A program made the position numbers and the translations under genes. Of a stretch of DNA of 64,000 nt, positions 1 through 64,000 are shown one piece after another. The stretch lies in the NCBI RefSeq assembly GCF_032716425.1, contig NZ_CP090419.1, forward strand, positions 3,407,001 through 3,471,000, given 5' to 3'. The DNA comes from Pseudoalteromonas sp. N1230-9 (GTDB lineage: Bacteria > Pseudomonadota > Gammaproteobacteria > Enterobacterales > Alteromonadaceae). Under the pieces are notes generated by a model. It ran no database searches, had not been told where the DNA came from, and worked only from the letters and a program-made list of their open reading frames with translations. Positions within the stretch are counted from its first letter, which is position 1, and the number at the start of each line of letters is the position of its first letter.

Positions 1-179
1 TAGTCGGCTTTTTAGCAGCTGCGCTTTACTCTCCGATTTGGCAATCAGCAATACACTCTGTGTGGCATATCATCGTTGTGTTAGTCGCGTTTGCTTGGCT
101 CAGACTTGCAAAGCCACCAATTTGGTGGCTATTGATAGGTTTTATTATGCTGGCGTTGGGGCAGCAATATATTAGCTAG
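1..179 (+). CDS. C-terminal fragment of a chromate-transporter-like membrane protein (ChrA family)
   Basis: An open frame in the third reading phase runs from the window edge to a TAG stop at 177-179. The 58 residues contain ALYSPIWQSAIHS followed by two hydrophobic stretches. This resembles the C-terminus of CHR-family chromate/anion transporters, where a Y-x-P-x-W-x-S-A-I segment precedes the last membrane spans. Only the end is visible, so substrate and start cannot be judged. It converges on the ybdG-like gene with an 8-base gap. The family call is from memory of the motif and is moderate. Confidence 0.55.
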   Translation, partial: VGFLAAALYSPIWQSAIHSVWHIIVVLVAFAWLRLAKPPIWWLLIGFIMLALGQQYIS

Positions 180-187
180 TACTATTA

Positions 188-1426
188 TTAACTCGCCGTG
201 CTATTTACCTTAATGCTCGGTTTGATACTGCTCTGATCATTAGCGCTAAATTGCCCCGTGACACTTTGATATGGGCGTAGTCCAAAAATCGGAATCACTG
301 CTAGCAAATGGTCCATAATTTCAGCTTGAAGATGCTCGTAAGAAATCCAACGCTTATCTTCACTAAAGCAATAAAATTCAATCGGTAACCCATGGTTGAG
401 CGGTTGTAACTCACGTACCATCAACGTGAGATCACGGTTTATCTTTTCGTGCTGTTTTAAATAGCCTTCAGCATAACGACGAAACAAACCAAGATTTGTA
501 ACAGGCTCAGGTAAGCTAGAAACACGAATATAATCATGTAATGGAATCGCACTGTCGATTTGCTCGCGAAATGCTTCATCAACTAAGCGAATACTGTTCA
601 TATCAATGTTCAAAGAACGCTTGATACGACGCCCGCCAGACTCCTGCATTCCTCGCCAGTTTTTGAAAGAGCCAGCAACAAGCATGTAAGTCGGGATCGT
701 TGTGATTGTGTTATCCCAGTTACGAACTTTCACCGTATTTAAGCCTAGATCAATGACTTCTCCATCCGCGCCATAACTGTCAACTTGAATCCAATCACCA
801 TAAGTAACTAACCGATTAGCTGCAATTTGAATACTGGCAACAAAACCTAAAATCGTGTCTTTAAATACTAACAAGGTCACCGCAGCAATTGCACCAAAGC
901 CAGACAAAATATAGGTCGGTGACTTCTCAAGTAAAATACTGACAATTAAGATTGCACAGATCATAAACGTGATAAGTTTTACCACTTGAATAAGACCTTG
1001 AATCGGCACTTCTCTTGCGAAATCAAGCTGATTGTAAATACCGCCTGCGACACTAACAATACTGCTAATGATGAAGCCGCCATAAATAATTAGCACTATT
1101 TGCCCTATCGTTTTAAGTATAAGGGCTGCAACATCAGTAACAGGGTATACATTGTCAAAGGTAGCTAAAAATAATACACAACATAACGTACCGGCAAAAC
1201 GGCCATTAAGCTTAGTCAACAAAGGGGCTAAAGCGCCAATGCGCTCAGGTGATAAACGCGTCACTGCTTTTTGAATACCAGGAAGCATAAGTTTGCGTGT
1301 AAAAACATACACAAACAGTAATGCACACACGCCAATAGCCGTTGCAGTAAGTGCGCTAAGCAGCTGTGCATCAGGCATATTTTCAAACCAAGGCATGACT
1401 AATTTTTGCAGGTTAGTTTGCTTCAT
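188..1426 (-). CDS. ybdG: YbdG-type mechanosensitive channel (MscS superfamily)
   Basis: The 412-residue protein matches E. coli YbdG (415 aa) along its length. About five hydrophobic segments fill residues 20-190. The MscS pore/beta-domain core follows, with LSGFGAIAAVTLLVFKD near 175-190 and VKVRNWDNTITTIPT near 232-246, then a cytoplasmic domain containing GGRRIKRS. YbdG contributes miniconductance activity and an adaptive response to osmotic stress in the inner membrane. The start overlaps the stop of the upstream acyltransferase gene by 4 bases (ATGA), so the two are translationally coupled. That links a tension-sensing channel to a lipid-modifying enzyme. Confidence 0.9.
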   Translation of the reverse strand: MKQTNLQKLVMPWFENMPDAQLLSALTATAIGVCALLFVYVFTRKLMLPGIQKAVTRLSPERIGALAPLLTKLNGRFAGTLCCVLFLATFDNVYPVTDVAALILKTIGQIVLIIYGGFIISSIVSVAGGIYNQLDFAREVPIQGLIQVVKLITFMICAILIVSILLEKSPTYILSGFGAIAAVTLLVFKDTILGFVASIQIAANRLVTYGDWIQVDSYGADGEVIDLGLNTVKVRNWDNTITTIPTYMLVAGSFKNWRGMQESGGRRIKRSLNIDMNSIRLVDEAFREQIDSAIPLHDYIRVSSLPEPVTNLGLFRRYAEGYLKQHEKINRDLTLMVRELQPLNHGLPIEFYCFSEDKRWISYEHLQAEIMDHLLAVIPIFGLRPYQSVTGQFSANDQSSIKPSIKVNSTAS

Positions 1427-2346
1427 GGTGTTTCAACTTCCTCATTCATCGTTGCCATATAGTTGTCTTGTTGCGTTTGGTGATAACTTATTAGCTGAGC
1501 ATCTTTTTGCAACCATAAATCGTTAATATGTTGCTGGAAAGAGGTTCTAAAGTCACGGTCATGCTGATAGTCGCCAATCATTTGTGCAGCAATTGCTTGC
1601 ACTTGCATATCCACTTTTATCGCATCAAGACGACCACGAATTAAATTGCGGCAGATATGTTCTCCCTCTCCTTGATAAATAATCGATGTATTCAAAAGTG
1701 CATCAAATTGCTCTCCCAATACTTCAAGGGCAAAAGCAATCCCGCCAGCTTTTGGTTTGAGTAAGTGGGTAAAGGGACTATTTTGTCTATGGTGCTTTTG
1801 AGTGGTAAAACGCGTGCCTTCGACAAAGTTAATAATGGTTGTTGGGTGATTTCTAAAATCTCGACAGCTGCGCTTGGTTCTCTCAACGTCAAGGCCTTTG
1901 AGTTTAGGGTTTTTAGCCAGCTGCGACTTACTTATACGCTTCATAAATGGCATACCCATTGCCCATGCCCCCGTGCCGATGAAAGGCACGTACTTTAATT
2001 CATCTTTTAGAAAAAATTTAGGTGCTGGTAGTGCATCAATCGCACTCAATACAACAATATCAAGCCAGCTCATATGGTTTGAGATAAGTAAGTACCAACC
2101 TTTACGATTTAATGAGCCTTGAATATTAACTTCTATACTGGGGCACCCAAGCCATAGTGCAAGGCGGTTACCATTACACCAGCCTTTATAAGCTAAATGC
2201 AAAGTATGACTAACCACCTTAAACGGTAAAACCAATTTGAGCACACCTAATAGCAGCACAAGCGTGCCCCATAGAATGACATTGGCAAACAGCACAATAC
2301 TGACAAGTAGCCCTGTTAGCCAATTAGGTAAAAATTTTTTTAACAT
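1423..2346 (-). CDS. 1-acylglycerol-3-phosphate acyltransferase-like protein (YihG type)
   Basis: The 307-residue membrane protein has an N-terminal hydrophobic segment (residues 10-45). The PlsC acyltransferase motif is NHMSWLD at about 91-97, with FVEGTR at about 174-179 and a KPKAGG segment near 198. It resembles E. coli YihG, a PlsC-family enzyme that acylates lysophosphatidic acid, favouring unusual acyl chains. It ends within the start of the ybdG-like gene and sits 26 bases downstream of a paralogue, so the three probably form one operon. Substrate preference cannot be read from the sequence. Confidence 0.85.
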   Translation of the reverse strand: MLKKFLPNWLTGLLVSIVLFANVILWGTLVLLLGVLKLVLPFKVVSHTLHLAYKGWCNGNRLALWLGCPSIEVNIQGSLNRKGWYLLISNHMSWLDIVVLSAIDALPAPKFFLKDELKYVPFIGTGAWAMGMPFMKRISKSQLAKNPKLKGLDVERTKRSCRDFRNHPTTIINFVEGTRFTTQKHHRQNSPFTHLLKPKAGGIAFALEVLGEQFDALLNTSIIYQGEGEHICRNLIRGRLDAIKVDMQVQAIAAQMIGDYQHDRDFRTSFQQHINDLWLQKDAQLISYHQTQQDNYMATMNEEVETP

Positions 2347-2372
2347 ATGTGTGCTCTCAATGGCGCAAGTAA

Positions 2373-3254
2373 CTATGATTTTACTTGCGATTCAAATTGC
2401 GCTAATTGCTGATTTTTCTGCAACCAGATTTGGTTCAATTCAGCCTGAAAGTTCACCCTAAAGTCTGCATCGTTAGTGTAATCACCAATTAAGTTAGGGC
2501 TTACATCCATCACTTCAACACGGACATCAATGCATTTTACACGGCCGCTCGCAAAATCAACAAAGCTCGGGATCCCATCAGGGTAATGTATGGTGACATT
2601 GACCACTTTTGAGATTTGCTCTCCCATCGCTTGCATAACAAACGCTACACCACCTGCTTTAGGCTTTAGTAAATACTCAAACGGGCTATTTTGACGTTGA
2701 TGCTTTTCAGCCGTAAACCGTGTTCCTTCAACAAAGTTAACAACACTTACTGGCATCTCTTTAAACTTTTCACAGGCTTTACGTGTTGTTTCTAAGTCTT
2801 TACCACGTAACTTGGGGTTTTTCTTCAACTGACTTTTACTAGTACGGGTCATAAATGGAAAATCGAGTGCCCACCAAGACAAACCTAAAAAAGGCACATA
2901 AATTAATTCTTTTTTTAAGAAAAAATTTAAAAATGGAATGCGTCGATTAAAAATGCGTTGCATCACCAAAATATCAACCCAGCTTTGATGGTTTGCAATC
3001 ACTAAATACCAGTCTTTTGCTTGTAATTGCTCAAGCCCTGTAACATTAAGCTTGTAAGGGGCAAATATATTTTGATTAACACTGTTACCAGAAACCCAAA
3101 CTGTCGCACACTGCTTGGCAAGCCAGCTCATTAGTTTTTGCAATGGCTTGATTGGAATCAACTTAATCAGACCGCAAATAAAAATCGGCACAAACCAAAA
3201 AAGTGTATTGATGGTATAAAAGAAAATACTTAACACACAACGAATAACGGACAT
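2373..3254 (-). CDS. 1-acylglycerol-3-phosphate acyltransferase-like protein, paralogue
   Basis: The 293-residue protein is a second PlsC/YihG-like acyltransferase with two N-terminal hydrophobic segments, the catalytic NHQSWVD motif near residues 88-94 and FVEGTR near 171-176. It is similar in length and motifs to the gene just downstream, so the pair looks like an old tandem duplication that has diverged. Its start has an AAGGA element about 10 bases upstream. The speA stop lies 22 bases upstream, so it may be co-transcribed with speA or have its own promoter. It probably acts at the cytoplasmic face of the inner membrane. Confidence 0.85.
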   Translation of the reverse strand: MSVIRCVLSIFFYTINTLFWFVPIFICGLIKLIPIKPLQKLMSWLAKQCATVWVSGNSVNQNIFAPYKLNVTGLEQLQAKDWYLVIANHQSWVDILVMQRIFNRRIPFLNFFLKKELIYVPFLGLSWWALDFPFMTRTSKSQLKKNPKLRGKDLETTRKACEKFKEMPVSVVNFVEGTRFTAEKHQRQNSPFEYLLKPKAGGVAFVMQAMGEQISKVVNVTIHYPDGIPSFVDFASGRVKCIDVRVEVMDVSPNLIGDYTNDADFRVNFQAELNQIWLQKNQQLAQFESQVKS

Positions 3255-3275
3255 TACAACTTATTCCTTTAACGC

Positions 3276-5156
3276 TTAATCTTCAAAATACGTGTAGCCT
3301 GCAAGGCCGGCATTTAGTTCGGACAAATATTGTGCCTTATATTGCTCATCAATTGCCAGTTCACTGACCCTTTTTGCGAAGTTTTCAGCAAGAATTTCGC
3401 TATCATAATCAACAAACTTTAATACGTCCTTAACGCTATCACCTTTTATTGCATTCGTTAGCTGGTAGCCGCTGTCGGTGAGTTCCACATGAACCGAGTC
3501 AGTATCACCAAACAAGTTGTGTAAATCACCTAAAATTTCTTGATATGCCCCCACTAAGAACATCGCAATATGGTACTGCTGCCCCGGTTTATATTCAGGG
3601 ATAGGTAGGCTGCTCTCAATCCCCGTGCCTTCAACATAATTACGGATTTGCCCATCAGAATCACAGGTAATATCTTGAATAATGGCGCGTTGGGTTAGTG
3701 GCTGATGTAAATTTTCAACAGGCATGACGGGGAATAACTGTTGAATCCCCCACACGTCTGGCAATGATTGAAACAATGAAAAGTTAACAAACAGTTTGTC
3801 AGCCAACTTTTCATTGAGATCATCGAGCACCTCACGATGCGCACGTGCATTTTCGCTAAGCGAAGCACGAACACGATGTAAAATAGTAAAATAAAGCTGC
3901 TCTAGCTTAGCCCACTCAAGCATGCTCAGTAAGCCGTGCACATATTGGTCGTGAGCTTCACTAAATAAATGCATAGCATCATGATAGATTTCTAAGGCCA
4001 TACGGGGTGTTAAACGCTGTAAGCATTGCCACATATCTTCAAGCACTAACACACTATTTGTTTCTGGAGGCGCAGGGTTAGCATGATTAGGCGCACGCTC
4101 AACGTCAATCACGTCAGTAATCAATACCGCGTGGTGCGCAGTTAACGCACGACCCGACTCTGTAATAATAGCTGGATGTTTTAAGTCATGCTGTTGGCAT
4201 ACTTCAGCAAACGCATTCACAACATTACGTGCATACTCTTCAACACTATAATTCATTGAACATGCGCTACGTGAACCAGAGCCTTCATAGTCAACACCGA
4301 GTCCTCCACCAACATCAACGGTATTAAGAGGCACACCGAGTTGTGTTAGCTCAGCAAAGTGGCGGGCACATTCGCGTAACGCTCTATGAATGTCACGGAT
4401 ATTGGCAATTTGTGAACCGATATGAAAGTGCACTAGCTGCATCAGGTGTAATTTATTATGTGATTTTAATAACTCAACAGCCGAAAGCACCTGTCCCGCC
4501 GTTAAGCCGAACTTACCTTTTTCACCACCTGTGTTTTGCCACTTACCTTTACCCACGGAGTTTAAACGGATACGAATACCAATTGAGGGTTCAATACCTA
4601 AATCATCAATTTCAGTTAATAGCGTTGTTAACTCAGAAAGCTTCTCAACGACAATGTGAACTTTATGACCAAGGGCTTGACCTATGCAGGCTAGGCGCAA
4701 AAACTCACTGTCTTTGTAACCATTACAAACAATGGTAATAGGGTTTTGCGCAACACCCAAGATCGCCATTAATTCAGGTTTAGAACCTGCTTCTAAACCA
4801 ACCAAGCCGCTTGGATGAGCCAGAAGTTTAGTTACCACAGAGCGCTGTTGGTTTACTTTAATTGGGTATACACAAGTATAACTACCTTGATAATCTCGTG
4901 CATCGCGTGCTTTGGTAAATGCACTCGTTAAAGTGCCAACACGATTTTGCAGAATATCGGTAAAACGCACTAGAACAGGTAATGTTAGACCTTGCTTTTT
5001 AAATTGTTCAGTCAGTTCAGATAAGGAAATCGCCGCCTTAGCTTGATCACCATCAGGGTAAGCAACCAGCTCTCCCTGCGCATTAATGTCAAAATAGCCG
5101 TCACTCCAATGAGCGACATTATACGTGTTGCGTGCTTTATCTAAACCCCAAGTCAT
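3276..5156 (-). CDS. speA: Biosynthetic arginine decarboxylase
   Basis: The enzyme converts arginine to agmatine and CO2, a first step to putrescine. The 626 residues are close to the 630-660 usual for SpeA. The PLP lysine lies in YTCVYPIKVNQ (K100), and the VDVGGGLGVDYEG phosphate-binding segment and a late VLEDMWQC segment are present. The start MTWGLDKAR agrees with family N-termini. Neither agmatinase (speB) nor S-adenosylmethionine decarboxylase (speD) is in the window, but spermidine synthase lies 7.7 kb away on the other strand. Its leader is 5157-5333. Confidence 0.96.
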   Translation of the reverse strand: MTWGLDKARNTYNVAHWSDGYFDINAQGELVAYPDGDQAKAAISLSELTEQFKKQGLTLPVLVRFTDILQNRVGTLTSAFTKARDARDYQGSYTCVYPIKVNQQRSVVTKLLAHPSGLVGLEAGSKPELMAILGVAQNPITIVCNGYKDSEFLRLACIGQALGHKVHIVVEKLSELTTLLTEIDDLGIEPSIGIRIRLNSVGKGKWQNTGGEKGKFGLTAGQVLSAVELLKSHNKLHLMQLVHFHIGSQIANIRDIHRALRECARHFAELTQLGVPLNTVDVGGGLGVDYEGSGSRSACSMNYSVEEYARNVVNAFAEVCQQHDLKHPAIITESGRALTAHHAVLITDVIDVERAPNHANPAPPETNSVLVLEDMWQCLQRLTPRMALEIYHDAMHLFSEAHDQYVHGLLSMLEWAKLEQLYFTILHRVRASLSENARAHREVLDDLNEKLADKLFVNFSLFQSLPDVWGIQQLFPVMPVENLHQPLTQRAIIQDITCDSDGQIRNYVEGTGIESSLPIPEYKPGQQYHIAMFLVGAYQEILGDLHNLFGDTDSVHVELTDSGYQLTNAIKGDSVKDVLKFVDYDSEILAENFAKRVSELAIDEQYKAQYLSELNAGLAGYTYFED

Positions 5157-5333
5157 GGCATTGTCTTCTGTAGTTTCTTTAATATAAACGCATATTTTAA
5201 TACGCTACCCGCCACCACGCTAACAAAAAATACTGATTAGACCAAAGACAAGTCAAATTAAATGATGTTTATTATCTAAGTCCCCCTTAAAATTCCGAAA
5301 ATAATAAACCTATCAGCTGTAGAATGAATAATA
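5157..5333. promoter_or_regulatory. Intergenic region between the ABC-like gene and speA, with a 9-bp inverted repeat
   Basis: This 177-base stretch must carry the speA promoter (leftward) and the 3' end of the ABC-like transcript. It holds a perfect inverted repeat, GTTTATTAT at 5267-5275 and ATAATAAAC at 5301-5309, separated by 25 bases. There is no T run beside it, so it is not a clear terminator. It could be an operator or an mRNA structure. I see no coding sequence here. Confidence 0.4.
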
Positions 5334-6890
5334 TTAGGGTGCCGTTAGCTGGCCTTCATCTACACTCAAAACGCCTGTATAGGCTATGGGTGCCAGCTCT
5401 GGCTCACTTACGAGTAAAAGCGTGAAGGAGTACTGCTCAGCAACATCATTCAGTAACTGCCTGATCTCAGGGTGAGCAATAAACACCGGCAAATCGATTA
5501 CCAATACCGCAGGTTGTATAAGTAGTGCTCTCGCTAATAAAATTCTGGCGACTAAGCTTTGTGGACAACCGCGTCCAAGCTCAGCAACTCGGCTATCTAG
5601 TAAAGATTCATTAAATCCTAATTTTGCAATGAATGCTTCAACCTCTGTACTTCGCTTTTTTCCCGTGCCGTATAAAATATTGCTGTAAATTGATCCCTTA
5701 AAAAGCTGAGAAAATTCATCAATAACAACAATCAACTGCTGTAAACGTCTAAAGTCTAGGTTTTCAAACCGTCTTCGACCTAACACTAAAAACCCAGAGA
5801 CAGGTTCTAGTTGTTGCGCAAGAGCGCGACATAGCATTGACTTACCAGCTTGCCCACGAATTAAAATACGCTCGCCAGCAGCAATCACAGCATTACACTC
5901 TGGCATTGCACTCAAAATACGTAACTGACGTAGTTTTAAATCATAGCGTTGAAAACGCTTTAAACGATGCTCCGCACGCTTTGTTGTTAATGTGCAGCGA
6001 TCATGAGCTAATTTTAAACGCTTTCGAGCAACATAAAAGTTAACCCAATCGGCCCAGCTTCTAATTAAATAATCGATACTCAATAAACATAGAGATAAAA
6101 TAAGTACGCGAACTAAACTTGACCACGCCATTATGTTCATATCTTTTGAGTTCAGTACGATTAAAGTGGTCACTGTGAGTGGTGCTAAGCTTCGGCATAT
6201 TAAAATACCTCCTCGCCAATACACAAGCTGCCATGCTAAATCACGTCCTCGACGATCAATACGCTTCACTTCTTTACCTTGATTCCTCATCCGAGCAACA
6301 TTGAGATAACCAAAGCAACGCTCGCTCAAATGCCCACTTAAGCGACCACGACTAGTACGAATATTACCCGCGACCCGCAAAGCCCACAGCGTAATGGACG
6401 CAATAAAAGCAAACACTATAATCACAGCAAGTAGTACATCAAAAGCCAGTTTTTGATTCTGCATAAACAGCAGCCAACCAAAAACGATTAGCCCTATTCC
6501 TCCCATTTGTCCGTAAGCTAAGCCTCGTCCTGCAAAATGAGCAACACCATTGGCGTCACTTATTAAGCGGTTCATAGCCACGCCAAGACGGTTGGGCCCA
6601 TGCTCTATATCTGCACTCAACATCCGCTGAAAAAGCGCATTACGATATGCTAAAACGAGTTTCTGTCCATTTTGCTCGGCAAGAACACTGAGGCAAAATC
6701 TGGCTACAAGATTAACTAAAACGCCCCCCAAAAGTGCTATGGTTAGCGAGAACACCTCGCTTTGCCAAGCATTTGAAAACCAAATTAACTTGTAGCTACT
6801 CGCTCCTACACTTAGCAATGCTAATAGAGTGAGGGATATAAGCCGCAACGGCCCAATCCCCGACAAAAATGTAGGAAATCCACTGTTCAT
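5334..6890 (-). CDS. ABC-exporter-like half-transporter with a degenerate nucleotide-binding domain
   Basis: The 518-residue protein has about six hydrophobic segments (roughly 15-37, 46-70, 130-143, 150-172, 228-247, 256-275) laid out like a type IV ABC exporter, then a short ATPase-like domain (about 320-518). Key motifs are altered. Walker A is RGQAGKS (345-351), two residues shorter than GxxGxGKS. The Q-loop position reads ID (390-391). The signature is LGRGCPQ (438-444). Walker B is VLVIDL with Leu467 where the catalytic Glu should be, and the H-loop has Glu496 in place of His. The frame is intact, so this is not simple decay. Translation is probably coupled to the P-loop gene, whose stop lies one base upstream. 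It may be a regulator, a scaffold or half of a heterodimer. Substrate unknown. Confidence 0.75.
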   Translation of the reverse strand: MNSGFPTFLSGIGPLRLISLTLLALLSVGASSYKLIWFSNAWQSEVFSLTIALLGGVLVNLVARFCLSVLAEQNGQKLVLAYRNALFQRMLSADIEHGPNRLGVAMNRLISDANGVAHFAGRGLAYGQMGGIGLIVFGWLLFMQNQKLAFDVLLAVIIVFAFIASITLWALRVAGNIRTSRGRLSGHLSERCFGYLNVARMRNQGKEVKRIDRRGRDLAWQLVYWRGGILICRSLAPLTVTTLIVLNSKDMNIMAWSSLVRVLILSLCLLSIDYLIRSWADWVNFYVARKRLKLAHDRCTLTTKRAEHRLKRFQRYDLKLRQLRILSAMPECNAVIAAGERILIRGQAGKSMLCRALAQQLEPVSGFLVLGRRRFENLDFRRLQQLIVVIDEFSQLFKGSIYSNILYGTGKKRSTEVEAFIAKLGFNESLLDSRVAELGRGCPQSLVARILLARALLIQPAVLVIDLPVFIAHPEIRQLLNDVAEQYSFTLLLVSEPELAPIAYTGVLSVDEGQLTAP

Positions 6891-6891
6891 A

Positions 6892-7956
6892 CTAGGCTGT
6901 ACCTGATGTGTAAGCGTCAGTTCCTAAAATATAACAAGCTGTTGTAGGGTCGCGTAAATCAGCTAAATCATACACAGTCATTCCTAATGCATTTGCCGCC
7001 TCACGTGTGGCTAATGGAGAAGCACAGATACGTCCACCAATTCCCTGCACATTGTATCCCTGGTTCACCAGCCAACTGGCACCACTTTGCGCCCCCATAG
7101 CTTCGCGTGCAGTAAATAAAACATTTGGAAAATGTTGTTTAAAGTCAGGACTTTCTAGAATCGCATTTGTTTCTTGTTGATAGATACCATCAGCCACTTC
7201 AATCACAATTGCAGTGCAACCCTTGCGTATTAGTTCTGCCGCTAGAACAGGATAAATTTGCTTCGCTTGTTCATTACCAATATTAAAACTTGTTGGATAA
7301 CCTGCATCAGTAAAGTCAAGTACGTGCGCGGCACCTGAATCCTTCATTAGCCAAAGATCACCACCTGCTCCAGTGCCTGTAATCTTCATTGCCCCCACAG
7401 TGTGACCAGCAGCATTTAAACCATGAATTAAATGGGCCGCTGTGGTTGTTTTACCCGCATTCATCGAAGTACCAACCACCACCACGCTTGGCACACTATT
7501 GGCTACGAGTCCATATTGATGGCTGGGCAGTTTATAATCAGCGACATTTATAACCTGATCATGTTTATTGGTGATTAATCCTATTGGTTGAATAGCAGTG
7601 GGTACTGAAATGCGACTGTGCCAACCAAGCGCTAAACCAGCAATACCACCAGCAGCAACCATATGACAAGCATCTAAGTTATTGGGTACGGTCGCTTCAA
7701 ATTGATCTGGAGCATAACGATTGCCAAAAGCGAGAATAATCTCATCACCTTCATATAAAGTTGCTTTACGACCATCAATTCGTTCTATTTTTGTGTGGTG
7801 ACCAATCTCTGTCACTCTTGCTAATACAAGGTCACCACTTTTAGGTGACTGGTTTGTGTTTAATCCCTGCAAATCATTGCTGTCTACTCGGCGCGTTACA
7901 AAAGCACGCTTTGCAGACTGAAGGCGCTGTGACATAGTGTAAGATGATGCTGACAT
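6892..7956 (-). CDS. P-loop NTPase-like protein (DUF1611/dethiobiotin-synthetase-like fold), function unknown
   Basis: I place the start at Met 7956, where AGGA lies 8 bases upstream; an in-frame ATG at 8016 has poorer support. The 354-residue product has a beta-rich N-terminal domain (about 35-140, with GDLVLARVTEIG, YEGDEIILAFGNRYAPDQFE and MVAAGGIAG), then a nucleotide-binding domain starting with GTSMNAGKT (162-170). It continues with MKITGTGAGGDLW, a conserved VLDFTDAGYPTS stretch and VIEVADGIYQQET, which could hold catalytic acids. The fold resembles MobB, dethiobiotin synthetase and DUF1611 proteins. The substrate is not evident. The gene immediately precedes the degenerate ABC gene and is probably its functional partner. 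Confidence 0.7.
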   Translation of the reverse strand: MSASSYTMSQRLQSAKRAFVTRRVDSNDLQGLNTNQSPKSGDLVLARVTEIGHHTKIERIDGRKATLYEGDEIILAFGNRYAPDQFEATVPNNLDACHMVAAGGIAGLALGWHSRISVPTAIQPIGLITNKHDQVINVADYKLPSHQYGLVANSVPSVVVVGTSMNAGKTTTAAHLIHGLNAAGHTVGAMKITGTGAGGDLWLMKDSGAAHVLDFTDAGYPTSFNIGNEQAKQIYPVLAAELIRKGCTAIVIEVADGIYQQETNAILESPDFKQHFPNVLFTAREAMGAQSGASWLVNQGYNVQGIGGRICASPLATREAANALGMTVYDLADLRDPTTACYILGTDAYTSGTA

Positions 7957-8151
7957 AATATAATTCCTATACATTAAGTGACTATAATTGGCCTCATTGC
8001 CAATCAATGAGTGCATCTTAAAAGCATCACCCTGACAGCTATGTTATATACCCAGTAAGCTTGCTGTAATATTCAAAAAAGACATTACAAATCAAATAAA
8101 TAACTATTTATTTTTTATTAAAATAATAAATTAGTAAACCTAAGTGGTGAC

Positions 8152-8185
8152 TGTAAGGTTGTTGTAAGCTAAGGCTAAGTATACT
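8152..8185 (+). promoter_or_regulatory. Response-regulator-type direct repeats and -10 element before the two-component operon
   Basis: TGTAAG occurs at 8152-8157 and again at 8163-8168, with a third TAAG core at 8176-8179, so the cores repeat every 11 bp. A TATACT -10 element follows at 8180-8185. The 6-5-6 geometry matches boxes bound by OmpR/PhoP-family regulators and resembles the CpxR box. The repeats cover the -35 position, which suggests activation by a bound regulator. The rest of 7957-8217 is AT-rich and non-coding. Confidence 0.6.
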
Positions 8186-8217
8186 CCTTTGTTGCTATCT
8201 TCTTTTTTAGGCGGGCT

Positions 8218-8616
8218 ATGTCGTTATCCAACAATAAACAATGCCATTTTATCCCTTTAGCAATCGTTTTATTTTTGCTGACAGGGTTCGCTTATGGTCA
8301 AGATGAGCAGTGCACAGTTCAAAGCAACACTCCCTCAGCGAAAGTTTTTTATCGCTTTATTAAAAAGTTTAAAGCTGAAGACTTATTAAATGGGGAGACT
8401 CTTTTGAAATCAAATGTGCAGCAACTCGACTGTCAACCAGTCTTTAAGGTCAAAATTGTTAATCGTAGTGGTGATGTCAGTCATCGTTATTACCAAACCG
8501 ACACCTTTGAGTTGATATTAGATGATAGTAAAAAGCAATGGGATCCCATCAACCGTGTTTTTCAAGAATTAGATAAACTGGTTGGTGATAAGAGTAGCAG
8601 CAAGGAACAACCATAA
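8218..8616 (+). CDS. Small exported protein, PepSY-like, first gene of a two-component operon
   Basis: The 132-residue protein begins with a signal peptide (hydrophobic core about 11-25, likely cut after FAYG). The mature part has two Cys (C33, C57), a VFKVKIVNRSGDV strand pair, an FELILDD segment and a charged tail. The layout suggests a PepSY-like periplasmic domain, a common companion of OmpR-family two-component systems, but the match is weak and the family is not certain. It lies 11 bases before the response regulator gene and directly behind the repeat-bearing promoter. It may modulate the sensor. Confidence 0.6.
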   Translation: MSLSNNKQCHFIPLAIVLFLLTGFAYGQDEQCTVQSNTPSAKVFYRFIKKFKAEDLLNGETLLKSNVQQLDCQPVFKVKIVNRSGDVSHRYYQTDTFELILDDSKKQWDPINRVFQELDKLVGDKSSSKEQP

Positions 8617-8627
8617 AAGGAAGCAAT

Positions 8628-9290
8628 ATGCGCGCGTTAGTCGTTGAAGATAATACTCAAGCTGCCGAGCAAATTAGTCACGCATTAACTGAACATGGAT
8701 TTGCAGTCGATCAATGTCATGATGGTGAAGAAGCGTGGTTTATAGGTGATACGGAAGAATATGATATCGCTATTTTAGATATTGGCTTGCCAAAACGTGA
8801 TGGCTTAAGTGTCTTATCTGATTGGCGAAGAAATGGTAATAAAATGCCCGTTATTATCTTAACCGCCCGTGATACATGGCGTGAGCGGGTAACAGGGTTA
8901 AGAGCTGGCGCAGATGATTACTTAATCAAACCATTTGAAATGGAAGAATTACTCGCACGCGTAGAAGCCCTTGTTAGGCGCAGCAATGGCCATGCTAGCA
9001 GCGTTTTAAGTGCCGGTTCTTTGGAATTAGATACCGCAACTCAACGTGCGACACTGGCAGGAACTCATCTTGATCTAAGCGCATTAGAATATCGTTTACT
9101 CGCCTACTTAATGAATAGACAGAATCAGGTTGTCTCCAAAGCAACACTGACAGAGCATTTATATCAAATGGACTTTGAACATAACTCAAATGTTATTGAA
9201 GTTTTGGTCAACCGTGTACGTAAAAAGCTAGGCACCACGCATATTCAAACCCGACGCGGACAAGGATATCTTCTCAATGCCGACGAATAA
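8628..9290 (+). CDS. OmpR-family response regulator (PhoP/QseB-like)
   Basis: The 220-residue protein has a receiver domain (1-115) with acidic residues E8 D9, phospho-acceptor D51 in ILDIGLPKRDG, a conserved Thr in ILTARD and a Lys in YLIKPFE. A winged-helix DNA-binding domain follows (about 125-218, ending RRGQGYLL). An AAGGAAG ribosome-binding site precedes the start. It overlaps the kinase gene by 14 bases. It probably binds the 11-bp-period repeats before its own operon and before the porin; that link is inference. Family members of this length include PhoP, QseB and PmrA, and which one applies cannot be settled here. Confidence 0.9.
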   Translation: MRALVVEDNTQAAEQISHALTEHGFAVDQCHDGEEAWFIGDTEEYDIAILDIGLPKRDGLSVLSDWRRNGNKMPVIILTARDTWRERVTGLRAGADDYLIKPFEMEELLARVEALVRRSNGHASSVLSAGSLELDTATQRATLAGTHLDLSALEYRLLAYLMNRQNQVVSKATLTEHLYQMDFEHNSNVIEVLVNRVRKKLGTTHIQTRRGQGYLLNADE

Positions 9291-10644
9291 AACTTACTCG
9301 TTACGCGGTCGTTTAATCCAGCGCATGATCATTTTCATGATAATTGCGCTGAGTGTGTTATCGGTGGCACTAGTCATGCTTTTCGACTCATATATAGAGC
9401 GACGATTTGACCGAACGCTAACAAATAAATCAAACTCGTTATTGGCTGCCACACAGTTCACCGCATCTGGGGAGTTACAGCTGGATCACATCTCTGCGGC
9501 AGCGCGATTTCAAGAACCTTTATCTGGTTGGTATTGGCAAGTCATTCATCAAGGTGAGGTAAAACAGCAATCAGCTTCTTTATATGCCGACGCCCCGTTT
9601 CCTTTAATTGCTGAGCATAATAACCCGCAGCTAACTTTTATTGAATTTGAAGGACCAACAGGCTTAGCCTTACGAGGGGCCATTCGTCGTGTTCATTTTC
9701 AAGCTATCGATCAAACGGTATTCATCATTGTCAGTGGTCCAAAAGATGATATTCATAGTGATGTAATTGCTTTTGCAACACGCTTAATAGTCGCGTTTGC
9801 ACTTTTAGGCTTAGTATTTGCCAGCCTTTTACTCTGGCAACTAAAAAAAATGCTTCATCCGATAAAAGAGTTACAACGAGGAATTCGCGCCATTCGAGAT
9901 GGACAGCAAGACTCCTTGACTTTATCTCTTCCGAATGAGCTTGATGAAGTACAAACTGAACTTAATCATTTGCTACAAAATAATAAAGAAATATTAGAAC
10001 GAGCTCGTTTGCAAGCATCGAATCTCGCTCATGCTTTGAAAAATCCAATTTCAGTGCTGAAGAATCATGCAAATCAGTTACCTCAAAGCGACGCAAAAAT
10101 CATTCTCGAACAAGCTGAAAAGCTGAGTCAAAGCACGCATAGCCACTTGGCACGCGCTCGTTTGGCGGGCTCATTTGAAAAACTGGCAGCAAGAACCAAT
10201 GTCGCAGACACACTCAGTGAGCTGATTTTTAGCCTTGAGCTTTTATATAAGCAAAAAGGCTTGAAAATAGATTTCTCTTGCCACCCTCATCTGCAATTTA
10301 ATGGCGATAACCATGATCTTGATGAGGTCTTAGGGAATCTAATCGATAATGCCTGTAAATGGGCCATACAACGTGTATTTATTAAAGCAACACATGTTGA
10401 GCGAGGCATAGAAATATGCATAGAAGATGACGGCCCAGGTATTCCAATCACTGAACGCCAAACTGTGTTTGCTCCTGGCAAGCGCTTAGATGAAACAACA
10501 CAAGGCAGTGGCTTAGGCCTCAATATAGTTCAAGATATTGTTCTACTGTATGGCGGCACTATTTCCTTGTATGACAGTACACTTTCAAAAACAGGTTTAG
10601 GTATCACTTTGCTACTACCTGGCACGCATATAATCATGGATTGA
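9277..10644 (+). CDS. Sensor histidine kinase (PhoQ-like H-box)
   Basis: The 455-residue inner-membrane kinase has transmembrane segments at about 13-36 and 164-188, a periplasmic sensor of about 125 residues between them, a HAMP-like linker (190-240) and a dimerization domain with NLAHALKNPISVL (H252), close to PhoQ-type LxHxLKxPLxVL. The ATPase domain carries the N box (NLIDNACKWA), G1 (EDDGPGIP) and G2 (GSGLGLNI) motifs. The start overlaps the regulator gene by 14 bases. The stimulus is unknown; the neighbouring periplasmic protein and lipoprotein suggest envelope sensing. Confidence 0.9.
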   Translation: MPTNKTYSLRGRLIQRMIIFMIIALSVLSVALVMLFDSYIERRFDRTLTNKSNSLLAATQFTASGELQLDHISAAARFQEPLSGWYWQVIHQGEVKQQSASLYADAPFPLIAEHNNPQLTFIEFEGPTGLALRGAIRRVHFQAIDQTVFIIVSGPKDDIHSDVIAFATRLIVAFALLGLVFASLLLWQLKKMLHPIKELQRGIRAIRDGQQDSLTLSLPNELDEVQTELNHLLQNNKEILERARLQASNLAHALKNPISVLKNHANQLPQSDAKIILEQAEKLSQSTHSHLARARLAGSFEKLAARTNVADTLSELIFSLELLYKQKGLKIDFSCHPHLQFNGDNHDLDEVLGNLIDNACKWAIQRVFIKATHVERGIEICIEDDGPGIPITERQTVFAPGKRLDETTQGSGLGLNIVQDIVLLYGGTISLYDSTLSKTGLGITLLLPGTHIIMD

Positions 10645-10658
10645 CACTCGGAGTTCTT

Positions 10659-11447
10659 ATGAAACAATTAATCTTATCAATTGCTTTATTTACCCTAACT
10701 GGATGCCAGCTCACTGAATTAATTAAAGATCCTGGGACAATTGAAACACAACTGAAAAAACAGCATGCCTTAGCAGCATTGGCGATCAACGAAGAGCTTG
10801 ATCTGTTTTTAAGTGATCAAGGTCGTCAGCACCTGTTTCGTGAGTTGGCTCATAGCCTAAAAAAACCCACACACAGTAAAATAGTTAATCAAGACTCAGT
10901 GACTAAAACTCGCTGGACGGCAACCATCGACGACACCACTTTACAAGCCTTTCAGCTACAACGTGTTGGTCAAGAAAGTATAAAAACCAATTTTGAACTC
11001 ATGTTTCTTGATATACCGGTGATTAGCAAAAATAAAATATCTCTTTTTCAGGCGCCATCGCCTGATTCAGCACCAATGGGTCAAATTGCCAAGAATGAAT
11101 TAGTGAAAGTGCTAGCCTTAGAGCTTAATGAAGAATGGGCATTAATTGAGCGAGATAACCAGCTCATCGGCTATGCAAAATATGCCGATTTTGAAAATAC
11201 AATCAAAAAGCGAGATTTTCTAAACAGCCGTCCGTATGAGCTAAAAGTAACATATGATAACGATCTAACCCGCGATGGCTATGTATTACCTATTCACCAC
11301 ATTTTTGGGTTAGCGCAGTGCCGCATTGTTAAATTACAATTTAAGCGCCAAGCGATACAACAGCAGCGCACTATCAATTTATGCCAAAAAACACCTGATG
11401 TTTGGTTTATTGATCCTCACCACGATAGCGCAACCACAGCCAATTAA
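10659..11447 (+). CDS. Lipoprotein with an SH3-like domain
   Basis: I prefer the start at 10659, which has GGAG 6 bases upstream, over an in-frame start at 10641. The 262-residue product has a lipoprotein signal ending LTGC, so it is probably lipid-anchored. Residues about 120-185 look like a bacterial SH3 fold (KISLFQAPSPDSAPMGQIAKN, then VKVLALELNEEWALIE and GYAKYADF). The rest is not recognised. It is the last gene of the two-component operon (14 bases after the kinase stop by this start) and may be a wall-contacting accessory. Confidence 0.7.
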   Translation: MKQLILSIALFTLTGCQLTELIKDPGTIETQLKKQHALAALAINEELDLFLSDQGRQHLFRELAHSLKKPTHSKIVNQDSVTKTRWTATIDDTTLQAFQLQRVGQESIKTNFELMFLDIPVISKNKISLFQAPSPDSAPMGQIAKNELVKVLALELNEEWALIERDNQLIGYAKYADFENTIKKRDFLNSRPYELKVTYDNDLTRDGYVLPIHHIFGLAQCRIVKLQFKRQAIQQQRTINLCQKTPDVWFIDPHHDSATTAN

Positions 11448-11451
11448 TAAC

Positions 11452-11508
11452 CTGACACTCACCTTACAACGCCTCTAAGTATTTTGTCAGGATAGGTTTT
11501 TTACTATG
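11452..11508. promoter_or_regulatory. Putative porin promoter with two response-regulator-like boxes
   Basis: On the plus strand TCTAAG (11474-11479), five bases, then TGTCAG (11485-11490) repeat the 6-5-6 pattern seen before the two-component operon. A -10-like TACTAT follows at 11503-11508. The gap from box to -10 is 12 bases here and 11 there. A second box, in reverse orientation, reads CTGACA (11452-11457) and CTTACA (11463-11468). The match is imperfect (one mismatch per half in most halves), so the site is a candidate. Confidence 0.5.
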
Positions 11509-11532
11509 TCTCTTATTTATTTAATAAGAGAC
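11508..11532 (+). promoter_or_regulatory. Perfect 10-bp hairpin over the porin ribosome-binding site
   Basis: GTCTCTTATT (11508-11517) and AATAAGAGAC (11523-11532) form a perfect inverted repeat with a 5-base loop. The 3' arm contains AAGAG, the only Shine-Dalgarno-like sequence before the ATG at 11538. There is no T run, so it is not a terminator. It could hold the message in a closed state, or act as a protein-binding palindrome. Confidence 0.6.
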
Positions 11533-11537
11533 AAAAC

Positions 11538-12593
11538 ATGCGATACTCATACACTATTTTCCCTGTAACCCTACTACTCACAAGTGCACAAGTCAGCAGC
11601 AGTGACATACAATTAAAAGACTTAATAAATGAGCTTGATATTTCACCTTACGCTAATTTAAAAATTGCCGCGACTTATAGCAATAAGCAAGAAAAAACAA
11701 ATGAACGGTCAAACCGTTCTTCTCAACAGTGGCAATTAAAAGATAATGCCAGTAAAGCAGGAGTTAAATTTAATTACCCTGTTGCCCAAAGCAAGATCTA
11801 CGGTCGTTATGAATTGGGAACCAATGCTAATACTGATGACACGCCCTTTTTTAAAACTCGGCAAGCCTATTTAGGTGTACGCACCCAATGGGGGAAACTA
11901 CAGTATGGGCAACAAAATGCGATTGTAAAAAACTACGACAACTTTGACCGTAGCCACCGTGTGGGCGCATCGGTTCATTTAACAAAAGACGAGTTAAACA
12001 CCAAACGCCCTTCTCATACCATGCAATATCACACTCGCTTTGATGAGTTTCGCCTTTCAGGTCAATACAACTTCAGCCGCACACTGGAAAATAGACCGCA
12101 ATTGAGAATTGGTAGCCAGCGATTGAGGGTCAAAGATACTAAGCTAGATTACGGGGTTGGACTAGGTATTCATTACACAGGTCTCAAAAATATCGAGCTT
12201 GAAGCTGGTTATCAAGCCAGCTATTACGAACAAGCCAAGTATCATACCCACATCGCTTCTGCTAAATGGCAAGCAAGCTCAAATTTGCAAGTTTCTATTT
12301 ATGGCGCAACACACTCACTCAAAGACTTACAAAAATCTAAAACCGCAGAATCTCGACACTACGCACTTGGCGCTCGTTATCGTTTATTTGACCAGCACCG
12401 AATCTATGGCAGTCTAGAGTATGCTTATGGCGCTAATGACATAAAAGGAGCGAAGCAACGCGCCCTTGTCATTGGTAACGACTATCGATTTGCATCGCAA
12501 AAACACGCTTATGTAGAAATTCGAAAACGTTATTTCGATGCTGATAAGGCTGATGATATTAATGTGGCTCTTGGCATTAATATTAAATTTTAA
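11538..12593 (+). CDS. Outer-membrane porin, Gram-negative general porin type
   Basis: The 351-residue protein has a signal peptide (about 1-21), a beta-strand-rich body and a C-terminal Phe after NVALGINIK, as needed for Bam-dependent assembly. Porin signatures include FFKTRQAYLGVRTQWGKLQ, followed by YGQQNAIVKNYDN, where trimeric porins have LG(L/V)xxxxGxxxxGRQ and the constriction loop. The usual acidic PEFGG loop motif is not seen. It is monocistronic, with its own promoter region and a hairpin over the start. It is likely controlled by the upstream two-component system, which would make solute permeability an output of that system. Confidence 0.8.
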   Translation: MRYSYTIFPVTLLLTSAQVSSSDIQLKDLINELDISPYANLKIAATYSNKQEKTNERSNRSSQQWQLKDNASKAGVKFNYPVAQSKIYGRYELGTNANTDDTPFFKTRQAYLGVRTQWGKLQYGQQNAIVKNYDNFDRSHRVGASVHLTKDELNTKRPSHTMQYHTRFDEFRLSGQYNFSRTLENRPQLRIGSQRLRVKDTKLDYGVGLGIHYTGLKNIELEAGYQASYYEQAKYHTHIASAKWQASSNLQVSIYGATHSLKDLQKSKTAESRHYALGARYRLFDQHRIYGSLEYAYGANDIKGAKQRALVIGNDYRFASQKHAYVEIRKRYFDADKADDINVALGINIKF

Positions 12594-12830
12594 TTAGTCT
12601 TACTATTTGGATAATGGTTTATTTTTGTAATGCCTGTAGTTTATTGTTTTATATAATTATTAATTGTTTATCTCGATAAAACGACACAACCTTTATCACG
12701 ATTAAAAAGGTGCCAACTACAAGGTGAAGAAAAATTTTCGCTATACTGATTAAAATTTGATTGAGCAATTGGCCAAGCACTGGCAGAATTGCACCCCTTT
12801 TTTACCATTAACCAAAAGTGTATAAGCAAG
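12594..12830. promoter_or_regulatory. Intergenic region with a candidate speE promoter
   Basis: The 237 bases between the porin stop and speE are AT-rich and hold no supported gene. A TATACT -10-like element at 12742-12747 is the best promoter candidate, about 84 bases before the start chosen for speE; no good -35 is seen. The leader ends in a pyrimidine-rich stretch (12793-12803). No terminator hairpin with a T run is evident for the porin. Confidence 0.35.
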
Positions 12831-13694
12831 ATGGCTAATTTAGATCAAAACAACTGGTTCACTGAAATTAGTGACCGTGATGGTAGTGCCTTTTCACTTC
12901 GCATAAACAAAAAGCTTGATGAACAGCAGTCACCATTTCAAAAAGTAGAAATGTATGAAACGACTGACTTTGGTAATCTTATGATTATTGATGGCTGCAC
13001 TATGGTAAGTAGCCGTGAAAACTTTTTCTATCACGAAATGATCAGCCATCCAGCATTGCTTGCACACCCCGCTCCTAAAAATGTAGTTATCATTGGTGGT
13101 GGCGACTGTGGAACATTGCGCGAAGTATTAAAGCACCCAGGTGTTGAAAGCGTGACGCAAATTGATATTGATGAAGTCGTGACACAAATGTCACTAAAAT
13201 ATTTCCCAGAATTATGTGAATCAAACCAAGATCCACGCGCCACTGTGATGTTTGACGACGGTATCAAATACATGCGTGAAGCTGCACCTGAGTCAATCGA
13301 TGTTGTGATTGTAGACGGTACAGACCCTGTTGGTCCGGGTGAAGGTTTATTTAACCATGCTTTTTATACTAGCTGTTTAACGGCCTTGCGCCCTGGTGGT
13401 ATCTTAATTCAACAAAGTGAATCACCGCTTATGCACATGCCACTGTTAGTAGAAATGCGCGACGCGATGACTGAAGTTGGTTTTAATGACCTGCAAACAC
13501 TGCCTTTCCCACAACCAATCTACCCAAGTGGTTTATGGTCAGTGACGCTTGCGCGTAAATCAGAAGCTTTCAATGGTTTTCGTGAAAACGATGCTAATAC
13601 TCTTTCACAAAGCACAGAATACTATAACGCAGGCATTCACCACGGTGCATTAGCCACACCAAATTATATGAAACGTGCTTTTGAGAAAAAGTAG
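12831..13694 (+). CDS. speE: Spermidine synthase (polyamine aminopropyltransferase)
   Basis: The enzyme moves an aminopropyl group from decarboxylated S-adenosylmethionine to putrescine. From Met 12831 (MANLDQNNWFTEIS) it has 287 residues, as usual for SpeE; an upstream in-frame ATG at 12789 would add 14 unlikely residues. Motifs include FYHEMISHPALL, the nucleotide loop VIIGGGDCGTLREV and the catalytic segment VIVDGTDPVGPGEGLF with its Asp. The usual GGGDG(A/G) glycine motif has Cys-Gly here, a mild variation. It stands alone, followed by a terminator. Confidence 0.94.
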   Translation: MANLDQNNWFTEISDRDGSAFSLRINKKLDEQQSPFQKVEMYETTDFGNLMIIDGCTMVSSRENFFYHEMISHPALLAHPAPKNVVIIGGGDCGTLREVLKHPGVESVTQIDIDEVVTQMSLKYFPELCESNQDPRATVMFDDGIKYMREAAPESIDVVIVDGTDPVGPGEGLFNHAFYTSCLTALRPGGILIQQSESPLMHMPLLVEMRDAMTEVGFNDLQTLPFPQPIYPSGLWSVTLARKSEAFNGFRENDANTLSQSTEYYNAGIHHGALATPNYMKRAFEKK

Positions 13695-13710
13695 TTTTAC
13701 CTAAATTGAA

Positions 13711-13734
13711 AAGGGCTCAATGAGCCCTTTTTTG
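13711..13734 (+). terminator. Rho-independent terminator of speE
   Basis: A 7-bp stem (AAGGGCT / AGCCCTT) with a 5-base loop is followed by a T run. It starts 17 bases after the speE stop and lies just before the convergent chemoreceptor stop. On the minus strand the A-rich flank is weaker. Confidence 0.85.
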
Positions 13735-13747
13735 TTACCAATTGGTT

Positions 13748-15349
13748 TTAAACCTTAAATCGATTAACTAAATGATTAAGCTCATTAGTTAATTGGCTCA
13801 TACGATTAGCCACCTCTTGAGTCGAGCTTGCTAAGCCTCCGCCTTGCTGAGTTTGATCGTTTAAGTCTGACAAGTTTTGACTTATTTCATCAGCCACTGC
13901 GGTTTGCTCTTCAGTTGCTTGCGCCGTCTGCATTGCCATGTCGTTGACTTTCACTGATGATTCTTGCATCAGGTTTAATACATCATTTGTTTGCGTGAAT
14001 GATTCAACCGCTTCATCGGCATAACGCTTACCACTATTGATAGCCTGTAGTGATTGCTCCACACTTGCTGCAAACTGCTCAACCATCGTTTGTATGTCAT
14101 TCGTGCTGTCTTGCGTTCGCGTTGCAAGGGTACGTACTTCATCTGCTACAACAGCAAACCCACGGCCTTGTTCGCCTGCTCGAGCAGCCTCAATGGCCGC
14201 ATTCAAAGCGAGTAAATTTGTTTGCTCAGCAATGGCACGTATTACTTCAAGTACTTTGGCAATATTATCTGAGCTTTGTTGTAACTCTGTAGAGCGTTGG
14301 CTTGCATGCTCCATATTTTCGGATAATGCGATAATTTTTCTGCTTGAGTTATCAACTGCCGACAAACCCTGCTTGGCAAGCTGTTGTGAGTTATCAGCCT
14401 CATGGGATGAGTTTTGCGCTACATTTGCCACTTCACGGCTAGCGACACTCATTTCATGTACTGCGCTGACAATCGACTCAGATGCTTGGCTGAGCTTTTG
14501 ATTAACTTGATGGTTTTGATTAGCAAAACTGCCTAAGTCGTTACCTAAGTCATTTAACTCTTTAGCTTGTTCTAAAATGTCTTTAATCAACTGCTGCAAA
14601 TTATCTAAAAAGCGGTTGAAAGCAGTCGCAAGCTCAGCAAATTCGTCTTGTGTTTTTACATTAATTCGCCCCGTTAAATCACCATCTCCAGAAGCGATTT
14701 CATTAATGCGCTCGGTGACATAATTAATTTGTGTAGTTAATTGACGCGGTACAAAATAACTAAACCAACCTGCAATGGCTAATACAACGGCGATCATGAT
14801 CATTAACATCACTTTAAAGCTAATCACTTTGCTCATCAGCTTCTCGGTTTCAGCTTGTGAGGTTTTATCTGCCGCTTCCCCCGCTTTATCAAGGATATCT
14901 CGAAGCGCTGAAAATGCGCGCTCAGCGTTTTGTTTTTTCTCGCTACTCAATGAATCATTTATGTAAGAAGTGGATGCTGAAAACCATGAATCAAAGGCTT
15001 TATTAAAACCACCAAATTGTCTTGTTACCTCAGGATAGGCAGACATATAAGATAGATACTGTTTGAAACGATCAGCCACTTGATTTGCATTTTCTTGATG
15101 ATCATCTAAATAAGCTTTATCACCTTTATCTGTGGTCACTAAGTGAAGTTCAGCCACTTTTGCTTGGTATAAATCTCTGTCTGCATTTACGACTACTGAT
15201 ACAGCATTAACAAACCGCTCTGACTGTGCGTCTATTGCTACTCTTTGTAAGTTTATTAAGTAGGTGTAACCTGCTATCAAGATCACAATAGCAATTGCGA
15301 GTAAAACGATAGGCAGTGAACTTTTGACACGTATGCTATGTAATTTCAT
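13748..15349 (-). CDS. Methyl-accepting chemotaxis protein, transmembrane
   Basis: The 533-residue receptor has membrane segments at about 11-31 and 178-200. Between them lies a periplasmic, mostly helical domain of about 145 residues, fitting a 4-helix-bundle ligand sensor. A HAMP domain follows (about 200-255), then the signalling hairpin with the conserved tip [20 protein letters not shown] and adaptation heptads. The C-terminus ends NRFKV with no CheR-binding xWxxF peptide, unlike the receptor in the chemotaxis operon at 37.7 kb. It is a single gene. Ligand unknown. Confidence 0.93.
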
Positions 15350-15422
15350 ACATTTTCCTAATCAAATTCTTAATCAGCATATTTGTAAGAGCTTAGCTGA
15401 AATACATTAAAAGTGTATGAAG

Positions 15423-16652
15423 TTAAAAGCGCCAATGTGCAGAAAGCATAAATTGTTGTTGTGAATTGCGCTCATTAAATCCCATACTTGGTCTATTTTG
15501 AGCGTCACTGCTCAGTACTGAATATTCAGCACCCACTTGCCACTGTGTTGACAACTGATATCGCCAACTAGCGGTTAAAGCTTCTCCTCGGCTTTGGTTA
15601 GGATCAAACACCCAATCATCATGATCACTAACCTTAAAGTAATCATACCTAATTGTGAGACGATGCTGGTCTAACTTGTGGCTTAACATAATAAAATGAC
15701 TGTAAAAACTATTGTTTACGCCTCGGTTTTTACCCATTGCGGTCTTACCATCTAAGAGCTGCATAATAATGCGTGTCTGCTTGGTAAACTTGTACAACCA
15801 CGCAGCACTCAAAAAGCGCGTATCCCAAGCATACTGACCGGTACGCGTATTTATTGCACTTGGATCACCATTGTTATCATAGTAGTAGATACGAAATTGT
15901 GAGCGCTTTTGATAATCCCAATGTGCGCCAACATAGTAACCAAACCGACCATCGACTTCTTCAAAAGGCTGCACATAGTCGGCCTGCTTGATGAGCTGTG
16001 AATTAGAAAAAGATGCTGGCACAGAAAAGTCGATACGCTCATTAAATGTTGTTTGCCTATCATGAAGTGCAAAACCACGCCAAGACAACAGCGTTCCTGC
16101 AGGATCGTTACCTTTAAAAACCGCTGCAACGGCCTCAAAACTATGGTCACTACGAAACTGTCGACCTGGGCGCTTTATACTTGTTTCCACACCAAAAGTA
16201 CGAACTTCTTCACCTAACCAACTATTAATGGCTGAGTTGGTGTAGTTATAAGGCGACATCCAGCCACTTTGTGGGTTCTCAAGCGACATTTTCGGATAAA
16301 AACCACCCGCTTTAACAGCTAACTTATAACGACTTTCTGTCAACGGCTGGTATTGTAGATAAGCTTGGCTAAAACCAATTGTCATAGAAGGGTCAGCATG
16401 AACATTAACAGTTGTGTGCACAGACCAATCTCTATCTAACTCTAAGCGACTGCTGAGCATCGCTTGAGAAAGACGAATACCATCATGGTCATTATCATAG
16501 CGATATAAACCAATACCGGTACGCTGGTAGCTGGCTAATTGATCGCCTTTTAGTGCGGATATTGCGATTAATCCTTCATGCTCTGCAAGTACAGAGCTAG
16601 GTAAACCAACAAGCACAGAGCACAGTACTACTTGCCACTTATTCATAGTCAT
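15423..16652 (-). CDS. Outer-membrane beta-barrel protein paired with a cupredoxin-like protein
   Basis: The protein of about 409 residues has a signal peptide (hydrophobic stretch ending SSVLA) and beta-strand-rich sequence, ending with SAHWRF, a C-terminal Phe typical of outer-membrane barrels. The start could be Met 16652 or 16646, or a GTG at 16664; all overlap the upstream cupredoxin gene. Segments such as LELDRDWSVHTTVNVHAD and AAVFKGNDPAGTLLSWRG suggest a porin-like barrel, but no named family is evident. The overlap means the two proteins are made together. A substrate, possibly a copper- or amine-related solute, is speculation. Confidence 0.6.
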   Translation of the reverse strand: MTMNKWQVVLCSVLVGLPSSVLAEHEGLIAISALKGDQLASYQRTGIGLYRYDNDHDGIRLSQAMLSSRLELDRDWSVHTTVNVHADPSMTIGFSQAYLQYQPLTESRYKLAVKAGGFYPKMSLENPQSGWMSPYNYTNSAINSWLGEEVRTFGVETSIKRPGRQFRSDHSFEAVAAVFKGNDPAGTLLSWRGFALHDRQTTFNERIDFSVPASFSNSQLIKQADYVQPFEEVDGRFGYYVGAHWDYQKRSQFRIYYYDNNGDPSAINTRTGQYAWDTRFLSAAWLYKFTKQTRIIMQLLDGKTAMGKNRGVNNSFYSHFIMLSHKLDQHRLTIRYDYFKVSDHDDWVFDPNQSRGEALTASWRYQLSTQWQVGAEYSVLSSDAQNRPSMGFNERNSQQQFMLSAHWRF

Positions 16653-17253
16653 CGAACTCGTCACTGCTTAATTCAAGTGCTGGTAAAAGCGCCTGCTTTA
16701 ATTGATAACGTAACACACTGTTTTTGCTATTAAACGAAGTAATTTCTGGTTCGCTAATGTCAGACAACCGATCATGCCATATCGCTAACTCAAACGTCCC
16801 TTCGGGGAGATCTAAATCAACAAAACCTTGTTCATCAGTTTGCGCAAATGATGGACTATCAACCACAACAATATAACCCAGCATCCAGTCATGAATATTA
16901 CATCCGAGTTCAACAACCCCTGTCTGCTCAAAACGAACCGGCTTTTCAGGTTTATCTCGGTAAAGTTTTAATTCGAAGTGTTTTGCTTTAGAAAATGAAT
17001 ACACATGGTGCATGATAGAATCTAAGTTCGGAAACTCAACATTCGCCCCTTTAGGCACCACTAATACATGAGGAGAAAAAGCTCTATTTTCTTGGCTCAT
17101 GGTGTAACTAGCTTCCGTTGATGGACTTTGAGAATGGTCTTTCAACCAAACAACAGCATTAGCAACAGGCTGACTGTTTTGGTCAACAACTTGAATTTTC
17201 TGTGCCATAAGTGTTGGACTAAAGGTAAGTAATAACAGGATTATTCTTATCAT
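16639..17253 (-). CDS. Cupredoxin-like periplasmic protein (methylamine-utilization type annotation)
   Basis: The 204-residue protein has a signal peptide (1-17, ending LMAQ). A carboxypeptidase-regulatory-like beta domain probably includes the C-terminal region (FVDLDLPEGTFELAIWHD). The central cupredoxin part has possible type-1 copper ligands: His in SIMHHVYSF, then Cys, His and Met in GCNIHDWM. This order fits plastocyanin-like sites. Homologues are often labelled methylamine-utilization proteins, without a proven role. It overlaps the downstream barrel gene. Confidence 0.7.
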   Translation of the reverse strand: MIRIILLLLTFSPTLMAQKIQVVDQNSQPVANAVVWLKDHSQSPSTEASYTMSQENRAFSPHVLVVPKGANVEFPNLDSIMHHVYSFSKAKHFELKLYRDKPEKPVRFEQTGVVELGCNIHDWMLGYIVVVDSPSFAQTDEQGFVDLDLPEGTFELAIWHDRLSDISEPEITSFNSKNSVLRYQLKQALLPALELSSDEFDDYE

Positions 17254-17399
17254 TTTTGATGAACCTTTTCATATGCTTGGCTTTTTAAAATCAGTGCGTA
17301 CTTTGCTGAATACGTATGCAGATACCTCGTATTAACACGCAAGTCAATTTATGCTTATTGTGACAACAATTCACAATCATAAGCCGCCAAGGAACAACA

Positions 17400-19442
17400 A
17401 TGCGATTTACAGCTTTAATGTTAGCAGCCTTTTCAGGTACTTGCCTAGCACAAACCACGACTGTCAGCTCTCCTGATGGGCAAATAAAAGTCACGATTTC
17501 CGATGAACAACACGCACCTAGCTACGAAGTTAGCTTTGCAGGTAAACAAATTATTGCAAACTCTGCGCTGGGCTTGGTGTTCAAGCAACAACCAGCAATG
17601 AGCGAAGGCTACAAAATTAGCAGCCAGACAACTGATTCTGTAAAAAGCAGCTGGGAGCAACCTTGGGGTGAACGCCAAATTGTTGTTGATAACCACAATG
17701 AAGTGGCTGTTACATTTAAAAAGCCACAACCTCAAGGCGGCACATTTACAGTGCGCTTTCGTGCTTTTAACGACGGGGTTGGCTTTCGATACGAATTACC
17801 AAAGCAAGCAGGCTTTGAAGATATAGAGATCACAAAAGAACTCACTGAGTTTGCTATCACAGATTCATCAGATGCAACGGCTTGGTGGATACCTGCACGC
17901 GGTTGGAATCGCTATGAATATGTTTATAACACCACACCATTACATAAAGCGGCACTGGTACACACACCATTTACCTTAAAAAACAAAGATGGCATCCATA
18001 TTAGTATTCACGAAGCTGCCCTTGTTGACTATGCTGGCATGGTGCTAAATCAACGCCGTGACGGTACTTTTCAAGCCGATTTAACACCTTGGTCTGATGG
18101 CGTAGCAGTTAAGAAGCACGGCGCATTTAATACTCCTTGGCGTACTATTCAAATTGGTGATGAAGCTGTTGATTTAATTAACTCAGATATAATCTTAAAT
18201 CTAAACGAACCAAATAAACTTGGTGATGTATCGTGGGTTAAACCTGGCAAATACGTCGGTATTTGGTGGGGTATGCATATCAATGAAAATACGTGGGGTA
18301 GCGGTAAGATTCATGGTGCTACAACCGCAAACACTAAATACTATATGGACTTTGCAGCTAAGTATGGCTTCGATGGCGTACTCGTCGAGGGCTGGAATAT
18401 TGGCTGGGATGGCGACTGGTTCTATAACGGTGATGTATTTAGCTTCACACAGCCTTATGATGACTTCGACATTGAGGAATTAACTCGCTATGGCAAAGAA
18501 AAAGGCGTGCAATTAATCGGGCACCACGAAACATCAGGTAACGTTACCAACTACCGCAATCAAATGGAAGATGCGTTTGCGCTGTACGAAAAATCAAATG
18601 TGAGCCAAGTAAAAACAGGTTACGTTGCTGACGGCGGCAACATAAAGCGTATTGATGAAAACGGTATTGTGCGTAAAGAATGGCACGATAGTCAGTTTAT
18701 GGTAAACGAATACCTATATAACGTAAAACTGGCTGCAAAACATAAGATTAGCATTAATACTCACGAACCAATCAAAGATACTGGCCTGCGCCGTACATAC
18801 CCAAACTGGATAACCCGAGAAGGTGCGCGCGGACAAGAGTTTAATGCATGGGGAACCCCTCCAAACCCACCAGAGCACATTCCTATGCTTGCCTTCACTC
18901 GCATGCTGGCAGGCCCAATGGACTTTACGCCAGGTATTTTTGATATGGGCTTTAACGGTTTAGGTGCCGATACCAACCGCCCACAAACAACCCTAGCGAA
19001 GCAATTAGCGCTATATGTTGTAATGTACAGCCCAATTCAAATGGCGGCAGATTTGCCACGTAACTACTTAGCGAAACCAGATGCATTCCAATTTATTCAA
19101 GATGTACCAACTGACTGGCAACAAAGTATTGCACTACAAGGCGAAGTTGGCGATTACGTTGTGTTTGCACGTAAAGAGCGCAAGCGTGATCAATACTCAG
19201 GTAACGACTGGTATCTAGGTGCTGTTACAGACGAACAAGCCCGCACTTTAGAAGTGAAGTTAGACTTCTTAGATAAAGGTAAAAAGTTTGAAGCGCAAAT
19301 CTACCGCGATGGTGACAAAGCACAGTGGGTAAATAACCCTTACGACTTAAAAGTAGAAAAACGCATTGTTAGCGCCGATGATAAGCTAACGTTAAAGCTT
19401 GCTACCAGCGGCGGCACATCGATTCGTTTTAAAGCAATCTAA
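17400..19442 (+). CDS. Glycoside hydrolase family 97 alpha-glucosidase, inverting (SusB-like)
   Basis: The 680-residue exported protein has a signal peptide (1-17, ending CLAQ), an N-terminal beta-sandwich (to about 275), a catalytic (beta/alpha)8 barrel (about 280-560) and a C-terminal beta domain. Acidic residues fit the inverting, calcium-dependent SusB class: Glu205 in HEAALVDY, Glu377 in GHHETSG, and Glu456, Glu474 and Glu480 in the HEP...REGARGQE segment. The 18 and 6 residue spacing equals that between SusB Glu508, Glu526 and Glu532 as I recall them. The enzyme should release glucose from alpha-glucosides in the periplasm. No susC/susD or other sugar gene is nearby. Confidence 0.93.
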   Translation: MRFTALMLAAFSGTCLAQTTTVSSPDGQIKVTISDEQHAPSYEVSFAGKQIIANSALGLVFKQQPAMSEGYKISSQTTDSVKSSWEQPWGERQIVVDNHNEVAVTFKKPQPQGGTFTVRFRAFNDGVGFRYELPKQAGFEDIEITKELTEFAITDSSDATAWWIPARGWNRYEYVYNTTPLHKAALVHTPFTLKNKDGIHISIHEAALVDYAGMVLNQRRDGTFQADLTPWSDGVAVKKHGAFNTPWRTIQIGDEAVDLINSDIILNLNEPNKLGDVSWVKPGKYVGIWWGMHINENTWGSGKIHGATTANTKYYMDFAAKYGFDGVLVEGWNIGWDGDWFYNGDVFSFTQPYDDFDIEELTRYGKEKGVQLIGHHETSGNVTNYRNQMEDAFALYEKSNVSQVKTGYVADGGNIKRIDENGIVRKEWHDSQFMVNEYLYNVKLAAKHKISINTHEPIKDTGLRRTYPNWITREGARGQEFNAWGTPPNPPEHIPMLAFTRMLAGPMDFTPGIFDMGFNGLGADTNRPQTTLAKQLALYVVMYSPIQMAADLPRNYLAKPDAFQFIQDVPTDWQQSIALQGEVGDYVVFARKERKRDQYSGNDWYLGAVTDEQARTLEVKLDFLDKGKKFEAQIYRDGDKAQWVNNPYDLKVEKRIVSADDKLTLKLATSGGTSIRFKAI

Positions 19443-19464
19443 GCTGTAAGTTTTAAGCTTCAAG

Positions 19465-19500
19465 AAAAAAGAGCGCGGCATTTGATGTCGCGCTTTTTTA
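19465..19500 (+). terminator. Rho-independent terminator after the GH97 gene
   Basis: A GC-rich hairpin (AGCGCG-x-CAT ... ATG-x-CGCGCT type) flanked by A and T runs lies about 25 bases after the GH97 stop. The T run gives rightward termination; the A run could also serve leftward transcripts. Confidence 0.8.
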
Positions 19501-19527
19501 TTGTTTTGAGAAATAGGAGGACTAGTA

Positions 19528-19596
19528 ATGGCTATGGTTACTTGCAAATCACCTTTCTCAAAGGTAAATTTTTTGAATGATTACTCAGGTAAGTAA
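19528..19596 (+). CDS. Possible 22-codon leader ORF
   Basis: ATG at 19528 has a perfect AGGAGG Shine-Dalgarno sequence 8 bases upstream, the strongest in the neighbourhood. The frame encodes 22 residues (MAMVTCKSPFSKVNFLNDYS then GK) and stops at 19596, three bases before the ATG of the next gene, which has little ribosome-binding site of its own. This fits a translated leader that feeds ribosomes to the membrane-protein gene. The peptide has no recognisable motif, and expression is unproven. Confidence 0.4.
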   Translation: MAMVTCKSPFSKVNFLNDYSGK

Positions 19597-19599
19597 AGA

Positions 19600-20181
19600 A
19601 TGGACCCTTTAGAAAGACTTGCACAGAGAAATACCGCACATAAAACAGCTCGTAAAAAAGAAAAGCGTGAATTACTTTGGCATATTCCGATCACTGTAAT
19701 CAGTATTTTAACTTATATGTCTATTTACATCTTTTTAGTGACTGACGACATAAACCCGAATGATTTGCCAATAACTGTAAAGCCAGTATGGGTGGTTTCA
19801 AATCTACTAACTCTGGGGCTAGGTGCCACGCTCTTTGTAAGCAGTATTGCGTTTTTAGTATTTCTATATTTTTTAACGAAATATATAAAGGTAAATATTT
19901 TAAAGCTCAAAGTGGCAACTATAACTGCTATGCTATTTCTGGTTAGTGTATCTTTTTTTGCACTTGGCAATTTTTGTAACAGCTTAATTTATAAAAATAA
20001 AATTTTAATTGCCGAGTTCATGCATTTTGGCTTTTATGAACCACCGACTCTCATTCAGATGGCTTTAAACTGGCTAACTATCTTAATAGTTATCTTGCTA
20101 CTTTCTTTAAATTTCATCATTGCTTCAGCCCCCTTCAAAGCAAGAAAGCACTTTAAAACTAGTTTTATTGATAACTCATAA
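19600..20181 (+). CDS. Hypothetical membrane protein with four predicted spans
   Basis: The 193-residue protein has a charged N-terminus rich in Lys/Arg (residues 5-25) and four hydrophobic segments at about 28-48, 66-92, 104-124 and 154-174. No family is recognised. The sequence is more AT-rich than its neighbours, with many Ile, Leu and Phe codons ending in A or T, which may reflect recent acquisition or relaxed selection. It follows the possible leader ORF by three bases and faces the envZ gene across a terminator. Confidence 0.6.
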   Translation: MDPLERLAQRNTAHKTARKKEKRELLWHIPITVISILTYMSIYIFLVTDDINPNDLPITVKPVWVVSNLLTLGLGATLFVSSIAFLVFLYFLTKYIKVNILKLKVATITAMLFLVSVSFFALGNFCNSLIYKNKILIAEFMHFGFYEPPTLIQMALNWLTILIVILLLSLNFIIASAPFKARKHFKTSFIDNS

Positions 20182-20233
20182 CTGTGGCAACTTAAATTAT
20201 AAGTAACTAACTGCTCTGTAAATCTTCACCCAT

Positions 20234-20260
20234 AAAAAAAGCAGCCCACTCGGGCTGCTT
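20234..20260 (-). terminator. Rho-independent terminator of ompR-envZ
   Basis: A 9-bp stem (AAGCAGCCC / GGGCTGCTT) with a 4-base loop is followed, reading leftward, by seven Ts. It lies 36 bases past the envZ stop and is a strong terminator for the leftward operon. Confidence 0.9.
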
Positions 20261-20295
20261 GAAACTCATAGCTTAAGGCTTAAAGCTAAATACTT

Positions 20296-21591
20296 TTAAA
20301 AAGGCAAATAGATTTGCGCGCTGAGGCCTCCCTCTGGGCGATTAAGTAGTTGTACTCGGCCGCCGTGCATATCAACAATACGTTTGATAATCGCAAGGCC
20401 TAAGCCACTGCCTTCACTACCACGTGCCGCATCACCTTGTTTGAACGGCTCAAAGACAGTTTCAAGTTCGCTTTCAGGAATACCCGGCCCTTGGTCATTC
20501 ACAACCACCATGGCAAACTTTTTATTACTGCTCATGCGCGTTTCCACTTCAATATCACCATCAGAGTAACGAATAGCATTTTCAATCATATTGGTAACAA
20601 CACGCTTTATAGCAACCGTACTGACAGGTACATTACTAATGCTGGGGTTTTCTTTAAAGCTAATTTGCCGATGATGCTTTTGCTCAGCCTCAACCACTTC
20701 ATTGACGATGGCATTAAGATCTTCAAGAGCAAGCTCTTCGCGCTTGTGATGACGCAAATATTCAATAAATTGATCGATAATTGCATTCATATCCTCAATA
20801 TCATGAATAATTCCTTCACGCAGATAATCTTCGTCGTCAGACATCATTTCTGTTGCTAAACGAATACGTGTAAGTGGCGTACGTAAGTCATGGGAAACCC
20901 CTGCCATAAGTAAACGACGATCGTTTTCTAATGCCGCAATACCACGCGACATTTGATTAAACGCACGGGTTACTTCTATCACTTCAGTTGAACCTTGCTC
21001 TTCAAGCTTTGTTGAGAAGTCCCCAACACCCACTTTAACTGCCGCCAGCTGTAGCGCTTTTAATGGTCGGTTTAGATGGCGCGCAAACAACCAACCACCT
21101 AATACGCTTAAAAAGCCGATACTAGATAAATAAAAAGTGAGGAATTCAAGGTTATTCTCTTGTAACCCAGTTAATGGCACTCGCACCCAATAACCAGGGG
21201 CTTGTGGTGCTTCAACCCAGTATACAAGTGGATCTGTTTGGCTTATACGTACGCGCGCAGAGCCGTTGAGTTGCTCCGACATGCTGCGTGAAAGCATTGA
21301 ATACTCTCGTGTCTCCGCCAGACCTTCACGCATAGCTTGGCGCTGCGTCATGACTTCAATGCCAGTGATTTCAAAAAACTTTTCAGACGCTTCTTTACTT
21401 ACTTCAACGCCTTCTTCCCACTCAATAAACACTGTTTTAACTTGTTTCGAGAGGATCAGATTAACTTGCTCTATGGTGGGTTTAACAACATAAAAACTAA
21501 CCGTTATATAGGACACTATTTGATTGATTAAAAGCAGTGCAGCAACCAAAAATACGGTTTGTCCAAACGCACTACGTGGAAACATCCCCAT
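20296..21591 (-). CDS. envZ: Osmosensor histidine kinase EnvZ
   Basis: The 431-residue inner-membrane kinase has spans at about 11-33 and 153-173, a periplasmic domain of about 120 residues, HAMP (175-225) and the phosphoacceptor H234 in [25 protein letters not shown] context, as in E. coli EnvZ. The ATP-binding domain has [18 protein letters not shown] and GSGLGLAI. It phosphorylates OmpR in response to osmolarity and envelope signals. It follows ompR by 5 bases and ends at a terminator. Confidence 0.95.
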
Positions 21592-21596
21592 AACAG

Positions 21597-22325
21597 CTAC
21601 TTTTCACCATCTGGCACAAATACGTAGCCTAAGCCCCATACTGTTTGGATATAACGAGGATTAGCGGCATCCACTTCAATCATACGTCGCAAGCGCGACA
21701 CCTGCACATCGATACTACGCTCAAGTGCACTGTAATCACGGCCGCGGGCTAGATTCATTAGTTTATCGCGACTAAGCGGTTCACGAGGATGTGTTACCAA
21801 CGCTTTTAATACCGCAAACTCACCACTGGTCAGCGACATCGTTTTATCACCATGCGACATTTCTCGAGTAGCAAGATTAAGCGTAAATTCGCCAAATGAT
21901 ATTTCGTTCTCTTCTGCTGCTGGCGCACCAGGTACTTCCTTTGCTCGACGACGTAAAATGGCTTTAATACGCGCTAACAGTTCACGGGGATTAAATGGTT
22001 TTGGAATATAATCATCAGCGCCGAGTTCTAAGCCGATAATACGGTCTACCTCATCACCTTTTGCCGTTAACATAACAATGGGTATATCATTTTCTTTTTG
22101 ACGTAAACGACGACAAATCGACAAACCATCTTCTCCAGGTAGCATAAGATCAAGCACCATTAGATGAAAATTTTCACGCTCAATTAAGCGATCCATCTGT
22201 TCAGAGTTTGCCGCTGTACGAACGATAAACCCTTGTTCTACCAAGTAACGTTCAAGCAAACTACGCAAACGCATATCGTCATCAACTACCAATACTTTTG
22301 TCGTTTCGTGTCCCATAACTTTCAT
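21597..22325 (-). CDS. ompR: Osmolarity response regulator OmpR
   Basis: The 242-residue regulator is very close to E. coli OmpR. The receiver has phospho-acceptor D59 in [20 protein letters not shown] and a [19 protein letters not shown] stretch. The winged-helix domain includes [13 protein letters not shown] and ends [15 protein letters not shown]. The start could be Met 22325 or Met 22316; neither has a strong ribosome-binding site. It is divergent from greB across 156 bases, the E. coli arrangement. Porin genes are classic targets and one porin lies at 11.5 kb, but that porin's sites look more like the other regulator's box. Confidence 0.97.
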
Positions 22326-22481
22326 TCTTTTTGTAATATGTTACTTGTTAATATAAATGAAAAACTTAAGAATAAAAAACGAATTGAACGCTTAGATTGT
22401 TACTGAACATTTCAAAACTATCTCGACAAAGGCAAAAGACTTTTATACCTTGCACAGGTTTTCTTTAAAGGTTTAATAGAT

Positions 22482-22964
22482 ATGGCAAAAACCAACTTAA
22501 TCACACGTGAAGGGTATCAGCAATTGCAACAAGAGCACGATTACCTATGGCATGAGAAACGCCCTGAAATCACCAAGATTGTGACATGGGCTGCAAGCCT
22601 TGGTGACCGCTCTGAAAATGCCGACTATCAATTCAATAAGCGTGTATTACGACAAATAGATCGTCGAGTGCGCTATTTGCGTAAACGTATGCCTGATCTA
22701 AAAATCGTTGATTACAACCCACAGCAAGCTGGGAAGGTGTTTTTTGGTGCTTGGGTTGAGATAGAAAACGAGCAAGGAGAAACCAAACGCTTCCGAATTG
22801 TTGGCCCTGACGAAATTTATGAACGCAAAGATTATATTTCTATCGATGCGCCGATGGCTCGCGCGCTCCTTGGCAAGCAAGTCGATGACGATTTTTCAGT
22901 CACGACCCCTGAAGGCCAAAAAGAATGGTATGTCAATGAGATAAGCTATCCAGATGCGCCATAA
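22482..22964 (+). CDS. greB: Transcription elongation factor GreB
   Basis: The 160-residue protein matches E. coli GreB (158 aa). The N-terminal coiled coil carries the tip acidic residues in AASLGDRSENADYQ, and the C-terminal FKBP-like domain contains GKVFFGAWVEIENE and RIVGPDEIYERKDYIS. GreB enters the RNA polymerase secondary channel and stimulates cleavage of backtracked RNA longer than three nucleotides. The order ompR-greB-(insert)-tex agrees with E. coli ompR-greB-yhgF. Confidence 0.97.
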   Translation: MAKTNLITREGYQQLQQEHDYLWHEKRPEITKIVTWAASLGDRSENADYQFNKRVLRQIDRRVRYLRKRMPDLKIVDYNPQQAGKVFFGAWVEIENEQGETKRFRIVGPDEIYERKDYISIDAPMARALLGKQVDDDFSVTTPEGQKEWYVNEISYPDAP

Positions 22965-23033
22965 TTAATAAAATAAATTCAGAAAAGGTTAATTTGTGAT
23001 TGTTTAGTCTAAAAATGTGATCTATAACTAAAG

Positions 23034-23056
23034 AAGCTTAAGACGTTTTTAAGCTT
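23034..23056 (+). repeat. 8-bp inverted repeat in the leader of the small exported protein
   Basis: AAGCTTAA (23034-23041) and TTAAGCTT (23049-23056) form a hairpin with a 7-base loop, 21 bases before the next start codon. No U tract follows, so it is unlikely to terminate greB. It could be an mRNA structure or an operator. Confidence 0.5.
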
Positions 23057-23077
23057 GATGTTTAGAAGGTAGTAACT

Positions 23078-23383
23078 ATGTCAAACGCAATACATCGCAT
23101 ATTAAGTAATGCCATTGTGTTCGCACTTTTAATCAGTGTGAGTTTGATTTCTTACGCCAGCGACATAGAAAACCATTCTGATAGTGTTACACCCACCTCA
23201 CATTTTATTGCGTGTGATAATGCAGACCTTGCTAACCTTGATACTGATTTAGATAAACATACTCCAGCACTCAACTTTCGCGCAGCCCAACCACTGCCTG
23301 ATGTGCGCCTAGGTGTACGTGTTTTTACTCAGACTAAGGCCTCTGTATACAGTGCGCACCAGCGAGGGCCACCTGTATTTTAA
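23078..23383 (+). CDS. Small exported protein, hypothetical
   Basis: The 101-residue protein has a signal peptide (hydrophobic residues 10-27, likely cut after SYAS). The mature 73 residues are acidic with a single Cys and end in SAHQRGPPVF, an unusual basic-proline tail. No domain is recognised. An AAGG element lies 9 bases before the start. The gene sits inside an otherwise conserved greB-tex interval. Its product is probably periplasmic or secreted. Confidence 0.55.
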   Translation: MSNAIHRILSNAIVFALLISVSLISYASDIENHSDSVTPTSHFIACDNADLANLDTDLDKHTPALNFRAAQPLPDVRLGVRVFTQTKASVYSAHQRGPPVF

Positions 23384-23435
23384 TTTAACTACGTTTTTAA
23401 AAATCGATGCTTAATTAAAATTTATGGTGACAAAT

Positions 23436-24017
23436 ATGAATAATTTCAAAGAATTACGTCTTCAAGATGTATCTAATGGTGCATTATCTAACGCTGTTAA
23501 TGAAGTAGAACCAACACTTGATCTAACATCTCCAGCATTAAAAGTACTAAATAGCTTTACACAAAAAGATCCACTACGTGCTCACGCAAGCATCACCATT
23601 GTTGATGCGCTAAAACAAACAAGTAACCGCTGCTCTGACTTCATCTTAGTCGTTGATGACACAGACAAGTTAGTTGGGATCACATCGAGTGCTGATCTAC
23701 AAAGCTCTAAAATAATGATTCTTGCACAACGTTTGAACTTACATCGCGATGAAGTGACTTTGCATGATGTAATGACACCGCTAAATAATCTAGCTGGTGT
23801 AAGCTTACAGAGCATCAGCTATGCATGTATTGGGGATGCACTACAAACCATGGAACACCAAGGTATGATGTTTCTTTTAGTAACAAGTGCTGAACATGAA
23901 ATTTGTGGGTTAATTTCTGCACGTGAAATTGCTAAAAAGCTACATATTCCTGTCAATATTAACCCTATTGCAAACAGCTTCAGTGAAGTGATGCAGCATA
24001 TCGATCACCCTCACTAA
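23436..24017 (+). CDS. CBS-domain pair protein
   Basis: I choose Met 23436, with GGTGA 5 bases upstream; an in-frame ATG at 23424 is possible. The 193-residue soluble protein has a short N-terminal arm and two CBS motifs. The first covers about 45-105 (TIVDALKQTS ... FILVVDDTDKLVGITSSADL) and the second about 112-180 (VTLHDVMTP ... IGDALQTMEHQGMMFLLVTSAEHEICGLIS). Such pairs usually bind adenine nucleotides and sense energy state. No effector domain is attached, so it probably acts by contact with another protein. A strong terminator follows. Confidence 0.8.
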   Translation: MNNFKELRLQDVSNGALSNAVNEVEPTLDLTSPALKVLNSFTQKDPLRAHASITIVDALKQTSNRCSDFILVVDDTDKLVGITSSADLQSSKIMILAQRLNLHRDEVTLHDVMTPLNNLAGVSLQSISYACIGDALQTMEHQGMMFLLVTSAEHEICGLISAREIAKKLHIPVNINPIANSFSEVMQHIDHPH

Positions 24018-24050
24018 GCCATAAATATTGCGTTGTGTAGAACAATTTTC

Positions 24051-24086
24051 GAAGGCCTTAAAAGCAGTGCTTTTAAGGCCTTCTTA
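24051..24086 (+). terminator. Long-stem terminator after the CBS gene
   Basis: GAAGGCCTTAAAAGC (24051-24065) pairs perfectly with GCTTTTAAGGCCTTC (24069-24083) over a 3-base loop. The T-rich tail (TTATTG) is short, but the 15-bp stem is strong. It separates the CBS gene from tex. Confidence 0.8.
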
Positions 24087-24151
24087 TTGTGATATTATTC
24101 AGGCAATTAATCTTCAGTTTACTGATTTTCTATTTTTAAAAAGGTTTATGC

Positions 24152-26467
24152 ATGAGCAATATCTCTGCACGCTTAGCGACCGAGCTAAATGCCCAGCAAC
24201 CACAAGTTGTTGCTGCAATCAAATTACTTGATGAAGGTGCCACAGTCCCTTTTATCGCACGTTACCGGAAAGAAGTTACAGGCGGCCTAGACGACACGCA
24301 ATTACGACTACTTGAACAGCGCCTTTCGTACCTACGCGAGCTTGAAGAGCGCCGCAGCTTTATTCTTGCCACAATTGAAGAACAAGGTAAGCTAACCGCC
24401 GAGCTAAGTAGTGATATTAATAACGCTGACAGTAAAACAGAGCTTGAAGATTTATACCTACCATTCAAACCTAAACGCCGCACGAAAGGACAAATTGCCA
24501 TTGAAGCGGGTATTGAACCACTTGCCGATGCGCTATTTAATGACCCCAACCTCGAACCAGAGCAGCAAGCTGCTGACTATATTAATGCTGACGCAGGCTT
24601 TGCTGATACAAAAGCGGTGCTTGACGGTGCTAAATTTATTTTGATGGAACGCTTTTCTGAAGACGCCAAACTGCTTGCTAAATTCCGTAGTCATATTGCA
24701 CAACACGGCCAAATTGAAAGTACAGTAATCGCTGGTCAAGAAAATGAAGGTGCTAAATACCGTGATTACTTTGAGCACCAAGAGCCGCTTAAAAAAATCC
24801 CTTCACACCGTGCTCTCGCCATGCTTCGCGCTCGCAATGAAGGCATTTTACAATTAAGCATCAACCCAGAACCAAGTGCAGAAAACCCAGCACAGGTATG
24901 TGCACAAATGATTGCTGACTACTATCGGTTAGATGTGAGCAATAGCGCTGCAAGCAGCTGGTTAATGAGTGTTGTACAGTGGGCTTGGAAGATTAAATTA
25001 AGCCTACACTTAGAAAATGAATTTTTAGGTGCAATGCGCGAAAAAGCGGAAACCGGCGCGATTGACGTATTTGCAAAAAATCTAAAAGACTTATTAATGG
25101 CTGCGCCTGCAGGGCCACGTACAACCTTAGGACTTGATCCTGGTTTACGTACGGGTTGTAAAATTGCTGTTGTAGACAGCACTGGTAAGCTTTTAACAAC
25201 GCAAACAATTTTCCCACATGCGCCGCAAAATCATTGGGAAAAATCACTTCGCACACTTGAGCAACTTTGTCGCCAATATAAAGTTGAGTTAATCGCGATT
25301 GGTAATGGCACTGCATCACGTGAGTCTGATAAGTTAGTTGCTGAATTGATTAAAACCAACAGTGAACTTAAATTAAATAAAATAATGGTCAGTGAAGCAG
25401 GTGCATCTGTTTATTCAGCGTCTGAATTTGCCGCCAACGAATTCCCTAACCTTGATGTATCATTGCGCGGTGCAGTGTCAATTGCACGTCGTTTGCAAGA
25501 TCCGCTTGCCGAGCTTGTAAAAATCGAACCTAAATCAATTGGTGTAGGTCAATATCAACACGATGTTTCACAAAGCCAACTAGGTCAAACCCTGACCTCG
25601 GTTGTCGAAGACTGTGTAAACTCAGTCGGTGTTGATTTAAATATGGCCTCAGTGCCGTTACTGACTCGTGTATCTGGCTTAAACAAAACACTAGCGCAAA
25701 ACATTGTTAGCTATCGTGATGCCAATGGCTCATTTAGCAAACGCTCTGAGCTTAAAAAAGTTGAGCGCCTAGGACCAAAAGCCTTTGAACAAGCAGCTGG
25801 TTTCTTGCGTATTAGCACAGGTTCAGATCCTCTTGATAACTCATCAGTTCACCCTGAAGCCTACCCTGTTGTTAAGCGTATATGTGAAAAGAACAGCTTA
25901 GATGTAAATAGCTTAATTGGTAACACTGATATTTTGAATAAATTGGTTGCCAACAACTACACAGATGAAAAATTTGGTTTACCAACCGTTACCGACATTA
26001 TTAAAGAGCTTGATAAACCAGGTCGAGACCCTCGCCCAGAGTTTAAAACTGCTGAATTTAAAGCCGGTGTTGAAACCATTAACGACCTAAAACCAGGTAT
26101 GATTCTAGAAGGTGTGGTTTCCAATGTTGCCAACTTTGGTGCCTTCGTTGATGTGGGTGTACACCAAGATGGTTTAGTTCATATTTCAGCGATAACCAAC
26201 AAGTTCATTTCTGATCCACGCGAAGTGGTTAAAGCAGGTGATATTGTTAAAGTAAAAGTACTTGAGGTTGATGCAGCGCGTAAACGTATCAGTTTTACAA
26301 TGCGTTTAGATGATGATGTAGATACAAGCAATAAAACCGCACCTGCAGGCAAATCAAAGCCTGCGGCTAAAGCAAAAAGTGCGCCTAAGCAAAAGCGTGA
26401 CTTTGGTAATGCGGCAATGGGTAACGCATTTGCCGATGCATTTGCAAATGCTAAAGTAAAAAAATAG
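24152..26467 (+). CDS. tex: RNA-binding transcription accessory protein Tex (YhgF)
   Basis: The 771-residue protein has the full Tex layout: an N-terminal helical domain (with [21 protein letters not shown] near 30), a YqgF/RNase H-like domain ([19 protein letters not shown] near 327-345), helix-hairpin-helix repeats (about 500-560), and a C-terminal S1 domain (about 648-720, [21 protein letters not shown]). A Lys/Ala-rich tail follows. Tex binds nucleic acid and affects transcription and stress tolerance. Its place behind greB fits the conserved order. Confidence 0.96.
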
Positions 26468-26473
26468 TTTTAG

Positions 26474-26510
26474 CTTAAAAACAAAAACGCGGTTCAAATT
26501 GAACCGCGCC
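26474..26510 (-). terminator. Bidirectional terminator between tex and the SprA-related gene
   Basis: CGCGGTTCAA (26488-26497) and TTGAACCGCG (26499-26508) form a near-perfect palindrome. Reading leftward it is followed by a T-rich run, so it mainly ends the leftward transcript; it may also stop tex transcription. Confidence 0.75.
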
Positions 26511-26527
26511 TCTTATAAATCTGATAA

Positions 26528-27391
26528 TTATATAACCGCCGAAAAATTATTCTGTTCCCCAGGCGATGTAGCCATTTGATAAAAGTTGGCTATTCGTGTG
26601 GCTCGCTCATCAACTTCCACATCTCGTTTGGCTGTCTTGGTCTGAGAAGTGCTGACCGCTTCACTTTCATCTTCAGCACCTTCACGGTCAATTCTTAATG
26701 ACGACGATTCATCACCACCCTGTGCTTTTTCGCGCGACTGCATAGCAAGTTCAGCCTGCGCTGCGGCAAGTTTCTGTGTCGCATCGGCTGCAATAGCACG
26801 GTCTGCACTGGATGGCTCTTGAGGTGCAAGCGCTGCCGCTCTTACCGTTTGCATTTTATCGATTGTTGCCTGAGGGTCACCACTTACCTCAGCCACATCA
26901 ATTTGTACTTCCCCGCCAACCGCGTAGTTTGTGCCGTCGGGGCCTCGTTGATACTCATAACTTGGCGAGCCTGCGTATTTCCCCCCCACCGAAGCATGCG
27001 CCTGTTCATGTACACGCACTTCAGTGTCTCGCGCTTTCAGCTCTTTAATTTGTTCAAGCTCTAGCTGTTCTTGCTGTGCAACTTTTTGCTCTTGTTTTTG
27101 CTCTTCTTGTTGCTGCTGCTCTGATTTCTCGTCACTACCTTGTTCGCTTTGCTCTCGCTCTTGAATCGCTTTATCGTCTTCAAGACGACCCTTAGCATCA
27201 TAAGTGCTTACATCGCCGCTTGGCTGTCTTGCTTTTTCGCCATCACTCAGTGCTTTATTTTCTGCGTTACTCGAACTAGTTGCCACAGGAGGTGGGATGA
27301 CTTCACGCAACTGGTTATCACGGCGTGCACTTTCGGTATGTACGTTCGCCGTGTTAATGTTGATTACGGGAAAGGGAGTAACGATATTCAT
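26528..27391 (-). CDS. SprA-related putative metalloprotease, HExxH
   Basis: The 287-residue protein has a low-complexity, Gln/Glu-rich coiled region (about 75-120) and then a conserved core with HEQAH (128-132), a zincin-type HExxH motif, followed by YEYQRGPDGTNYAVGGEVQIDV. This matches the SprA-related putative metalloprotease family. There is no signal peptide. The tail is Ala/Gln- and Glu-rich. Proteolytic activity has not been shown for most members. It starts 2 bases after the flagellar-like gene's stop, so the two are one operon. Confidence 0.75.
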   Translation of the reverse strand: MNIVTPFPVININTANVHTESARRDNQLREVIPPPVATSSSNAENKALSDGEKARQPSGDVSTYDAKGRLEDDKAIQEREQSEQGSDEKSEQQQQEEQKQEQKVAQQEQLELEQIKELKARDTEVRVHEQAHASVGGKYAGSPSYEYQRGPDGTNYAVGGEVQIDVAEVSGDPQATIDKMQTVRAAALAPQEPSSADRAIAADATQKLAAAQAELAMQSREKAQGGDESSSLRIDREGAEDESEAVSTSQTKTAKRDVEVDERATRIANFYQMATSPGEQNNFSAVI

Positions 27392-27393
27392 AG

Positions 27394-27702
27394 CTAAGCT
27401 TTTATATCAATTAGCGTGCCTAATACTTCATCGGCAGTTTGAATCGTATTAACGTTAGCCTTAGCATTGAACTCTTCAACTTTCAGGTTCACCAATGCTT
27501 CATCAATACGAGCAGGCTGAGACACAGGTGGCGTAACCGCTTCCTCTGGTCTTGCACCTTGTAATTGTCTTTGCTGAGCAAGTTGAGCGTCGTCTTGCTG
27601 GTCAATAGACGCGCGGCTAATTTGCGCACTTGCTTTTTCAATGCCTTGACTTGCGCGGTTGTAACCTTCTACGCCATTATTAAATACAGAACTGATTGGC
27701 AT
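27394..27702 (-). CDS. Small protein resembling joined ends of a flagellar rod/hook protein
   Basis: I choose Met 27702, which has GGAGG 5 bases upstream; an adjacent Met precedes it. The 102 residues begin MPISSVFNNGVEGYNRAS, like the N-terminal segment of rod and hook proteins (SxxNxGxxGxxxA). They end AKANVNTIQTADEVLGTLIDI, like the C-terminal segment (QANAKxIQTADxMLxTLLDI). Between them is only about 50 residues of Gln-rich linker, so the protein would have the D0 helices without the outer domains. The pairing with the HExxH protein is notable. Similarity is by eye. Confidence 0.6.
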   Translation of the reverse strand: MPISSVFNNGVEGYNRASQGIEKASAQISRASIDQQDDAQLAQQRQLQGARPEEAVTPPVSQPARIDEALVNLKVEEFNAKANVNTIQTADEVLGTLIDIKA

Positions 27703-27804
27703 CATATCCTCCAACAGTGAGATCTTCCCTACAAGTATCGCTCACAAAACAATCAAAATAAAGTAAAATCCCCCTATTTTTGGGCTCTGCAGAGCAATAT
27801 TTAA

Positions 27805-28542
27805 TTAACACATTGATTTCAGAGCGCTTATAAATTCAGTTTTATGAGAAATAAAAGGAGCGTGAGATGCCTTATCGATCACCTCATATTCAAAGTTAGG
27901 CTGCAAAGCCTGCATATCCTTAATTGCACGGTAAGGAACTAGCGCATCTAAACGCCCAAATATACCGCGAATAGGGAGCGTTATTTTGCTAAATAGCTGA
28001 CGTAAATCTTCTTGCTGTAGGATATCTAGGCCTGCACTGAGGGCTCGCTCTTGCGGTGCTGGATACTGTTTTAATAATCTTTTTAACGCTTTAATATCGT
28101 CACGAGCTGATTCGCTGCCCATGGCTTGAATCGCTAGGAATCGCTCGATAGTTTTGTCTGTGTGAGTGACTAGTTGCTCTTTAAACGCATCAAGCACTTC
28201 AGGCTTAATACCCGCCCAATTATCAGCTTGAGCAAAAAAAGGGCTCGATGCCACTAAAATAACCTTGGATACTTTTTCTGGCCAGTGAGCGGCAATGTAA
28301 AGTGAAAATAATCCGCCAAGCGACCACCCAACTAGTATTGAGTCGTTATGCAATTGTTCACTCAGCATCTTGGCTGCTTCATGCAAATTATAGGTATTGG
28401 GTAATGACTGCGCTTCACCAAAGCCTGGTAAATCAAGGCAGCGAATAGTGCCCTCATATGAAAACTCAAGCTCTGGCAAAATCACTTGCCAGACCCCTTG
28501 ATTCATTCCCCAGCCATGTAATAACACCATTTCATTTTGCAT
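27805..28542 (-). CDS. bioH: Pimeloyl-ACP methyl ester esterase BioH
   Basis: The 245-residue alpha/beta hydrolase has the nucleophile S74 in VGWSLGG, D199 in FGRLDALVP and H227 in KASHAPF, as expected for BioH (usual length about 255). It removes the methyl ester from pimeloyl-ACP and so ends pimelate assembly for biotin synthesis in the cytoplasm. It diverges from comF/gntX as in E. coli. The rest of the biotin genes are not in the window. Confidence 0.93.
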   Translation of the reverse strand: MQNEMVLLHGWGMNQGVWQVILPELEFSYEGTIRCLDLPGFGEAQSLPNTYNLHEAAKMLSEQLHNDSILVGWSLGGLFSLYIAAHWPEKVSKVILVASSPFFAQADNWAGIKPEVLDAFKEQLVTHTDKTIERFLAIQAMGSESARDDIKALKRLLKQYPAPQERALSAGLDILQQEDLRQLFSKITLPIRGIFGRLDALVPYRAIKDMQALQPNFEYEVIDKASHAPFISHKTEFISALKSMC

Positions 28543-28600
28543 ATTTTTAAACTCTCAAGCACACTGATGGCTCATGATAGCGTTTAAAGGATTGAATGCA

Positions 28601-29308
28601 ATGGCTCACTTAACGAAGATATTAAAACATAGCTTACATGCGCTGTTTCCTAACTTTTGTGTTACGTGTCAAACGCATATAAAAAGTAACTATGCACTTT
28701 GCGAGCATTGTTTAAACGACTTAAGGTTATTTGATCTAAGCAAACATGCTAATTTACTTCACCGCCCTGATATTTGTGATGCATTCCCCGATTGTCATTT
28801 TGATCACCTCATAGCCTGTGCATGGTATGAAGCCCCTATGAAACAGTGGCTTAAACAACTGAAGTTTAGTGATAAACAGTACTATAAAATAGCCCTACAA
28901 CAGGTTATTTATTTGCAGTTACAGCACGCTAAAGCAGTCAATGAATCTTGGCCTGATGAGTTTATTATTATGCCGCTGCATAATAAACGCTTTATAAAAC
29001 GAGGGTACAATCAGGTAAGCCAAACTTGGCTACCGGTGTTAAAAGCAATGAACTTAGTTGTAACAGAGCCGCTTGTTAAACAAAAAGCAACGATTGCACA
29101 ATCTTCTCTCAGTAAAGCTAAACGAATTAAAAATATGCGTAATGCATTTATGTGCCAAGCAAATTTGCAGGGTAAGTCGGTCGCCATTATTGATGATGTA
29201 ATGACATCAGGGGCAACATTGAATGCAGCAACCGATGAGCTAAAAAAAGCAGGTGCCAAACACGTATGGGCAATGCTGACGTGTTTGACCCCTTTAGGAG
29301 AACCTTAA
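28601..29308 (+). CDS. ComF/GntX-family phosphoribosyltransferase-like protein
   Basis: I choose Met 28601, which has AAGGA 9 bases upstream; an in-frame ATG lies at 28574. The 235-residue protein has an N-terminal Cys-rich zinc-ribbon-like motif (CVTCQ and CEHC near residues 18-37). A type-I phosphoribosyltransferase core follows, with the PRPP loop VAIIDDVMTSGATLNAA. ComF proteins are needed for DNA uptake in competent bacteria; GntX has an unclear role. The order bioH-comF-nfuA is kept from E. coli except for the inserted peptidase. Confidence 0.9.
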   Translation: MAHLTKILKHSLHALFPNFCVTCQTHIKSNYALCEHCLNDLRLFDLSKHANLLHRPDICDAFPDCHFDHLIACAWYEAPMKQWLKQLKFSDKQYYKIALQQVIYLQLQHAKAVNESWPDEFIIMPLHNKRFIKRGYNQVSQTWLPVLKAMNLVVTEPLVKQKATIAQSSLSKAKRIKNMRNAFMCQANLQGKSVAIIDDVMTSGATLNAATDELKKAGAKHVWAMLTCLTPLGEP

Positions 29309-29314
29309 AATACG

Positions 29315-31864
29315 TTAATCGCCCGCAGCATGAAAGGCATTACCAAAGAATAAAGCATTGCTCAATAATCGGCTAGTACCATACCAATAACCACGAAACA
29401 CAGGGTTATCCGTCATACCAATAACACTGCCTTTTCCATATGAGTGAGCAATTAAGCCCGCAGCACCGGCAACTTGCTCTACATTCACATCATCAGTAAA
29501 GCCCGCTAATAATGGCTTATCTGTGTATGTCAAAACATTTACAAACGGTGCATCTGACTTTTCAAGCAACCAAGTGCTATTTTTAAATACTGGCAGGGTA
29601 TTACGGTTAAGTGAAAATGTTAGCGGGTGTGATAAATCAACAGACGTATTAAAAATTGCTCCGGCAATACGTTGACGGCCCGCTAAGTGACCTTTATCGG
29701 CATAAGTAAGTCCTTGCGTATTAAATGCGCTCGCTACATCACGACGAGATAAGTAACTGGCCTTTAATAATTGTTGGTCAGCGAGGAACTTGGCACCTCC
29801 TTTATGACCCCAAATAACACCACCTTTACGCACCCAAGCTTTGATCGCAACCTTGGTCGCATCATCAAGTGCATTGTAATTACCATGAGCCAAAATAATA
29901 TGGCTGTAATTCTCAAGGTCAAGGCTGCTAAGACGAGGCATTTCAACAATAGTTGGCGCAGTGCCTACAAAACGGTCGAGGTAATACCATACTTCACCCA
30001 ACTCATATTGGCTGGTTCCGGCACCACCCACGAGTAAAACTTTAGGCGCTTTTACAACTGCCATAGAGCGAGAGCCTAAATCAGCCCCTTTCACCGTTAA
30101 ACCTGAGCTAATTGGCGTAATTTCAATACCGAACTCAGTCTGTGCTTGATTTAAGTAATCAACCCAATTGCTGTCTGTTTGCAAACCTGCGGGGAGCAAA
30201 ATACTACCGGGTTCAAATGAAACCTCACCACTGGGCGTTTTAGCGGTAAGAGGGCTCAATGCAACACGCGCTTTAACACCTTGCTTTAGCAAAGTATTCA
30301 ACATTTTTGGTGCAAGATAATCATCCCACTTGAATGCGTAAGCATAGCTTTGTGGCAATGTTGCGTAACTTGACTTAACTCCTTTTTGCCAAGGCATTTT
30401 TGCAACATCAAGCCCCCATTTACTACTTACTTTTGCAAACTCTAAATTAAATGCATGCGCGAGTGTCCAGCCAGACACATCATAGAATGTGTTATCAACA
30501 AAGCGTTGTTGTTCACTAAAAACGGCTTTCACTAAGCGAAACTGTGGTTGTGCTAATGGTACGAAATAGCTGTTTTCAGAGAAGCTTTGACCATTCACTT
30601 TTAATGGCTCTTCAAGCATATACGCATTGATTTGGTGTTGCTTTAATAACGCTAAAAAGTACTGCATGCGGCTGTTATCTGCACCGCCTTTAACAACATA
30701 CCCTTTAAAGTCTTCATCACCAGCAAGGTCAATCGCTTTGTTATAAAACTCAGCTTGGTAATCAAGCAAATCTTGGCGGTTTTCAATTGCAGCCTGAAAT
30801 GTAGATAAACTAGTTAGTAATTGATTTTTAATCGTAAACGGAAAGCTTAACGGGCCGTTGATTGTATCTTGTAAATGACCACGTGAGCTGGCTTGCTCAA
30901 ATAAAATACCCACCCCACCATTCACGTCAGGGTAAGTTGAACCTTTTCCGTAGTAAAAATCATCAAAACTTTCTTCGGTGAAGTACAAAGCATTATGCTC
31001 ATCAAGCGTCTTCGCATGATAGTTAGCAATAGCTTTAGTCAAAGTCACATTTTCTTCTGGTGTAATCGGGTGCTTGCGCGTCGGAATACCGGGTTGAAAA
31101 AAGAAAGTGCTGTTTGGTCCCATCTCGTGGAAGTCAGTAAGAATATTCGGCTTCCATTGATGGAACTGAGCTATACGTGCTCGTGATTCAGGGTGTTGTA
31201 GTAATAACCAGTCGCGGTTTAAGTCAAATAAATAATGATTAGTACGGCTACTAGGCCAGTTTTCTCTATGCTCGCGAGTTTCTGGATCTGACGATAAATT
31301 CATACCGCGATTACTGTTTGCCCAGTTCGCGAAACGCGCTAAACCATCAGGATTTAAAGATGGGTCCAGTAAGATAACGGTATTGTCCAGTAAAGTATCA
31401 ATTTCTGGGCCTTGCGCAGCAGCTAAGTAATAAGCCACTAATAATGAAGCATTACTCCCTGATGACTCATTACCATGCACGCTATACCCCATCCATACAA
31501 CCGCCGGCTGTTTGCTTGAGTCTGATGATTCACCGTCCAAACGTGCTAGGTGGGCTTTACGAATAGCCTCAACTTGCCCTAATTTTTCTGGCGCAGTGAT
31601 AGTTAACATAACCAATGGGCGTTGTTCATGAGTACGACCGATCACTTGAAAGTTCATTCGGTCACTTTTATCGGCAAGAATTTGCATATATTGCACAAGC
31701 TGATCATGGCGAACATGCCACTCACCTACTTCGTAACCTAACACCTGTTCAGGTGTTGGAATGGTTGGATCAAATTTCACATCTTGTTCAAAGTAATAAG
31801 AAAGGGGTTTCGCTAATGCGCTAACGCTCACTAGCATGGTTAATATTGTTATTATTAAACGCAT
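29315..31864 (-). CDS. Exported M14-family zinc carboxypeptidase-like protein
   Basis: From Met 31864 (MRLIITIL) the protein has 849 residues with a signal peptide ending SALA. The M14 zinc site is HGNES (His130, Glu133), with the third ligand probably in LTDFHEMGPNS. A conserved Glu in VGILFEQASSRG probably acts as the catalytic base. The C-terminal half includes a DJ-1/glutamine-amidotransferase-like region (about 620-730, with IILAHGNYNAL). Such M14 proteins cut peptides or murein in the periplasm. It lies between comF and nfuA with its promoter facing nfuA. Confidence 0.88.
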   Translation of the reverse strand: MRLIITILTMLVSVSALAKPLSYYFEQDVKFDPTIPTPEQVLGYEVGEWHVRHDQLVQYMQILADKSDRMNFQVIGRTHEQRPLVMLTITAPEKLGQVEAIRKAHLARLDGESSDSSKQPAVVWMGYSVHGNESSGSNASLLVAYYLAAAQGPEIDTLLDNTVILLDPSLNPDGLARFANWANSNRGMNLSSDPETREHRENWPSSRTNHYLFDLNRDWLLLQHPESRARIAQFHQWKPNILTDFHEMGPNSTFFFQPGIPTRKHPITPEENVTLTKAIANYHAKTLDEHNALYFTEESFDDFYYGKGSTYPDVNGGVGILFEQASSRGHLQDTINGPLSFPFTIKNQLLTSLSTFQAAIENRQDLLDYQAEFYNKAIDLAGDEDFKGYVVKGGADNSRMQYFLALLKQHQINAYMLEEPLKVNGQSFSENSYFVPLAQPQFRLVKAVFSEQQRFVDNTFYDVSGWTLAHAFNLEFAKVSSKWGLDVAKMPWQKGVKSSYATLPQSYAYAFKWDDYLAPKMLNTLLKQGVKARVALSPLTAKTPSGEVSFEPGSILLPAGLQTDSNWVDYLNQAQTEFGIEITPISSGLTVKGADLGSRSMAVVKAPKVLLVGGAGTSQYELGEVWYYLDRFVGTAPTIVEMPRLSSLDLENYSHIILAHGNYNALDDATKVAIKAWVRKGGVIWGHKGGAKFLADQQLLKASYLSRRDVASAFNTQGLTYADKGHLAGRQRIAGAIFNTSVDLSHPLTFSLNRNTLPVFKNSTWLLEKSDAPFVNVLTYTDKPLLAGFTDDVNVEQVAGAAGLIAHSYGKGSVIGMTDNPVFRGYWYGTSRLLSNALFFGNAFHAAGD

Positions 31865-31973
31865 AGATAGCACCTGTACTTAATTGATGTTTTCACGCTA
31901 CCACTAGACAAAATAGATGCAACTTTTTACGCTCAACACTGGCGACAATACGATGAGCGGAGTATGATACACA

Positions 31974-31998
31974 GTATCCGAGTAATTTAGTCAAGTAT
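31974..31998 (+). promoter_or_regulatory. IscR type-1-like binding site before nfuA
   Basis: The 25 bases match the consensus ATAsYYGACTRwwwYAGTCR... type-1 pattern at 22 positions. The right half (TAGTCAAGTAT, 31988-31998) is perfect; mismatches fall in the left half. It ends 10 bases before the nfuA ATG. IscR with a [2Fe-2S] cluster represses type-1 sites, so nfuA would be induced when Fe-S supply falls. The site is predicted by eye. Confidence 0.6.
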
Positions 31999-32008
31999 AG
32001 TCCGTTTT

Positions 32009-32584
32009 ATGATCTCTATTTCTGAATCTGCACAATCTCATTTTGCTAAACTTTTAGCAGACCAAGCTGAACAAACAAACATTCGTGTTTTTGTTGTAAA
32101 TCCAGGTACTTCGCAGGCGGAGTGTGGTGTTTCTTACTGCCCAGAAGACGCGGTTGAAGCGACTGATATTCGTCTACCTTTTAATGGCTTTGATGCCGTT
32201 GTTGACGCAGAAAGTGCGCCTTTTTTAGAAGAAGCTGAAATCGATTTTGTAACTGACAAAATGGGCACTCAGTTAACTCTAAAAGCGCCTAATGCCAAAG
32301 CACGTAAGCTTAGCGACGACGCGACGTTACAAGAGCGTGTACAACACATGCTTGAAACTGAAGTCAATCCACAACTTGCAAACCACGGTGGTCAAGTTGG
32401 TTTAGTTGAAATTACCGCTGACGGTATTGCTGTTCTGCAATTTGGTGGTGGCTGTAACGGTTGTTCGATGATTGATGTCACGTTGAAAGAGGGCATCGAG
32501 AAAGAAATGATCGCTAAGTTTGATGAAATCAATGGTGTGAGAGACATTACCGATCACCAATCTGGTGAGCACTCTTACTACTAA
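32009..32584 (+). CDS. nfuA: Fe/S biogenesis protein NfuA
   Basis: The 191 residues equal the length of E. coli NfuA and match it throughout. Residues 1-95 are a degenerate A-type carrier domain. The C-terminal Nfu domain holds the cluster-ligating C149 and C152 in [20 protein letters not shown]. NfuA receives and passes on [4Fe-4S] clusters, chiefly under oxidative stress or iron limitation, in the cytoplasm. The start aligns with the E. coli N-terminus although the ribosome-binding site is poor. The upstream IscR-like box fits the role. Confidence 0.97.
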
Positions 32585-32598
32585 TCGGTATCTAAAGC

Positions 32599-32868
32599 AT
32601 GCTTAAACAATGGGTATTTCGCTTAGGTAGCGACCCCAAATTAAGCTTAAAACGCTTTCTTTGCGGCCTAGCACTGTTTGTGCTGGCCGTAATTTTTATT
32701 GCCATTGGTTATTATGGCCCTGCAATCTTGCAACTGATTGGCTTACTTATTTTGGCCATCGCGTTATTTTTTGCCGCTTGGGGTTATTTAGGTATTTTTG
32801 CCAACCGTTTTGCACAGGTTCTTGAGCGAGCATCTCCCAAAGATGATGATCCTGACCTTTGGAAATAA
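32599..32868 (+). CDS. Small inner-membrane protein, hypothetical
   Basis: The 89-residue protein has two hydrophobic segments (about 23-43 and 45-70), basic residues at the N-terminus and an acidic tail (PKDDDPDLW). No family is recognised. It starts 14 bases after nfuA and probably shares its transcript. It ends 4 bases before the convergent MATE gene. Confidence 0.6.
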   Translation: MLKQWVFRLGSDPKLSLKRFLCGLALFVLAVIFIAIGYYGPAILQLIGLLILAIALFFAAWGYLGIFANRFAQVLERASPKDDDPDLWK

Positions 32869-32872
32869 ACGC

Positions 32873-34207
32873 TTATTTCAACAAGCCATTTTGTTTAACA
32901 ATATAACGATAGCGCAACCATAACGTTATACCGCGCATCAGCATAAAAATGGTCATTGCGAACCAAAGGCCATGGTTTTGCCAATCACTTACCAACCAAA
33001 ACAGTCCAAAAAAGCCGAGCGCTGCACTAACCAGCATCGTATTTCGCATATCTTTTGCACGCGTTAAACCAACAAAAACACCATCGAATAAAAAGCATGC
33101 CATTGCTGCAATAGGTAAGATAATCACCCATGGCAAATAATCTGCTGCCATCGTAATCACTTCTGGCACATCGGTTAATAAACGAATAATTGCATTACCA
33201 AAAATTAAAAATATTAAGCTATAAAATAATGCAAAAAGCCCTCCCCAGAACAAACTCAAATTAACCCACAGCTGTATGTGCTCAGTGCTCTTTTCGCCTT
33301 TTGCTTTACCTACTTTAGCTTCACTTGCATATGCAATACCATCAAGCGCAAAGCTTACGAGCATTAAAAAGTTCAGCAGTACTGCATTCGCTGCGAGTGT
33401 CGTTTCGCCAATTCTTGCGCCATAGAAGGTCATAAAGCTAAAACACAATTGCAACGCCAGTGAACGTATGAAGATATCACGGTTTAAATTAACTAATTCG
33501 AGCAATTTAGCCATGTTAAACCACGCCTTTACCGCTAAGTTAATGCCCTGCTTTTTAGCCAACTGATAAACTAAACAAAGTGCAAAGGCTAAAGCGATGT
33601 AATCTGCAATTAACGATGCCCAAGCCGCTCCAGCCACTTTCCAATCAAGAAAAACAACAAAATAGATATCAAGCACGATATTGGTAATATTGGTGATGAG
33701 TAATAAATAGAACGGCCCTCTGCCGTAATGCACCCCCAACATCCACCCTAATAGCACTAAATTACACAAAGCAGCTGGCGCACTAAAAATACGGATTGAA
33801 AAATAGCTATGTGCTTGCTCCAACACTGCTTGATTTGCGCCCGATAAATATGCCATTAAGGATTGAATAGGTACACTAAGCGCGATTAGTATAAGCGCAA
33901 CGAAAGTCGCTAACAATAAACTGCGCTTTAATAACTCAGCTAGCAAAGTATGATCGTCTCGACCGTAAGCTTGCGCAACAAGCCCCGTGGTGCTCATACG
34001 TAAAAATCCTGCTAGCCAAAATAATAGGGAGATAACTGCTGAGCCCAGTGCAATACCGGCTAAGTAGTGAGCACTGCCTAAATGACCGATGACAGCAGTA
34101 TCAACTAATCCTAACAATGGAACAGTAATATTTGATAAGATCATTGGACCGGCTAATAACAGCAAACTTTTATGGTGTGCCTTATGACGTTTAAGAAAAT
34201 GTTTCAT
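32873..34207 (-). CDS. dinF: MATE-family efflux protein, DinF type
   Basis: The 444-residue protein has about 12 spans and matches E. coli DinF, including PMILSNITVPLLGLVDTAVIGHLG near the start and LRMSTTGLVAQAYG near 70. MATE proteins export cationic compounds by sodium or proton antiport; DinF is linked to oxidative and bile-salt stress. In E. coli dinF follows lexA, but here lexA is 18 kb away and no SOS box is seen nearby. Its 5' end overlaps the divergent deacetylase gene, so its promoter lies in that coding region. Confidence 0.9.
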   Translation of the reverse strand: MKHFLKRHKAHHKSLLLLAGPMILSNITVPLLGLVDTAVIGHLGSAHYLAGIALGSAVISLLFWLAGFLRMSTTGLVAQAYGRDDHTLLAELLKRSLLLATFVALILIALSVPIQSLMAYLSGANQAVLEQAHSYFSIRIFSAPAALCNLVLLGWMLGVHYGRGPFYLLLITNITNIVLDIYFVVFLDWKVAGAAWASLIADYIALAFALCLVYQLAKKQGINLAVKAWFNMAKLLELVNLNRDIFIRSLALQLCFSFMTFYGARIGETTLAANAVLLNFLMLVSFALDGIAYASEAKVGKAKGEKSTEHIQLWVNLSLFWGGLFALFYSLIFLIFGNAIIRLLTDVPEVITMAADYLPWVIILPIAAMACFLFDGVFVGLTRAKDMRNTMLVSAALGFFGLFWLVSDWQNHGLWFAMTIFMLMRGITLWLRYRYIVKQNGLLK

Positions 34208-35215
34208 GTAGTATTTGCAGTCCTGTTAGGTTTATCAGTGCGTGCCCACGGCGCCGTTATTTTACAGTATCACCACGTGAGTGAAACCCTTCCGGCTGTT
34301 ACAAGCGTCAGCAGCGAGACGTTTACCAAGCACATGCAATATTTAAAAGACCAGCAATTTAATGTTATCCCATTGAATGAGTTGATTTCTCAACTGCAGG
34401 CAGGTCAAGAGTTAGCCGATAAAACTGTCGCAATCACGTTTGATGATGGTTATAAAAATAATTATGAACAAGCCGCCCCTATCCTCGAAAAGTATGGCTA
34501 CCCCTATACTATTTTTGTAAACCCTGAACTTATTGATAGTGGTAAAAGCTATGTCATGACTTGGCAGCAATTAAAAGAGCTGGCTAATAAAGGAGCCTTA
34601 ATAAGCAATCATACGCAAGTGCACAATTACATGCATTTAAAACAAGAAGGTGAGACTGATGCTCAGTGGCAGTCTCGTACTAAAAAAGATATTTTAAATG
34701 CCCAAAAGCGCATTAAAGATGAAATAGGTCATGATTATAAATACCTTGCTTACCCTTATGGTGAGTTCAATAACGAGTTACAAGCATTAATTAAGTCATT
34801 GGGTTTTGTTGGTATTGGTCAACATTCAGGTGCAGTAGGAGTTCACTCTGATTTTACGCGATTACCGCGTTTTCCTGCGTCAGGCTTTTATTCTAAACTT
34901 GATACCCTGTCGACGAAACTTGACTCACAAGCTTTTACAATTAAAGCATTAAATTACGCCGATAGTGTCACCAGCGAAAACCCGCCAAGTTTAAGCATTC
35001 AATTCGATATGCAAGATTTCCACAAAAGTCAGTTTGCATGCTATGTATCGGGTGTTGGTCAAGCTAACCTTGAGTGGATAAGCAAAGATACAGTACACAT
35101 TACCTCGCCTAATAAATTGAAAAAGGGTCGCTCTCGGTTCAACTGTACAGCCCCTTCTATCAACAAAAAAGGCAGTTATTATTGGTTTTCACAACCTTGG
35201 GTAATTACACCTTAG
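34184..35215 (+). CDS. Exported polysaccharide deacetylase (NodB homology)
   Basis: From Met 34184 (MTFKKMFHVVFAVLLG) the 343-residue protein has a signal peptide ending AHG. Other starts at 34172 and 34199 are possible; all overlap the MATE gene. The NodB domain (about 55-220) has TFDDGY with the paired Asp, the metal motif HTQVH and AYPYGEFN. Family members remove N-acetyl groups from carbohydrates such as peptidoglycan, chitin or poly-GlcNAc. The C-terminal 100 residues are unassigned. It ends 11 bases inside the convergent cheB. Confidence 0.88.
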   Translation: MTFKKMFHVVFAVLLGLSVRAHGAVILQYHHVSETLPAVTSVSSETFTKHMQYLKDQQFNVIPLNELISQLQAGQELADKTVAITFDDGYKNNYEQAAPILEKYGYPYTIFVNPELIDSGKSYVMTWQQLKELANKGALISNHTQVHNYMHLKQEGETDAQWQSRTKKDILNAQKRIKDEIGHDYKYLAYPYGEFNNELQALIKSLGFVGIGQHSGAVGVHSDFTRLPRFPASGFYSKLDTLSTKLDSQAFTIKALNYADSVTSENPPSLSIQFDMQDFHKSQFACYVSGVGQANLEWISKDTVHITSPNKLKKGRSRFNCTAPSINKKGSYYWFSQPWVITP

Positions 35216-36236
35216 CAGCCTGTTTAAGCATGTGTGCAGCTACTTTATCAAGCCTGACAATTTCATTAGCCGCATTCAATTCGATTGCGGCTTTTGGCAT
35301 CCCCCATACCACAGACGATAACTCATCCTGTGCCATGGTATAGGCACCAGCTTGATGTAAAGCTAACAACCCTTTTGCGCCATCACTTCCCATGCCGGTT
35401 AATAAAGACGCTACCGTTGTTTTGCAATTTAAAACCGCTAAAGAGTTAAATAGCACATCCACAGCAGGTCGATGACGATTAACGGGCTCGCCTGAGTCTA
35501 ATTGGCAATACAGCGCAGCCCCCTTTTTCACCACACTTAAATGCTGATCGCCTGGGGCAATATAAGCCCAGCCTGCTTCTAACTTGTCACCTTGCTCTGC
35601 CTCTTTAACATTTATCGCACAGAGTCGGTCCATCCGCATCGCAAATGAAGTGCTAAACACAGGTGGAATATGTTGCGTTATCACAATGGGGGGGCAGTGT
35701 TTGGGCATACGAATAAGCACTTCTTTGATTGCCTCTGTTCCCCCCGTTGAAGCACCTATGGCCATAACTGCATTACTTTTAAATTGCAGACTGTCGAGTG
35801 AGCTATCTTTTTCTAGTTTCTGCTCTTTAAATGCTCGGATCCTTGCACCTGCTGCTGTACGGACTTTTTGTTGTACTAAGTGCGCATAGCGTTGCAAGTT
35901 TTCAGACACATTAGCCGTTGGTTTTGCGATAAAATCCACAGCCCCGAGTTCTAGCGCTTCGAGGGTAATAGGTGAGCCTTTTTGAGTCAATGTCGAAACC
36001 ATAACAACCGGCATAGGTCGCAAGCGCATTAAATTCTTCAAAAAGCTTAAGCCATCCATTTTTGGCATTTCAATATCAAGCGTCAGCACATCAGGGTTTA
36101 AACGCTTAATGAGATCACGTGCTTGGTAAGGGTCTTCAGCTGCACCGACAACATGCATATCATCCGCTTGCTCAAGTACCTCTTTCAGTAAACCACGGAT
36201 CAAGGGAGAATCATCAACAATAAGTACCTTGATCAT
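35205..36236 (-). CDS. cheB: Chemotaxis methylesterase CheB
   Basis: The 343-residue enzyme has a receiver domain with D54 in LTLDIEMPKMDG and a C-terminal methylesterase domain. Its catalytic triad is the Ser in GASTGGTEAI, the His in VITQHIPP and the Asp in GMGSDGAKGL. It demethylates and deamidates chemoreceptors after phosphorylation by CheA, giving adaptation. It is the last gene of the chemosensory operon, 8 bases after cheD, and slightly overlaps the convergent deacetylase gene. Confidence 0.96.
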   Translation of the reverse strand: MIKVLIVDDSPLIRGLLKEVLEQADDMHVVGAAEDPYQARDLIKRLNPDVLTLDIEMPKMDGLSFLKNLMRLRPMPVVMVSTLTQKGSPITLEALELGAVDFIAKPTANVSENLQRYAHLVQQKVRTAAGARIRAFKEQKLEKDSSLDSLQFKSNAVMAIGASTGGTEAIKEVLIRMPKHCPPIVITQHIPPVFSTSFAMRMDRLCAINVKEAEQGDKLEAGWAYIAPGDQHLSVVKKGAALYCQLDSGEPVNRHRPAVDVLFNSLAVLNCKTTVASLLTGMGSDGAKGLLALHQAGAYTMAQDELSSVVWGMPKAAIELNAANEIVRLDKVAAHMLKQAAKV

Positions 36237-36244
36237 ACACTCTC

Positions 36245-36862
36245 CTAAAATAGCTCAATGTCTGTTCCAGCATCTTGCTGCTCGATTTCGTGTAAGTATT
36301 TAACTTCACGTTTCTCTAGTTTATCAGTATGCAGATCACGCAGCTTTTTCACTTGTGCTTGACCCGTCTGAGGATTAAAAATTATTTTACGAGGCCAAGG
36401 CCCACCGACGTCATGTGATATTAAATCTAAACCTTCCTCAAGTACATATGCATTTGCAAAGCGAATATTACCGACACCTATATCTGTCATTGAACGAATA
36501 ATTTTACCACCACCAAATAGCTTCACTTTTAAATTACGTTTTGATGCACCATTTTTAAGGATTTCATTAATTAAAAACTCCATGGCCCAGTTACCATAAC
36601 GGCAATTTAAACTGTGAGCATTACTCGGATCCACGCCTTTTTGCATTGGCAGCATAAAGTGGTTCATACCACCAATCCCTAACCCTTGTTCATAGATACA
36701 TGCAGCAATACATGAGCCAAGTACGGTGGTGATCAGTTCATCATTTTTAGAGACATAGAATTCACCCGGTAACACTTTTGCGACAACCTTTTGCCTGTGA
36801 CTATCCCAAAAACGCTTTACGTGCTCAAACCCTGATAATACTGGTTTGAAATGACTATTCAT
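36245..36862 (-). CDS. cheD: Chemoreceptor glutamine deamidase CheD
   Basis: The 205-residue protein has the CheD core. The catalytic Cys lies in TTVLGSCIAACIYE and the His in GGMNHFMLP, with a Thr just before in ITTVLG. It deamidates Gln in receptors to Glu and may interact with CheC-like partners, which are absent here. It overlaps cheR by 8 bases. Confidence 0.95.
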   Translation of the reverse strand: MNSHFKPVLSGFEHVKRFWDSHRQKVVAKVLPGEFYVSKNDELITTVLGSCIAACIYEQGLGIGGMNHFMLPMQKGVDPSNAHSLNCRYGNWAMEFLINEILKNGASKRNLKVKLFGGGKIIRSMTDIGVGNIRFANAYVLEEGLDLISHDVGGPWPRKIIFNPQTGQAQVKKLRDLHTDKLEKREVKYLHEIEQQDAGTDIELF

Positions 36863-37676
36863 TGACCACCTTTTGATAAATCGTTTGGCCTAAGTTTTTA
36901 AATTCTTTATGGTCTTTGCCCATAGTTTCTGAATGCCCCAAAAACAAATGCCCCGCGTCACTCAGTAAGTCAAAGTAACGATGAAAAAGCGTATCTTTTG
37001 TCGGCTTGTCAAAGTAAATAACCACGTTGCGACAAAAAATGACATCAAATGATCTCTTCATCGGCCACTGCTCAAGTAAATTCAATCTCTTAAAAAAGAT
37101 ATTCTCTTGTAACTGTGGTTTTACTTTATAGAGCTGACCATCATGACTTTTTAAAAACCAGCGTTTTAGCTGACTTTTATCGAGCCCATTTACATTGGCC
37201 GCTGTATAAGTACCAGCTTGCGCCTTAGCAAGTACGTTTGAATCAAGGTCAGTGGCCAGAATTTTTACATCCCAATTAGTCGGGAACAAACCACTTAGGG
37301 TCATTGCTATCGTATAGGGCTCTTCCCCTGTGGAGCAGCCTGCTGACCAAACGCGCACTCGCTTTTGCTTTGCATTTGTAGTCAATAGCCTCGGCACTAT
37401 AGAATTTTTTAGATAGTTAAAGTGATGTGGTTCACGAAAAAATGACGTCAAATTTGTGGTAATCGCATTGATAAACTCACTAAATTCTCGCTCTTTATGT
37501 TCTTCTAAAAAAGCTAAATAGTCCTTAAAGCTCTTTAACTTAAGTAACCTAAGTCGCCTTGCCAAGCGTGAATACACCATTTCACGCTTATGCTCAGCAA
37601 GTACGATACCGCAAGCATCGTATACCTGAGATGAAATGTTTTTGAAGTCACTATCCGTTAGTAAAAACTCTTTCAT
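36855..37676 (-). CDS. cheR: Chemotaxis methyltransferase CheR
   Basis: From Met 37676 (MKEFLLTDSDF, preceded by a GGTGG element) the protein has 273 residues; a GTG start at 37688 is possible. It has the N-terminal helical domain and the SAM-binding domain with VWSAGCSTGEEPYTIAM and FDVIFCRNVVIYFD. It methylates receptor Glu residues. The nearby receptor carries an xWxxF tail, the docking peptide bound by some CheR proteins. Confidence 0.95.
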   Translation of the reverse strand: MKEFLLTDSDFKNISSQVYDACGIVLAEHKREMVYSRLARRLRLLKLKSFKDYLAFLEEHKEREFSEFINAITTNLTSFFREPHHFNYLKNSIVPRLLTTNAKQKRVRVWSAGCSTGEEPYTIAMTLSGLFPTNWDVKILATDLDSNVLAKAQAGTYTAANVNGLDKSQLKRWFLKSHDGQLYKVKPQLQENIFFKRLNLLEQWPMKRSFDVIFCRNVVIYFDKPTKDTLFHRYFDLLSDAGHLFLGHSETMGKDHKEFKNLGQTIYQKVVNE

Positions 37677-37739
37677 AATTTGACCCACCAGCCTTAGAGG
37701 GAATACACATTGTATTAGCGATGTAGAGAGGGAAGAGTT

Positions 37740-40067
37740 TTAAAACTCTTCCCACTCGTCACTTGGGTCTACAAAATTATTACCTTTAGGCGAGACTGGC
37801 CCCGATTGGCTTGGTCGCTTAACGGATACACTCGAAGCACGGCTGGTTATGTCTGTTTCTTCTTGCTCTGAAAGCGAGAAGAAGTTCAATAAACGTCGCA
37901 TATCATTTGCTTGCTCAGCCATTGACTCACCAGCCGCAGATGCCTCTTCAACTAATGCTGCATTTTGTTGAGTCATTTCATCCATTTGTGCAATTGCTTT
38001 ATTGACTTGTTCAATACCTGAACTTTGCTCTTCTGATGCTTGGGCAATATCAGAGATCATAGCTGTGACTCTTTGTACGGCAGTCACAATTTCTTGTAGT
38101 GTTGAGCCAGATTCATTAACCAGTAGAGTACCGTCTTCGACTTTACCCACACTATCGCGGATTAACTCTTTAATTTCTTTTGCAGCTGCCGCAGAGCGCT
38201 GTGCAAGATTACGCACTTCCCCTGCAACCACAGCAAATCCTCGACCTTGTTCACCCGCTCTTGCAGCCTCAACAGCGGCATTTAATGCAAGTAAGTTCGT
38301 TTGGAAAGCTATTTCATCAATCACACTAATAATATCGGCAATCTTCTTACTCGACTCATTAATGGCCGACATACTTGTTACTGCGCGATTAACAACTTCA
38401 CCACCTTTTTGCGCCTTAGCACGTGTTTCCTCGGCAAGTTCGTTCACTTCTTTGGCATTATCAGCATTTTGACGAACTGTACTGGTCATTTCTTCCATAC
38501 TTGATGCTGTTTCTTCAAGTGAAGATGCTTGCTCTTCAGTGCGTTGACTCAAGTCAGCATTGCCTTGCGAGATTTCTTCAGCACCACTAGCAACTAATGT
38601 CGCAGAGCTATTAATACGGTTAATCACTTCCGTTAATTTATCAGCCGTGGCATTGGCATCACGTTTTAATTTCTCAAATGACCCTTGGTATTCTTGTTCA
38701 ATACGTTTTGATAGGTCGCCGTTCGCCATAGCATCAAGCATATTACCAGTGTCTTTCACTGCATCGTCAACAATGGCCACCATGCTATTTAAACCTTGCG
38801 CTAAGCGTAGGAAAAAGCCAGTTTTACCTGTTTCTTCGACACGGGCTTCTAAGTCCCCTTTACCTGCGGCAGCGACTAAACCAGCAATTTCTTTTTCAAT
38901 TGCAACCTCGGCTGTTCTGTCTTCCCATTCCACCACTGTACCAATGCGCTCATTATCTGGTGTAAAAATAGGATTTGCCACAAGACCAAAGGTACGTCCG
39001 CCAACAACAATCTCCGTACTGTAGGTACTGCTAAGTTTTGCCAGCATATTGCGTTGATGGGCAGGGTTTTTATGAAATACATCGATATTTTGACCGATTA
39101 AGTTGTTGCTATTAAAGTTAGGCAAGTCTTTACGCAAGTCACTTTCAGCAATTTTCATCATGTTCAATACAGCTTCATTCATGTAGATAATATTATTACC
39201 CGCATCAGCTATCATGGTATTTGTTGCGACCCTGTCAAGCGCACGACGCACTCGCAGGTTTTCTTCAGCTTCACGCTTTTCAGCCTCAGCTTTATTAACA
39301 CTGTCAGTAATATCTTGCCACTCAACGATGGTTCCTAAGCGCTTGCCAGCACTATTCACCCAAGGAGTAGCAATCAAACTAAAAATTAAACCTGCAAGTC
39401 GCAAGGTGGTTTTATAAGGCTCTGTCAGTGCCTTTAATAATTCACGCTGATGGCTTGGTTTTTTATGAAAATCGTCAACACAGGTACCCACTAAATTTGC
39501 TACCGAGAAATTAGGTAATACTGACTGCAAGTCACTTTCACGCGCCTTTAGCATTTGTTTTACCTGCTCATTAACAAAAATAATTTCAAGATCATTATTC
39601 GCAATCATCACGTTTGCTTGGCAAACACGTAACGCGTTAGATAAATCTGCATCACGTTGTGATTGTTTGTCTCGTTCTTTTTGTGCTGATATATCACTGG
39701 CAAACTTAATGACTTTAACGACTTGACCGTTACTATCAATAATTGGGTTATAGGTCGCTTGGATCCAAATCTCTTGGCCATTTTTACCGATGCGCTTGAA
39801 CTCATCAGAGATAAATTCGCCACTTCGCAAACGCTGCCAGAACTGCTGGTATTCGGTGCTTTGAGACTCCTCTTCAGCAACAAACATCGCGTGATGCTGC
39901 CCTTGAATCTCCTCAAGCCGGTAACCCATGACGCTTAAGAAATTTGCATTGGCTGTCAAGATTGTTCCCGATGGTTGAAATTCAATCACTGCAAGTGATT
40001 TATTCAATGCAGTAACAATTAAATCATTATTTGACTCAACACTTTTAGGACTGCTAAACCATCCCAT
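37740..40067 (-). CDS. Soluble PAS-containing methyl-accepting chemotaxis protein
   Basis: I choose Met 40067 (MGWFSSPK, with AAGG upstream) over a TTG at 40091. The 775 residues show no membrane span. There are three PAS-like domains: 1 at about 15-130 ([13 protein letters not shown], Aer-like), 2 at about 140-255 and 3 at about 270-390. A HAMP-like segment (about 390-470) and the signalling domain with [18 protein letters not shown] follow. The C-terminus is EWEEF, a match to the xWxxF tether for CheR/CheB. PAS domains of this type may bind FAD or haem and report redox or oxygen state. Confidence 0.93.
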
Positions 40068-40096
40068 ACCCTTCACCTTCTTGTTAATCAACCCAA

Positions 40097-40582
40097 TTAA
40101 ATGTCCATCGTTTTTTCTAGGTCTAATAATGCGACCATTTTTTCACCCACATTCACCAAACCTGCCACAAATTGCGCATGCTCCGAATCTGATAAGTGGG
40201 GCACTGCTTTTGCTTCATGCTCAGCAATGCTATAGACATCCGAGACGGCATCGACAACGATACCCATAATTTTACTTGTGCTTTCTAATTTCACCTTAAG
40301 AACAATCACCACCGTAAGCGGCCCATACTCAATAGCAGGAATCGCAAAGCGACGCCGCAAATCAATAATAGGCACTATGGTGCCTCGCAGATTTATTACC
40401 CCTTTAACAAAATCTGGCGCATTTGGAATGACGGTTATCTCTTCCCAGCTGCGAATTTCTTGAACTGTTAAAATATCAACGCCATATTCTTCATCTGCCA
40501 TAATGAACGTTAGAAACTGTTTCACATCCTGATCTTGTTCTAAAGTTAATTTGTTATGTAGGTCGTCTTGCGGTGTAATCAT
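40097..40582 (-). CDS. cheW: Chemotaxis coupling protein CheW
   Basis: The 161-residue protein has the CheW fold, with [45 protein letters not shown] and a conserved VDAVSDV segment. It links receptors to CheA in the signalling array. Its start overlaps the cheA stop by 4 bases (ATGA), so it is translationally coupled. Confidence 0.95.
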
Positions 40583-42666
40583 GACGCCTCCAAACTAGCT
40601 TTAGACTCGATGATAAGCTCTTGGCTTCCCGGTTTTTTCAGGCCTGATAATTTAATCAATCCACTAATATCAACAATCAACGAAACCCGACCGTCACCTA
40701 ATATTGTTGCGCCAGACACACCATCTACTTTTTGATAATTGGCTTCTAAGCTTTTGATAACCACTTGTTGCTGAGACAGTAAGTCATCCACCAATAGACC
40801 CACTTTTTGGTTGTCGCTTTCAACAACAACTAACAAGGTCTTATCAAGCGTCTCTATCGCACCTTGGTGATTAAAAATAGTGTATAAACGTAAGATAGGA
40901 ATATATTCATCACGCAGGCGCAATACGTCTAAATCCTTGCCTACCCGACTTACTTTACTGATATCTATTTGGAGAGATTCAATTATCGAAATGAGTGGAA
41001 TGATGTAAGTATGCTCAGCAATACGTACTAACTGGCCATCAAGAATCGCTAATGTCAGTGGTAAACGAATAGTAAAAGTTGAGCCTACACCGGGGGCTGA
41101 AGATACTTCGACTGACCCGCTCAGTGCTTCAATATTTCTTCTCACCACATCCATGCCGACGCCTCGTCCGGATAGATCGCTCACTTGATCTGCGGTCGAA
41201 AAACCAGGTAAGAAAATGAGTTCGTTAATTTCATTATCACTAAGATCATCAGACTCGGAAATTAAGCCATTTTTTATCGCTTTCTCACGGATTTTCGTGG
41301 TATTTAAACCCTGCCCATCATCCATGATCTCAATAACGATGTTCCCGCCTTGATGAAAAGCATTCAACGTAACGGTACCTACCGGATCTTTACCTGCTGC
41401 GACTCGTTTTTCAACTGTCTCTAGACCATGATCAAGTGAGTTTCTGACTAGATGCACCATAGGATCAGAGATTTTCTCCATCACAGTTTTATCCAGCTCG
41501 GTTTGTTCACCTAAAAGCTTTAGCTCAACTTGCTTGTCGAGTTTTTGAGAAATATCACGCACCAAACGTGGAAAACGGCTAAAAACGAAGCTAATCGGCA
41601 ACATTCTTATACGCATCACATTTTCTTGTAAATCCCGAGTGTTGTGAGCGAGTTGAGCAAGCCCTTCTTGTAAAGAGGCAATGGTTGCTTCAGTTATCTC
41701 TTGCTCACCCAACTGGCTAAGCATGGCTTGTGTAATAACGAGCTCACCGACCATGTTAATTAGCGAGTCCACCTTATCGATTCCAACACGAATCGAAGTA
41801 GACTCTGTATTGGCCGCGGCTGATTTAACAGGAGCTGATTTCTTCACTTCCGCCGTTGGCTTAGCCGCAGTTTCTGCCTCTTTGATCTCTGTATCTGTGG
41901 CTGCTTGTGCTACTTTTGTTTCTTCTAGTTCATCACCAAATAATCCACCGCATAGCGTAATGGTGATGTCAGCATCATCTTCGACCCATTCAAAAATCTC
42001 TTCGATGCAGCTTTGCTCTTTATCTGTGGTTAAAAAGAAGCGCCAAGATAAAAAACACTCTTCAGGTGCAAAGTCAGTGATATCTGGCACATCATCTTGA
42101 AATGCCTGAGTTTCAAGATCACCTAGCTCAGCGAGCTCGCTGATCATATAAAGCGGTTCGTTACCTGTTTTAAATAAATGGTGGTGAGGCTTAAAATCTA
42201 TCTGAAAGGTATTGCGACTACTTTCTGTGACGGGCTCTTCGCTATCTGTATCACTTGCCGCGGCTTTTGTTGCTGCACGCATACCTAAAATTTCTTCAAA
42301 TTTTATACGTAGTTCATCAGCTTCCGCTAAATCGGGCTGTTGCTCAGCCTGCAGTGAACGTAATAATGCCCGCAAACAATCAACTGACTTTAAAAGTAGG
42401 TTTACATGCTCAGCAGTTAAGTCTCGTGAGCCTTCACGAATTTGGTCTAAAAGGGTTTCTAGAACGTGGGTAAAATCAGCTACCGATGTAAATCCAAATG
42501 TTCCGCTACCTCCTTTGATAGAATGTGCAGCGCGAAAAATAGTATTGATTGTTTCTAAGTCTTCTTCGCCTGGAACTAGGTTTAATAACTCAGCTTCCAT
42601 TGCATCGAGTCCTTCAAAGCTTTCTTCGAAGAACACTTCAAAAAATTGGCTTAGATCTATACTCAT
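40579..42666 (-). CDS. cheA: Chemotaxis histidine kinase CheA
   Basis: The 695-residue kinase has an HPt domain with phosphoacceptor H48 in RAAHSIKGGSGTFGF. A linker/P2-like region (about 140-260) includes a second DFKPHHHLF segment. The dimerization domain (about 290-350), ATPase domain (LVRNSLDHGLE, IMDDGQGL, GRGVGMDVVRRNI) and CheW-like P5 domain (about 550-690) follow. It passes phosphate to the adjacent CheY and CheB. It is separate from any flagellar gene cluster in the window. Confidence 0.96.
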   Translation of the reverse strand: MSIDLSQFFEVFFEESFEGLDAMEAELLNLVPGEEDLETINTIFRAAHSIKGGSGTFGFTSVADFTHVLETLLDQIREGSRDLTAEHVNLLLKSVDCLRALLRSLQAEQQPDLAEADELRIKFEEILGMRAATKAAASDTDSEEPVTESSRNTFQIDFKPHHHLFKTGNEPLYMISELAELGDLETQAFQDDVPDITDFAPEECFLSWRFFLTTDKEQSCIEEIFEWVEDDADITITLCGGLFGDELEETKVAQAATDTEIKEAETAAKPTAEVKKSAPVKSAAANTESTSIRVGIDKVDSLINMVGELVITQAMLSQLGEQEITEATIASLQEGLAQLAHNTRDLQENVMRIRMLPISFVFSRFPRLVRDISQKLDKQVELKLLGEQTELDKTVMEKISDPMVHLVRNSLDHGLETVEKRVAAGKDPVGTVTLNAFHQGGNIVIEIMDDGQGLNTTKIREKAIKNGLISESDDLSDNEINELIFLPGFSTADQVSDLSGRGVGMDVVRRNIEALSGSVEVSSAPGVGSTFTIRLPLTLAILDGQLVRIAEHTYIIPLISIIESLQIDISKVSRVGKDLDVLRLRDEYIPILRLYTIFNHQGAIETLDKTLLVVVESDNQKVGLLVDDLLSQQQVVIKSLEANYQKVDGVSGATILGDGRVSLIVDISGLIKLSGLKKPGSQELIIESKASLEAS

Positions 42667-42681
42667 GCCCCGCTCCTATTG

Positions 42682-43044
42682 TTAGCGAATCACTTTTTTT
42701 AATACCGCTAACAATTGCTCTGGGTTAAAAGGCTTCACTATCCAGCCTGTTGCGCCAGCAGCTTTACCCTCAGATTTCTTATCTAGACCCGATTCTGTGG
42801 TCAGCATAAGTAAGGGAGTAAATTTGTAGTTTGGTAGAGTGCGTAACTCTCTTATCAGTGTAATACCATCCATTACCGGCATGTTGACATCAGAGATAAC
42901 CGCATCAAAGCCCTGCTGTTTTGCGATACTCAATGCTTCGCTGCCATCCTTTGCTTCGGTCACATCAAAGCCCGCTTTTTTAAGGGTAAAACCAACCATT
43001 TGTCGCATTGATGCTGAGTCATCGACTGCTAAAATTTTTTTCAT
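42682..43044 (-). CDS. cheY: Chemotaxis response regulator CheY
   Basis: The 120-residue single receiver domain has D8 D9 near the N-terminus, phospho-acceptor D52 in AVISDVNMPVMDG, a conserved Thr in LMLTTE and Lys in WIVKPFNPEQ. It is 15 bases upstream of cheA. Whether it acts on the flagellar motor or only within this array is not clear, since F9-type CheY proteins often do not steer swimming. Confidence 0.95.
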   Translation of the reverse strand: MKKILAVDDSASMRQMVGFTLKKAGFDVTEAKDGSEALSIAKQQGFDAVISDVNMPVMDGITLIRELRTLPNYKFTPLLMLTTESGLDKKSEGKAAGATGWIVKPFNPEQLLAVLKKVIR

Positions 43045-43053
43045 AAAAACCTC

Positions 43054-43326
43054 TTAATTGGCATTTTCAAGCACAAGGTAATGACTTAATCCCAAACTAT
43101 TAATTGCCTGTTGCAATGGCTCGCTTTGTCCAATCCAAATAATTTTATGCTGAACCGAAAGCAAATGTTTTTGCAATGCACACAGTAGCTGTACTGACGC
43201 AGTATCGGCTCTCGTTACTTCACTGATATCAAGACATATATCATCATTTGACGATAATTCTTGTAGTAAATCTTGGTGTAGTGACTCAACATGAGTAATT
43301 GCGAGTTCAGTAGGAAGCTTTATCAT
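43054..43326 (-). CDS. STAS-domain protein, first gene of the chemosensory operon
   Basis: The 90-residue protein is a lone STAS domain with ICLDISEVTRADTASVQLLCAL at about 29-50; the Thr/Ser in DTAS takes the place of the phosphorylated Ser of anti-anti-sigma factors. STAS proteins of this type lead F9-like chemotaxis clusters in Vibrio and Shewanella. It lies 9 bases before cheY. The role is unknown; it could act as a phospho-switch in the array. The operon promoter should be in 43327-43440, an AT-rich stretch with no clear consensus. Confidence 0.85.
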   Translation of the reverse strand: MIKLPTELAITHVESLHQDLLQELSSNDDICLDISEVTRADTASVQLLCALQKHLLSVQHKIIWIGQSEPLQQAINSLGLSHYLVLENAN

Positions 43327-43443
43327 TAACGCGCTCTTACACAGCTTTTAATAATTCATAACAAAAGCTTAGACTGAGTTAATAAAATTGCCATTTTTTA
43401 AATTAAAAAATAGTAAATTTTTTTAGTAGGTTAGAGGAAAAAT

Positions 43444-43474
43444 AAAAAAAGAGAGCATCTGCTCTCTTTTAAAA
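43444..43474 (-). terminator. Rho-independent terminator of the cytochrome oxidase operon
   Basis: AAAAGAGAGC and GCTCTCTTTT pair over a 4-base loop with A and T flanks, giving a bidirectional terminator. It lies about 22 bases past the sco stop for leftward transcripts and isolates the oxidase and chemotaxis operons. Confidence 0.88.
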
Positions 43475-43495
43475 TACTTAACTTCTCTATACAAG

Positions 43496-44113
43496 TTATA
43501 GAGCATAATAGTCAGCAATTTCCTTAAACTCTTGCGTTAATGTTTTGGCATTAATCAAAGGCACGCTACCTTGCTTAAATTCAGGTTTAAAAATCGCTCG
43601 CACAGCCCCTGCCTGATCAACCATCACCACCGAAGCACTATGGTCGACAGCATACTCTTGCTCATCGCTATCATTAATCGCATAAATTAAGCCAAGCTCC
43701 CGCACAAAAGGAAATAGCTGTTTATGCGACCCTGATACAGCTAAAAAATCAGTATTGAAATAATCAATATAAGCTTTGCGTTTAGCCGTTGTATCTCGCT
43801 TTGGATCGACAGCAACAAACCACACCTGTACGTCATAATTGTTGCTCAATTGCTTTTGTACACTTGTAAGTTTTGCCAATGTCATAGGGCAAATATCAGG
43901 ACAGCTGGTGTAACCTAAAAACAGTAAATTCCAATGCCCCTTTAATTGACTATTATCAGCAGGATTTCCATGTTGGTCAGTTAATAAAAAAGGGCTTATT
44001 AGCTTTGCCTTCTCATACACAAGCGCAGAAACATCAGGGGCAGACTTCTCACTACCGCAACCGATGATAATAAGGCTAAGGCATACCATTAGCGCAGCTA
44101 AAAAATGCTTCAT
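43496..44113 (-). CDS. SCO1/SenC-type copper chaperone lipoprotein
   Basis: From Met 44113 the 205-residue protein has a lipoprotein signal ending IIIGC. The SCO metal motif is the CPDICP segment in YTSCPDICPMTLAKL, with a distant His in AVDHSASVVMVD. SCO proteins deliver copper or act as thiol reductase for the CuA site of oxidase subunit II. Its ATG overlaps the ctaB stop by 4 bases. It is the last gene of the oxidase operon. Confidence 0.93.
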   Translation of the reverse strand: MKHFLAALMVCLSLIIIGCGSEKSAPDVSALVYEKAKLISPFLLTDQHGNPADNSQLKGHWNLLFLGYTSCPDICPMTLAKLTSVQKQLSNNYDVQVWFVAVDPKRDTTAKRKAYIDYFNTDFLAVSGSHKQLFPFVRELGLIYAINDSDEQEYAVDHSASVVMVDQAGAVRAIFKPEFKQGSVPLINAKTLTQEFKEIADYYAL

Positions 44114-45018
44114 ACAAGAAACCACTTATCAATAAATAGGGCGATAAAGAGTAGCATTAAATGTACGATTGAAAAACGAAATAAGTCCATTGCCGTACCC
44201 TCTTTAGGCGCAAGCTTAAGTTTTAGTGCTTTATAGATAAAAACCGCATTTAAGGCACTTGCAGCAAATAAATAAATAATCCCCGACATGCCTATTAGGT
44301 AAGGCAATACACATACTAAGGCCAGTAAAATTGAGTATGCCACTACACATGTTTTGCAAAACTCAATGCCGTGAGTGACAGGTAACATAGGGATTTTTGC
44401 CCGCTCATAATCACTTTTACGCGCAATAGCCAGCGCCCAGAAGTGTGGCGGTGTCCAAGTAAAAATAATCATCACTAATAACCAGGGCGCAGCTGCCATG
44501 TGCCCTGTTTCTGATACCCACCCTAATAAAGGTGGCATCGCACCAGCAAGTCCACCGATGACAATATTTTGTGGGGTTGCTCGTTTTAAAAAAGAAGTAT
44601 AGATAAAAGCATAGCCAACCAAAGCAAACAGCGTAAGCACAGCAGTTAGCGTATTCGCCCAGATCATCAACATAATAAACCCAAGTACGCCAATGGTGGC
44701 GGCAAAACTAAGAGCGTGCAGCTTACTTAAGCGGCCTTTTGCCACAGGACGATGTCGTGTGCGTGCCATTTTGCTATCAATTTCGCTATCAACGACATGA
44801 TTTATTACTGCCGCAGCTGCAGATAATAAACCTATGCCTAGTAGACTTGCTAATTGAACAAATACATCTCTTCCCATATCAGGTGCAAGTGCTAATCCTA
44901 CCCAAGCCGTGAGTACTAACATCGCAACAACTTTAAATTTACTTATTGCTAGATAGTCCTTCAGTAATTCAGTGATCTGCGCTGTTACTGATTTTTCAGT
45001 TGTTAAAATAAGTGCCAT
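44110..45018 (-). CDS. ctaB: Protohaem IX farnesyltransferase (haem O synthase)
   Basis: The 302-residue UbiA-family enzyme has about eight spans and both Asp-rich motifs (INHVVDSEIDSKMART, and the second region near IARKSDYERAKIPM). It adds a farnesyl group to haem B, making haem O for CtaA. It lies 9 bases after ctaA and overlaps sco. Confidence 0.95.
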   Translation of the reverse strand: MALILTTEKSVTAQITELLKDYLAISKFKVVAMLVLTAWVGLALAPDMGRDVFVQLASLLGIGLLSAAAAVINHVVDSEIDSKMARTRHRPVAKGRLSKLHALSFAATIGVLGFIMLMIWANTLTAVLTLFALVGYAFIYTSFLKRATPQNIVIGGLAGAMPPLLGWVSETGHMAAAPWLLVMIIFTWTPPHFWALAIARKSDYERAKIPMLPVTHGIEFCKTCVVAYSILLALVCVLPYLIGMSGIIYLFAASALNAVFIYKALKLKLAPKEGTAMDLFRFSIVHLMLLFIALFIDKWFLV

Positions 45019-45027
45019 CCCAGCCCC

Positions 45028-46017
45028 CTAAGTTCTTGCTTTTAGATGAAAACAAAGTCTAACCATGCTCAAAAGCAACAATGCCGCCATTAAGTTATGA
45101 GCAAGTGCGACGCCTAATGGAAAATGCCAATGCACGACGGCAAGACCCAAGCAAATCTGGCATAACAAGGCCACCAGTACTGTTACAGTGCAGTGCTTGA
45201 TCTTTCGAGAATAGGACTTCGAAAAGATTCGCCACATAATCAACGCAAGCACCACGCACGTTACCAGTGCCCATATGCGATGTAGTAAATGTATAGACAT
45301 GCGTGCCTGTTGAGATAACACGCCATACTCATAGGTACTGTGCTCGAGCGGCAGCTGAAACACACTTGAGAATGAAAACGGCTGTCCGTAACTACATAGT
45401 GGTAAACCATTACAGTGCGGAGCTGCATAATTAGCCGCAAGCCAACCGCCTAAAGCTATCTGTAATACCAACACCACTAACCCTATCAGCGCTAATCTGT
45501 AATAAGGCCTCGCCCCTGCATCACCGCCAGTAATAGGCTTAGAAGTCAGCCGCAAATATAGTAAAAACACTAAAGATAAGATGCTAAACCCACCCAATAA
45601 ATGCCCCATAACAACCAAAGGTTGCAGATTCATGGTCACTGTCCACATTCCTAGAGCCGCTTGAAAAACCACCAGCAATAAAAGTGCTAGCGGTAGTTTC
45701 ACTGGGGTAGTGGGGTATTGACGTTTTAGCCAAGCAAATACAAACAACGCCAATATAAATAGGCCTAATGCTCCTGCAAAATAGCGATGAATCATTTCTT
45801 TCCATGCTTTTGCTGCTTCAAACATCATATCTGGATAATTCTGCTCAACATGCAAAAGTGCAGTTTCATGCTTTGGCACAGTTAAAAACCCGTAACATCC
45901 AGGCCAATCAGGGCAACCAAGCCCTGCATCACTTAACCGCGTATATGCCCCAAGCCCCACCACTAAAACAGATAGAAAACACGTAAATAAGACTAAATAT
46001 TTATAATTTTTATACAT
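45028..46017 (-). CDS. ctaA: Haem A synthase CtaA
   Basis: The 329-residue protein has eight spans and conserved segments DAGLGCPDWPGCYG, EMIHRYFAGALG, MGHLLGG, PHCNGLPLC and LLHRIWALVT. The paired His residues of the two halves bind haem, and the Cys pair sits in the extracytoplasmic loop. It oxidises haem O to haem A for cytochrome aa3. It follows the SCO-like gene by 19 bases. Confidence 0.95.
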   Translation of the reverse strand: MYKNYKYLVLFTCFLSVLVVGLGAYTRLSDAGLGCPDWPGCYGFLTVPKHETALLHVEQNYPDMMFEAAKAWKEMIHRYFAGALGLFILALFVFAWLKRQYPTTPVKLPLALLLLVVFQAALGMWTVTMNLQPLVVMGHLLGGFSILSLVFLLYLRLTSKPITGGDAGARPYYRLALIGLVVLVLQIALGGWLAANYAAPHCNGLPLCSYGQPFSFSSVFQLPLEHSTYEYGVLSQQARMSIHLLHRIWALVTCVVLALIMWRIFSKSYSRKIKHCTVTVLVALLCQICLGLAVVHWHFPLGVALAHNLMAALLLLSMVRLCFHLKART

Positions 46018-46036
46018 TATTGCCCCTTACCGAGTA

Positions 46037-46531
46037 TTAACTTGAACGTGCGTAGTTGAGTAGTTTTTTTAAATCTTTCAGTAAGCCTTTTTGAATTAAC
46101 CGATTCTCTTCAGGTTCGTTTTTATAGGGGTAATGCAAAACAACCAGTCCCATATGATCGACTAAATATAAATCCCCCGCTTGAAGATCTGCGTTTTCTT
46201 CTAAATGGCGCCAATTCGCTGCTGTTTTTTGCTGCCGACTTAACACAGCAACATCCACTTTTTGCTGATTTTTTCCTAGAGCAACGTATAAGTTTTCAAG
46301 ACTCGCAAGCTGCTTTTCACACCTTGATTGGCAATCATCTGGATAGTTAAGTGCAATTGTCCATTGCTTAGGATCACCTTGCTGCCAATCAGCGAGTTTT
46401 ACTTCGGTCTTTAACAGCTCACCATGATTACTAGAGCCACTTGGCAACCACTCAAGCTTTAATGCTGCAAAGGCCAGAATAAGGGGCACAAAACAACACA
46501 GAGCAAACAAACTAAGTGGATTTATTTTCAT
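46037..46531 (-). CDS. SCO-like/thioredoxin-fold membrane protein of the oxidase cluster
   Basis: The 164-residue protein has one N-terminal span (about 7-25) and a periplasmic domain. C67 and C71 form a CxxxC pair (DCQSRCEKQ), the spacing of SCO copper sites but without the following Pro, and LVDHMGLVVLHYP recalls the SCO His region. It overlaps surf1 by 20 bases. It could be a second copper- or thiol-handling factor for CuA assembly. Proteins at this position are usually left unnamed. Confidence 0.65.
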   Translation of the reverse strand: MKINPLSLFALCCFVPLILAFAALKLEWLPSGSSNHGELLKTEVKLADWQQGDPKQWTIALNYPDDCQSRCEKQLASLENLYVALGKNQQKVDVAVLSRQQKTAANWRHLEENADLQAGDLYLVDHMGLVVLHYPYKNEPEENRLIQKGLLKDLKKLLNYARSS

Positions 46532-47264
46532 GATGTCTCCTTCTCATCGCAAAATACGCAATAACAACACAGGCCAAGCCAATTAGTAGCCATTGCACTG
46601 CATAGGCGTAATGTTTATCAGGACCCATCACAACACTTTTGTAATGGGGGGTTGCTAAGCCGTCTGCTTCTTTACGATAACCAATAAAGGCGTGTAACGG
46701 CTGCTCTAGTTGACGGCTAAAAATGGCTAAATCGACTCCCTGAATACGTTTAGGCCAGCCTCTTTCTGCACCAATCTCATCCGCTAAAGTAAAGCCTTGA
46801 AGCTGGCCTTGTTTTATTTGAACTGTCGCTGTAATAAGCGCACTGCTAGGCCAAGCCACTGCTGGCAATTGATTGCGATCAGCGGGGGCTTTGAGCCAAC
46901 CAAAATTAACAATTAAAGGGGCTACTTCTCCTTCGATGCTTACAGCTGCAAGTAAGTCATAACCTACTTGCCCTTGATATATTTGATTATCAAGTAGCCA
47001 GTAATGTTGTTTATTAACCGCCCCAGAGACTTTGACCTGTAAGCCCGTTTTGTTAACACCATCGGGTAAGCTTTGCAGTGCTTGCCAATCCATAACACCT
47101 TGTTGGCTTGATACAGCGAGCTGACTTAATTGCTGCTGTTTTTGTTCACCGCGTTGATACTGCCAAACACTTAAACGCAAACAAATCAGCACCGCAAACA
47201 CCACAACGCAAATTGCGATAATTGAACTAAGCTTTTGTTTACGCCATAAAATTAACTGCATCAA
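46512..47264 (-). CDS. SURF1 family oxidase assembly protein
   Basis: The 250-residue protein has a span near each end (about 14-34 and 220-240). Between them lies a periplasmic domain with the SURF1 features RGEQKQQQL, WLLDNQIYQGQVGYDLL and VNFGWLKAPADRN. The C-terminal region shows YAVQWLLIGLACV. SURF1 helps insert haem A into subunit I. It lies 3' of the rightward DUF2909-like gene, diverging across 11 bases. Confidence 0.92.
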   Translation of the reverse strand: MMQLILWRKQKLSSIIAICVVVFAVLICLRLSVWQYQRGEQKQQQLSQLAVSSQQGVMDWQALQSLPDGVNKTGLQVKVSGAVNKQHYWLLDNQIYQGQVGYDLLAAVSIEGEVAPLIVNFGWLKAPADRNQLPAVAWPSSALITATVQIKQGQLQGFTLADEIGAERGWPKRIQGVDLAIFSRQLEQPLHAFIGYRKEADGLATPHYKSVVMGPDKHYAYAVQWLLIGLACVVIAYFAMRRRHHENKST

Positions 47265-47275
47265 GGAAACCTAAA

Positions 47276-47587
47276 ATGATAAAAATCATCATTGTGTTGT
47301 TATTGTTATATATTGTGTTTAACCTTTTTCGAGCACTGTTTGTAATGATGTCAGCAAAACAGACCACACGACCTATGTCACACTATTTAGGACGCAGAGT
47401 ACTTTTCTCTGTTGTTGTGTTGGTGATCATTATTGCCGCAATGAAATTGGGCTTTATTCACACCAACCCATCACCTCTTCGTCACGCTACAGCACATACA
47501 CAAATACAAATAAACACAGCCAAACCACATCAACAAAATGCCAATACCAAGCTGCGGCCTGAAACGCAAAATGCTTTTCACTACTAA
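47276..47587 (+). CDS. DUF2909-like small membrane protein, antisense within the oxidase operon
   Basis: The 103-residue protein has two spans (about 3-23 and 45-63) with GRRVLFSVVVLVIIIAAMKLGFI before a TNPSPLRH motif, as in DUF2909 proteins of oxidase clusters, which usually end near that point. Here the frame continues about 35 residues and overlaps the 3' end of coxC by 101 bases on the other strand. The tail (polar, His/Gln/Asn-rich) may only reflect coxC. It is the only rightward gene in this operon. Confidence 0.65.
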   Translation: MIKIIIVLLLLYIVFNLFRALFVMMSAKQTTRPMSHYLGRRVLFSVVVLVIIIAAMKLGFIHTNPSPLRHATAHTQIQINTAKPHQQNANTKLRPETQNAFHY

Positions 47588-48362
47588 AATGACCTTTGAA
47601 TATACGCAACAGTACGACAAACAGAATTACCGTCCCCAAGGTCACGTGCATACCGTGAAAACCAGTTAATAAAAAGAACGTGTTACCATATACACCCGCA
47701 TCTAGGGTTAAACCGAGATCCTGATAAGCATGCATATATTCATATACTTGTAAGCCTAAAAAAACGACACCTAATAACACGGTTAGCGATAAAAATACTT
47801 TTAGCGCACCTCGCTTATTGTTTTCCATTGCCACATGAGCAAAGTGAATAGTGACCGAAGAGGTAAGTAAAATAAGGGTGTTAATTAATGGGAGCCCTTG
47901 CCAGCCCATAGCCTGTGTTGTCTCACCACTTGGTGTGGTTAAAAGAGGCCATACGGCTTCAAAGGTTGGCCAAAGTACTTCGTTGGTCATGGCATTGTTA
48001 CCAGCCCCCCCCAACCAAGGTACAGAAATCATACGGGCATAAAAAAGTGCACCGAAAAACGCCATAAAAAACATTACTTCAGAGAATATAAACCAGCTCA
48101 TGCCCTGCCTGAATGAACGGTCCATTTGTGCTGAGTAAAGCCCCTTATGCGACTCTTCAATAACGTTCCTAAACCAGCTGAAAACCATATAAATTAATAT
48201 CGCAATGCCTAAATACAGTACATATTGACCACTGCTGCCTTCGCCACTGACTTGCATTACAGTTAAGCCAGCACCAACAGCAATTAAAAACATCGCAATT
48301 GCACCGACAATCGGCCACGGACTTTCAGCTGGTACATAATATTTTTCGTAATTCTGACTCAT
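47487..48362 (-). CDS. coxC: Cytochrome c oxidase subunit III
   Basis: The 291-residue protein has seven spans and subunit III signatures (EVMFFMAFFGALFYAR, ITLLTSSVTIHFAHVAMENN-like, GFHGMHVTLGT, AAWYWHFVDVVWLCLFVFVYV). It stabilises the oxidase core and its proton uptake. It lies 11 bases after ctaG. Its 3' end overlaps the convergent DUF2909-like gene. Confidence 0.96.
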   Translation of the reverse strand: MSQNYEKYYVPAESPWPIVGAIAMFLIAVGAGLTVMQVSGEGSSGQYVLYLGIAILIYMVFSWFRNVIEESHKGLYSAQMDRSFRQGMSWFIFSEVMFFMAFFGALFYARMISVPWLGGAGNNAMTNEVLWPTFEAVWPLLTTPSGETTQAMGWQGLPLINTLILLTSSVTIHFAHVAMENNKRGALKVFLSLTVLLGVVFLGLQVYEYMHAYQDLGLTLDAGVYGNTFFLLTGFHGMHVTLGTVILFVVLLRIFKGHFSSEKHFAFQAAAWYWHFVDVVWLCLFVFVYVL

Positions 48363-48373
48363 TTTGTTTGCTC

Positions 48374-48928
48374 CTAATTAGCAATTAGCTTGGCGGCTTC
48401 ATCGTTTTTAGCCACAACCTGCCCGCTAATATCAAACACGGTATAGGACAATGTCAGTTCTTCAACATCATCCGGTAGCTCAGTATCGACATAAAATAAT
48501 AAGGTAAACTCGATTTCTTCACCTGCTTTCATAGGCTGTTGATCGAAGCAAAAACAGGCTATTTTATGTAAGTATTTAGCTGCTTTTCCTGGTGATACCG
48601 AGGGGATTGCTTGCATTATTTTGTCTGTGCTGCTGGTATTCTTAGCACTAAACTTAACTTCACGCATAGCGCCTGGCTGCACAGCAACACTGTACTGCTG
48701 AGACTCAACTTTAAATGGTGCTCCGCTTTGTGCATGTGTTGTAAAGCTTACATCTACCGAGCGTTCAGTATTAACTGTGTCACTCACTACAGCCTTCTCA
48801 AGAGAAGGTTTGCCATTTAAGCCCGTAACATCACAAAACACGTCGTAAAGCGGCACCAATGCAAAGGCAAATGCAAACATACCAAGGCATGCTAGCAGGA
48901 GCTTTTTGAGCAAAGGTGCATGATTCAT
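48374..48928 (-). CDS. ctaG: Cytochrome c oxidase assembly protein CtaG (Cox11)
   Basis: The 184-residue protein has one N-terminal span (about 8-28) and a periplasmic Ig-like domain with the copper motif CFCFDQQ. It delivers copper to the CuB site of subunit I. Its ATG overlaps the coxA stop by 1 base. Confidence 0.95.
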   Translation of the reverse strand: MNHAPLLKKLLLACLGMFAFAFALVPLYDVFCDVTGLNGKPSLEKAVVSDTVNTERSVDVSFTTHAQSGAPFKVESQQYSVAVQPGAMREVKFSAKNTSSTDKIMQAIPSVSPGKAAKYLHKIACFCFDQQPMKAGEEIEFTLLFYVDTELPDDVEELTLSYTVFDISGQVVAKNDEAAKLIAN

Positions 48929-50520
48929 TACTTAATCTCCGGCGGTGTCTCAAAGGTGTGGTAAGGTGCGGGCGAATCAACTTCCCACTCTAGCCCCTCT
49001 GCACCGTCCCATACCTTAGCAGGTGCTTTTTCGCCGCCTCTGGCACATTTAAATACCACCAGCACAAACAGCAGCTGTGATAAACCAAACGCAAACCCAC
49101 CAATACTAATAATGGCGTTAAAGTCTGCAAATTGCAGAGCATAATCAGGGATACGGCGCGGCATGCCAGCAAGGCCAACAAAATGCATTGGGAAAAACAG
49201 CACATTGACACTAATCAGTGATAACCAGAAATGCCATTTCGCCAAGGTTTCGTTATACATATTGCCAGTCCATTTTGGCAGCCAGTAATAGGCTCCCGCC
49301 ATAATAGAAAATACAGCGCCTGTAACGAGTACATAGTGGAAGTGTGCGACCACAAAATAAGTATCATGATATTGGAAATCAGCAGGTGTGATCGCGAGCA
49401 TCAAGCCAGAGAAACCTCCCAAGGTGAACAATACGATAAAAGCAATGGCAAACATCATGGGGATTTCAAAACTAATTGACCCTCGCCACATGGTAGCGAC
49501 CCAATTAAACACTTTTACGCCTGTCGGTACCGAAATCAACATAGTAGCGTACATAAAGAACAACTCACCCGCAACTGGCATGCCTGTGGTGAACATGTGA
49601 TGTGCCCATACGATAAAGCTAAGCAGCGCAATCGATGAAGTTGCATACACCATAGAGGCATAACCAAATAGCTTTTTACGTGAGAAAGTCGGCACGATAG
49701 TAGAGATAATACCGAACGCCGGCAAAATCATGATATACACCTCAGGGTGCCCAAAGAACCAAAAGATATGCTGGAACATCACAGGGTCGCCCCCCCCTGC
49801 GGCATCAAAAAAGCTGGTCGCAAAGTATTTATCAGTGAGCACCATGGTCACCGCACCGGCAAGCACAGGCATCACAGCAATCAATAAGAATGCGGTGATC
49901 AACCATGTCCAAACAAACAATGGCAGCTTCATCCATGTCATGCCAGGGGCTCTTAAGTTCACAATGGTCACGATAACGTTAATCGCCCCCATGATTGAAC
50001 TAATGCCCATTATATGCACAGCGAAGACAAAGAGTGCGGTGTTATCGTTACTATAAGTAGTCGACAGTGGCGCATAAAAAGTCCAACCGAATGCAGGGCC
50101 ACCACCAGGCATAAGCAATGAAGCTAACAGGATTAAAAAAGCGAAAGGTAGAATCCAGAAACTCCAGTTATTCATCCTTGGCAAAGCCATATCAGGTGCA
50201 CCAATCATCATTGGCACCATCCAGTTGGCCAATCCAGTAAAGGCAGGCATAACTGCCCCAAATACCATGATCAAACCATGTACTGTCGTCATTTGATTAA
50301 AAAAGTGTGGATCAACAAGTTGCAGACCCGGCTGGAAAAGCTCTGCACGGATCACCATTGCCATCGCACCACCAATTAGAAACATGGTTAGTGAGAAAAT
50401 GAGGTATAAACTACCAATATCTTTATGGTTTGTTGTATATAACCAACGCTTGAAACCCTTAGCAGGGTGATGGTCGTGATGCGCATGCTCAGTGGCTTGC
50501 TCATTAATAACGTTACTCAT
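48928..50520 (-). CDS. coxA: Cytochrome c oxidase subunit I
   Basis: The 530-residue protein has 12 spans and all metal ligands: the His in TTVHGLIM (haem a), [13 protein letters not shown] (CuB with the cross-linked Tyr), WAHHMFTTG (CuB His pair) and HFHYVLVTG (haem a and a3). The K and D channel residues look like an A-type oxidase. It reduces oxygen and pumps protons at the inner membrane. It overlaps ctaG by 1 base and coxB by 1 base. Confidence 0.97.
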
Positions 50521-51662
50521 TAGTTCGCCTCCGCTGCTGCATCAATCGCTGCTTGAATTTGACTCGGCTGGATGACATCACCCGTATCATTGCCCCAAGC
50601 ATTTCGTTTATACGTAATGACAGCTGCAAGCTGCTTAATTGAAAGCTGTTTATCGAATGCTTGCATTGCTGTACCAGGCTTGCCATGAAGCACAATATCA
50701 ATGTGATCTTTAACATCACCTAGTACAATAGGGCTACCTTTAAGCGCAGGAAATACGCCTGGTAGCCCCATACCTGTTGGCTGATGACATGCTGCACAGC
50801 TAGCCATGTAGACTTGCTCACCTAGTGTCATTAACTCTTCTTTCGCAAGTGTTTGATCAAGTAATGCAGCATCCGCTGCTGCCGCATTCGCTTTTTCTTG
50901 TTTGGCATCAGCTAACCAAGTTGCAAACTCATCTTCAGGTAATGCTTGAACCACAACAGGCATAAAACCATGATCTTTACCACACAGTTCAGCACATTGG
51001 CCCCGATAAACACCAGGTTCGTTAATTCGTGTCCATGCTTCATTGATAAAGCCCGGATTTGCATCTTTTTTCACCGCAAAATCAGGAACCCACCAAGAGT
51101 GAATAACATCGTCAGAAGTCATCAAAAAGCGTACTTTTTTATTGATAGGAAGAACCAGCGGCTTATCGACTTCAAGTAAGTAATTTGCTGTCTTTTCAGC
51201 TTGGTTATCTATTTGATCTTTTGGTGTCGACAAAATCGAGTAATAGGCAATATCTTCACCCATATATTCGTAATGCCATTTCCATTGAGAGCCCGTGACC
51301 TTAATGGTGATATCCGCCTTAGAGGCATCTTCCATGGCGATTAAGGTTTTTGTGGCAGGCACAGCCATGGCAATTAAAATCACAAACGGAATGGCAGTCC
51401 AAAGAATTTCAACTTTTGTGCTTTCATGAAATTGGGCAGGCTTTGCCCCTTTTGATTTTCTATGATGTATTAAAGCCCAAAACATCACCGCAAAAACGAT
51501 GACGCCGATTACACAACAGATAATAAATATCGTCATGTGTAACTCATAAACATTATTACTTATATCAGTTACCCCTTTACGCATATTAAATTGACTATTT
51601 GCCAATACTAACTGCGGTAGAGACACTAATATAAGCCACAAGGCATAACGCATTTTACCCAT
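50520..51662 (-). CDS. coxB: Cytochrome c oxidase subunit II with fused cytochrome c domain
   Basis: The 380-residue protein has a signal peptide, two spans (about 45-65 and 90-110) and the cupredoxin domain with CuA ligands in [17 protein letters not shown] and an upstream His in [12 protein letters not shown]-terminal cytochrome c domain follows, with SCAACH haem attachment near 288-293 and a possible axial Met in KPGTAMQAF. The fused cytochrome makes this a caa3-like A-type oxidase. It is the first gene of the oxidase operon. Confidence 0.96.
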
Positions 51663-52175
51663 GTGACAGCTCCTTTAGATGCTATTGCAAGACGCAAAGC
51701 GAAAAGGCGTACAGCTAGGTGCCCATTCGTATTTTTATTGTTAAGAGCAAACACGTACCAACACGACAGAAATCTGATACAAGCTCATCGTTTAACACCA
51801 CAGCACATTATTTTGTGTCTTTTTAGTAAAACGGTGTTAACACAATGTATTAACCAATTAGTTAAAAAATGAACAATAAGCAAGTTTTTAATCTAAGAAA
51901 TGTTTATTTTGGTGCAAAAATAACAACTATAATCAGAGCGTTATTTGTAAAAAAAGGAGAAGAGCAAAAACTCAAAAAGAAAGGAAAACTGCGCTATACA
52001 TGGACTCCCAGCAACGCTAATGGGTCACAAATCGATGCTAAATAGGTAAAAAGCGGCGTCGCACCAAATTAAATCAGTTTGACGCACCATTTTGGAAACA
52101 TCTTACTCAGTACAATACATCAAAACAAAAAACGAGCGTGACTGAGAACACTAAAGTTACTTAAGTATATTAGCG
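51663..52175. promoter_or_regulatory. 513-base intergenic region between coxB and lexA
   Basis: This region must hold the leftward promoter of the oxidase operon and the 3' end of the lexA transcript. I see no supported gene. It carries TTAACACC (51792-51799) matched by GGTGTTAA (51833-51840) as an 8-bp inverted repeat 33 bases apart, the latter inside the perfect palindrome GTGTTAACAC (51834-51843); these could be operators for the oxidase operon. A GGAGAAGAG-like purine stretch near 51957 and a GC-richer part (52045-52100) have no clear meaning. No good terminator is seen for lexA. Confidence 0.4.
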
Positions 52176-52793
52176 TTACATCCAATCAGCATTACGAATA
52201 ACGCCCACTGCCAATCCTTCAATATTGAAAGATTCGTGTTCGAGATCAACTTCAATCGGTGCAAACTCGTCATTTTCTGCATGTAGGAGGACTTTTCGAC
52301 CTGCTTTTTCTAAGCGTTTTACAGTCACATCTTCATCAACACGCGCAACGACAACTTGACCATTTTCAGCCACTTGTGTTCTGTGTACTGCCAGTAAATC
52401 ACCATCCATAATGCCTATATCTTTCATACTCATGCCATTAACACGTAGTAAAAAATCTGCAGCGGGCTTAAACAAAGATGGATCAACCTGACAATGACTC
52501 TCTACATGTTCCTGCGCTAAAATTGGCTCACCTGCGGCAACACGACCAATTAAAGGGAGTCCTAGTTGTTCTGGCTCATCTTCTTCAACTAACTGAATAC
52601 CACGACTCGCACCAGGCTTCATTTTTATCATGCCTTTTTTAGCCAGCGCTTTAAGATGTTCTTCAGCAGCATTGGCACTTTTAAAACCAAGCGTTTGAGC
52701 TATTTCGGCACGAGTTGGCGGCATGCCCGTATCTTTAATAAATACTTTAATAAGTTCTAATATTTGCGATTGGCGTTTCGTTAATGGGCGCAT
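52176..52793 (-). CDS. lexA: SOS repressor LexA
   Basis: The 205-residue protein has an N-terminal winged helix (1-70), the Ala87-Gly88 cleavage site in VAAGEP, catalytic S122 in GMSMKDIG and K159 in DVTVKRL, each shifted by three from E. coli (84/85, 119, 156). It represses DNA-damage genes and self-cleaves with RecA filaments. It is preceded by two SOS boxes. dinF is not adjacent, unlike in E. coli. Confidence 0.97.
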
Positions 52794-52797
52794 ACAA

Positions 52798-52838
52798 CTG
52801 GTTTTCCATACAGTACATTTAACTGTGAGTATATACAG
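52798..52838 (-). promoter_or_regulatory. Two LexA boxes before lexA
   Basis: CTGT-N8-ACAG is perfect at 52823-52838 (with GAGTATAT as spacer), and CTGG-N8-ACAG, one mismatch, lies at 52798-52813. The two are 25 bp apart, close to the paired boxes of E. coli lexA. This gives autoregulation. Confidence 0.9.
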
Positions 52839-52954
52839 TTATCTGAAAATCGCAAATTTAAATTAGCCACCTCATTTTGCTACAAAACTAACATTGAACA
52901 GCACAGTTATATGCAATATGGTAGTAGCTTTAATTAGCTTGCTAAGGAAATACC

Positions 52955-53395
52955 ATGAGCATTTGGCACCAGCCAATCACTTTAGAGCAATGCCAGCAAT
53001 TTGCACAAGGCATTACAGGTGAAGGAACTTTAATGAAAACCATGGGCATTGAAATAACCGAAATTGGTGATGACTACCTAGTTGCCACCATGCCCGCTAT
53101 ACCAGCCCACCATAATCCAATGGGGATGGTACACGGAGGCGCAAATGTTGTGCTAGCTGAGACTGTGGCCAGTTATGCGGCAAATTTTGTTGTTGACTTC
53201 GAAAAGTTTTATTGTGTCGGCCAAGAGATAAATGCCAATCACCTCAAAGCATCACGCAAAGGCGTACTTACAGCAATTACACGCCCTATTCATCTAGGGA
53301 AAAGAACATCGGTTTGGGAAATTAAAATTAGTAATGCGGCAGGTGAACTGTGCTGCGTATCACGTATGACCGCAGCAGTGGTAGAACGAAGATAG
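52955..53395 (+). CDS. PaaI-type hotdog thioesterase
   Basis: The 146-residue protein has the hotdog-fold signature HHNPMGMVHGGANVVLAETVASYAA with the conserved Asn/Gly/His and catalytic acid region, then GQEINANHLKASRKGVLTA. PaaI/YdiI-type enzymes hydrolyse acyl-CoAs such as 1,4-dihydroxy-2-naphthoyl-CoA or phenylacetyl-CoA derivatives. Substrate unknown; the length suits YdiI. An AAGGAAA ribosome-binding site precedes the start. It is a single gene convergent with the next one. Confidence 0.88.
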   Translation: MSIWHQPITLEQCQQFAQGITGEGTLMKTMGIEITEIGDDYLVATMPAIPAHHNPMGMVHGGANVVLAETVASYAANFVVDFEKFYCVGQEINANHLKASRKGVLTAITRPIHLGKRTSVWEIKISNAAGELCCVSRMTAAVVERR

Positions 53396-53400
53396 CGAGC

Positions 53401-53781
53401 TTAGCTCTGAACTGGGTAAATGGTAATTTCGATCCCTGCGCCAATGGCTGAAATACGTAATAAGGTATCTGCGTGCAGGGCTTGATTAAAACATTTTGGC
53501 GAGTCACCTGACTCAAAACCAATATCAAATGTTCGTTTTGAACACGAAAGCCACTGTTTCAATGCATTGCGTGAACATGACTCAATTAATTCGCATAATT
53601 GATTAATTGCTTTATCTGGCGTGCTAATGTCGGCTGTTGCTTCAATACGAGCAAGTTGACGATATTCATCTTTGTCATAATGTAAGACCATGGCGTTTTT
53701 CTTTAAATCAGCCACCAGTGCACTTATATCGTGTTTTGATTCAAGCTCCAAGTCTACATTTAAAAATTGAATTTCCGACAT
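53401..53781 (-). CDS. Hypothetical cytosolic protein
   Basis: The 126-residue protein has no signal or span and no family I recognise. It has alternating beta-like segments (FLNVDLELES, YRQLARIEATADI, RTFDIGFESG, RISAIGAGIEITIYPV), suggesting a compact alpha/beta fold. Three Cys residues lie at about 73, 84 and 101. It ends 6 bases after the thioesterase stop on the other strand. The good codon use suggests a real gene. Confidence 0.6.
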   Translation of the reverse strand: MSEIQFLNVDLELESKHDISALVADLKKNAMVLHYDKDEYRQLARIEATADISTPDKAINQLCELIESCSRNALKQWLSCSKRTFDIGFESGDSPKCFNQALHADTLLRISAIGAGIEITIYPVQS

Positions 53782-53938
53782 ACCTTCGTTTTACCCTCTA
53801 TTAATAGCGATTGGAACTTTAACGCAGTTTTGTCTATATACCAAATCTAGAATACAGTTAATGCGACATTATGCCGCATTGGCAGCCTAATTTAAGCTTT
53901 TACAATAGCACCTATACAAAAATAACAAGTGGTTTTCT

Positions 53939-54658
53939 ATGAATAAACGTATGTTCAAATATGCCCGCAAAGTGCATAAATGGTTAGGTTACTTGCTCGC
54001 CATACAAATCTTTTTTTGGCTGCTGGGTGGCTTGGTAATGAGCGCCATTCCACTTGAAAAAGTACATGGCAAACACTTAGCTAAACGCAGCCTCAGTAAT
54101 CCATTTAAAGTACATGATTACATGGCATCAATTGATGCAATAACAGCTCAGTTTGAGCAAATTAGTGATATAAAATACAGCCACTTACTCACAAAACCCA
54201 CTATTGAAATTGCCACTTTAAACGGTACATTTACCTTTGATGGTATAACGGGTGAAGTAATGGCTAGGCCAAGTGAATCTGAGATTATTGAAAATGCTAA
54301 AGCACACCTACTCATTAGTGCAAAGACCTCTCAAGTACAGCTTTTAGCAAAAGGACCCAGAGAAATTGCATACAAAGCGAATGTTTGGCAAGTCAGCTTT
54401 GATGACTGGCTGACAACTACCCTGTATTTAGATAGCGCTACAGGTAAGGTCATTACAGTACGCAGCACTATTTGGCGTATTTTCGACTTTTTCTGGATGT
54501 TGCATATTATGGATTACGACGAGCGCGAGGACTTTAATAACCCCTTACTTATAAGCTTTGCAGCCACCAGCGTACTGTTTTGTCTTTCTGGCATTTTATT
54601 ATTACTACAAAACCTACGTATAAAACGCCGTAAGTCAATTTCAATTATCAGTAAATAA
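53939..54658 (+). CDS. PepSY-domain membrane protein
   Basis: The 239-residue protein has an N-terminal span (about 14-35) in KVHKWLGYLLAIQIFFWLLGG, a PepSY-like periplasmic part (about 50-180) and a C-terminal span (about 200-222) before a basic tail. The RKVHKWLG start is typical of PepSY-TM proteins. These are found in iron- or envelope-linked membrane proteins; the role here is unknown. It is a single gene with a hairpin after it. Confidence 0.8.
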   Translation: MNKRMFKYARKVHKWLGYLLAIQIFFWLLGGLVMSAIPLEKVHGKHLAKRSLSNPFKVHDYMASIDAITAQFEQISDIKYSHLLTKPTIEIATLNGTFTFDGITGEVMARPSESEIIENAKAHLLISAKTSQVQLLAKGPREIAYKANVWQVSFDDWLTTTLYLDSATGKVITVRSTIWRIFDFFWMLHIMDYDEREDFNNPLLISFAATSVLFCLSGILLLLQNLRIKRRKSISIISK

Positions 54659-54671
54659 TCCTACCAGCATC

Positions 54672-54691
54672 GGCACCACTGTTTTGGTGCC
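54672..54691 (+). terminator. Possible terminator hairpin after the PepSY gene
   Basis: GGCACCA and TGGTGCC pair over a 6-base loop 13 bases past the PepSY stop. The tail (TTGCTTATAA) is only moderately T-rich, so the call is tentative. Confidence 0.5.
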
Positions 54692-54808
54692 TTGCTTATA
54701 ACTTGTCGAAGTTTGAATTGTCCGGACTGATTATCTCGATAACAATCAAACTCTTTTTCTTTTAGAGCTATCACTCTACAATAGCAAATCCTGTAGTTCA
54801 CACATGTG

Positions 54809-55447
54809 ATGGATATGCGTTTATTTTTCTCTTTACTATTTTGCCTTGGGGTTTGTTTTACTGCCTCTGCGGAGCAATTTTCTAGCTTTTCTAGTGCCAA
54901 AAAATATCTAATAAAGACCTTACCAAACGACACCAAGAGCCTATATTGTGATTGTGATATAAAACGTGAAGGTAAAAAGTTAGTGCCTGATCCAACGCGA
55001 TGCGGCTACCTGCCGCGAAATGCTGTCACTCGTTCTGGTAAACAAAATATACGGGCACACCGTATTGAGTGGGAGCATATTGTACCTGCTTGGGAGTTTG
55101 GTCATCAACTGCAGTGCTGGCAAGAAGGTGGTAGAAAAAATTGCCGAAAAGTGAGTAAAAAATTTCGTCAAATGGAAGCTGACATAAATAACTTAGCACC
55201 AGCCATCGGTGAAATTAATGCTGATCGCTCTAACTATCGTTTTGGTATGGTAGCCAATAACATCAAACAGTACGGAGCATGTCCTGTTAAGGTTGACTTT
55301 AAACAGCGTGTTGTTGAACCGCCAGTTTATGCTCGAAAGCGCATTGCAGATACTTACTTCTATATGCAAAAAACCTATGGACTCGCTATTTCAAACAAAC
55401 AACAGAAGCTCTTTGAAGCATGGCAAAAACTTGAACCTGCAGACTGA
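54809..55447 (+). CDS. endA: Extracellular/periplasmic endonuclease I
   Basis: The protein of about 212 residues (start Met 54809, or Met 54815) has a signal peptide ending TASA and the endonuclease I core, with RIEWEHIVPAWEFG (catalytic His) and DINNLAPAIGEINADRSNYRFG. Several Cys residues (CDCDI, CGYLP, CWQEGG, CPV) suggest disulfides as in Vibrio Vvn. It degrades DNA in the periplasm or outside the cell and affects transformation. It is a single gene. Confidence 0.94.
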   Translation: MDMRLFFSLLFCLGVCFTASAEQFSSFSSAKKYLIKTLPNDTKSLYCDCDIKREGKKLVPDPTRCGYLPRNAVTRSGKQNIRAHRIEWEHIVPAWEFGHQLQCWQEGGRKNCRKVSKKFRQMEADINNLAPAIGEINADRSNYRFGMVANNIKQYGACPVKVDFKQRVVEPPVYARKRIADTYFYMQKTYGLAISNKQQKLFEAWQKLEPAD

Positions 55448-55559
55448 CATGATGCGCTGAAAATTTATACACTTATTTACACTATTTAGATCGCCCTTTA
55501 TTGTCATCGCGTATACTTACTGATACTTTTTCAACAACTGTTTACAGGAAAGTAATCTC

Positions 55560-57185
55560 ATGTTTAAAAGTAACAAACTCGCGCAGGCGACTTTTTTTCT
55601 CTTTTCAAGCCTTTATTTAACGGCTTGCGGTGGGGGCAGTTCGTTAGACTCTGACACAGATACAGTAACTCCACCTCCCGCTAACTCTTCCACTGTTTGG
55701 ACAGCCGGTACATTTGCGCCATCCAGCGAGTTTAAAGATCAATGCGCCGTCCCTCGCACAGGAAATGATCCATTCAATGAAAATCAGCCTTACCCCGACA
55801 CTGCTGGTTCTGAGTTTACAGAAAAAATGTGGTTACGCTCATGGAGTGATGAAACATACCTTTGGTACGATGAAATCGAAGACAACAACCCTAATGACTT
55901 TAGCTCAGTTGCAGCCTACTACGCTCAACTGAAAACATTTCAAACGACAGACTCAGGCGCTAACAAAGACAACTTTCATTTTAGTCAGCCAACTGAAGAT
56001 TTCTTCAAAGAGTCGCAATCTGGTGTTGTATCGGGCTACGGAATTAACTGGGCTTTTCTTAGTAACACACCACCTCGAATACTACGCATTGCCTATTTAG
56101 AGGATGGCTCACCTGCCGCCAATGCGGGTTTACAACGCGGTGATACGGTTTTATCGGCGGATAATATAAGTATTAACGACAACACCGAAGCTGGCATTGA
56201 AATTTTGAATGAAGTACTGTTCAACCCCACAGCTGGCAGCACCCATAACCTTAAACTACGAAGCAATGATGGTACTGAAAAATCAATCAATGTGGTAGCA
56301 GGTAATATAACCCAAACCCCTGTGCAAAATGTGAATACACTGATCACTGAAAATGGCACCAAAGTTGGTTATATGCAGTTTAATAGTCACATAAGCATCG
56401 CCCAGCCTGAGCTTATTAATGCTGTTAATAAGTTCAAAACCGATATGATCGATGAGCTTGTGATTGACTTTAGATACAACGGTGGTGGCGTATTGGCTCT
56501 TTCTGCACAACTTGCTTACATGGTTGCAGGCCCTGCCAATAGTAGAGGTTTTGACTATTATCAAACCATTAGAAACGACAAACAACCCAATGATACGCCC
56601 TTTCCATTTATTGACTTTGAAATTGATTATTCAACTTTTCAAGCGACTAACAACACACTCCCCGATTTAAACTTATCAAAAGTGTATGTGCTTAGCACTG
56701 AAGGAACTTGCTCGGCATCAGAAGCATTTATTAATGGGCTCAAAGGCATCAACGCAGAGGTTATTCTAATTGGTGATAAGACTTGTGGTAAACCGTACGG
56801 GTTTAATCCAACTCATAACTGTGCAACAACCTACTTTACTATTCAATTTTCAGGAGTGAATGAAAAGGGGTTCGGTGAATATTCAGATGGCTTAAAACCG
56901 ACTCCTACTCCGCAGTTTGACGCCGACGTGCAAGGTTGTCTGGCTGCAGACGATTTTAACCATCAGTTGGGCGATAAAAACGAAGATTTATTATCTACAG
57001 CACTTTTCCATATCGCGAATAATCGCTGCCCTATTTCAACTCAAACAGCAAAAATCAAACAGCCCAACATCTCAGTCAATGCGTTAGCGGATACAGGCTT
57101 ACCACTCGTTCCTAAACAACCGCTATATAAAGAGAATATGGACTTAACACGCCCCTTACCAACAAAAGGAAATAGCGATGAGTAA
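55560..57185 (+). CDS. Lipoprotein S41-family serine peptidase with PDZ domain
   Basis: The 541-residue protein has a lipoprotein signal (LTAC, Cys23). A PDZ-like domain covers about 158-240 (PAANAGLQRGDTVLSADNISI). The S41 domain holds S385 in EGTCSASE and K411 in DKTCGKPYG, the Ser/Lys dyad of tail-specific proteases. It should act on the periplasmic side of the outer membrane. The Cys residues next to the Ser and Lys may form a disulfide near the active site, which is unusual. It overlaps the next lipoprotein gene by 8 bases. Confidence 0.9.
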   Translation: MFKSNKLAQATFFLFSSLYLTACGGGSSLDSDTDTVTPPPANSSTVWTAGTFAPSSEFKDQCAVPRTGNDPFNENQPYPDTAGSEFTEKMWLRSWSDETYLWYDEIEDNNPNDFSSVAAYYAQLKTFQTTDSGANKDNFHFSQPTEDFFKESQSGVVSGYGINWAFLSNTPPRILRIAYLEDGSPAANAGLQRGDTVLSADNISINDNTEAGIEILNEVLFNPTAGSTHNLKLRSNDGTEKSINVVAGNITQTPVQNVNTLITENGTKVGYMQFNSHISIAQPELINAVNKFKTDMIDELVIDFRYNGGGVLALSAQLAYMVAGPANSRGFDYYQTIRNDKQPNDTPFPFIDFEIDYSTFQATNNTLPDLNLSKVYVLSTEGTCSASEAFINGLKGINAEVILIGDKTCGKPYGFNPTHNCATTYFTIQFSGVNEKGFGEYSDGLKPTPTPQFDADVQGCLAADDFNHQLGDKNEDLLSTALFHIANNRCPISTQTAKIKQPNISVNALADTGLPLVPKQPLYKENMDLTRPLPTKGNSDE

Positions 57186-57552
57186 AAAATACCTCTTTAT
57201 TTCATCATTGCTGATGAGTTTAACTGCGTGTCAAAGTACCCAAGCAAAACAACCGCTAGATGCGACGTTAACTCGCATCAACCCAGGCGTGATTACCGAG
57301 TTACAACAGGCCATTCAATCAGCTAAAGGGGGGGCTTTAGTGACCTTAGCTGATGATGTGTTCACCAAAAGTGCTGTGCTTTTAATTGATCATGGTACAG
57401 GTAAAGGACCTGATGGATTGCCAATAATGGGCGCTCATTCAATTCCTTCTGAGAAGTTTCTGTTGCAAAAAGCAGGCGAGCAATGCCTGCTTTACTACCC
57501 CAAAAAAGAGCGCCGTATTCCACTTCCTAATGTAGAGTGCGAAGTTAACTAA
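57178..57552 (+). CDS. Small lipoprotein, partner of the S41 peptidase
   Basis: The 124-residue protein has a lipoprotein signal (LTAC, Cys18). The mature part has GGALVTLADDVFTKSAVLLIDHGTG, a segment recalling the anchoring region of some protease inhibitors or chaperones. No family is recognised. It overlaps the peptidase gene by 8 bases, so it is made with it and may regulate or bind it. It is followed by a hairpin. Confidence 0.65.
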   Translation: MSKKYLFISSLLMSLTACQSTQAKQPLDATLTRINPGVITELQQAIQSAKGGALVTLADDVFTKSAVLLIDHGTGKGPDGLPIMGAHSIPSEKFLLQKAGEQCLLYYPKKERRIPLPNVECEVN

Positions 57553-57558
57553 CAATCA

Positions 57559-57578
57559 GGCGCAGCACAGGCTGCGCC
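57559..57578. terminator. Hairpin between the lipoprotein gene and hmp
   Basis: GGCGCAGC and GCTGCGCC form an 8-bp stem with a 4-base loop between two convergent genes. The T-rich tails are poor on both sides, so it is a moderate terminator for either direction. Confidence 0.6.
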
Positions 57579-57585
57579 CTTATCA

Positions 57586-58749
57586 TTATAGGCTTTGATG
57601 AGGGCCAAACACCTCATAGTGAATGCGCTCACTTGCAACCCCAATACTTAGCAGCTGCTCTTTTATCATTGCCATAAAGGCGATTGGACCACACAGGTAA
57701 AAGTCACCTTTGCTAATTGGTAAGCTATCAGCGATGTGATTTACATCCATCAAGCCCGCAAAATCTCCCCCCTTGCCATCTTTTAACCACGTAACACAAT
57801 GCAATGAAGCGTGCGCTTGTTGTTGCTTTATTAAATACTCTTTAAAGGCAAACTGCGCCTCACTGTCGCAAGCATGTAGGTAATGGATTGACTGATTAGG
57901 TTGATTACCTAATAGTGTTTCTAGCATCGCCATCATTGGGGTTTGACCAACACCCGCTGAAATCAATACGACAGGCGAGTCGATTTCGCGAAGTACAAAG
58001 TCGCCTGCTGGAGGATAAACTTCAATTACCTCGCCTTCGCGCAAGCTATGTAAATGGTAGGAGACTAAACCTTCTTGCTTTACGCTAATACGGTAGTTTT
58101 CGCCATTACTTTGCTGCGAAATAGAGTATTGGCGAATTTGAGTATTATCACTGTTTTCAGGTTTAACTTTAATACCCAAATATTGCCCAGGTAGATGTGA
58201 CACCACCGCTTTACCGTCACAAGGAGTCAGAGTAAAACTACAAATATGCTCTGACTCGATATGCTTATGTGAAATAGTAAATAAACGTGTACCAAACCAA
58301 CCCCCTTGGGCTTGCTTAGTTTTGTTGTATAGTGCCATTTCTTCTGTAATACAGACATCTGCAAGCAGTGCATACGCTTCTCGCCATGCATATTCAACCT
58401 CAGCGGTAAACTGCTCAGGCAGCAACTCCTTAAGCGTTGCAATTAAGTGACTACCTACAATCGGATAGTGCTCAGGTAAAATGTGATAACTAGTATGCTT
58501 ATGATTTATACGCGCTAAAGCGTCTTTCAAAACAGCAAGATTATCAATATTTGTAGCATAGGCAGCTAACGCATTAAACAACGCAAATTGCTGAGAGCCT
58601 GATTGCTGATGGGTCATATTAAAAATATTTTTTAACTCTGGATTATAACTAAACATACGATCATAAAAGTATTCAGTAACCTGAGGGCCCGCCTCTGCTA
58701 GCAACGGTACTGTACTTTTAACAATCTCGATCGTTTTTTCAGACAACAT
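57586..58749 (-). CDS. hmp: Flavohaemoglobin, nitric oxide dioxygenase
   Basis: The 387-residue protein has an N-terminal globin domain with the proximal H85 (INHKHTSYH), an FAD-binding domain (about 150-255, RQYSIS) and an NAD-binding domain with VLISAGVGQTPMMAML and the YLCGPIAFM motif. It converts NO to nitrate with NAD(P)H and oxygen in the cytoplasm. It lies 29 bases after nnrS on the same strand, so the two probably form a NorR-controlled operon. Confidence 0.96.
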   Translation of the reverse strand: MLSEKTIEIVKSTVPLLAEAGPQVTEYFYDRMFSYNPELKNIFNMTHQQSGSQQFALFNALAAYATNIDNLAVLKDALARINHKHTSYHILPEHYPIVGSHLIATLKELLPEQFTAEVEYAWREAYALLADVCITEEMALYNKTKQAQGGWFGTRLFTISHKHIESEHICSFTLTPCDGKAVVSHLPGQYLGIKVKPENSDNTQIRQYSISQQSNGENYRISVKQEGLVSYHLHSLREGEVIEVYPPAGDFVLREIDSPVVLISAGVGQTPMMAMLETLLGNQPNQSIHYLHACDSEAQFAFKEYLIKQQQAHASLHCVTWLKDGKGGDFAGLMDVNHIADSLPISKGDFYLCGPIAFMAMIKEQLLSIGVASERIHYEVFGPHQSL

Positions 58750-58778
58750 ATAGTTTCCTCTATTTATAAAGGGAGTAA

Positions 58779-60011
58779 TTAACCCACGCGGCCATCTACA
58801 CGACGTTTAACTAAAATGGGCACGCAATGAAATAAGAACAATAAAAAGCCAGCTATCCACAGCATTGCACTCAGTTGCCATGCCAAGTGGTGACCTATCA
58901 AAGATACAAGGAGAGCGCGTATAATCGCAGCAACGGCAATACACACAAATGCTAAGGTAATGATAAATGGCACTTTTAGGGGGCGGCCGGTATGACCATG
59001 AGACACACGAACCATCATAGCTAAGATCATTAAGCCAATCGTACCTACGGTGATAAAATGCAGCGCATCTTTAAATAAAATGAACGAACTATAGTTGCTC
59101 AGTGCAATTAGGAGTAAACCTATGCTCAAAGCCCAATATGAAAGGTGTAGTGACCATAACAGAGGTACTTTTAGTATCCCCTTTTGCCACCAAGCGACAC
59201 TGCGATAAAAATGCAAACAAGCAAGCCAAGCAAAAACCCAACCTACGCTCATTTGATTAAAGAATAATTGACTAAAGAAGAACCAAGCAATAGCAAATAA
59301 AGAACTTACAACAACCAGTTTATCAAACCTTGGTAGGCGAACTTGCTCGGTAAGATTCAACCCTCGCGCGGTGAAAAATGGCACAACACGGCCTGCAACA
59401 ATACCAACCAATAAAGTCATCACAATCACCGCGGTATCCGCAACACTGAGCGCAAAGAGCATATTTTCAGCAATCACCAATGCCAAAAAAATAATATTAA
59501 GAGCACATAGCATGGAGGCAATAGTGATAAACACGTAATTCTGCTTACTACTTGCTTTGAGCAACATATTACTAAGGGTAATAATGCCGGCTAACCACCA
59601 TATAAGCTGAAACACTCCCACCACATATAAATTAAAATTCGCTGTTATTATGGCAGGTAAAAAGAAACTCAAACGTGCTAATAACCACACACCTGTCATT
59701 AGACAAAGCTTGCTGCCACTGACACTAGGAACACCAGTCCAGGTTTGCGCTGCTGTCAGTAAAAACCCCATAGCAACAACACCTGAAAAACCAAATAGCA
59801 TTTCATGGGCATGCCAAAGCGTAGCTGGTACAGTTAAATGCCAGTTGGCATAACCGCTTAGCATGAGTAACCAATAACTCATAGAACCCACGGCTAATAC
59901 ACCAGCAACCAAAAAGTAAGGCCTAAACGCCAATGCCCAAATAGGCCATTGACTGACTTGATGAGCCTTTACTTTTTTTGGCATTGGCTCTGTTAAATTA
60001 ATGACTTTCAT
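58779..60011 (-). CDS. nnrS: NnrS haem-copper membrane protein
   Basis: From Met 60011 (GTG at 60017 possible) the 410-residue protein has about 12 spans. It shows the NnrS features HAHEMLFGFSGVVAMGFLLTAAQTW and GRVVPFFTARGLN, plus HFITVGTIGLMILAMMVRVSHGHTGR with the conserved His residues. NnrS contributes to tolerance of nitrosative stress under low oxygen. It is first in the nnrS-hmp operon behind a sigma-54-type promoter. Confidence 0.95.
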   Translation of the reverse strand: MKVINLTEPMPKKVKAHQVSQWPIWALAFRPYFLVAGVLAVGSMSYWLLMLSGYANWHLTVPATLWHAHEMLFGFSGVVAMGFLLTAAQTWTGVPSVSGSKLCLMTGVWLLARLSFFLPAIITANFNLYVVGVFQLIWWLAGIITLSNMLLKASSKQNYVFITIASMLCALNIIFLALVIAENMLFALSVADTAVIVMTLLVGIVAGRVVPFFTARGLNLTEQVRLPRFDKLVVVSSLFAIAWFFFSQLFFNQMSVGWVFAWLACLHFYRSVAWWQKGILKVPLLWSLHLSYWALSIGLLLIALSNYSSFILFKDALHFITVGTIGLMILAMMVRVSHGHTGRPLKVPFIITLAFVCIAVAAIIRALLVSLIGHHLAWQLSAMLWIAGFLLFLFHCVPILVKRRVDGRVG

Positions 60012-60042
60012 TACCACTCTCAGCGTTTAATTTCCCCAGCTA

Positions 60043-60060
60043 TTGCACAGTTCAAGCCAA
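60043..60060 (-). promoter_or_regulatory. Sigma-54 promoter of nnrS-hmp
   Basis: On the minus strand TGGCTTGAACTGTGCAA has GG and GC ten bases apart, the -24/-12 spacing, and matches the consensus TGGCACG-N4-TTGCA well. The predicted transcript begins near 60033, about 20 bases before the start. It fits activation by the divergent norR product. Confidence 0.8.
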
Positions 60061-60112
60061 AAATAAAAGCCATTAAATATCAGTCAATTATATTTAACCG
60101 CTTGATAAAAAA

Positions 60113-60123
60113 GTCAAAATGAC
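60113..60123. promoter_or_regulatory. NorR-type binding palindrome
   Basis: GTCAAAATGAC fits GT-N7-AC with a perfect GTCA/TGAC palindrome, as bound by NorR hexamers. It lies about 55 bases upstream of the sigma-54 promoter. Confidence 0.75.
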
Positions 60124-60156
60124 ACACCATTAAAAACATCAATAAAACACATTCAG

Positions 60157-60167
60157 GTCAAATTGAC
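60157..60167. promoter_or_regulatory. NorR-type binding palindrome abutting the norR start
   Basis: GTCAAATTGAC is a second perfect GT-N7-AC palindrome, ending one base before the norR ATG at 60168. It could serve as an enhancer for nnrS and as an autorepression site. A degenerate third copy (GTCAATTATAT) lies at 60083-60093. Confidence 0.75.
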
Positions 60168-61730
60168 ATGGCGATCAAAAAATCCCTTCTTGATGTTGCT
60201 CTTGCCCTTACCAAAGCAAGCAGTGTTGATTACAATTTCAACTATTTATTGAATTGCATTAATGATTGGCTTGAATGTGATGCAGTTGCCTTATTATTGA
60301 AACAAGGTGATGTGTTAAAACCTGTAGCCCTACATGGATTGTCGGACGATACGTTAGGAAGACGCTTTAAAATAGCGGAGCATCCTCGCTTATTTGAAAT
60401 ATGCCGTGGCAGTGAGCCGCTAAAATTTGCCAAAGATTGTGGCCTACCCGACCCCTACGATGGTTTATTACAAAGCCAGCATGGCGACTTTCCTGTTCAT
60501 GCCTGCATGGGTGTGCCGCTGCAGAGCAGTAAAGACAACAGCGAACTCCTCGGTGTTTTAACCTTTGATAGTTTAGATGAACATGCCTTTGACGCTTTAG
60601 CAATGAACGAGCTCAATCAACTAAAACAGCTAGCAGCAGGTTATGTTGAGCATGCCCTAACCTTGCAGCATTTTATGCAACATGCACAGCACAGCCATCA
60701 AGTTGCACAACAGCTTAATCTTGAAGCGCTGACGCGAGAAGGTGTCGAAATTATTGGTAATAGCCAAACAATGCTGACCCTTAAAAATGATATCCAGCTG
60801 GTGGCTGCCTCAGAATTCAGCGTATTGATACAAGGCGACACAGGCGTCGGTAAAGAGCTTGTTGCCCGCAATATTCACTTAAATTCAAAACGCCGCGAAC
60901 AGCCTCTTATCCATCTCAACTGTGCTTCATTACCAGAGAACTTGGCTGAGAGCGAATTTTTCGGCCACAGTAAAGGGGCTTTTACGGGTGCACATACAGC
61001 TCGTCAAGGAAAGTTTCAACTCGCCGATGGCGGTACGCTATTTTTAGATGAGATTGGCGAGTTACCCCTTGCGATGCAAAGTAAACTACTACGCGTATTG
61101 CAAAGTGGTGAAATACAAACTGTGGGTGAAGATCATACTCATTATGTCGATGTAAGAGTGATTGCTGCAACAAACCGTGATTTAAAACAAGAAGTTGCAG
61201 AGGGACGTTTTCGAGCAGACCTATTTCATAGGCTGAGTGTTTACCCGCTGAATGTGCCAGCGCTGAGGGCTCGTGATAACGATGTTATTTTACTTGCTGG
61301 TTTTTTCGTGGAGCAAACTGCACGTAAGCTTGCGATAAAACAACTAAAGCTAAGTGTAGACACCCAAGTATTATTGCGTCAATACGATTGGCCTGGCAAC
61401 GTCAGAGAACTTGAACACGTTATTAGTCGCGCAGCATTAAAAGCAAAGCAACAACAGTGGCAGCAGGATATTATTACTATAGAGCCTGCTCACTGCAATA
61501 TCGAGCAGCTATCAAATAAGGAGAGCCATACAGCAATAGAACACAAGAATGCGCTACCAGAGCTGTCGCTAAAAGAGGCTACTGAGGCATTCAACTACCA
61601 ACTAATTATGCAGCAACTTGAGCGGCATAATCTAAATTGGGCAGCCACAGCACGCACCCTTAAAGTGGATAGAGCCAATCTAGTGCGACTCGCGAAACGC
61701 TTAGGTATCAGTGTTAAGAAGTCACTCTAG
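60168..61730 (+). CDS. norR: Anaerobic nitric oxide reductase regulator NorR
   Basis: The 520-residue sigma-54 activator has an N-terminal GAF domain (about 20-165) with H111 and C113 in HACMG, and D95, D98 and D134 near the sites that bind non-haem iron in E. coli. The AAA+ domain has Walker A GDTGVGKE, the sigma-54 contact GAFTGA and GGTLFLDEIGELPL. The C-terminal Fis-like helix-turn-helix includes WAATARTLKVDRANLVRLAK. NO binding to the iron relieves repression of the AAA+ domain. Targets here are most likely nnrS-hmp. No norVW genes are present. Confidence 0.95.
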   Translation: MAIKKSLLDVALALTKASSVDYNFNYLLNCINDWLECDAVALLLKQGDVLKPVALHGLSDDTLGRRFKIAEHPRLFEICRGSEPLKFAKDCGLPDPYDGLLQSQHGDFPVHACMGVPLQSSKDNSELLGVLTFDSLDEHAFDALAMNELNQLKQLAAGYVEHALTLQHFMQHAQHSHQVAQQLNLEALTREGVEIIGNSQTMLTLKNDIQLVAASEFSVLIQGDTGVGKELVARNIHLNSKRREQPLIHLNCASLPENLAESEFFGHSKGAFTGAHTARQGKFQLADGGTLFLDEIGELPLAMQSKLLRVLQSGEIQTVGEDHTHYVDVRVIAATNRDLKQEVAEGRFRADLFHRLSVYPLNVPALRARDNDVILLAGFFVEQTARKLAIKQLKLSVDTQVLLRQYDWPGNVRELEHVISRAALKAKQQQWQQDIITIEPAHCNIEQLSNKESHTAIEHKNALPELSLKEATEAFNYQLIMQQLERHNLNWAATARTLKVDRANLVRLAKRLGISVKKSL

Positions 61731-62624
61731 CTAGCCTGTTGTCTTTTTAAAGTACGCTTTTAGTAGCTGACTAAAAGCTTGCACTTTGGCAGTACGGTGC
61801 ACCAAATGATGTGTCACCAGCCAAAGATCTGTTGGCCAGTTTAGTTCTTTATGAAGCACTGGCACTAAATCAGAGTACTGCTCTGCCACTTCGTGCTGCA
61901 AACCACCAATACCAAGCCCCCTAACAATCGCCCGGGTTGCTTCTGATGTTTCTGATACTCTTAGTTTAATTTGTGCTGGTGCTATGTGCTCATCGACCCA
62001 AGCAAAATAAGGCACTTTACCGTTGTAGCCAGCCACCCCAGAAACAAAACTATGCTGCTCTAGCTGCTGAATACTCTTTGGCATACCATATTTTTCAATA
62101 TAGCTTTTTGAGGCATAAAATCCAGATGATAGCTCCGCTAAGTGCTGGGCAATATAATCACCTTCATCAGGGCGCGGGCCCGCTCTGACAGCAATATGCG
62201 CTTGGCCATGGTCGAGTCGTAGACGATTTTGGTCAAGAATAACCTCAAGCTGCACTTGTGGGTGTAAACTTTGGAACTGCTCACAAACTTCACTGAGCAC
62301 ATCAATAAAACCACTCACCGTAGTTAATAATAAACTGCCTCGCAGTTGGCTATCAGCGGCAATAATATCGTTGTGAAGTTTTTCAAGTTCTGCATTAATC
62401 GATTTAGCAGTGGCAAACAACTTAGCGCCAATTTCTGTCACTGTATAACCACGGGCATGGCGGTGAAATAACCGTGCATCAAGGTTATCTTCTAAATTGT
62501 TGATTCTTCTTAGTACTGTGCTGTGGTGAACACCTAACGATTCGGCAGCAGCGGTTAACGTGCCGAGCCTTGCCACCTCATAAGCGACTTTTACATCTTG
62601 CCAATCATCAAATTGAATCGCCAT
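61731..62624 (-). CDS. LysR-family transcriptional regulator
   Basis: From Met 62624 (AAGGAG 5 bases upstream; an in-frame ATG at 62651 is unlikely) the protein has 297 residues. The N-terminal helix-turn-helix (about 12-60, ARLGTLTAAAESLGVHHSTVLRRI) and the effector domain (about 85-290) are typical. It diverges from the reductase gene across 114 bases, the usual arrangement for a LysR protein and its target. The effector is unknown. The stop abuts the norR stop. Confidence 0.92.
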   Translation of the reverse strand: MAIQFDDWQDVKVAYEVARLGTLTAAAESLGVHHSTVLRRINNLEDNLDARLFHRHARGYTVTEIGAKLFATAKSINAELEKLHNDIIAADSQLRGSLLLTTVSGFIDVLSEVCEQFQSLHPQVQLEVILDQNRLRLDHGQAHIAVRAGPRPDEGDYIAQHLAELSSGFYASKSYIEKYGMPKSIQQLEQHSFVSGVAGYNGKVPYFAWVDEHIAPAQIKLRVSETSEATRAIVRGLGIGGLQHEVAEQYSDLVPVLHKELNWPTDLWLVTHHLVHRTAKVQAFSQLLKAYFKKTTG

Positions 62625-62738
62625 AACGGCTCCTTGTGTGCGTATACGCACATAAGTTTTGCGTTTATTTGGCTTTTCTGCAAGCTGTTTTTTGCTACAG
62701 TGAGTATATCAACAGTGAAGCTTAAAAAGGAATCCCTC

Positions 62739-63308
62739 ATGACAGCACCAAAAATTATTGCCCTCGCAGGCAGCCTACGTAAAGACAGTTTTAACCAAAA
62801 ACTAATTAATGAAGCAGCGCGCTTCGCCCTCGAAAGTGGTGCTGAAGTGGAAGTACTCAAACTAAGCGATTTAGATTTACCACTATTCGATGAAGATATA
62901 GAAGCACAAGGTACGCCTACTGGCGCACAGTTGTTAAAAGATAAGCTTCGTGCTGCTGATGGTATTTTATTAGCAAGCCCAGAATATAATGGCTCAATTA
63001 CAGCACCACTTAAAAACGCTATCGATTGGGCATCTCGCACTGAGCAAGGTGCAGTACCGGCATTTCGTAATAAAGTAACCGCTTTGTATGCTTCTTCGCC
63101 AGGTGGTTTAGGTGGCTTACGCGGTCTAAACCACGTGCGTGATATTTTATCAGGTATTGGCAGCTTAGTACTTGCGGATCAGTTAGCCGTACCTGCCATC
63201 CACACTAAATTAGATGAACAAGGCCGCATTAATGATGCCGATACAGCCGAACAAGTTGCCAGCCTAGCCCGACAACTTGTTAGTGTGGCAAGTAAATTAA
63301 ATAAGTAA
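62739..63308 (+). CDS. NADPH-dependent FMN reductase (ChrR/YieF-like)
   Basis: From Met 62739 (AAGGA 8 bases upstream) the protein has 189 residues. FMN-binding motifs are AGSLRKDSFNQKLI near the start and SPEYNGSITAPLKNAIDWASR near 82-102. The YieF/ChrR class reduces quinones, chromate and azo dyes. The true substrate is unknown, so I do not assign a symbol. It is divergent from the LysR gene, which probably regulates it. Confidence 0.9.
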   Translation: MTAPKIIALAGSLRKDSFNQKLINEAARFALESGAEVEVLKLSDLDLPLFDEDIEAQGTPTGAQLLKDKLRAADGILLASPEYNGSITAPLKNAIDWASRTEQGAVPAFRNKVTALYASSPGGLGGLRGLNHVRDILSGIGSLVLADQLAVPAIHTKLDEQGRINDADTAEQVASLARQLVSVASKLNK

Positions 63309-63325
63309 GCCTGATTTAATAGCCC

Positions 63326-63772
63326 TTAGTTGAGTTTTGTCGCTGCCAGTTTTGCAGCGATAAAATCTTCATGAGTCACATACAAGAGGCTAGCAACACG
63401 GCGAATCACAACCTCTTCATGTTTATCTAATTCGCCATCAGCATAGGCTAAGCGCCATAACAGCTCGATAATATCAATACGCTGCTCGGCACTACACTGC
63501 GCATTTATTTGCTTCGAAAACTGAAAATAATCAATCGCTTCATCTAAATTTTTAGCAGCACTATCAACGAGCTCCTGAACTTCATCATCTGTTAAAGAAA
63601 AATACTTCTTTAAGGTGTCATTCAGTGTTTGTTGCTCATCATCTTGTAGCTCACTGTCGGCGCGCATAACCTCGATTAATAAAGCGGCAACCGCTGTTTT
63701 TAGGTCATGCTCACTAATATTTGATTGAGTATCGTCCATCGCTGAAAATAGCTGTTTTATTTTATTGAGCAT
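63326..63772 (-). CDS. TerB-like tellurite-resistance family protein
   Basis: The 148-residue acidic, helical protein matches the TerB fold: AVAALLIEVMRADSELQDDEQQTL and LLWRLAYADGELDKHEEVVIRRVASLL, two copies of the Asp/Glu-rich metal-binding helical motif. Met 63772 is the start I prefer; a GTG lies just before. Lone TerB proteins like this are widespread and not proven to give tellurite resistance. Confidence 0.85.
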   Translation of the reverse strand: MLNKIKQLFSAMDDTQSNISEHDLKTAVAALLIEVMRADSELQDDEQQTLNDTLKKYFSLTDDEVQELVDSAAKNLDEAIDYFQFSKQINAQCSAEQRIDIIELLWRLAYADGELDKHEEVVIRRVASLLYVTHEDFIAAKLAATKLN

Positions 63773-63852
63773 CACATTTTTACCTTTTGAGTGTTAGACT
63801 AGGTATAAGATATAAACTAACGTTACCCTAGTTTGACTGTCGAAGCTAATTC

Positions 63853-63912
63853 ATGGTTCAACAACACGCGCTAGAATTATTGCATCAATCACATGGAGTT
63901 AGGTGTTTATGA
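63853..63912 (+). other. Short upstream frame overlapping the next start
   Basis: A frame of 19 codons from ATG 63853 ends in TGA at 63910-63912, overlapping the next gene's ATG by 4 bases (ATGA). It could couple translation. The ribosome-binding site is weak and the peptide is unremarkable, so this may be chance. Confidence 0.2.
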
Positions 63913-64000
63913 ACAAACCCCGTTCGATATTCGCATTATCAATCAGCGCCCTTTTACTCACCGCTGGTTTTCCCGCTGCATACGCCGAAGAAACCAAAAC
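63909..64000 (+). CDS. N-terminal fragment of an exported protein (cut by window end)
   Basis: ATG 63909 has GGAG/AGG elements upstream and opens a frame that runs past the window edge. The first 30 residues form a signal peptide (MNKPRSIFALSISALLLTAG, likely cut after AAYA). The mature protein begins EETK. Nothing else can be said about its family. Confidence 0.75.
   Translation, partial: MNKPRSIFALSISALLLTAGFPAAYAEETK

Follow-up and report, generated by a model that had tools for sequence, protein, structure and literature searches.

Organization of the locus

Two genes lie close together on the minus strand of the 64,000-nucleotide stretch of Pseudoalteromonas DNA analysed here (the window). 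A single base separates the stop of a P-loop gene (6892) from the start of a gene for an ABC-exporter-like protein (6890). The genes and their motifs are as follows.

6892..7956, minus strand: P-loop protein, 354 aa from the ATG at 7956, with an N-terminal all-beta domain and a BioD/DUF1611-like SIMIBI domain
7447..7473, minus strand: intact P-loop GTSMNAGKT of this partner (sequence)
5334..6890, minus strand: ABC-exporter-like half-transporter with a degenerate NBD, 518 aa (TMD about 1-315, NBD about 316-518)
5838..5855, minus strand: shortened Walker A GQ--AGKS, two residues missing (GQAGKS; alignment)
5715..5717, minus strand: Q-loop position, Glu for Gln (VIDEF; alignment)
5553..5567, minus strand: ABC signature position, CPQSL (alignment)
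5490..5492, minus strand: position of the Walker B catalytic Glu, Leu (VLVIDL; alignment)
5403..5405, minus strand: position of the H-loop His, Glu (VSE; alignment)

The mechanical ORF of the P-loop gene runs to 8016; the 354-aa database copy P0040 fits the ATG at 7956. The ABC ORF is uninterrupted over its 518 codons (ORF list), and its product exceeded the Pfam cut-offs for ABC_membrane (32.6 bits; cut-off, 28) and ABC_tran (42.1 bits; cut-off, 25). An AlphaFold2 model of this protein, built with 41 sequences (mean pLDDT 88.8), contained six long helices and a confident NBD. Among solved structures, the ABC exporter TmrAB was the top Foldseek match (TM-score 0.88 on the query), followed by MsbA (0.87 on the query), TAP, and TM287/288. 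The predicted model and these matches show a six-helix exporter TMD fused to an NBD fold. With the Walker A shortened and the Q-loop, signature, Walker B Glu, and H-loop His all replaced, the fold has thus been retained and its catalytic letters lost. Eight other ABC matches were found in the window genome (20.5 to 27.5 bits), none of them a close relative; the Q-loop Gln was present in all six that were aligned.

A preliminary description made from the sequence had noted an intact membrane domain in an open frame, five altered motifs, and a spacing of one base behind an intact P-loop gene. All of this was confirmed by the Pfam scores, the alignments, and the six-helix model, and for the membrane domain also by its constraint (see below). 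A copy of the window ABC protein that is 97% identical (P0001) is labelled Lelliottia steviae in one source. This host is odd for an otherwise Pseudoalteromonas gene, and the record is possibly mislabelled.

The P-loop partner

The partner was previously described as an orphan. A database search with the P-loop protein returned 2914 proteins at E ≤ 1e-3, so it belongs to a large cross-phylum family. It missed the cut-offs of DUF1611 (PF07755; 20.5 vs. 25 bits) and BioD (TIGR00347; 15.9 vs. 83.3 bits). Its fold was matched (Foldseek, VIA) to SRP GTPases, DTBS, HypB, and CTP synthetase, which we take together to represent the SIMIBI class. In Foldseek's own ranking, SRP GTPases came first; small-molecule enzymes were among the nearest folds by VIA. 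The BioD fold match was confined to the C-terminal domain. For the N-terminal beta domain, there was no counterpart among the matches listed by Foldseek and VIA, which does not amount to evidence of a new fold.

Both the fold and the intact P-loop mark the protein as a predicted nucleotide binder of the SIMIBI type. Across the 98 P-loop partners scored below, the MN-x-GK P-loop was intact in all (95 by pattern, three variants by eye), as was E-x-ADG; K-x-TGT was found in 96. The partner is probably a cytosolic, ATP-dependent enzyme of the BioD/DUF1611 (SIMIBI) kind. It differs from dethiobiotin synthetase (BioD) and the DUF1611 proteins (PDB 2g0t, 2obn) in scoring below both cut-offs, in its N-terminal beta domain, and in its adjoining ABC gene. 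DgcN, which we assume to be linked with DUF1611, suggested a D-glutamate enzyme as a candidate identity. The part of PMC12363236 considered here treats dgcN and gives no tie to the P-loop family, and we kept this candidate as a lead only.

Pairing of the two genes across bacteria

GTDB contigs were scanned with the P-loop protein, and the best 80 loci of at least 568 confirmed relatives were analysed. They span Pseudomonadota, Cyanobacteriota, Chloroflexota, Thermomicrobiota, Actinomycetota, and Thermodesulfobacteriota. An ABC-exporter-like ORF was located directly downstream on the same strand in 77 of these best 80 loci. Because the best loci are those nearest to the query, an even sample of Gammaproteobacteria (369 genomes) was added. 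Apart from the window's own locus, 16 of its genomes contained a total of 17 loci scoring above 380 bits. The ABC gene adjoined the P-loop gene in 16 of these 17, all of which were retrieved. None of the three weaker relatives fetched from this sample (155-261 bits) had an ABC neighbour. Three P-loop rows were identical between the two samples. The co-occurrence as neighbours, which the preliminary description had named as a check, was seen in both samples.

A P-loop match was found in three of the 398 genomes of a phylum sample and in two of the 147 genomes of the window's family, each count including the window's own genome. Both further loci from the phylum sample contained the pair, again with non-canonical NBDs. 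Four of the 97 loci had no adjacent ABC gene. Two of them, L081 and L132, have a canonical ABC gene of the family 4.5 and 6.3 kb upstream, respectively; in the flanking DNA examined for L022 and L053, no ABC partner gene was detected. Genome G422 carries two P-loop copies (L126 and L132), one of them 6.3 kb away from its ABC gene, and L081 is similarly split. In the open-licence literature, represented by titles and abstract openings on a few topics, no title dealt with a P-loop/ABC pair.

Recurrent loss of ATPase motifs

The 97 loci and the window gave 98 rows (95 different). We classified an ABC partner as canonical if Walker A, signature, Walker B, and H-loop were kept, irrespective of the Q-loop Gln. 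By this definition, 44 partners were canonical, 40 degenerate, and 6 NBD-less; four were cut by a contig end and four rows lacked an adjacent ABC gene. The Q-loop Gln was missing from all 44 otherwise canonical partners (L013-L092 and L123-L139), with Pro, in PD-LPLLRG, as the commonest replacement. This suggests that NBD-to-TMD coupling may be unusual throughout the family. A single degenerate member, L016, has the Q-loop Gln.

Six degenerate members (L016, L020, L077, L130, L131, and L135) retain a full-length Walker A. Their signature reads LPxxL, the Walker B Glu is replaced by Asp or Arg, and the H-loop His is missing. Judged by these residues, they could bind ATP but probably would not hydrolyse it. 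Walker A, too, was lost in the four Vibrio members and in the alphaproteobacterial members scored. The window protein still has the NBD fold. Only six relatives, all Sphingomonadales (three Novosphingobium, one Blastomonas, one Erythrobacter, and one Sphingomonadaceae MAG), consist of the membrane domain only. A database search from the Blastomonas protein yielded 10 clusters of 305-315 aa (P0160-P0169), showing that the NBD-less form is not an assembly artefact.

Like homodimeric type IV ABC exporters (MsbA), the family combines a six-helix TMD with an NBD fold, and 44 relatives keep Walker A, signature, Walker B, and H-loop. It differs from them in lacking the Q-loop Gln even in its canonical members, in including 40 degenerate members (the window's and 39 others) and six NBD-less ones, and in the adjoining P-loop gene. 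The six members with a full-length Walker A but changed catalytic Glu and signature resemble degenerate-site heterodimers (TAP, TM287/288, and TmrAB). Unlike in those, many family members have lost Walker A or the entire NBD, and no canonical partner half adjoins in the window.

With 90 rows, a carefully built P-loop tree required at least three changes between canonical and non-canonical states, two in NBD presence, and five in Walker A, the last count scoring the four shortened loops as present. A quick tree gave two changes for canonical versus not. These counts, from a tree with long branches, are the same for loss and for gain. With ABC exporters at large as the basis, we infer that the canonical state is ancestral and that the direction of change was loss. 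A single clade of all non-canonical rows was rejected on the careful tree (p-AU 1.4e-41, in the presence of long branches and with the quick tree seen beforehand).

Constraint on the two domains

Among canonical pairs, the NBD was more conserved than the TMD in 888 of 936 comparisons. This relation was reversed in degenerate pairs, with the NBD ahead in only 195 of 772. Close relatives of the window protein were compared at the codon level. Between the window and L013 (P. arabiensis), the TMD had 3 nonsynonymous and 14 synonymous codon changes and the NBD 14 and 10 (Fisher p 0.012 for the contrast). The corresponding dN/dS values (NG86) were 0.085 for the TMD, 0.32 for the NBD, and 0 for the P-loop protein. 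Against L015, the contrast was weak and based on few changes (TMD 0.23, NBD 0.27). The NBD of the window protein is under relaxed constraint without being clearly neutral. Decay recurs in the family and is largely limited to one domain.

The preliminary description had named canonical motifs in homologues as the sign of a merely local decay. Such homologues exist in number (44), but motif losses recur beyond the window: 40 of the 98 rows, the window's included, are degenerate and 6 are NBD-less, with at least three changes on the careful tree (two on the quick one). Local pseudogene decay was rejected on the basis of the open frame, the constrained TMD and partner, and the recurrence of losses in other orders and classes. 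Since both the pair and the motif losses recur, the pattern exceeds chance.

Features retained by the NBD-less proteins

We compared the intracellular loops of NBD-less and canonical members. Both spans were near full length without the NBD: 27-31 residues for ICL1 (31 in canonical members) and 47-49 for ICL2 (48). Residues were counted over eight NBD-less rows, two of them contig-cut (L028 and L033), in L062 numbering. E105, R116, D146, and G157 were retained in 8/8, position 153 was W or Y in 8/8, and R212 was found in 7/7. Helix breaks in the model at residues 93-101 and 194-203 of the window protein place these residues at the loops. R142, which is near D146, was present in 44/44 canonical rows and in 1/8 NBD-less rows. 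A glutamate-ladder check of the family alignment revealed no acidic column conserved in the degenerate or NBD-less groups only; the acidic columns conserved there were acidic in the canonical group too.

SbmA-like transporters (SbmA/BacA, SLiPT) are described as ABC membrane domains without an NBD that use protons, and evolutionary loss of the NBD has been proposed for them (PMC13316013, in the part considered here). The NBD-less relatives resemble them in this architecture. The same source reports that in SLiPTs the coupling helices disappeared together with the NBD. The proteins studied here differ, with loop spans near full length even in NBD-less members and with a P-loop partner. As the coupling loops are retained here, whereas SbmA, the sole precedent we found, reportedly lost its coupling helices, something may still dock there.

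Genes flanking the pair

Upstream of the P-loop gene and divergent from it, the window contains a conserved set of genes:

8218..8616, plus strand: small protein without a Pfam match, divergent neighbour, with a relative in the corresponding position in L013-L020 (8/80)
8628..9290, plus strand: PmrA/PhoP-like response regulator, conserved neighbour
9277..10644, plus strand: PhoQ-like histidine kinase, conserved neighbour
10641..11447, plus strand: protein with a weak SH3_3 match (25.5 bits; Pfam cut-off, 27), conserved neighbour
11538..12593, plus strand: outer-membrane porin (Porin_4), conserved neighbour

This set was found at Pseudoalteromonas, Bowmanella, Vibrio, and Thaumasiovibrio loci (8/80 plus the window) but not at L021 (V. 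owensii). Elsewhere in the flanking DNA examined, an alpha/beta hydrolase (18 loci) and an O/P-type porin (12 loci) recurred, and alphaproteobacterial loci repeatedly contained an ECF sigma factor, an anti-sigma-like protein, and a subtilase. An outer-membrane porin is often near the pair, and the neighbours point to envelope solute traffic.

Possible energy sources of the decayed proteins

What defines an ABC transporter is its ATPase. In this family, extant members range from canonical through motif-less to ATPase-less forms, all of which retain the membrane part, its coupling loops, and, as a second component, the P-loop protein. This hints at a membrane machine no longer powered by the usual ATP engine, and it opens a testable question, namely how a primary pump can change its energy source. 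The preliminary description suggested that the partner may supply the nucleotide-dependent step and that the pair could be a new kind of membrane machine. The pairing and the recurrent, in-frame nature of the loss were borne out. The role given to the partner was premature: 44 canonical homologues have the same partner, which is therefore more than a mere substitute for a lost ATPase. It may energise the membrane domain.

We tentatively favour a lasting two-gene module in which a BioD-like enzyme is paired with a membrane domain and the ABC ATPase was no longer required, an explanation to which we assign somewhat less than an even chance. It starts from the observed pairing, motif losses, recurrence, constraint, and predicted folds. 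The P-loop protein would be the cytosolic enzyme described above, acting on a small molecule, and the ABC-exporter-type protein, probably as a dimer, would transport either the substrate or the product of this enzyme through the inner membrane. The ancestral form would have had an ABC ATPase that was canonical except for the Q-loop. In several lineages, including that of the window, decay may have proceeded in stages, from the hydrolysis residues to Walker A and, in some, to the whole domain, with the membrane domain, its intracellular loops, and the P-loop partner kept. What drives flux in the decayed forms would then be production or consumption of the solute by the enzyme, in place of ATP hydrolysis by the ABC protein. 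Several findings count against this explanation: the loss of R142 in NBD-less members, the two changes on the quick tree, the presence of long branches, the weak contrast with L015, the C-terminal confinement of the BioD match, and the four loci without an adjacent ABC gene. The partner's link to ATPase loss is also indirect, since it accompanies canonical ABC proteins as well.

Second in our ranking, and unlikely, is a mechanism in which the SIMIBI-class P-loop protein docks on the intracellular loops and drives the transport cycle in place of the NBDs, so that the fused ATPase could decay and, in certain lineages, vanish. ArsA with ArsB is the comparison for such an energiser. The near-full-length ICL1 and ICL2 with conserved loop residues in NBD-less members, the P-loop intact in 98/98 partners, and the tight pairing agree with this mechanism. 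Against it, the same P-loop protein adjoins 44 canonical ABC proteins, its nearest folds (VIA) include small-molecule enzymes, and R142, near D146, persists in just one of eight NBD-less rows.

We consider it doubtful, and less probable than an energiser, that the decayed forms are SbmA-like secondary transporters driven by an ion gradient, with the P-loop protein as a pathway enzyme without a mechanical role. The proton-using SbmA-like proteins provide a precedent for NBD loss (PMC13316013, same part), but they lost the coupling helices, and the acidic columns of the decayed and NBD-less groups are not peculiar to them.

A non-transporting anchor or receptor, by which the decayed membrane domain would hold the P-loop enzyme at the membrane or sense its ligand, ranks lower and is improbable. 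The loss of motor motifs with retention of cytosolic loops fits this role, as does the presence of two-component genes next to the pair at loci of the Pseudoalteromonas/Vibrio clade. The predicted model, however, keeps the six-helix exporter fold, and porins at many loci suggest a solute. Finally, heterodimers with one degenerate site are common (PMC7756269, in the part considered here) and other ABC proteins are encoded in the window genome, but pairing with a canonical half encoded elsewhere is very improbable, given that the eight other matches include no close relative, that known degenerate sites still bind ATP (PMC7756269, same part) when many members here lack Walker A, and that a half without an NBD has nothing to contribute to a composite site, short of borrowing an NBD in trans.

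Further features of the flanking DNA

The ABC gene of the window is followed by a gene for arginine decarboxylase SpeA (3276-5156, Pfam). In Bowmanella (L011 11772-13758, the contig of L014), genes for agmatine deiminase- and N-carbamoylputrescine amidase-like proteins, presumably AguA and AguB, follow the ABC gene. Thus, different steps of putrescine synthesis are encoded beside related pairs. A polyamine function was not made our principal interpretation, as the SpeA cluster is not shared by the loci of Vibrio, Thaumasiovibrio, and P. haloplanktis.

Unrelated neighbours of the pair contain long low-complexity stretches of Asp, Gly, Ser, and Asn: a small secreted protein in L017-L020, a protein upstream of the P-loop gene in L024, L026, L033, and L064, and alphaproteobacterial subtilases, for example L050:14023-15570, which matched the mycosin, QhpE, and PatA peptidase models, all under cut-off. 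At least 17 such residues per 20 were detected in 28 of 1239 ORFs. Twenty-seven of them belong to four neighbour clusters, 17 of these 27 being subtilase-family members; the remaining ORF is located upstream of the P-loop gene at L061. Low-entropy ORFs were all located within 7 kb of the P-loop gene (27/27, two of them masked runs; 993/1425 for ORFs overall). These neighbours are a possible clue to the substrate.
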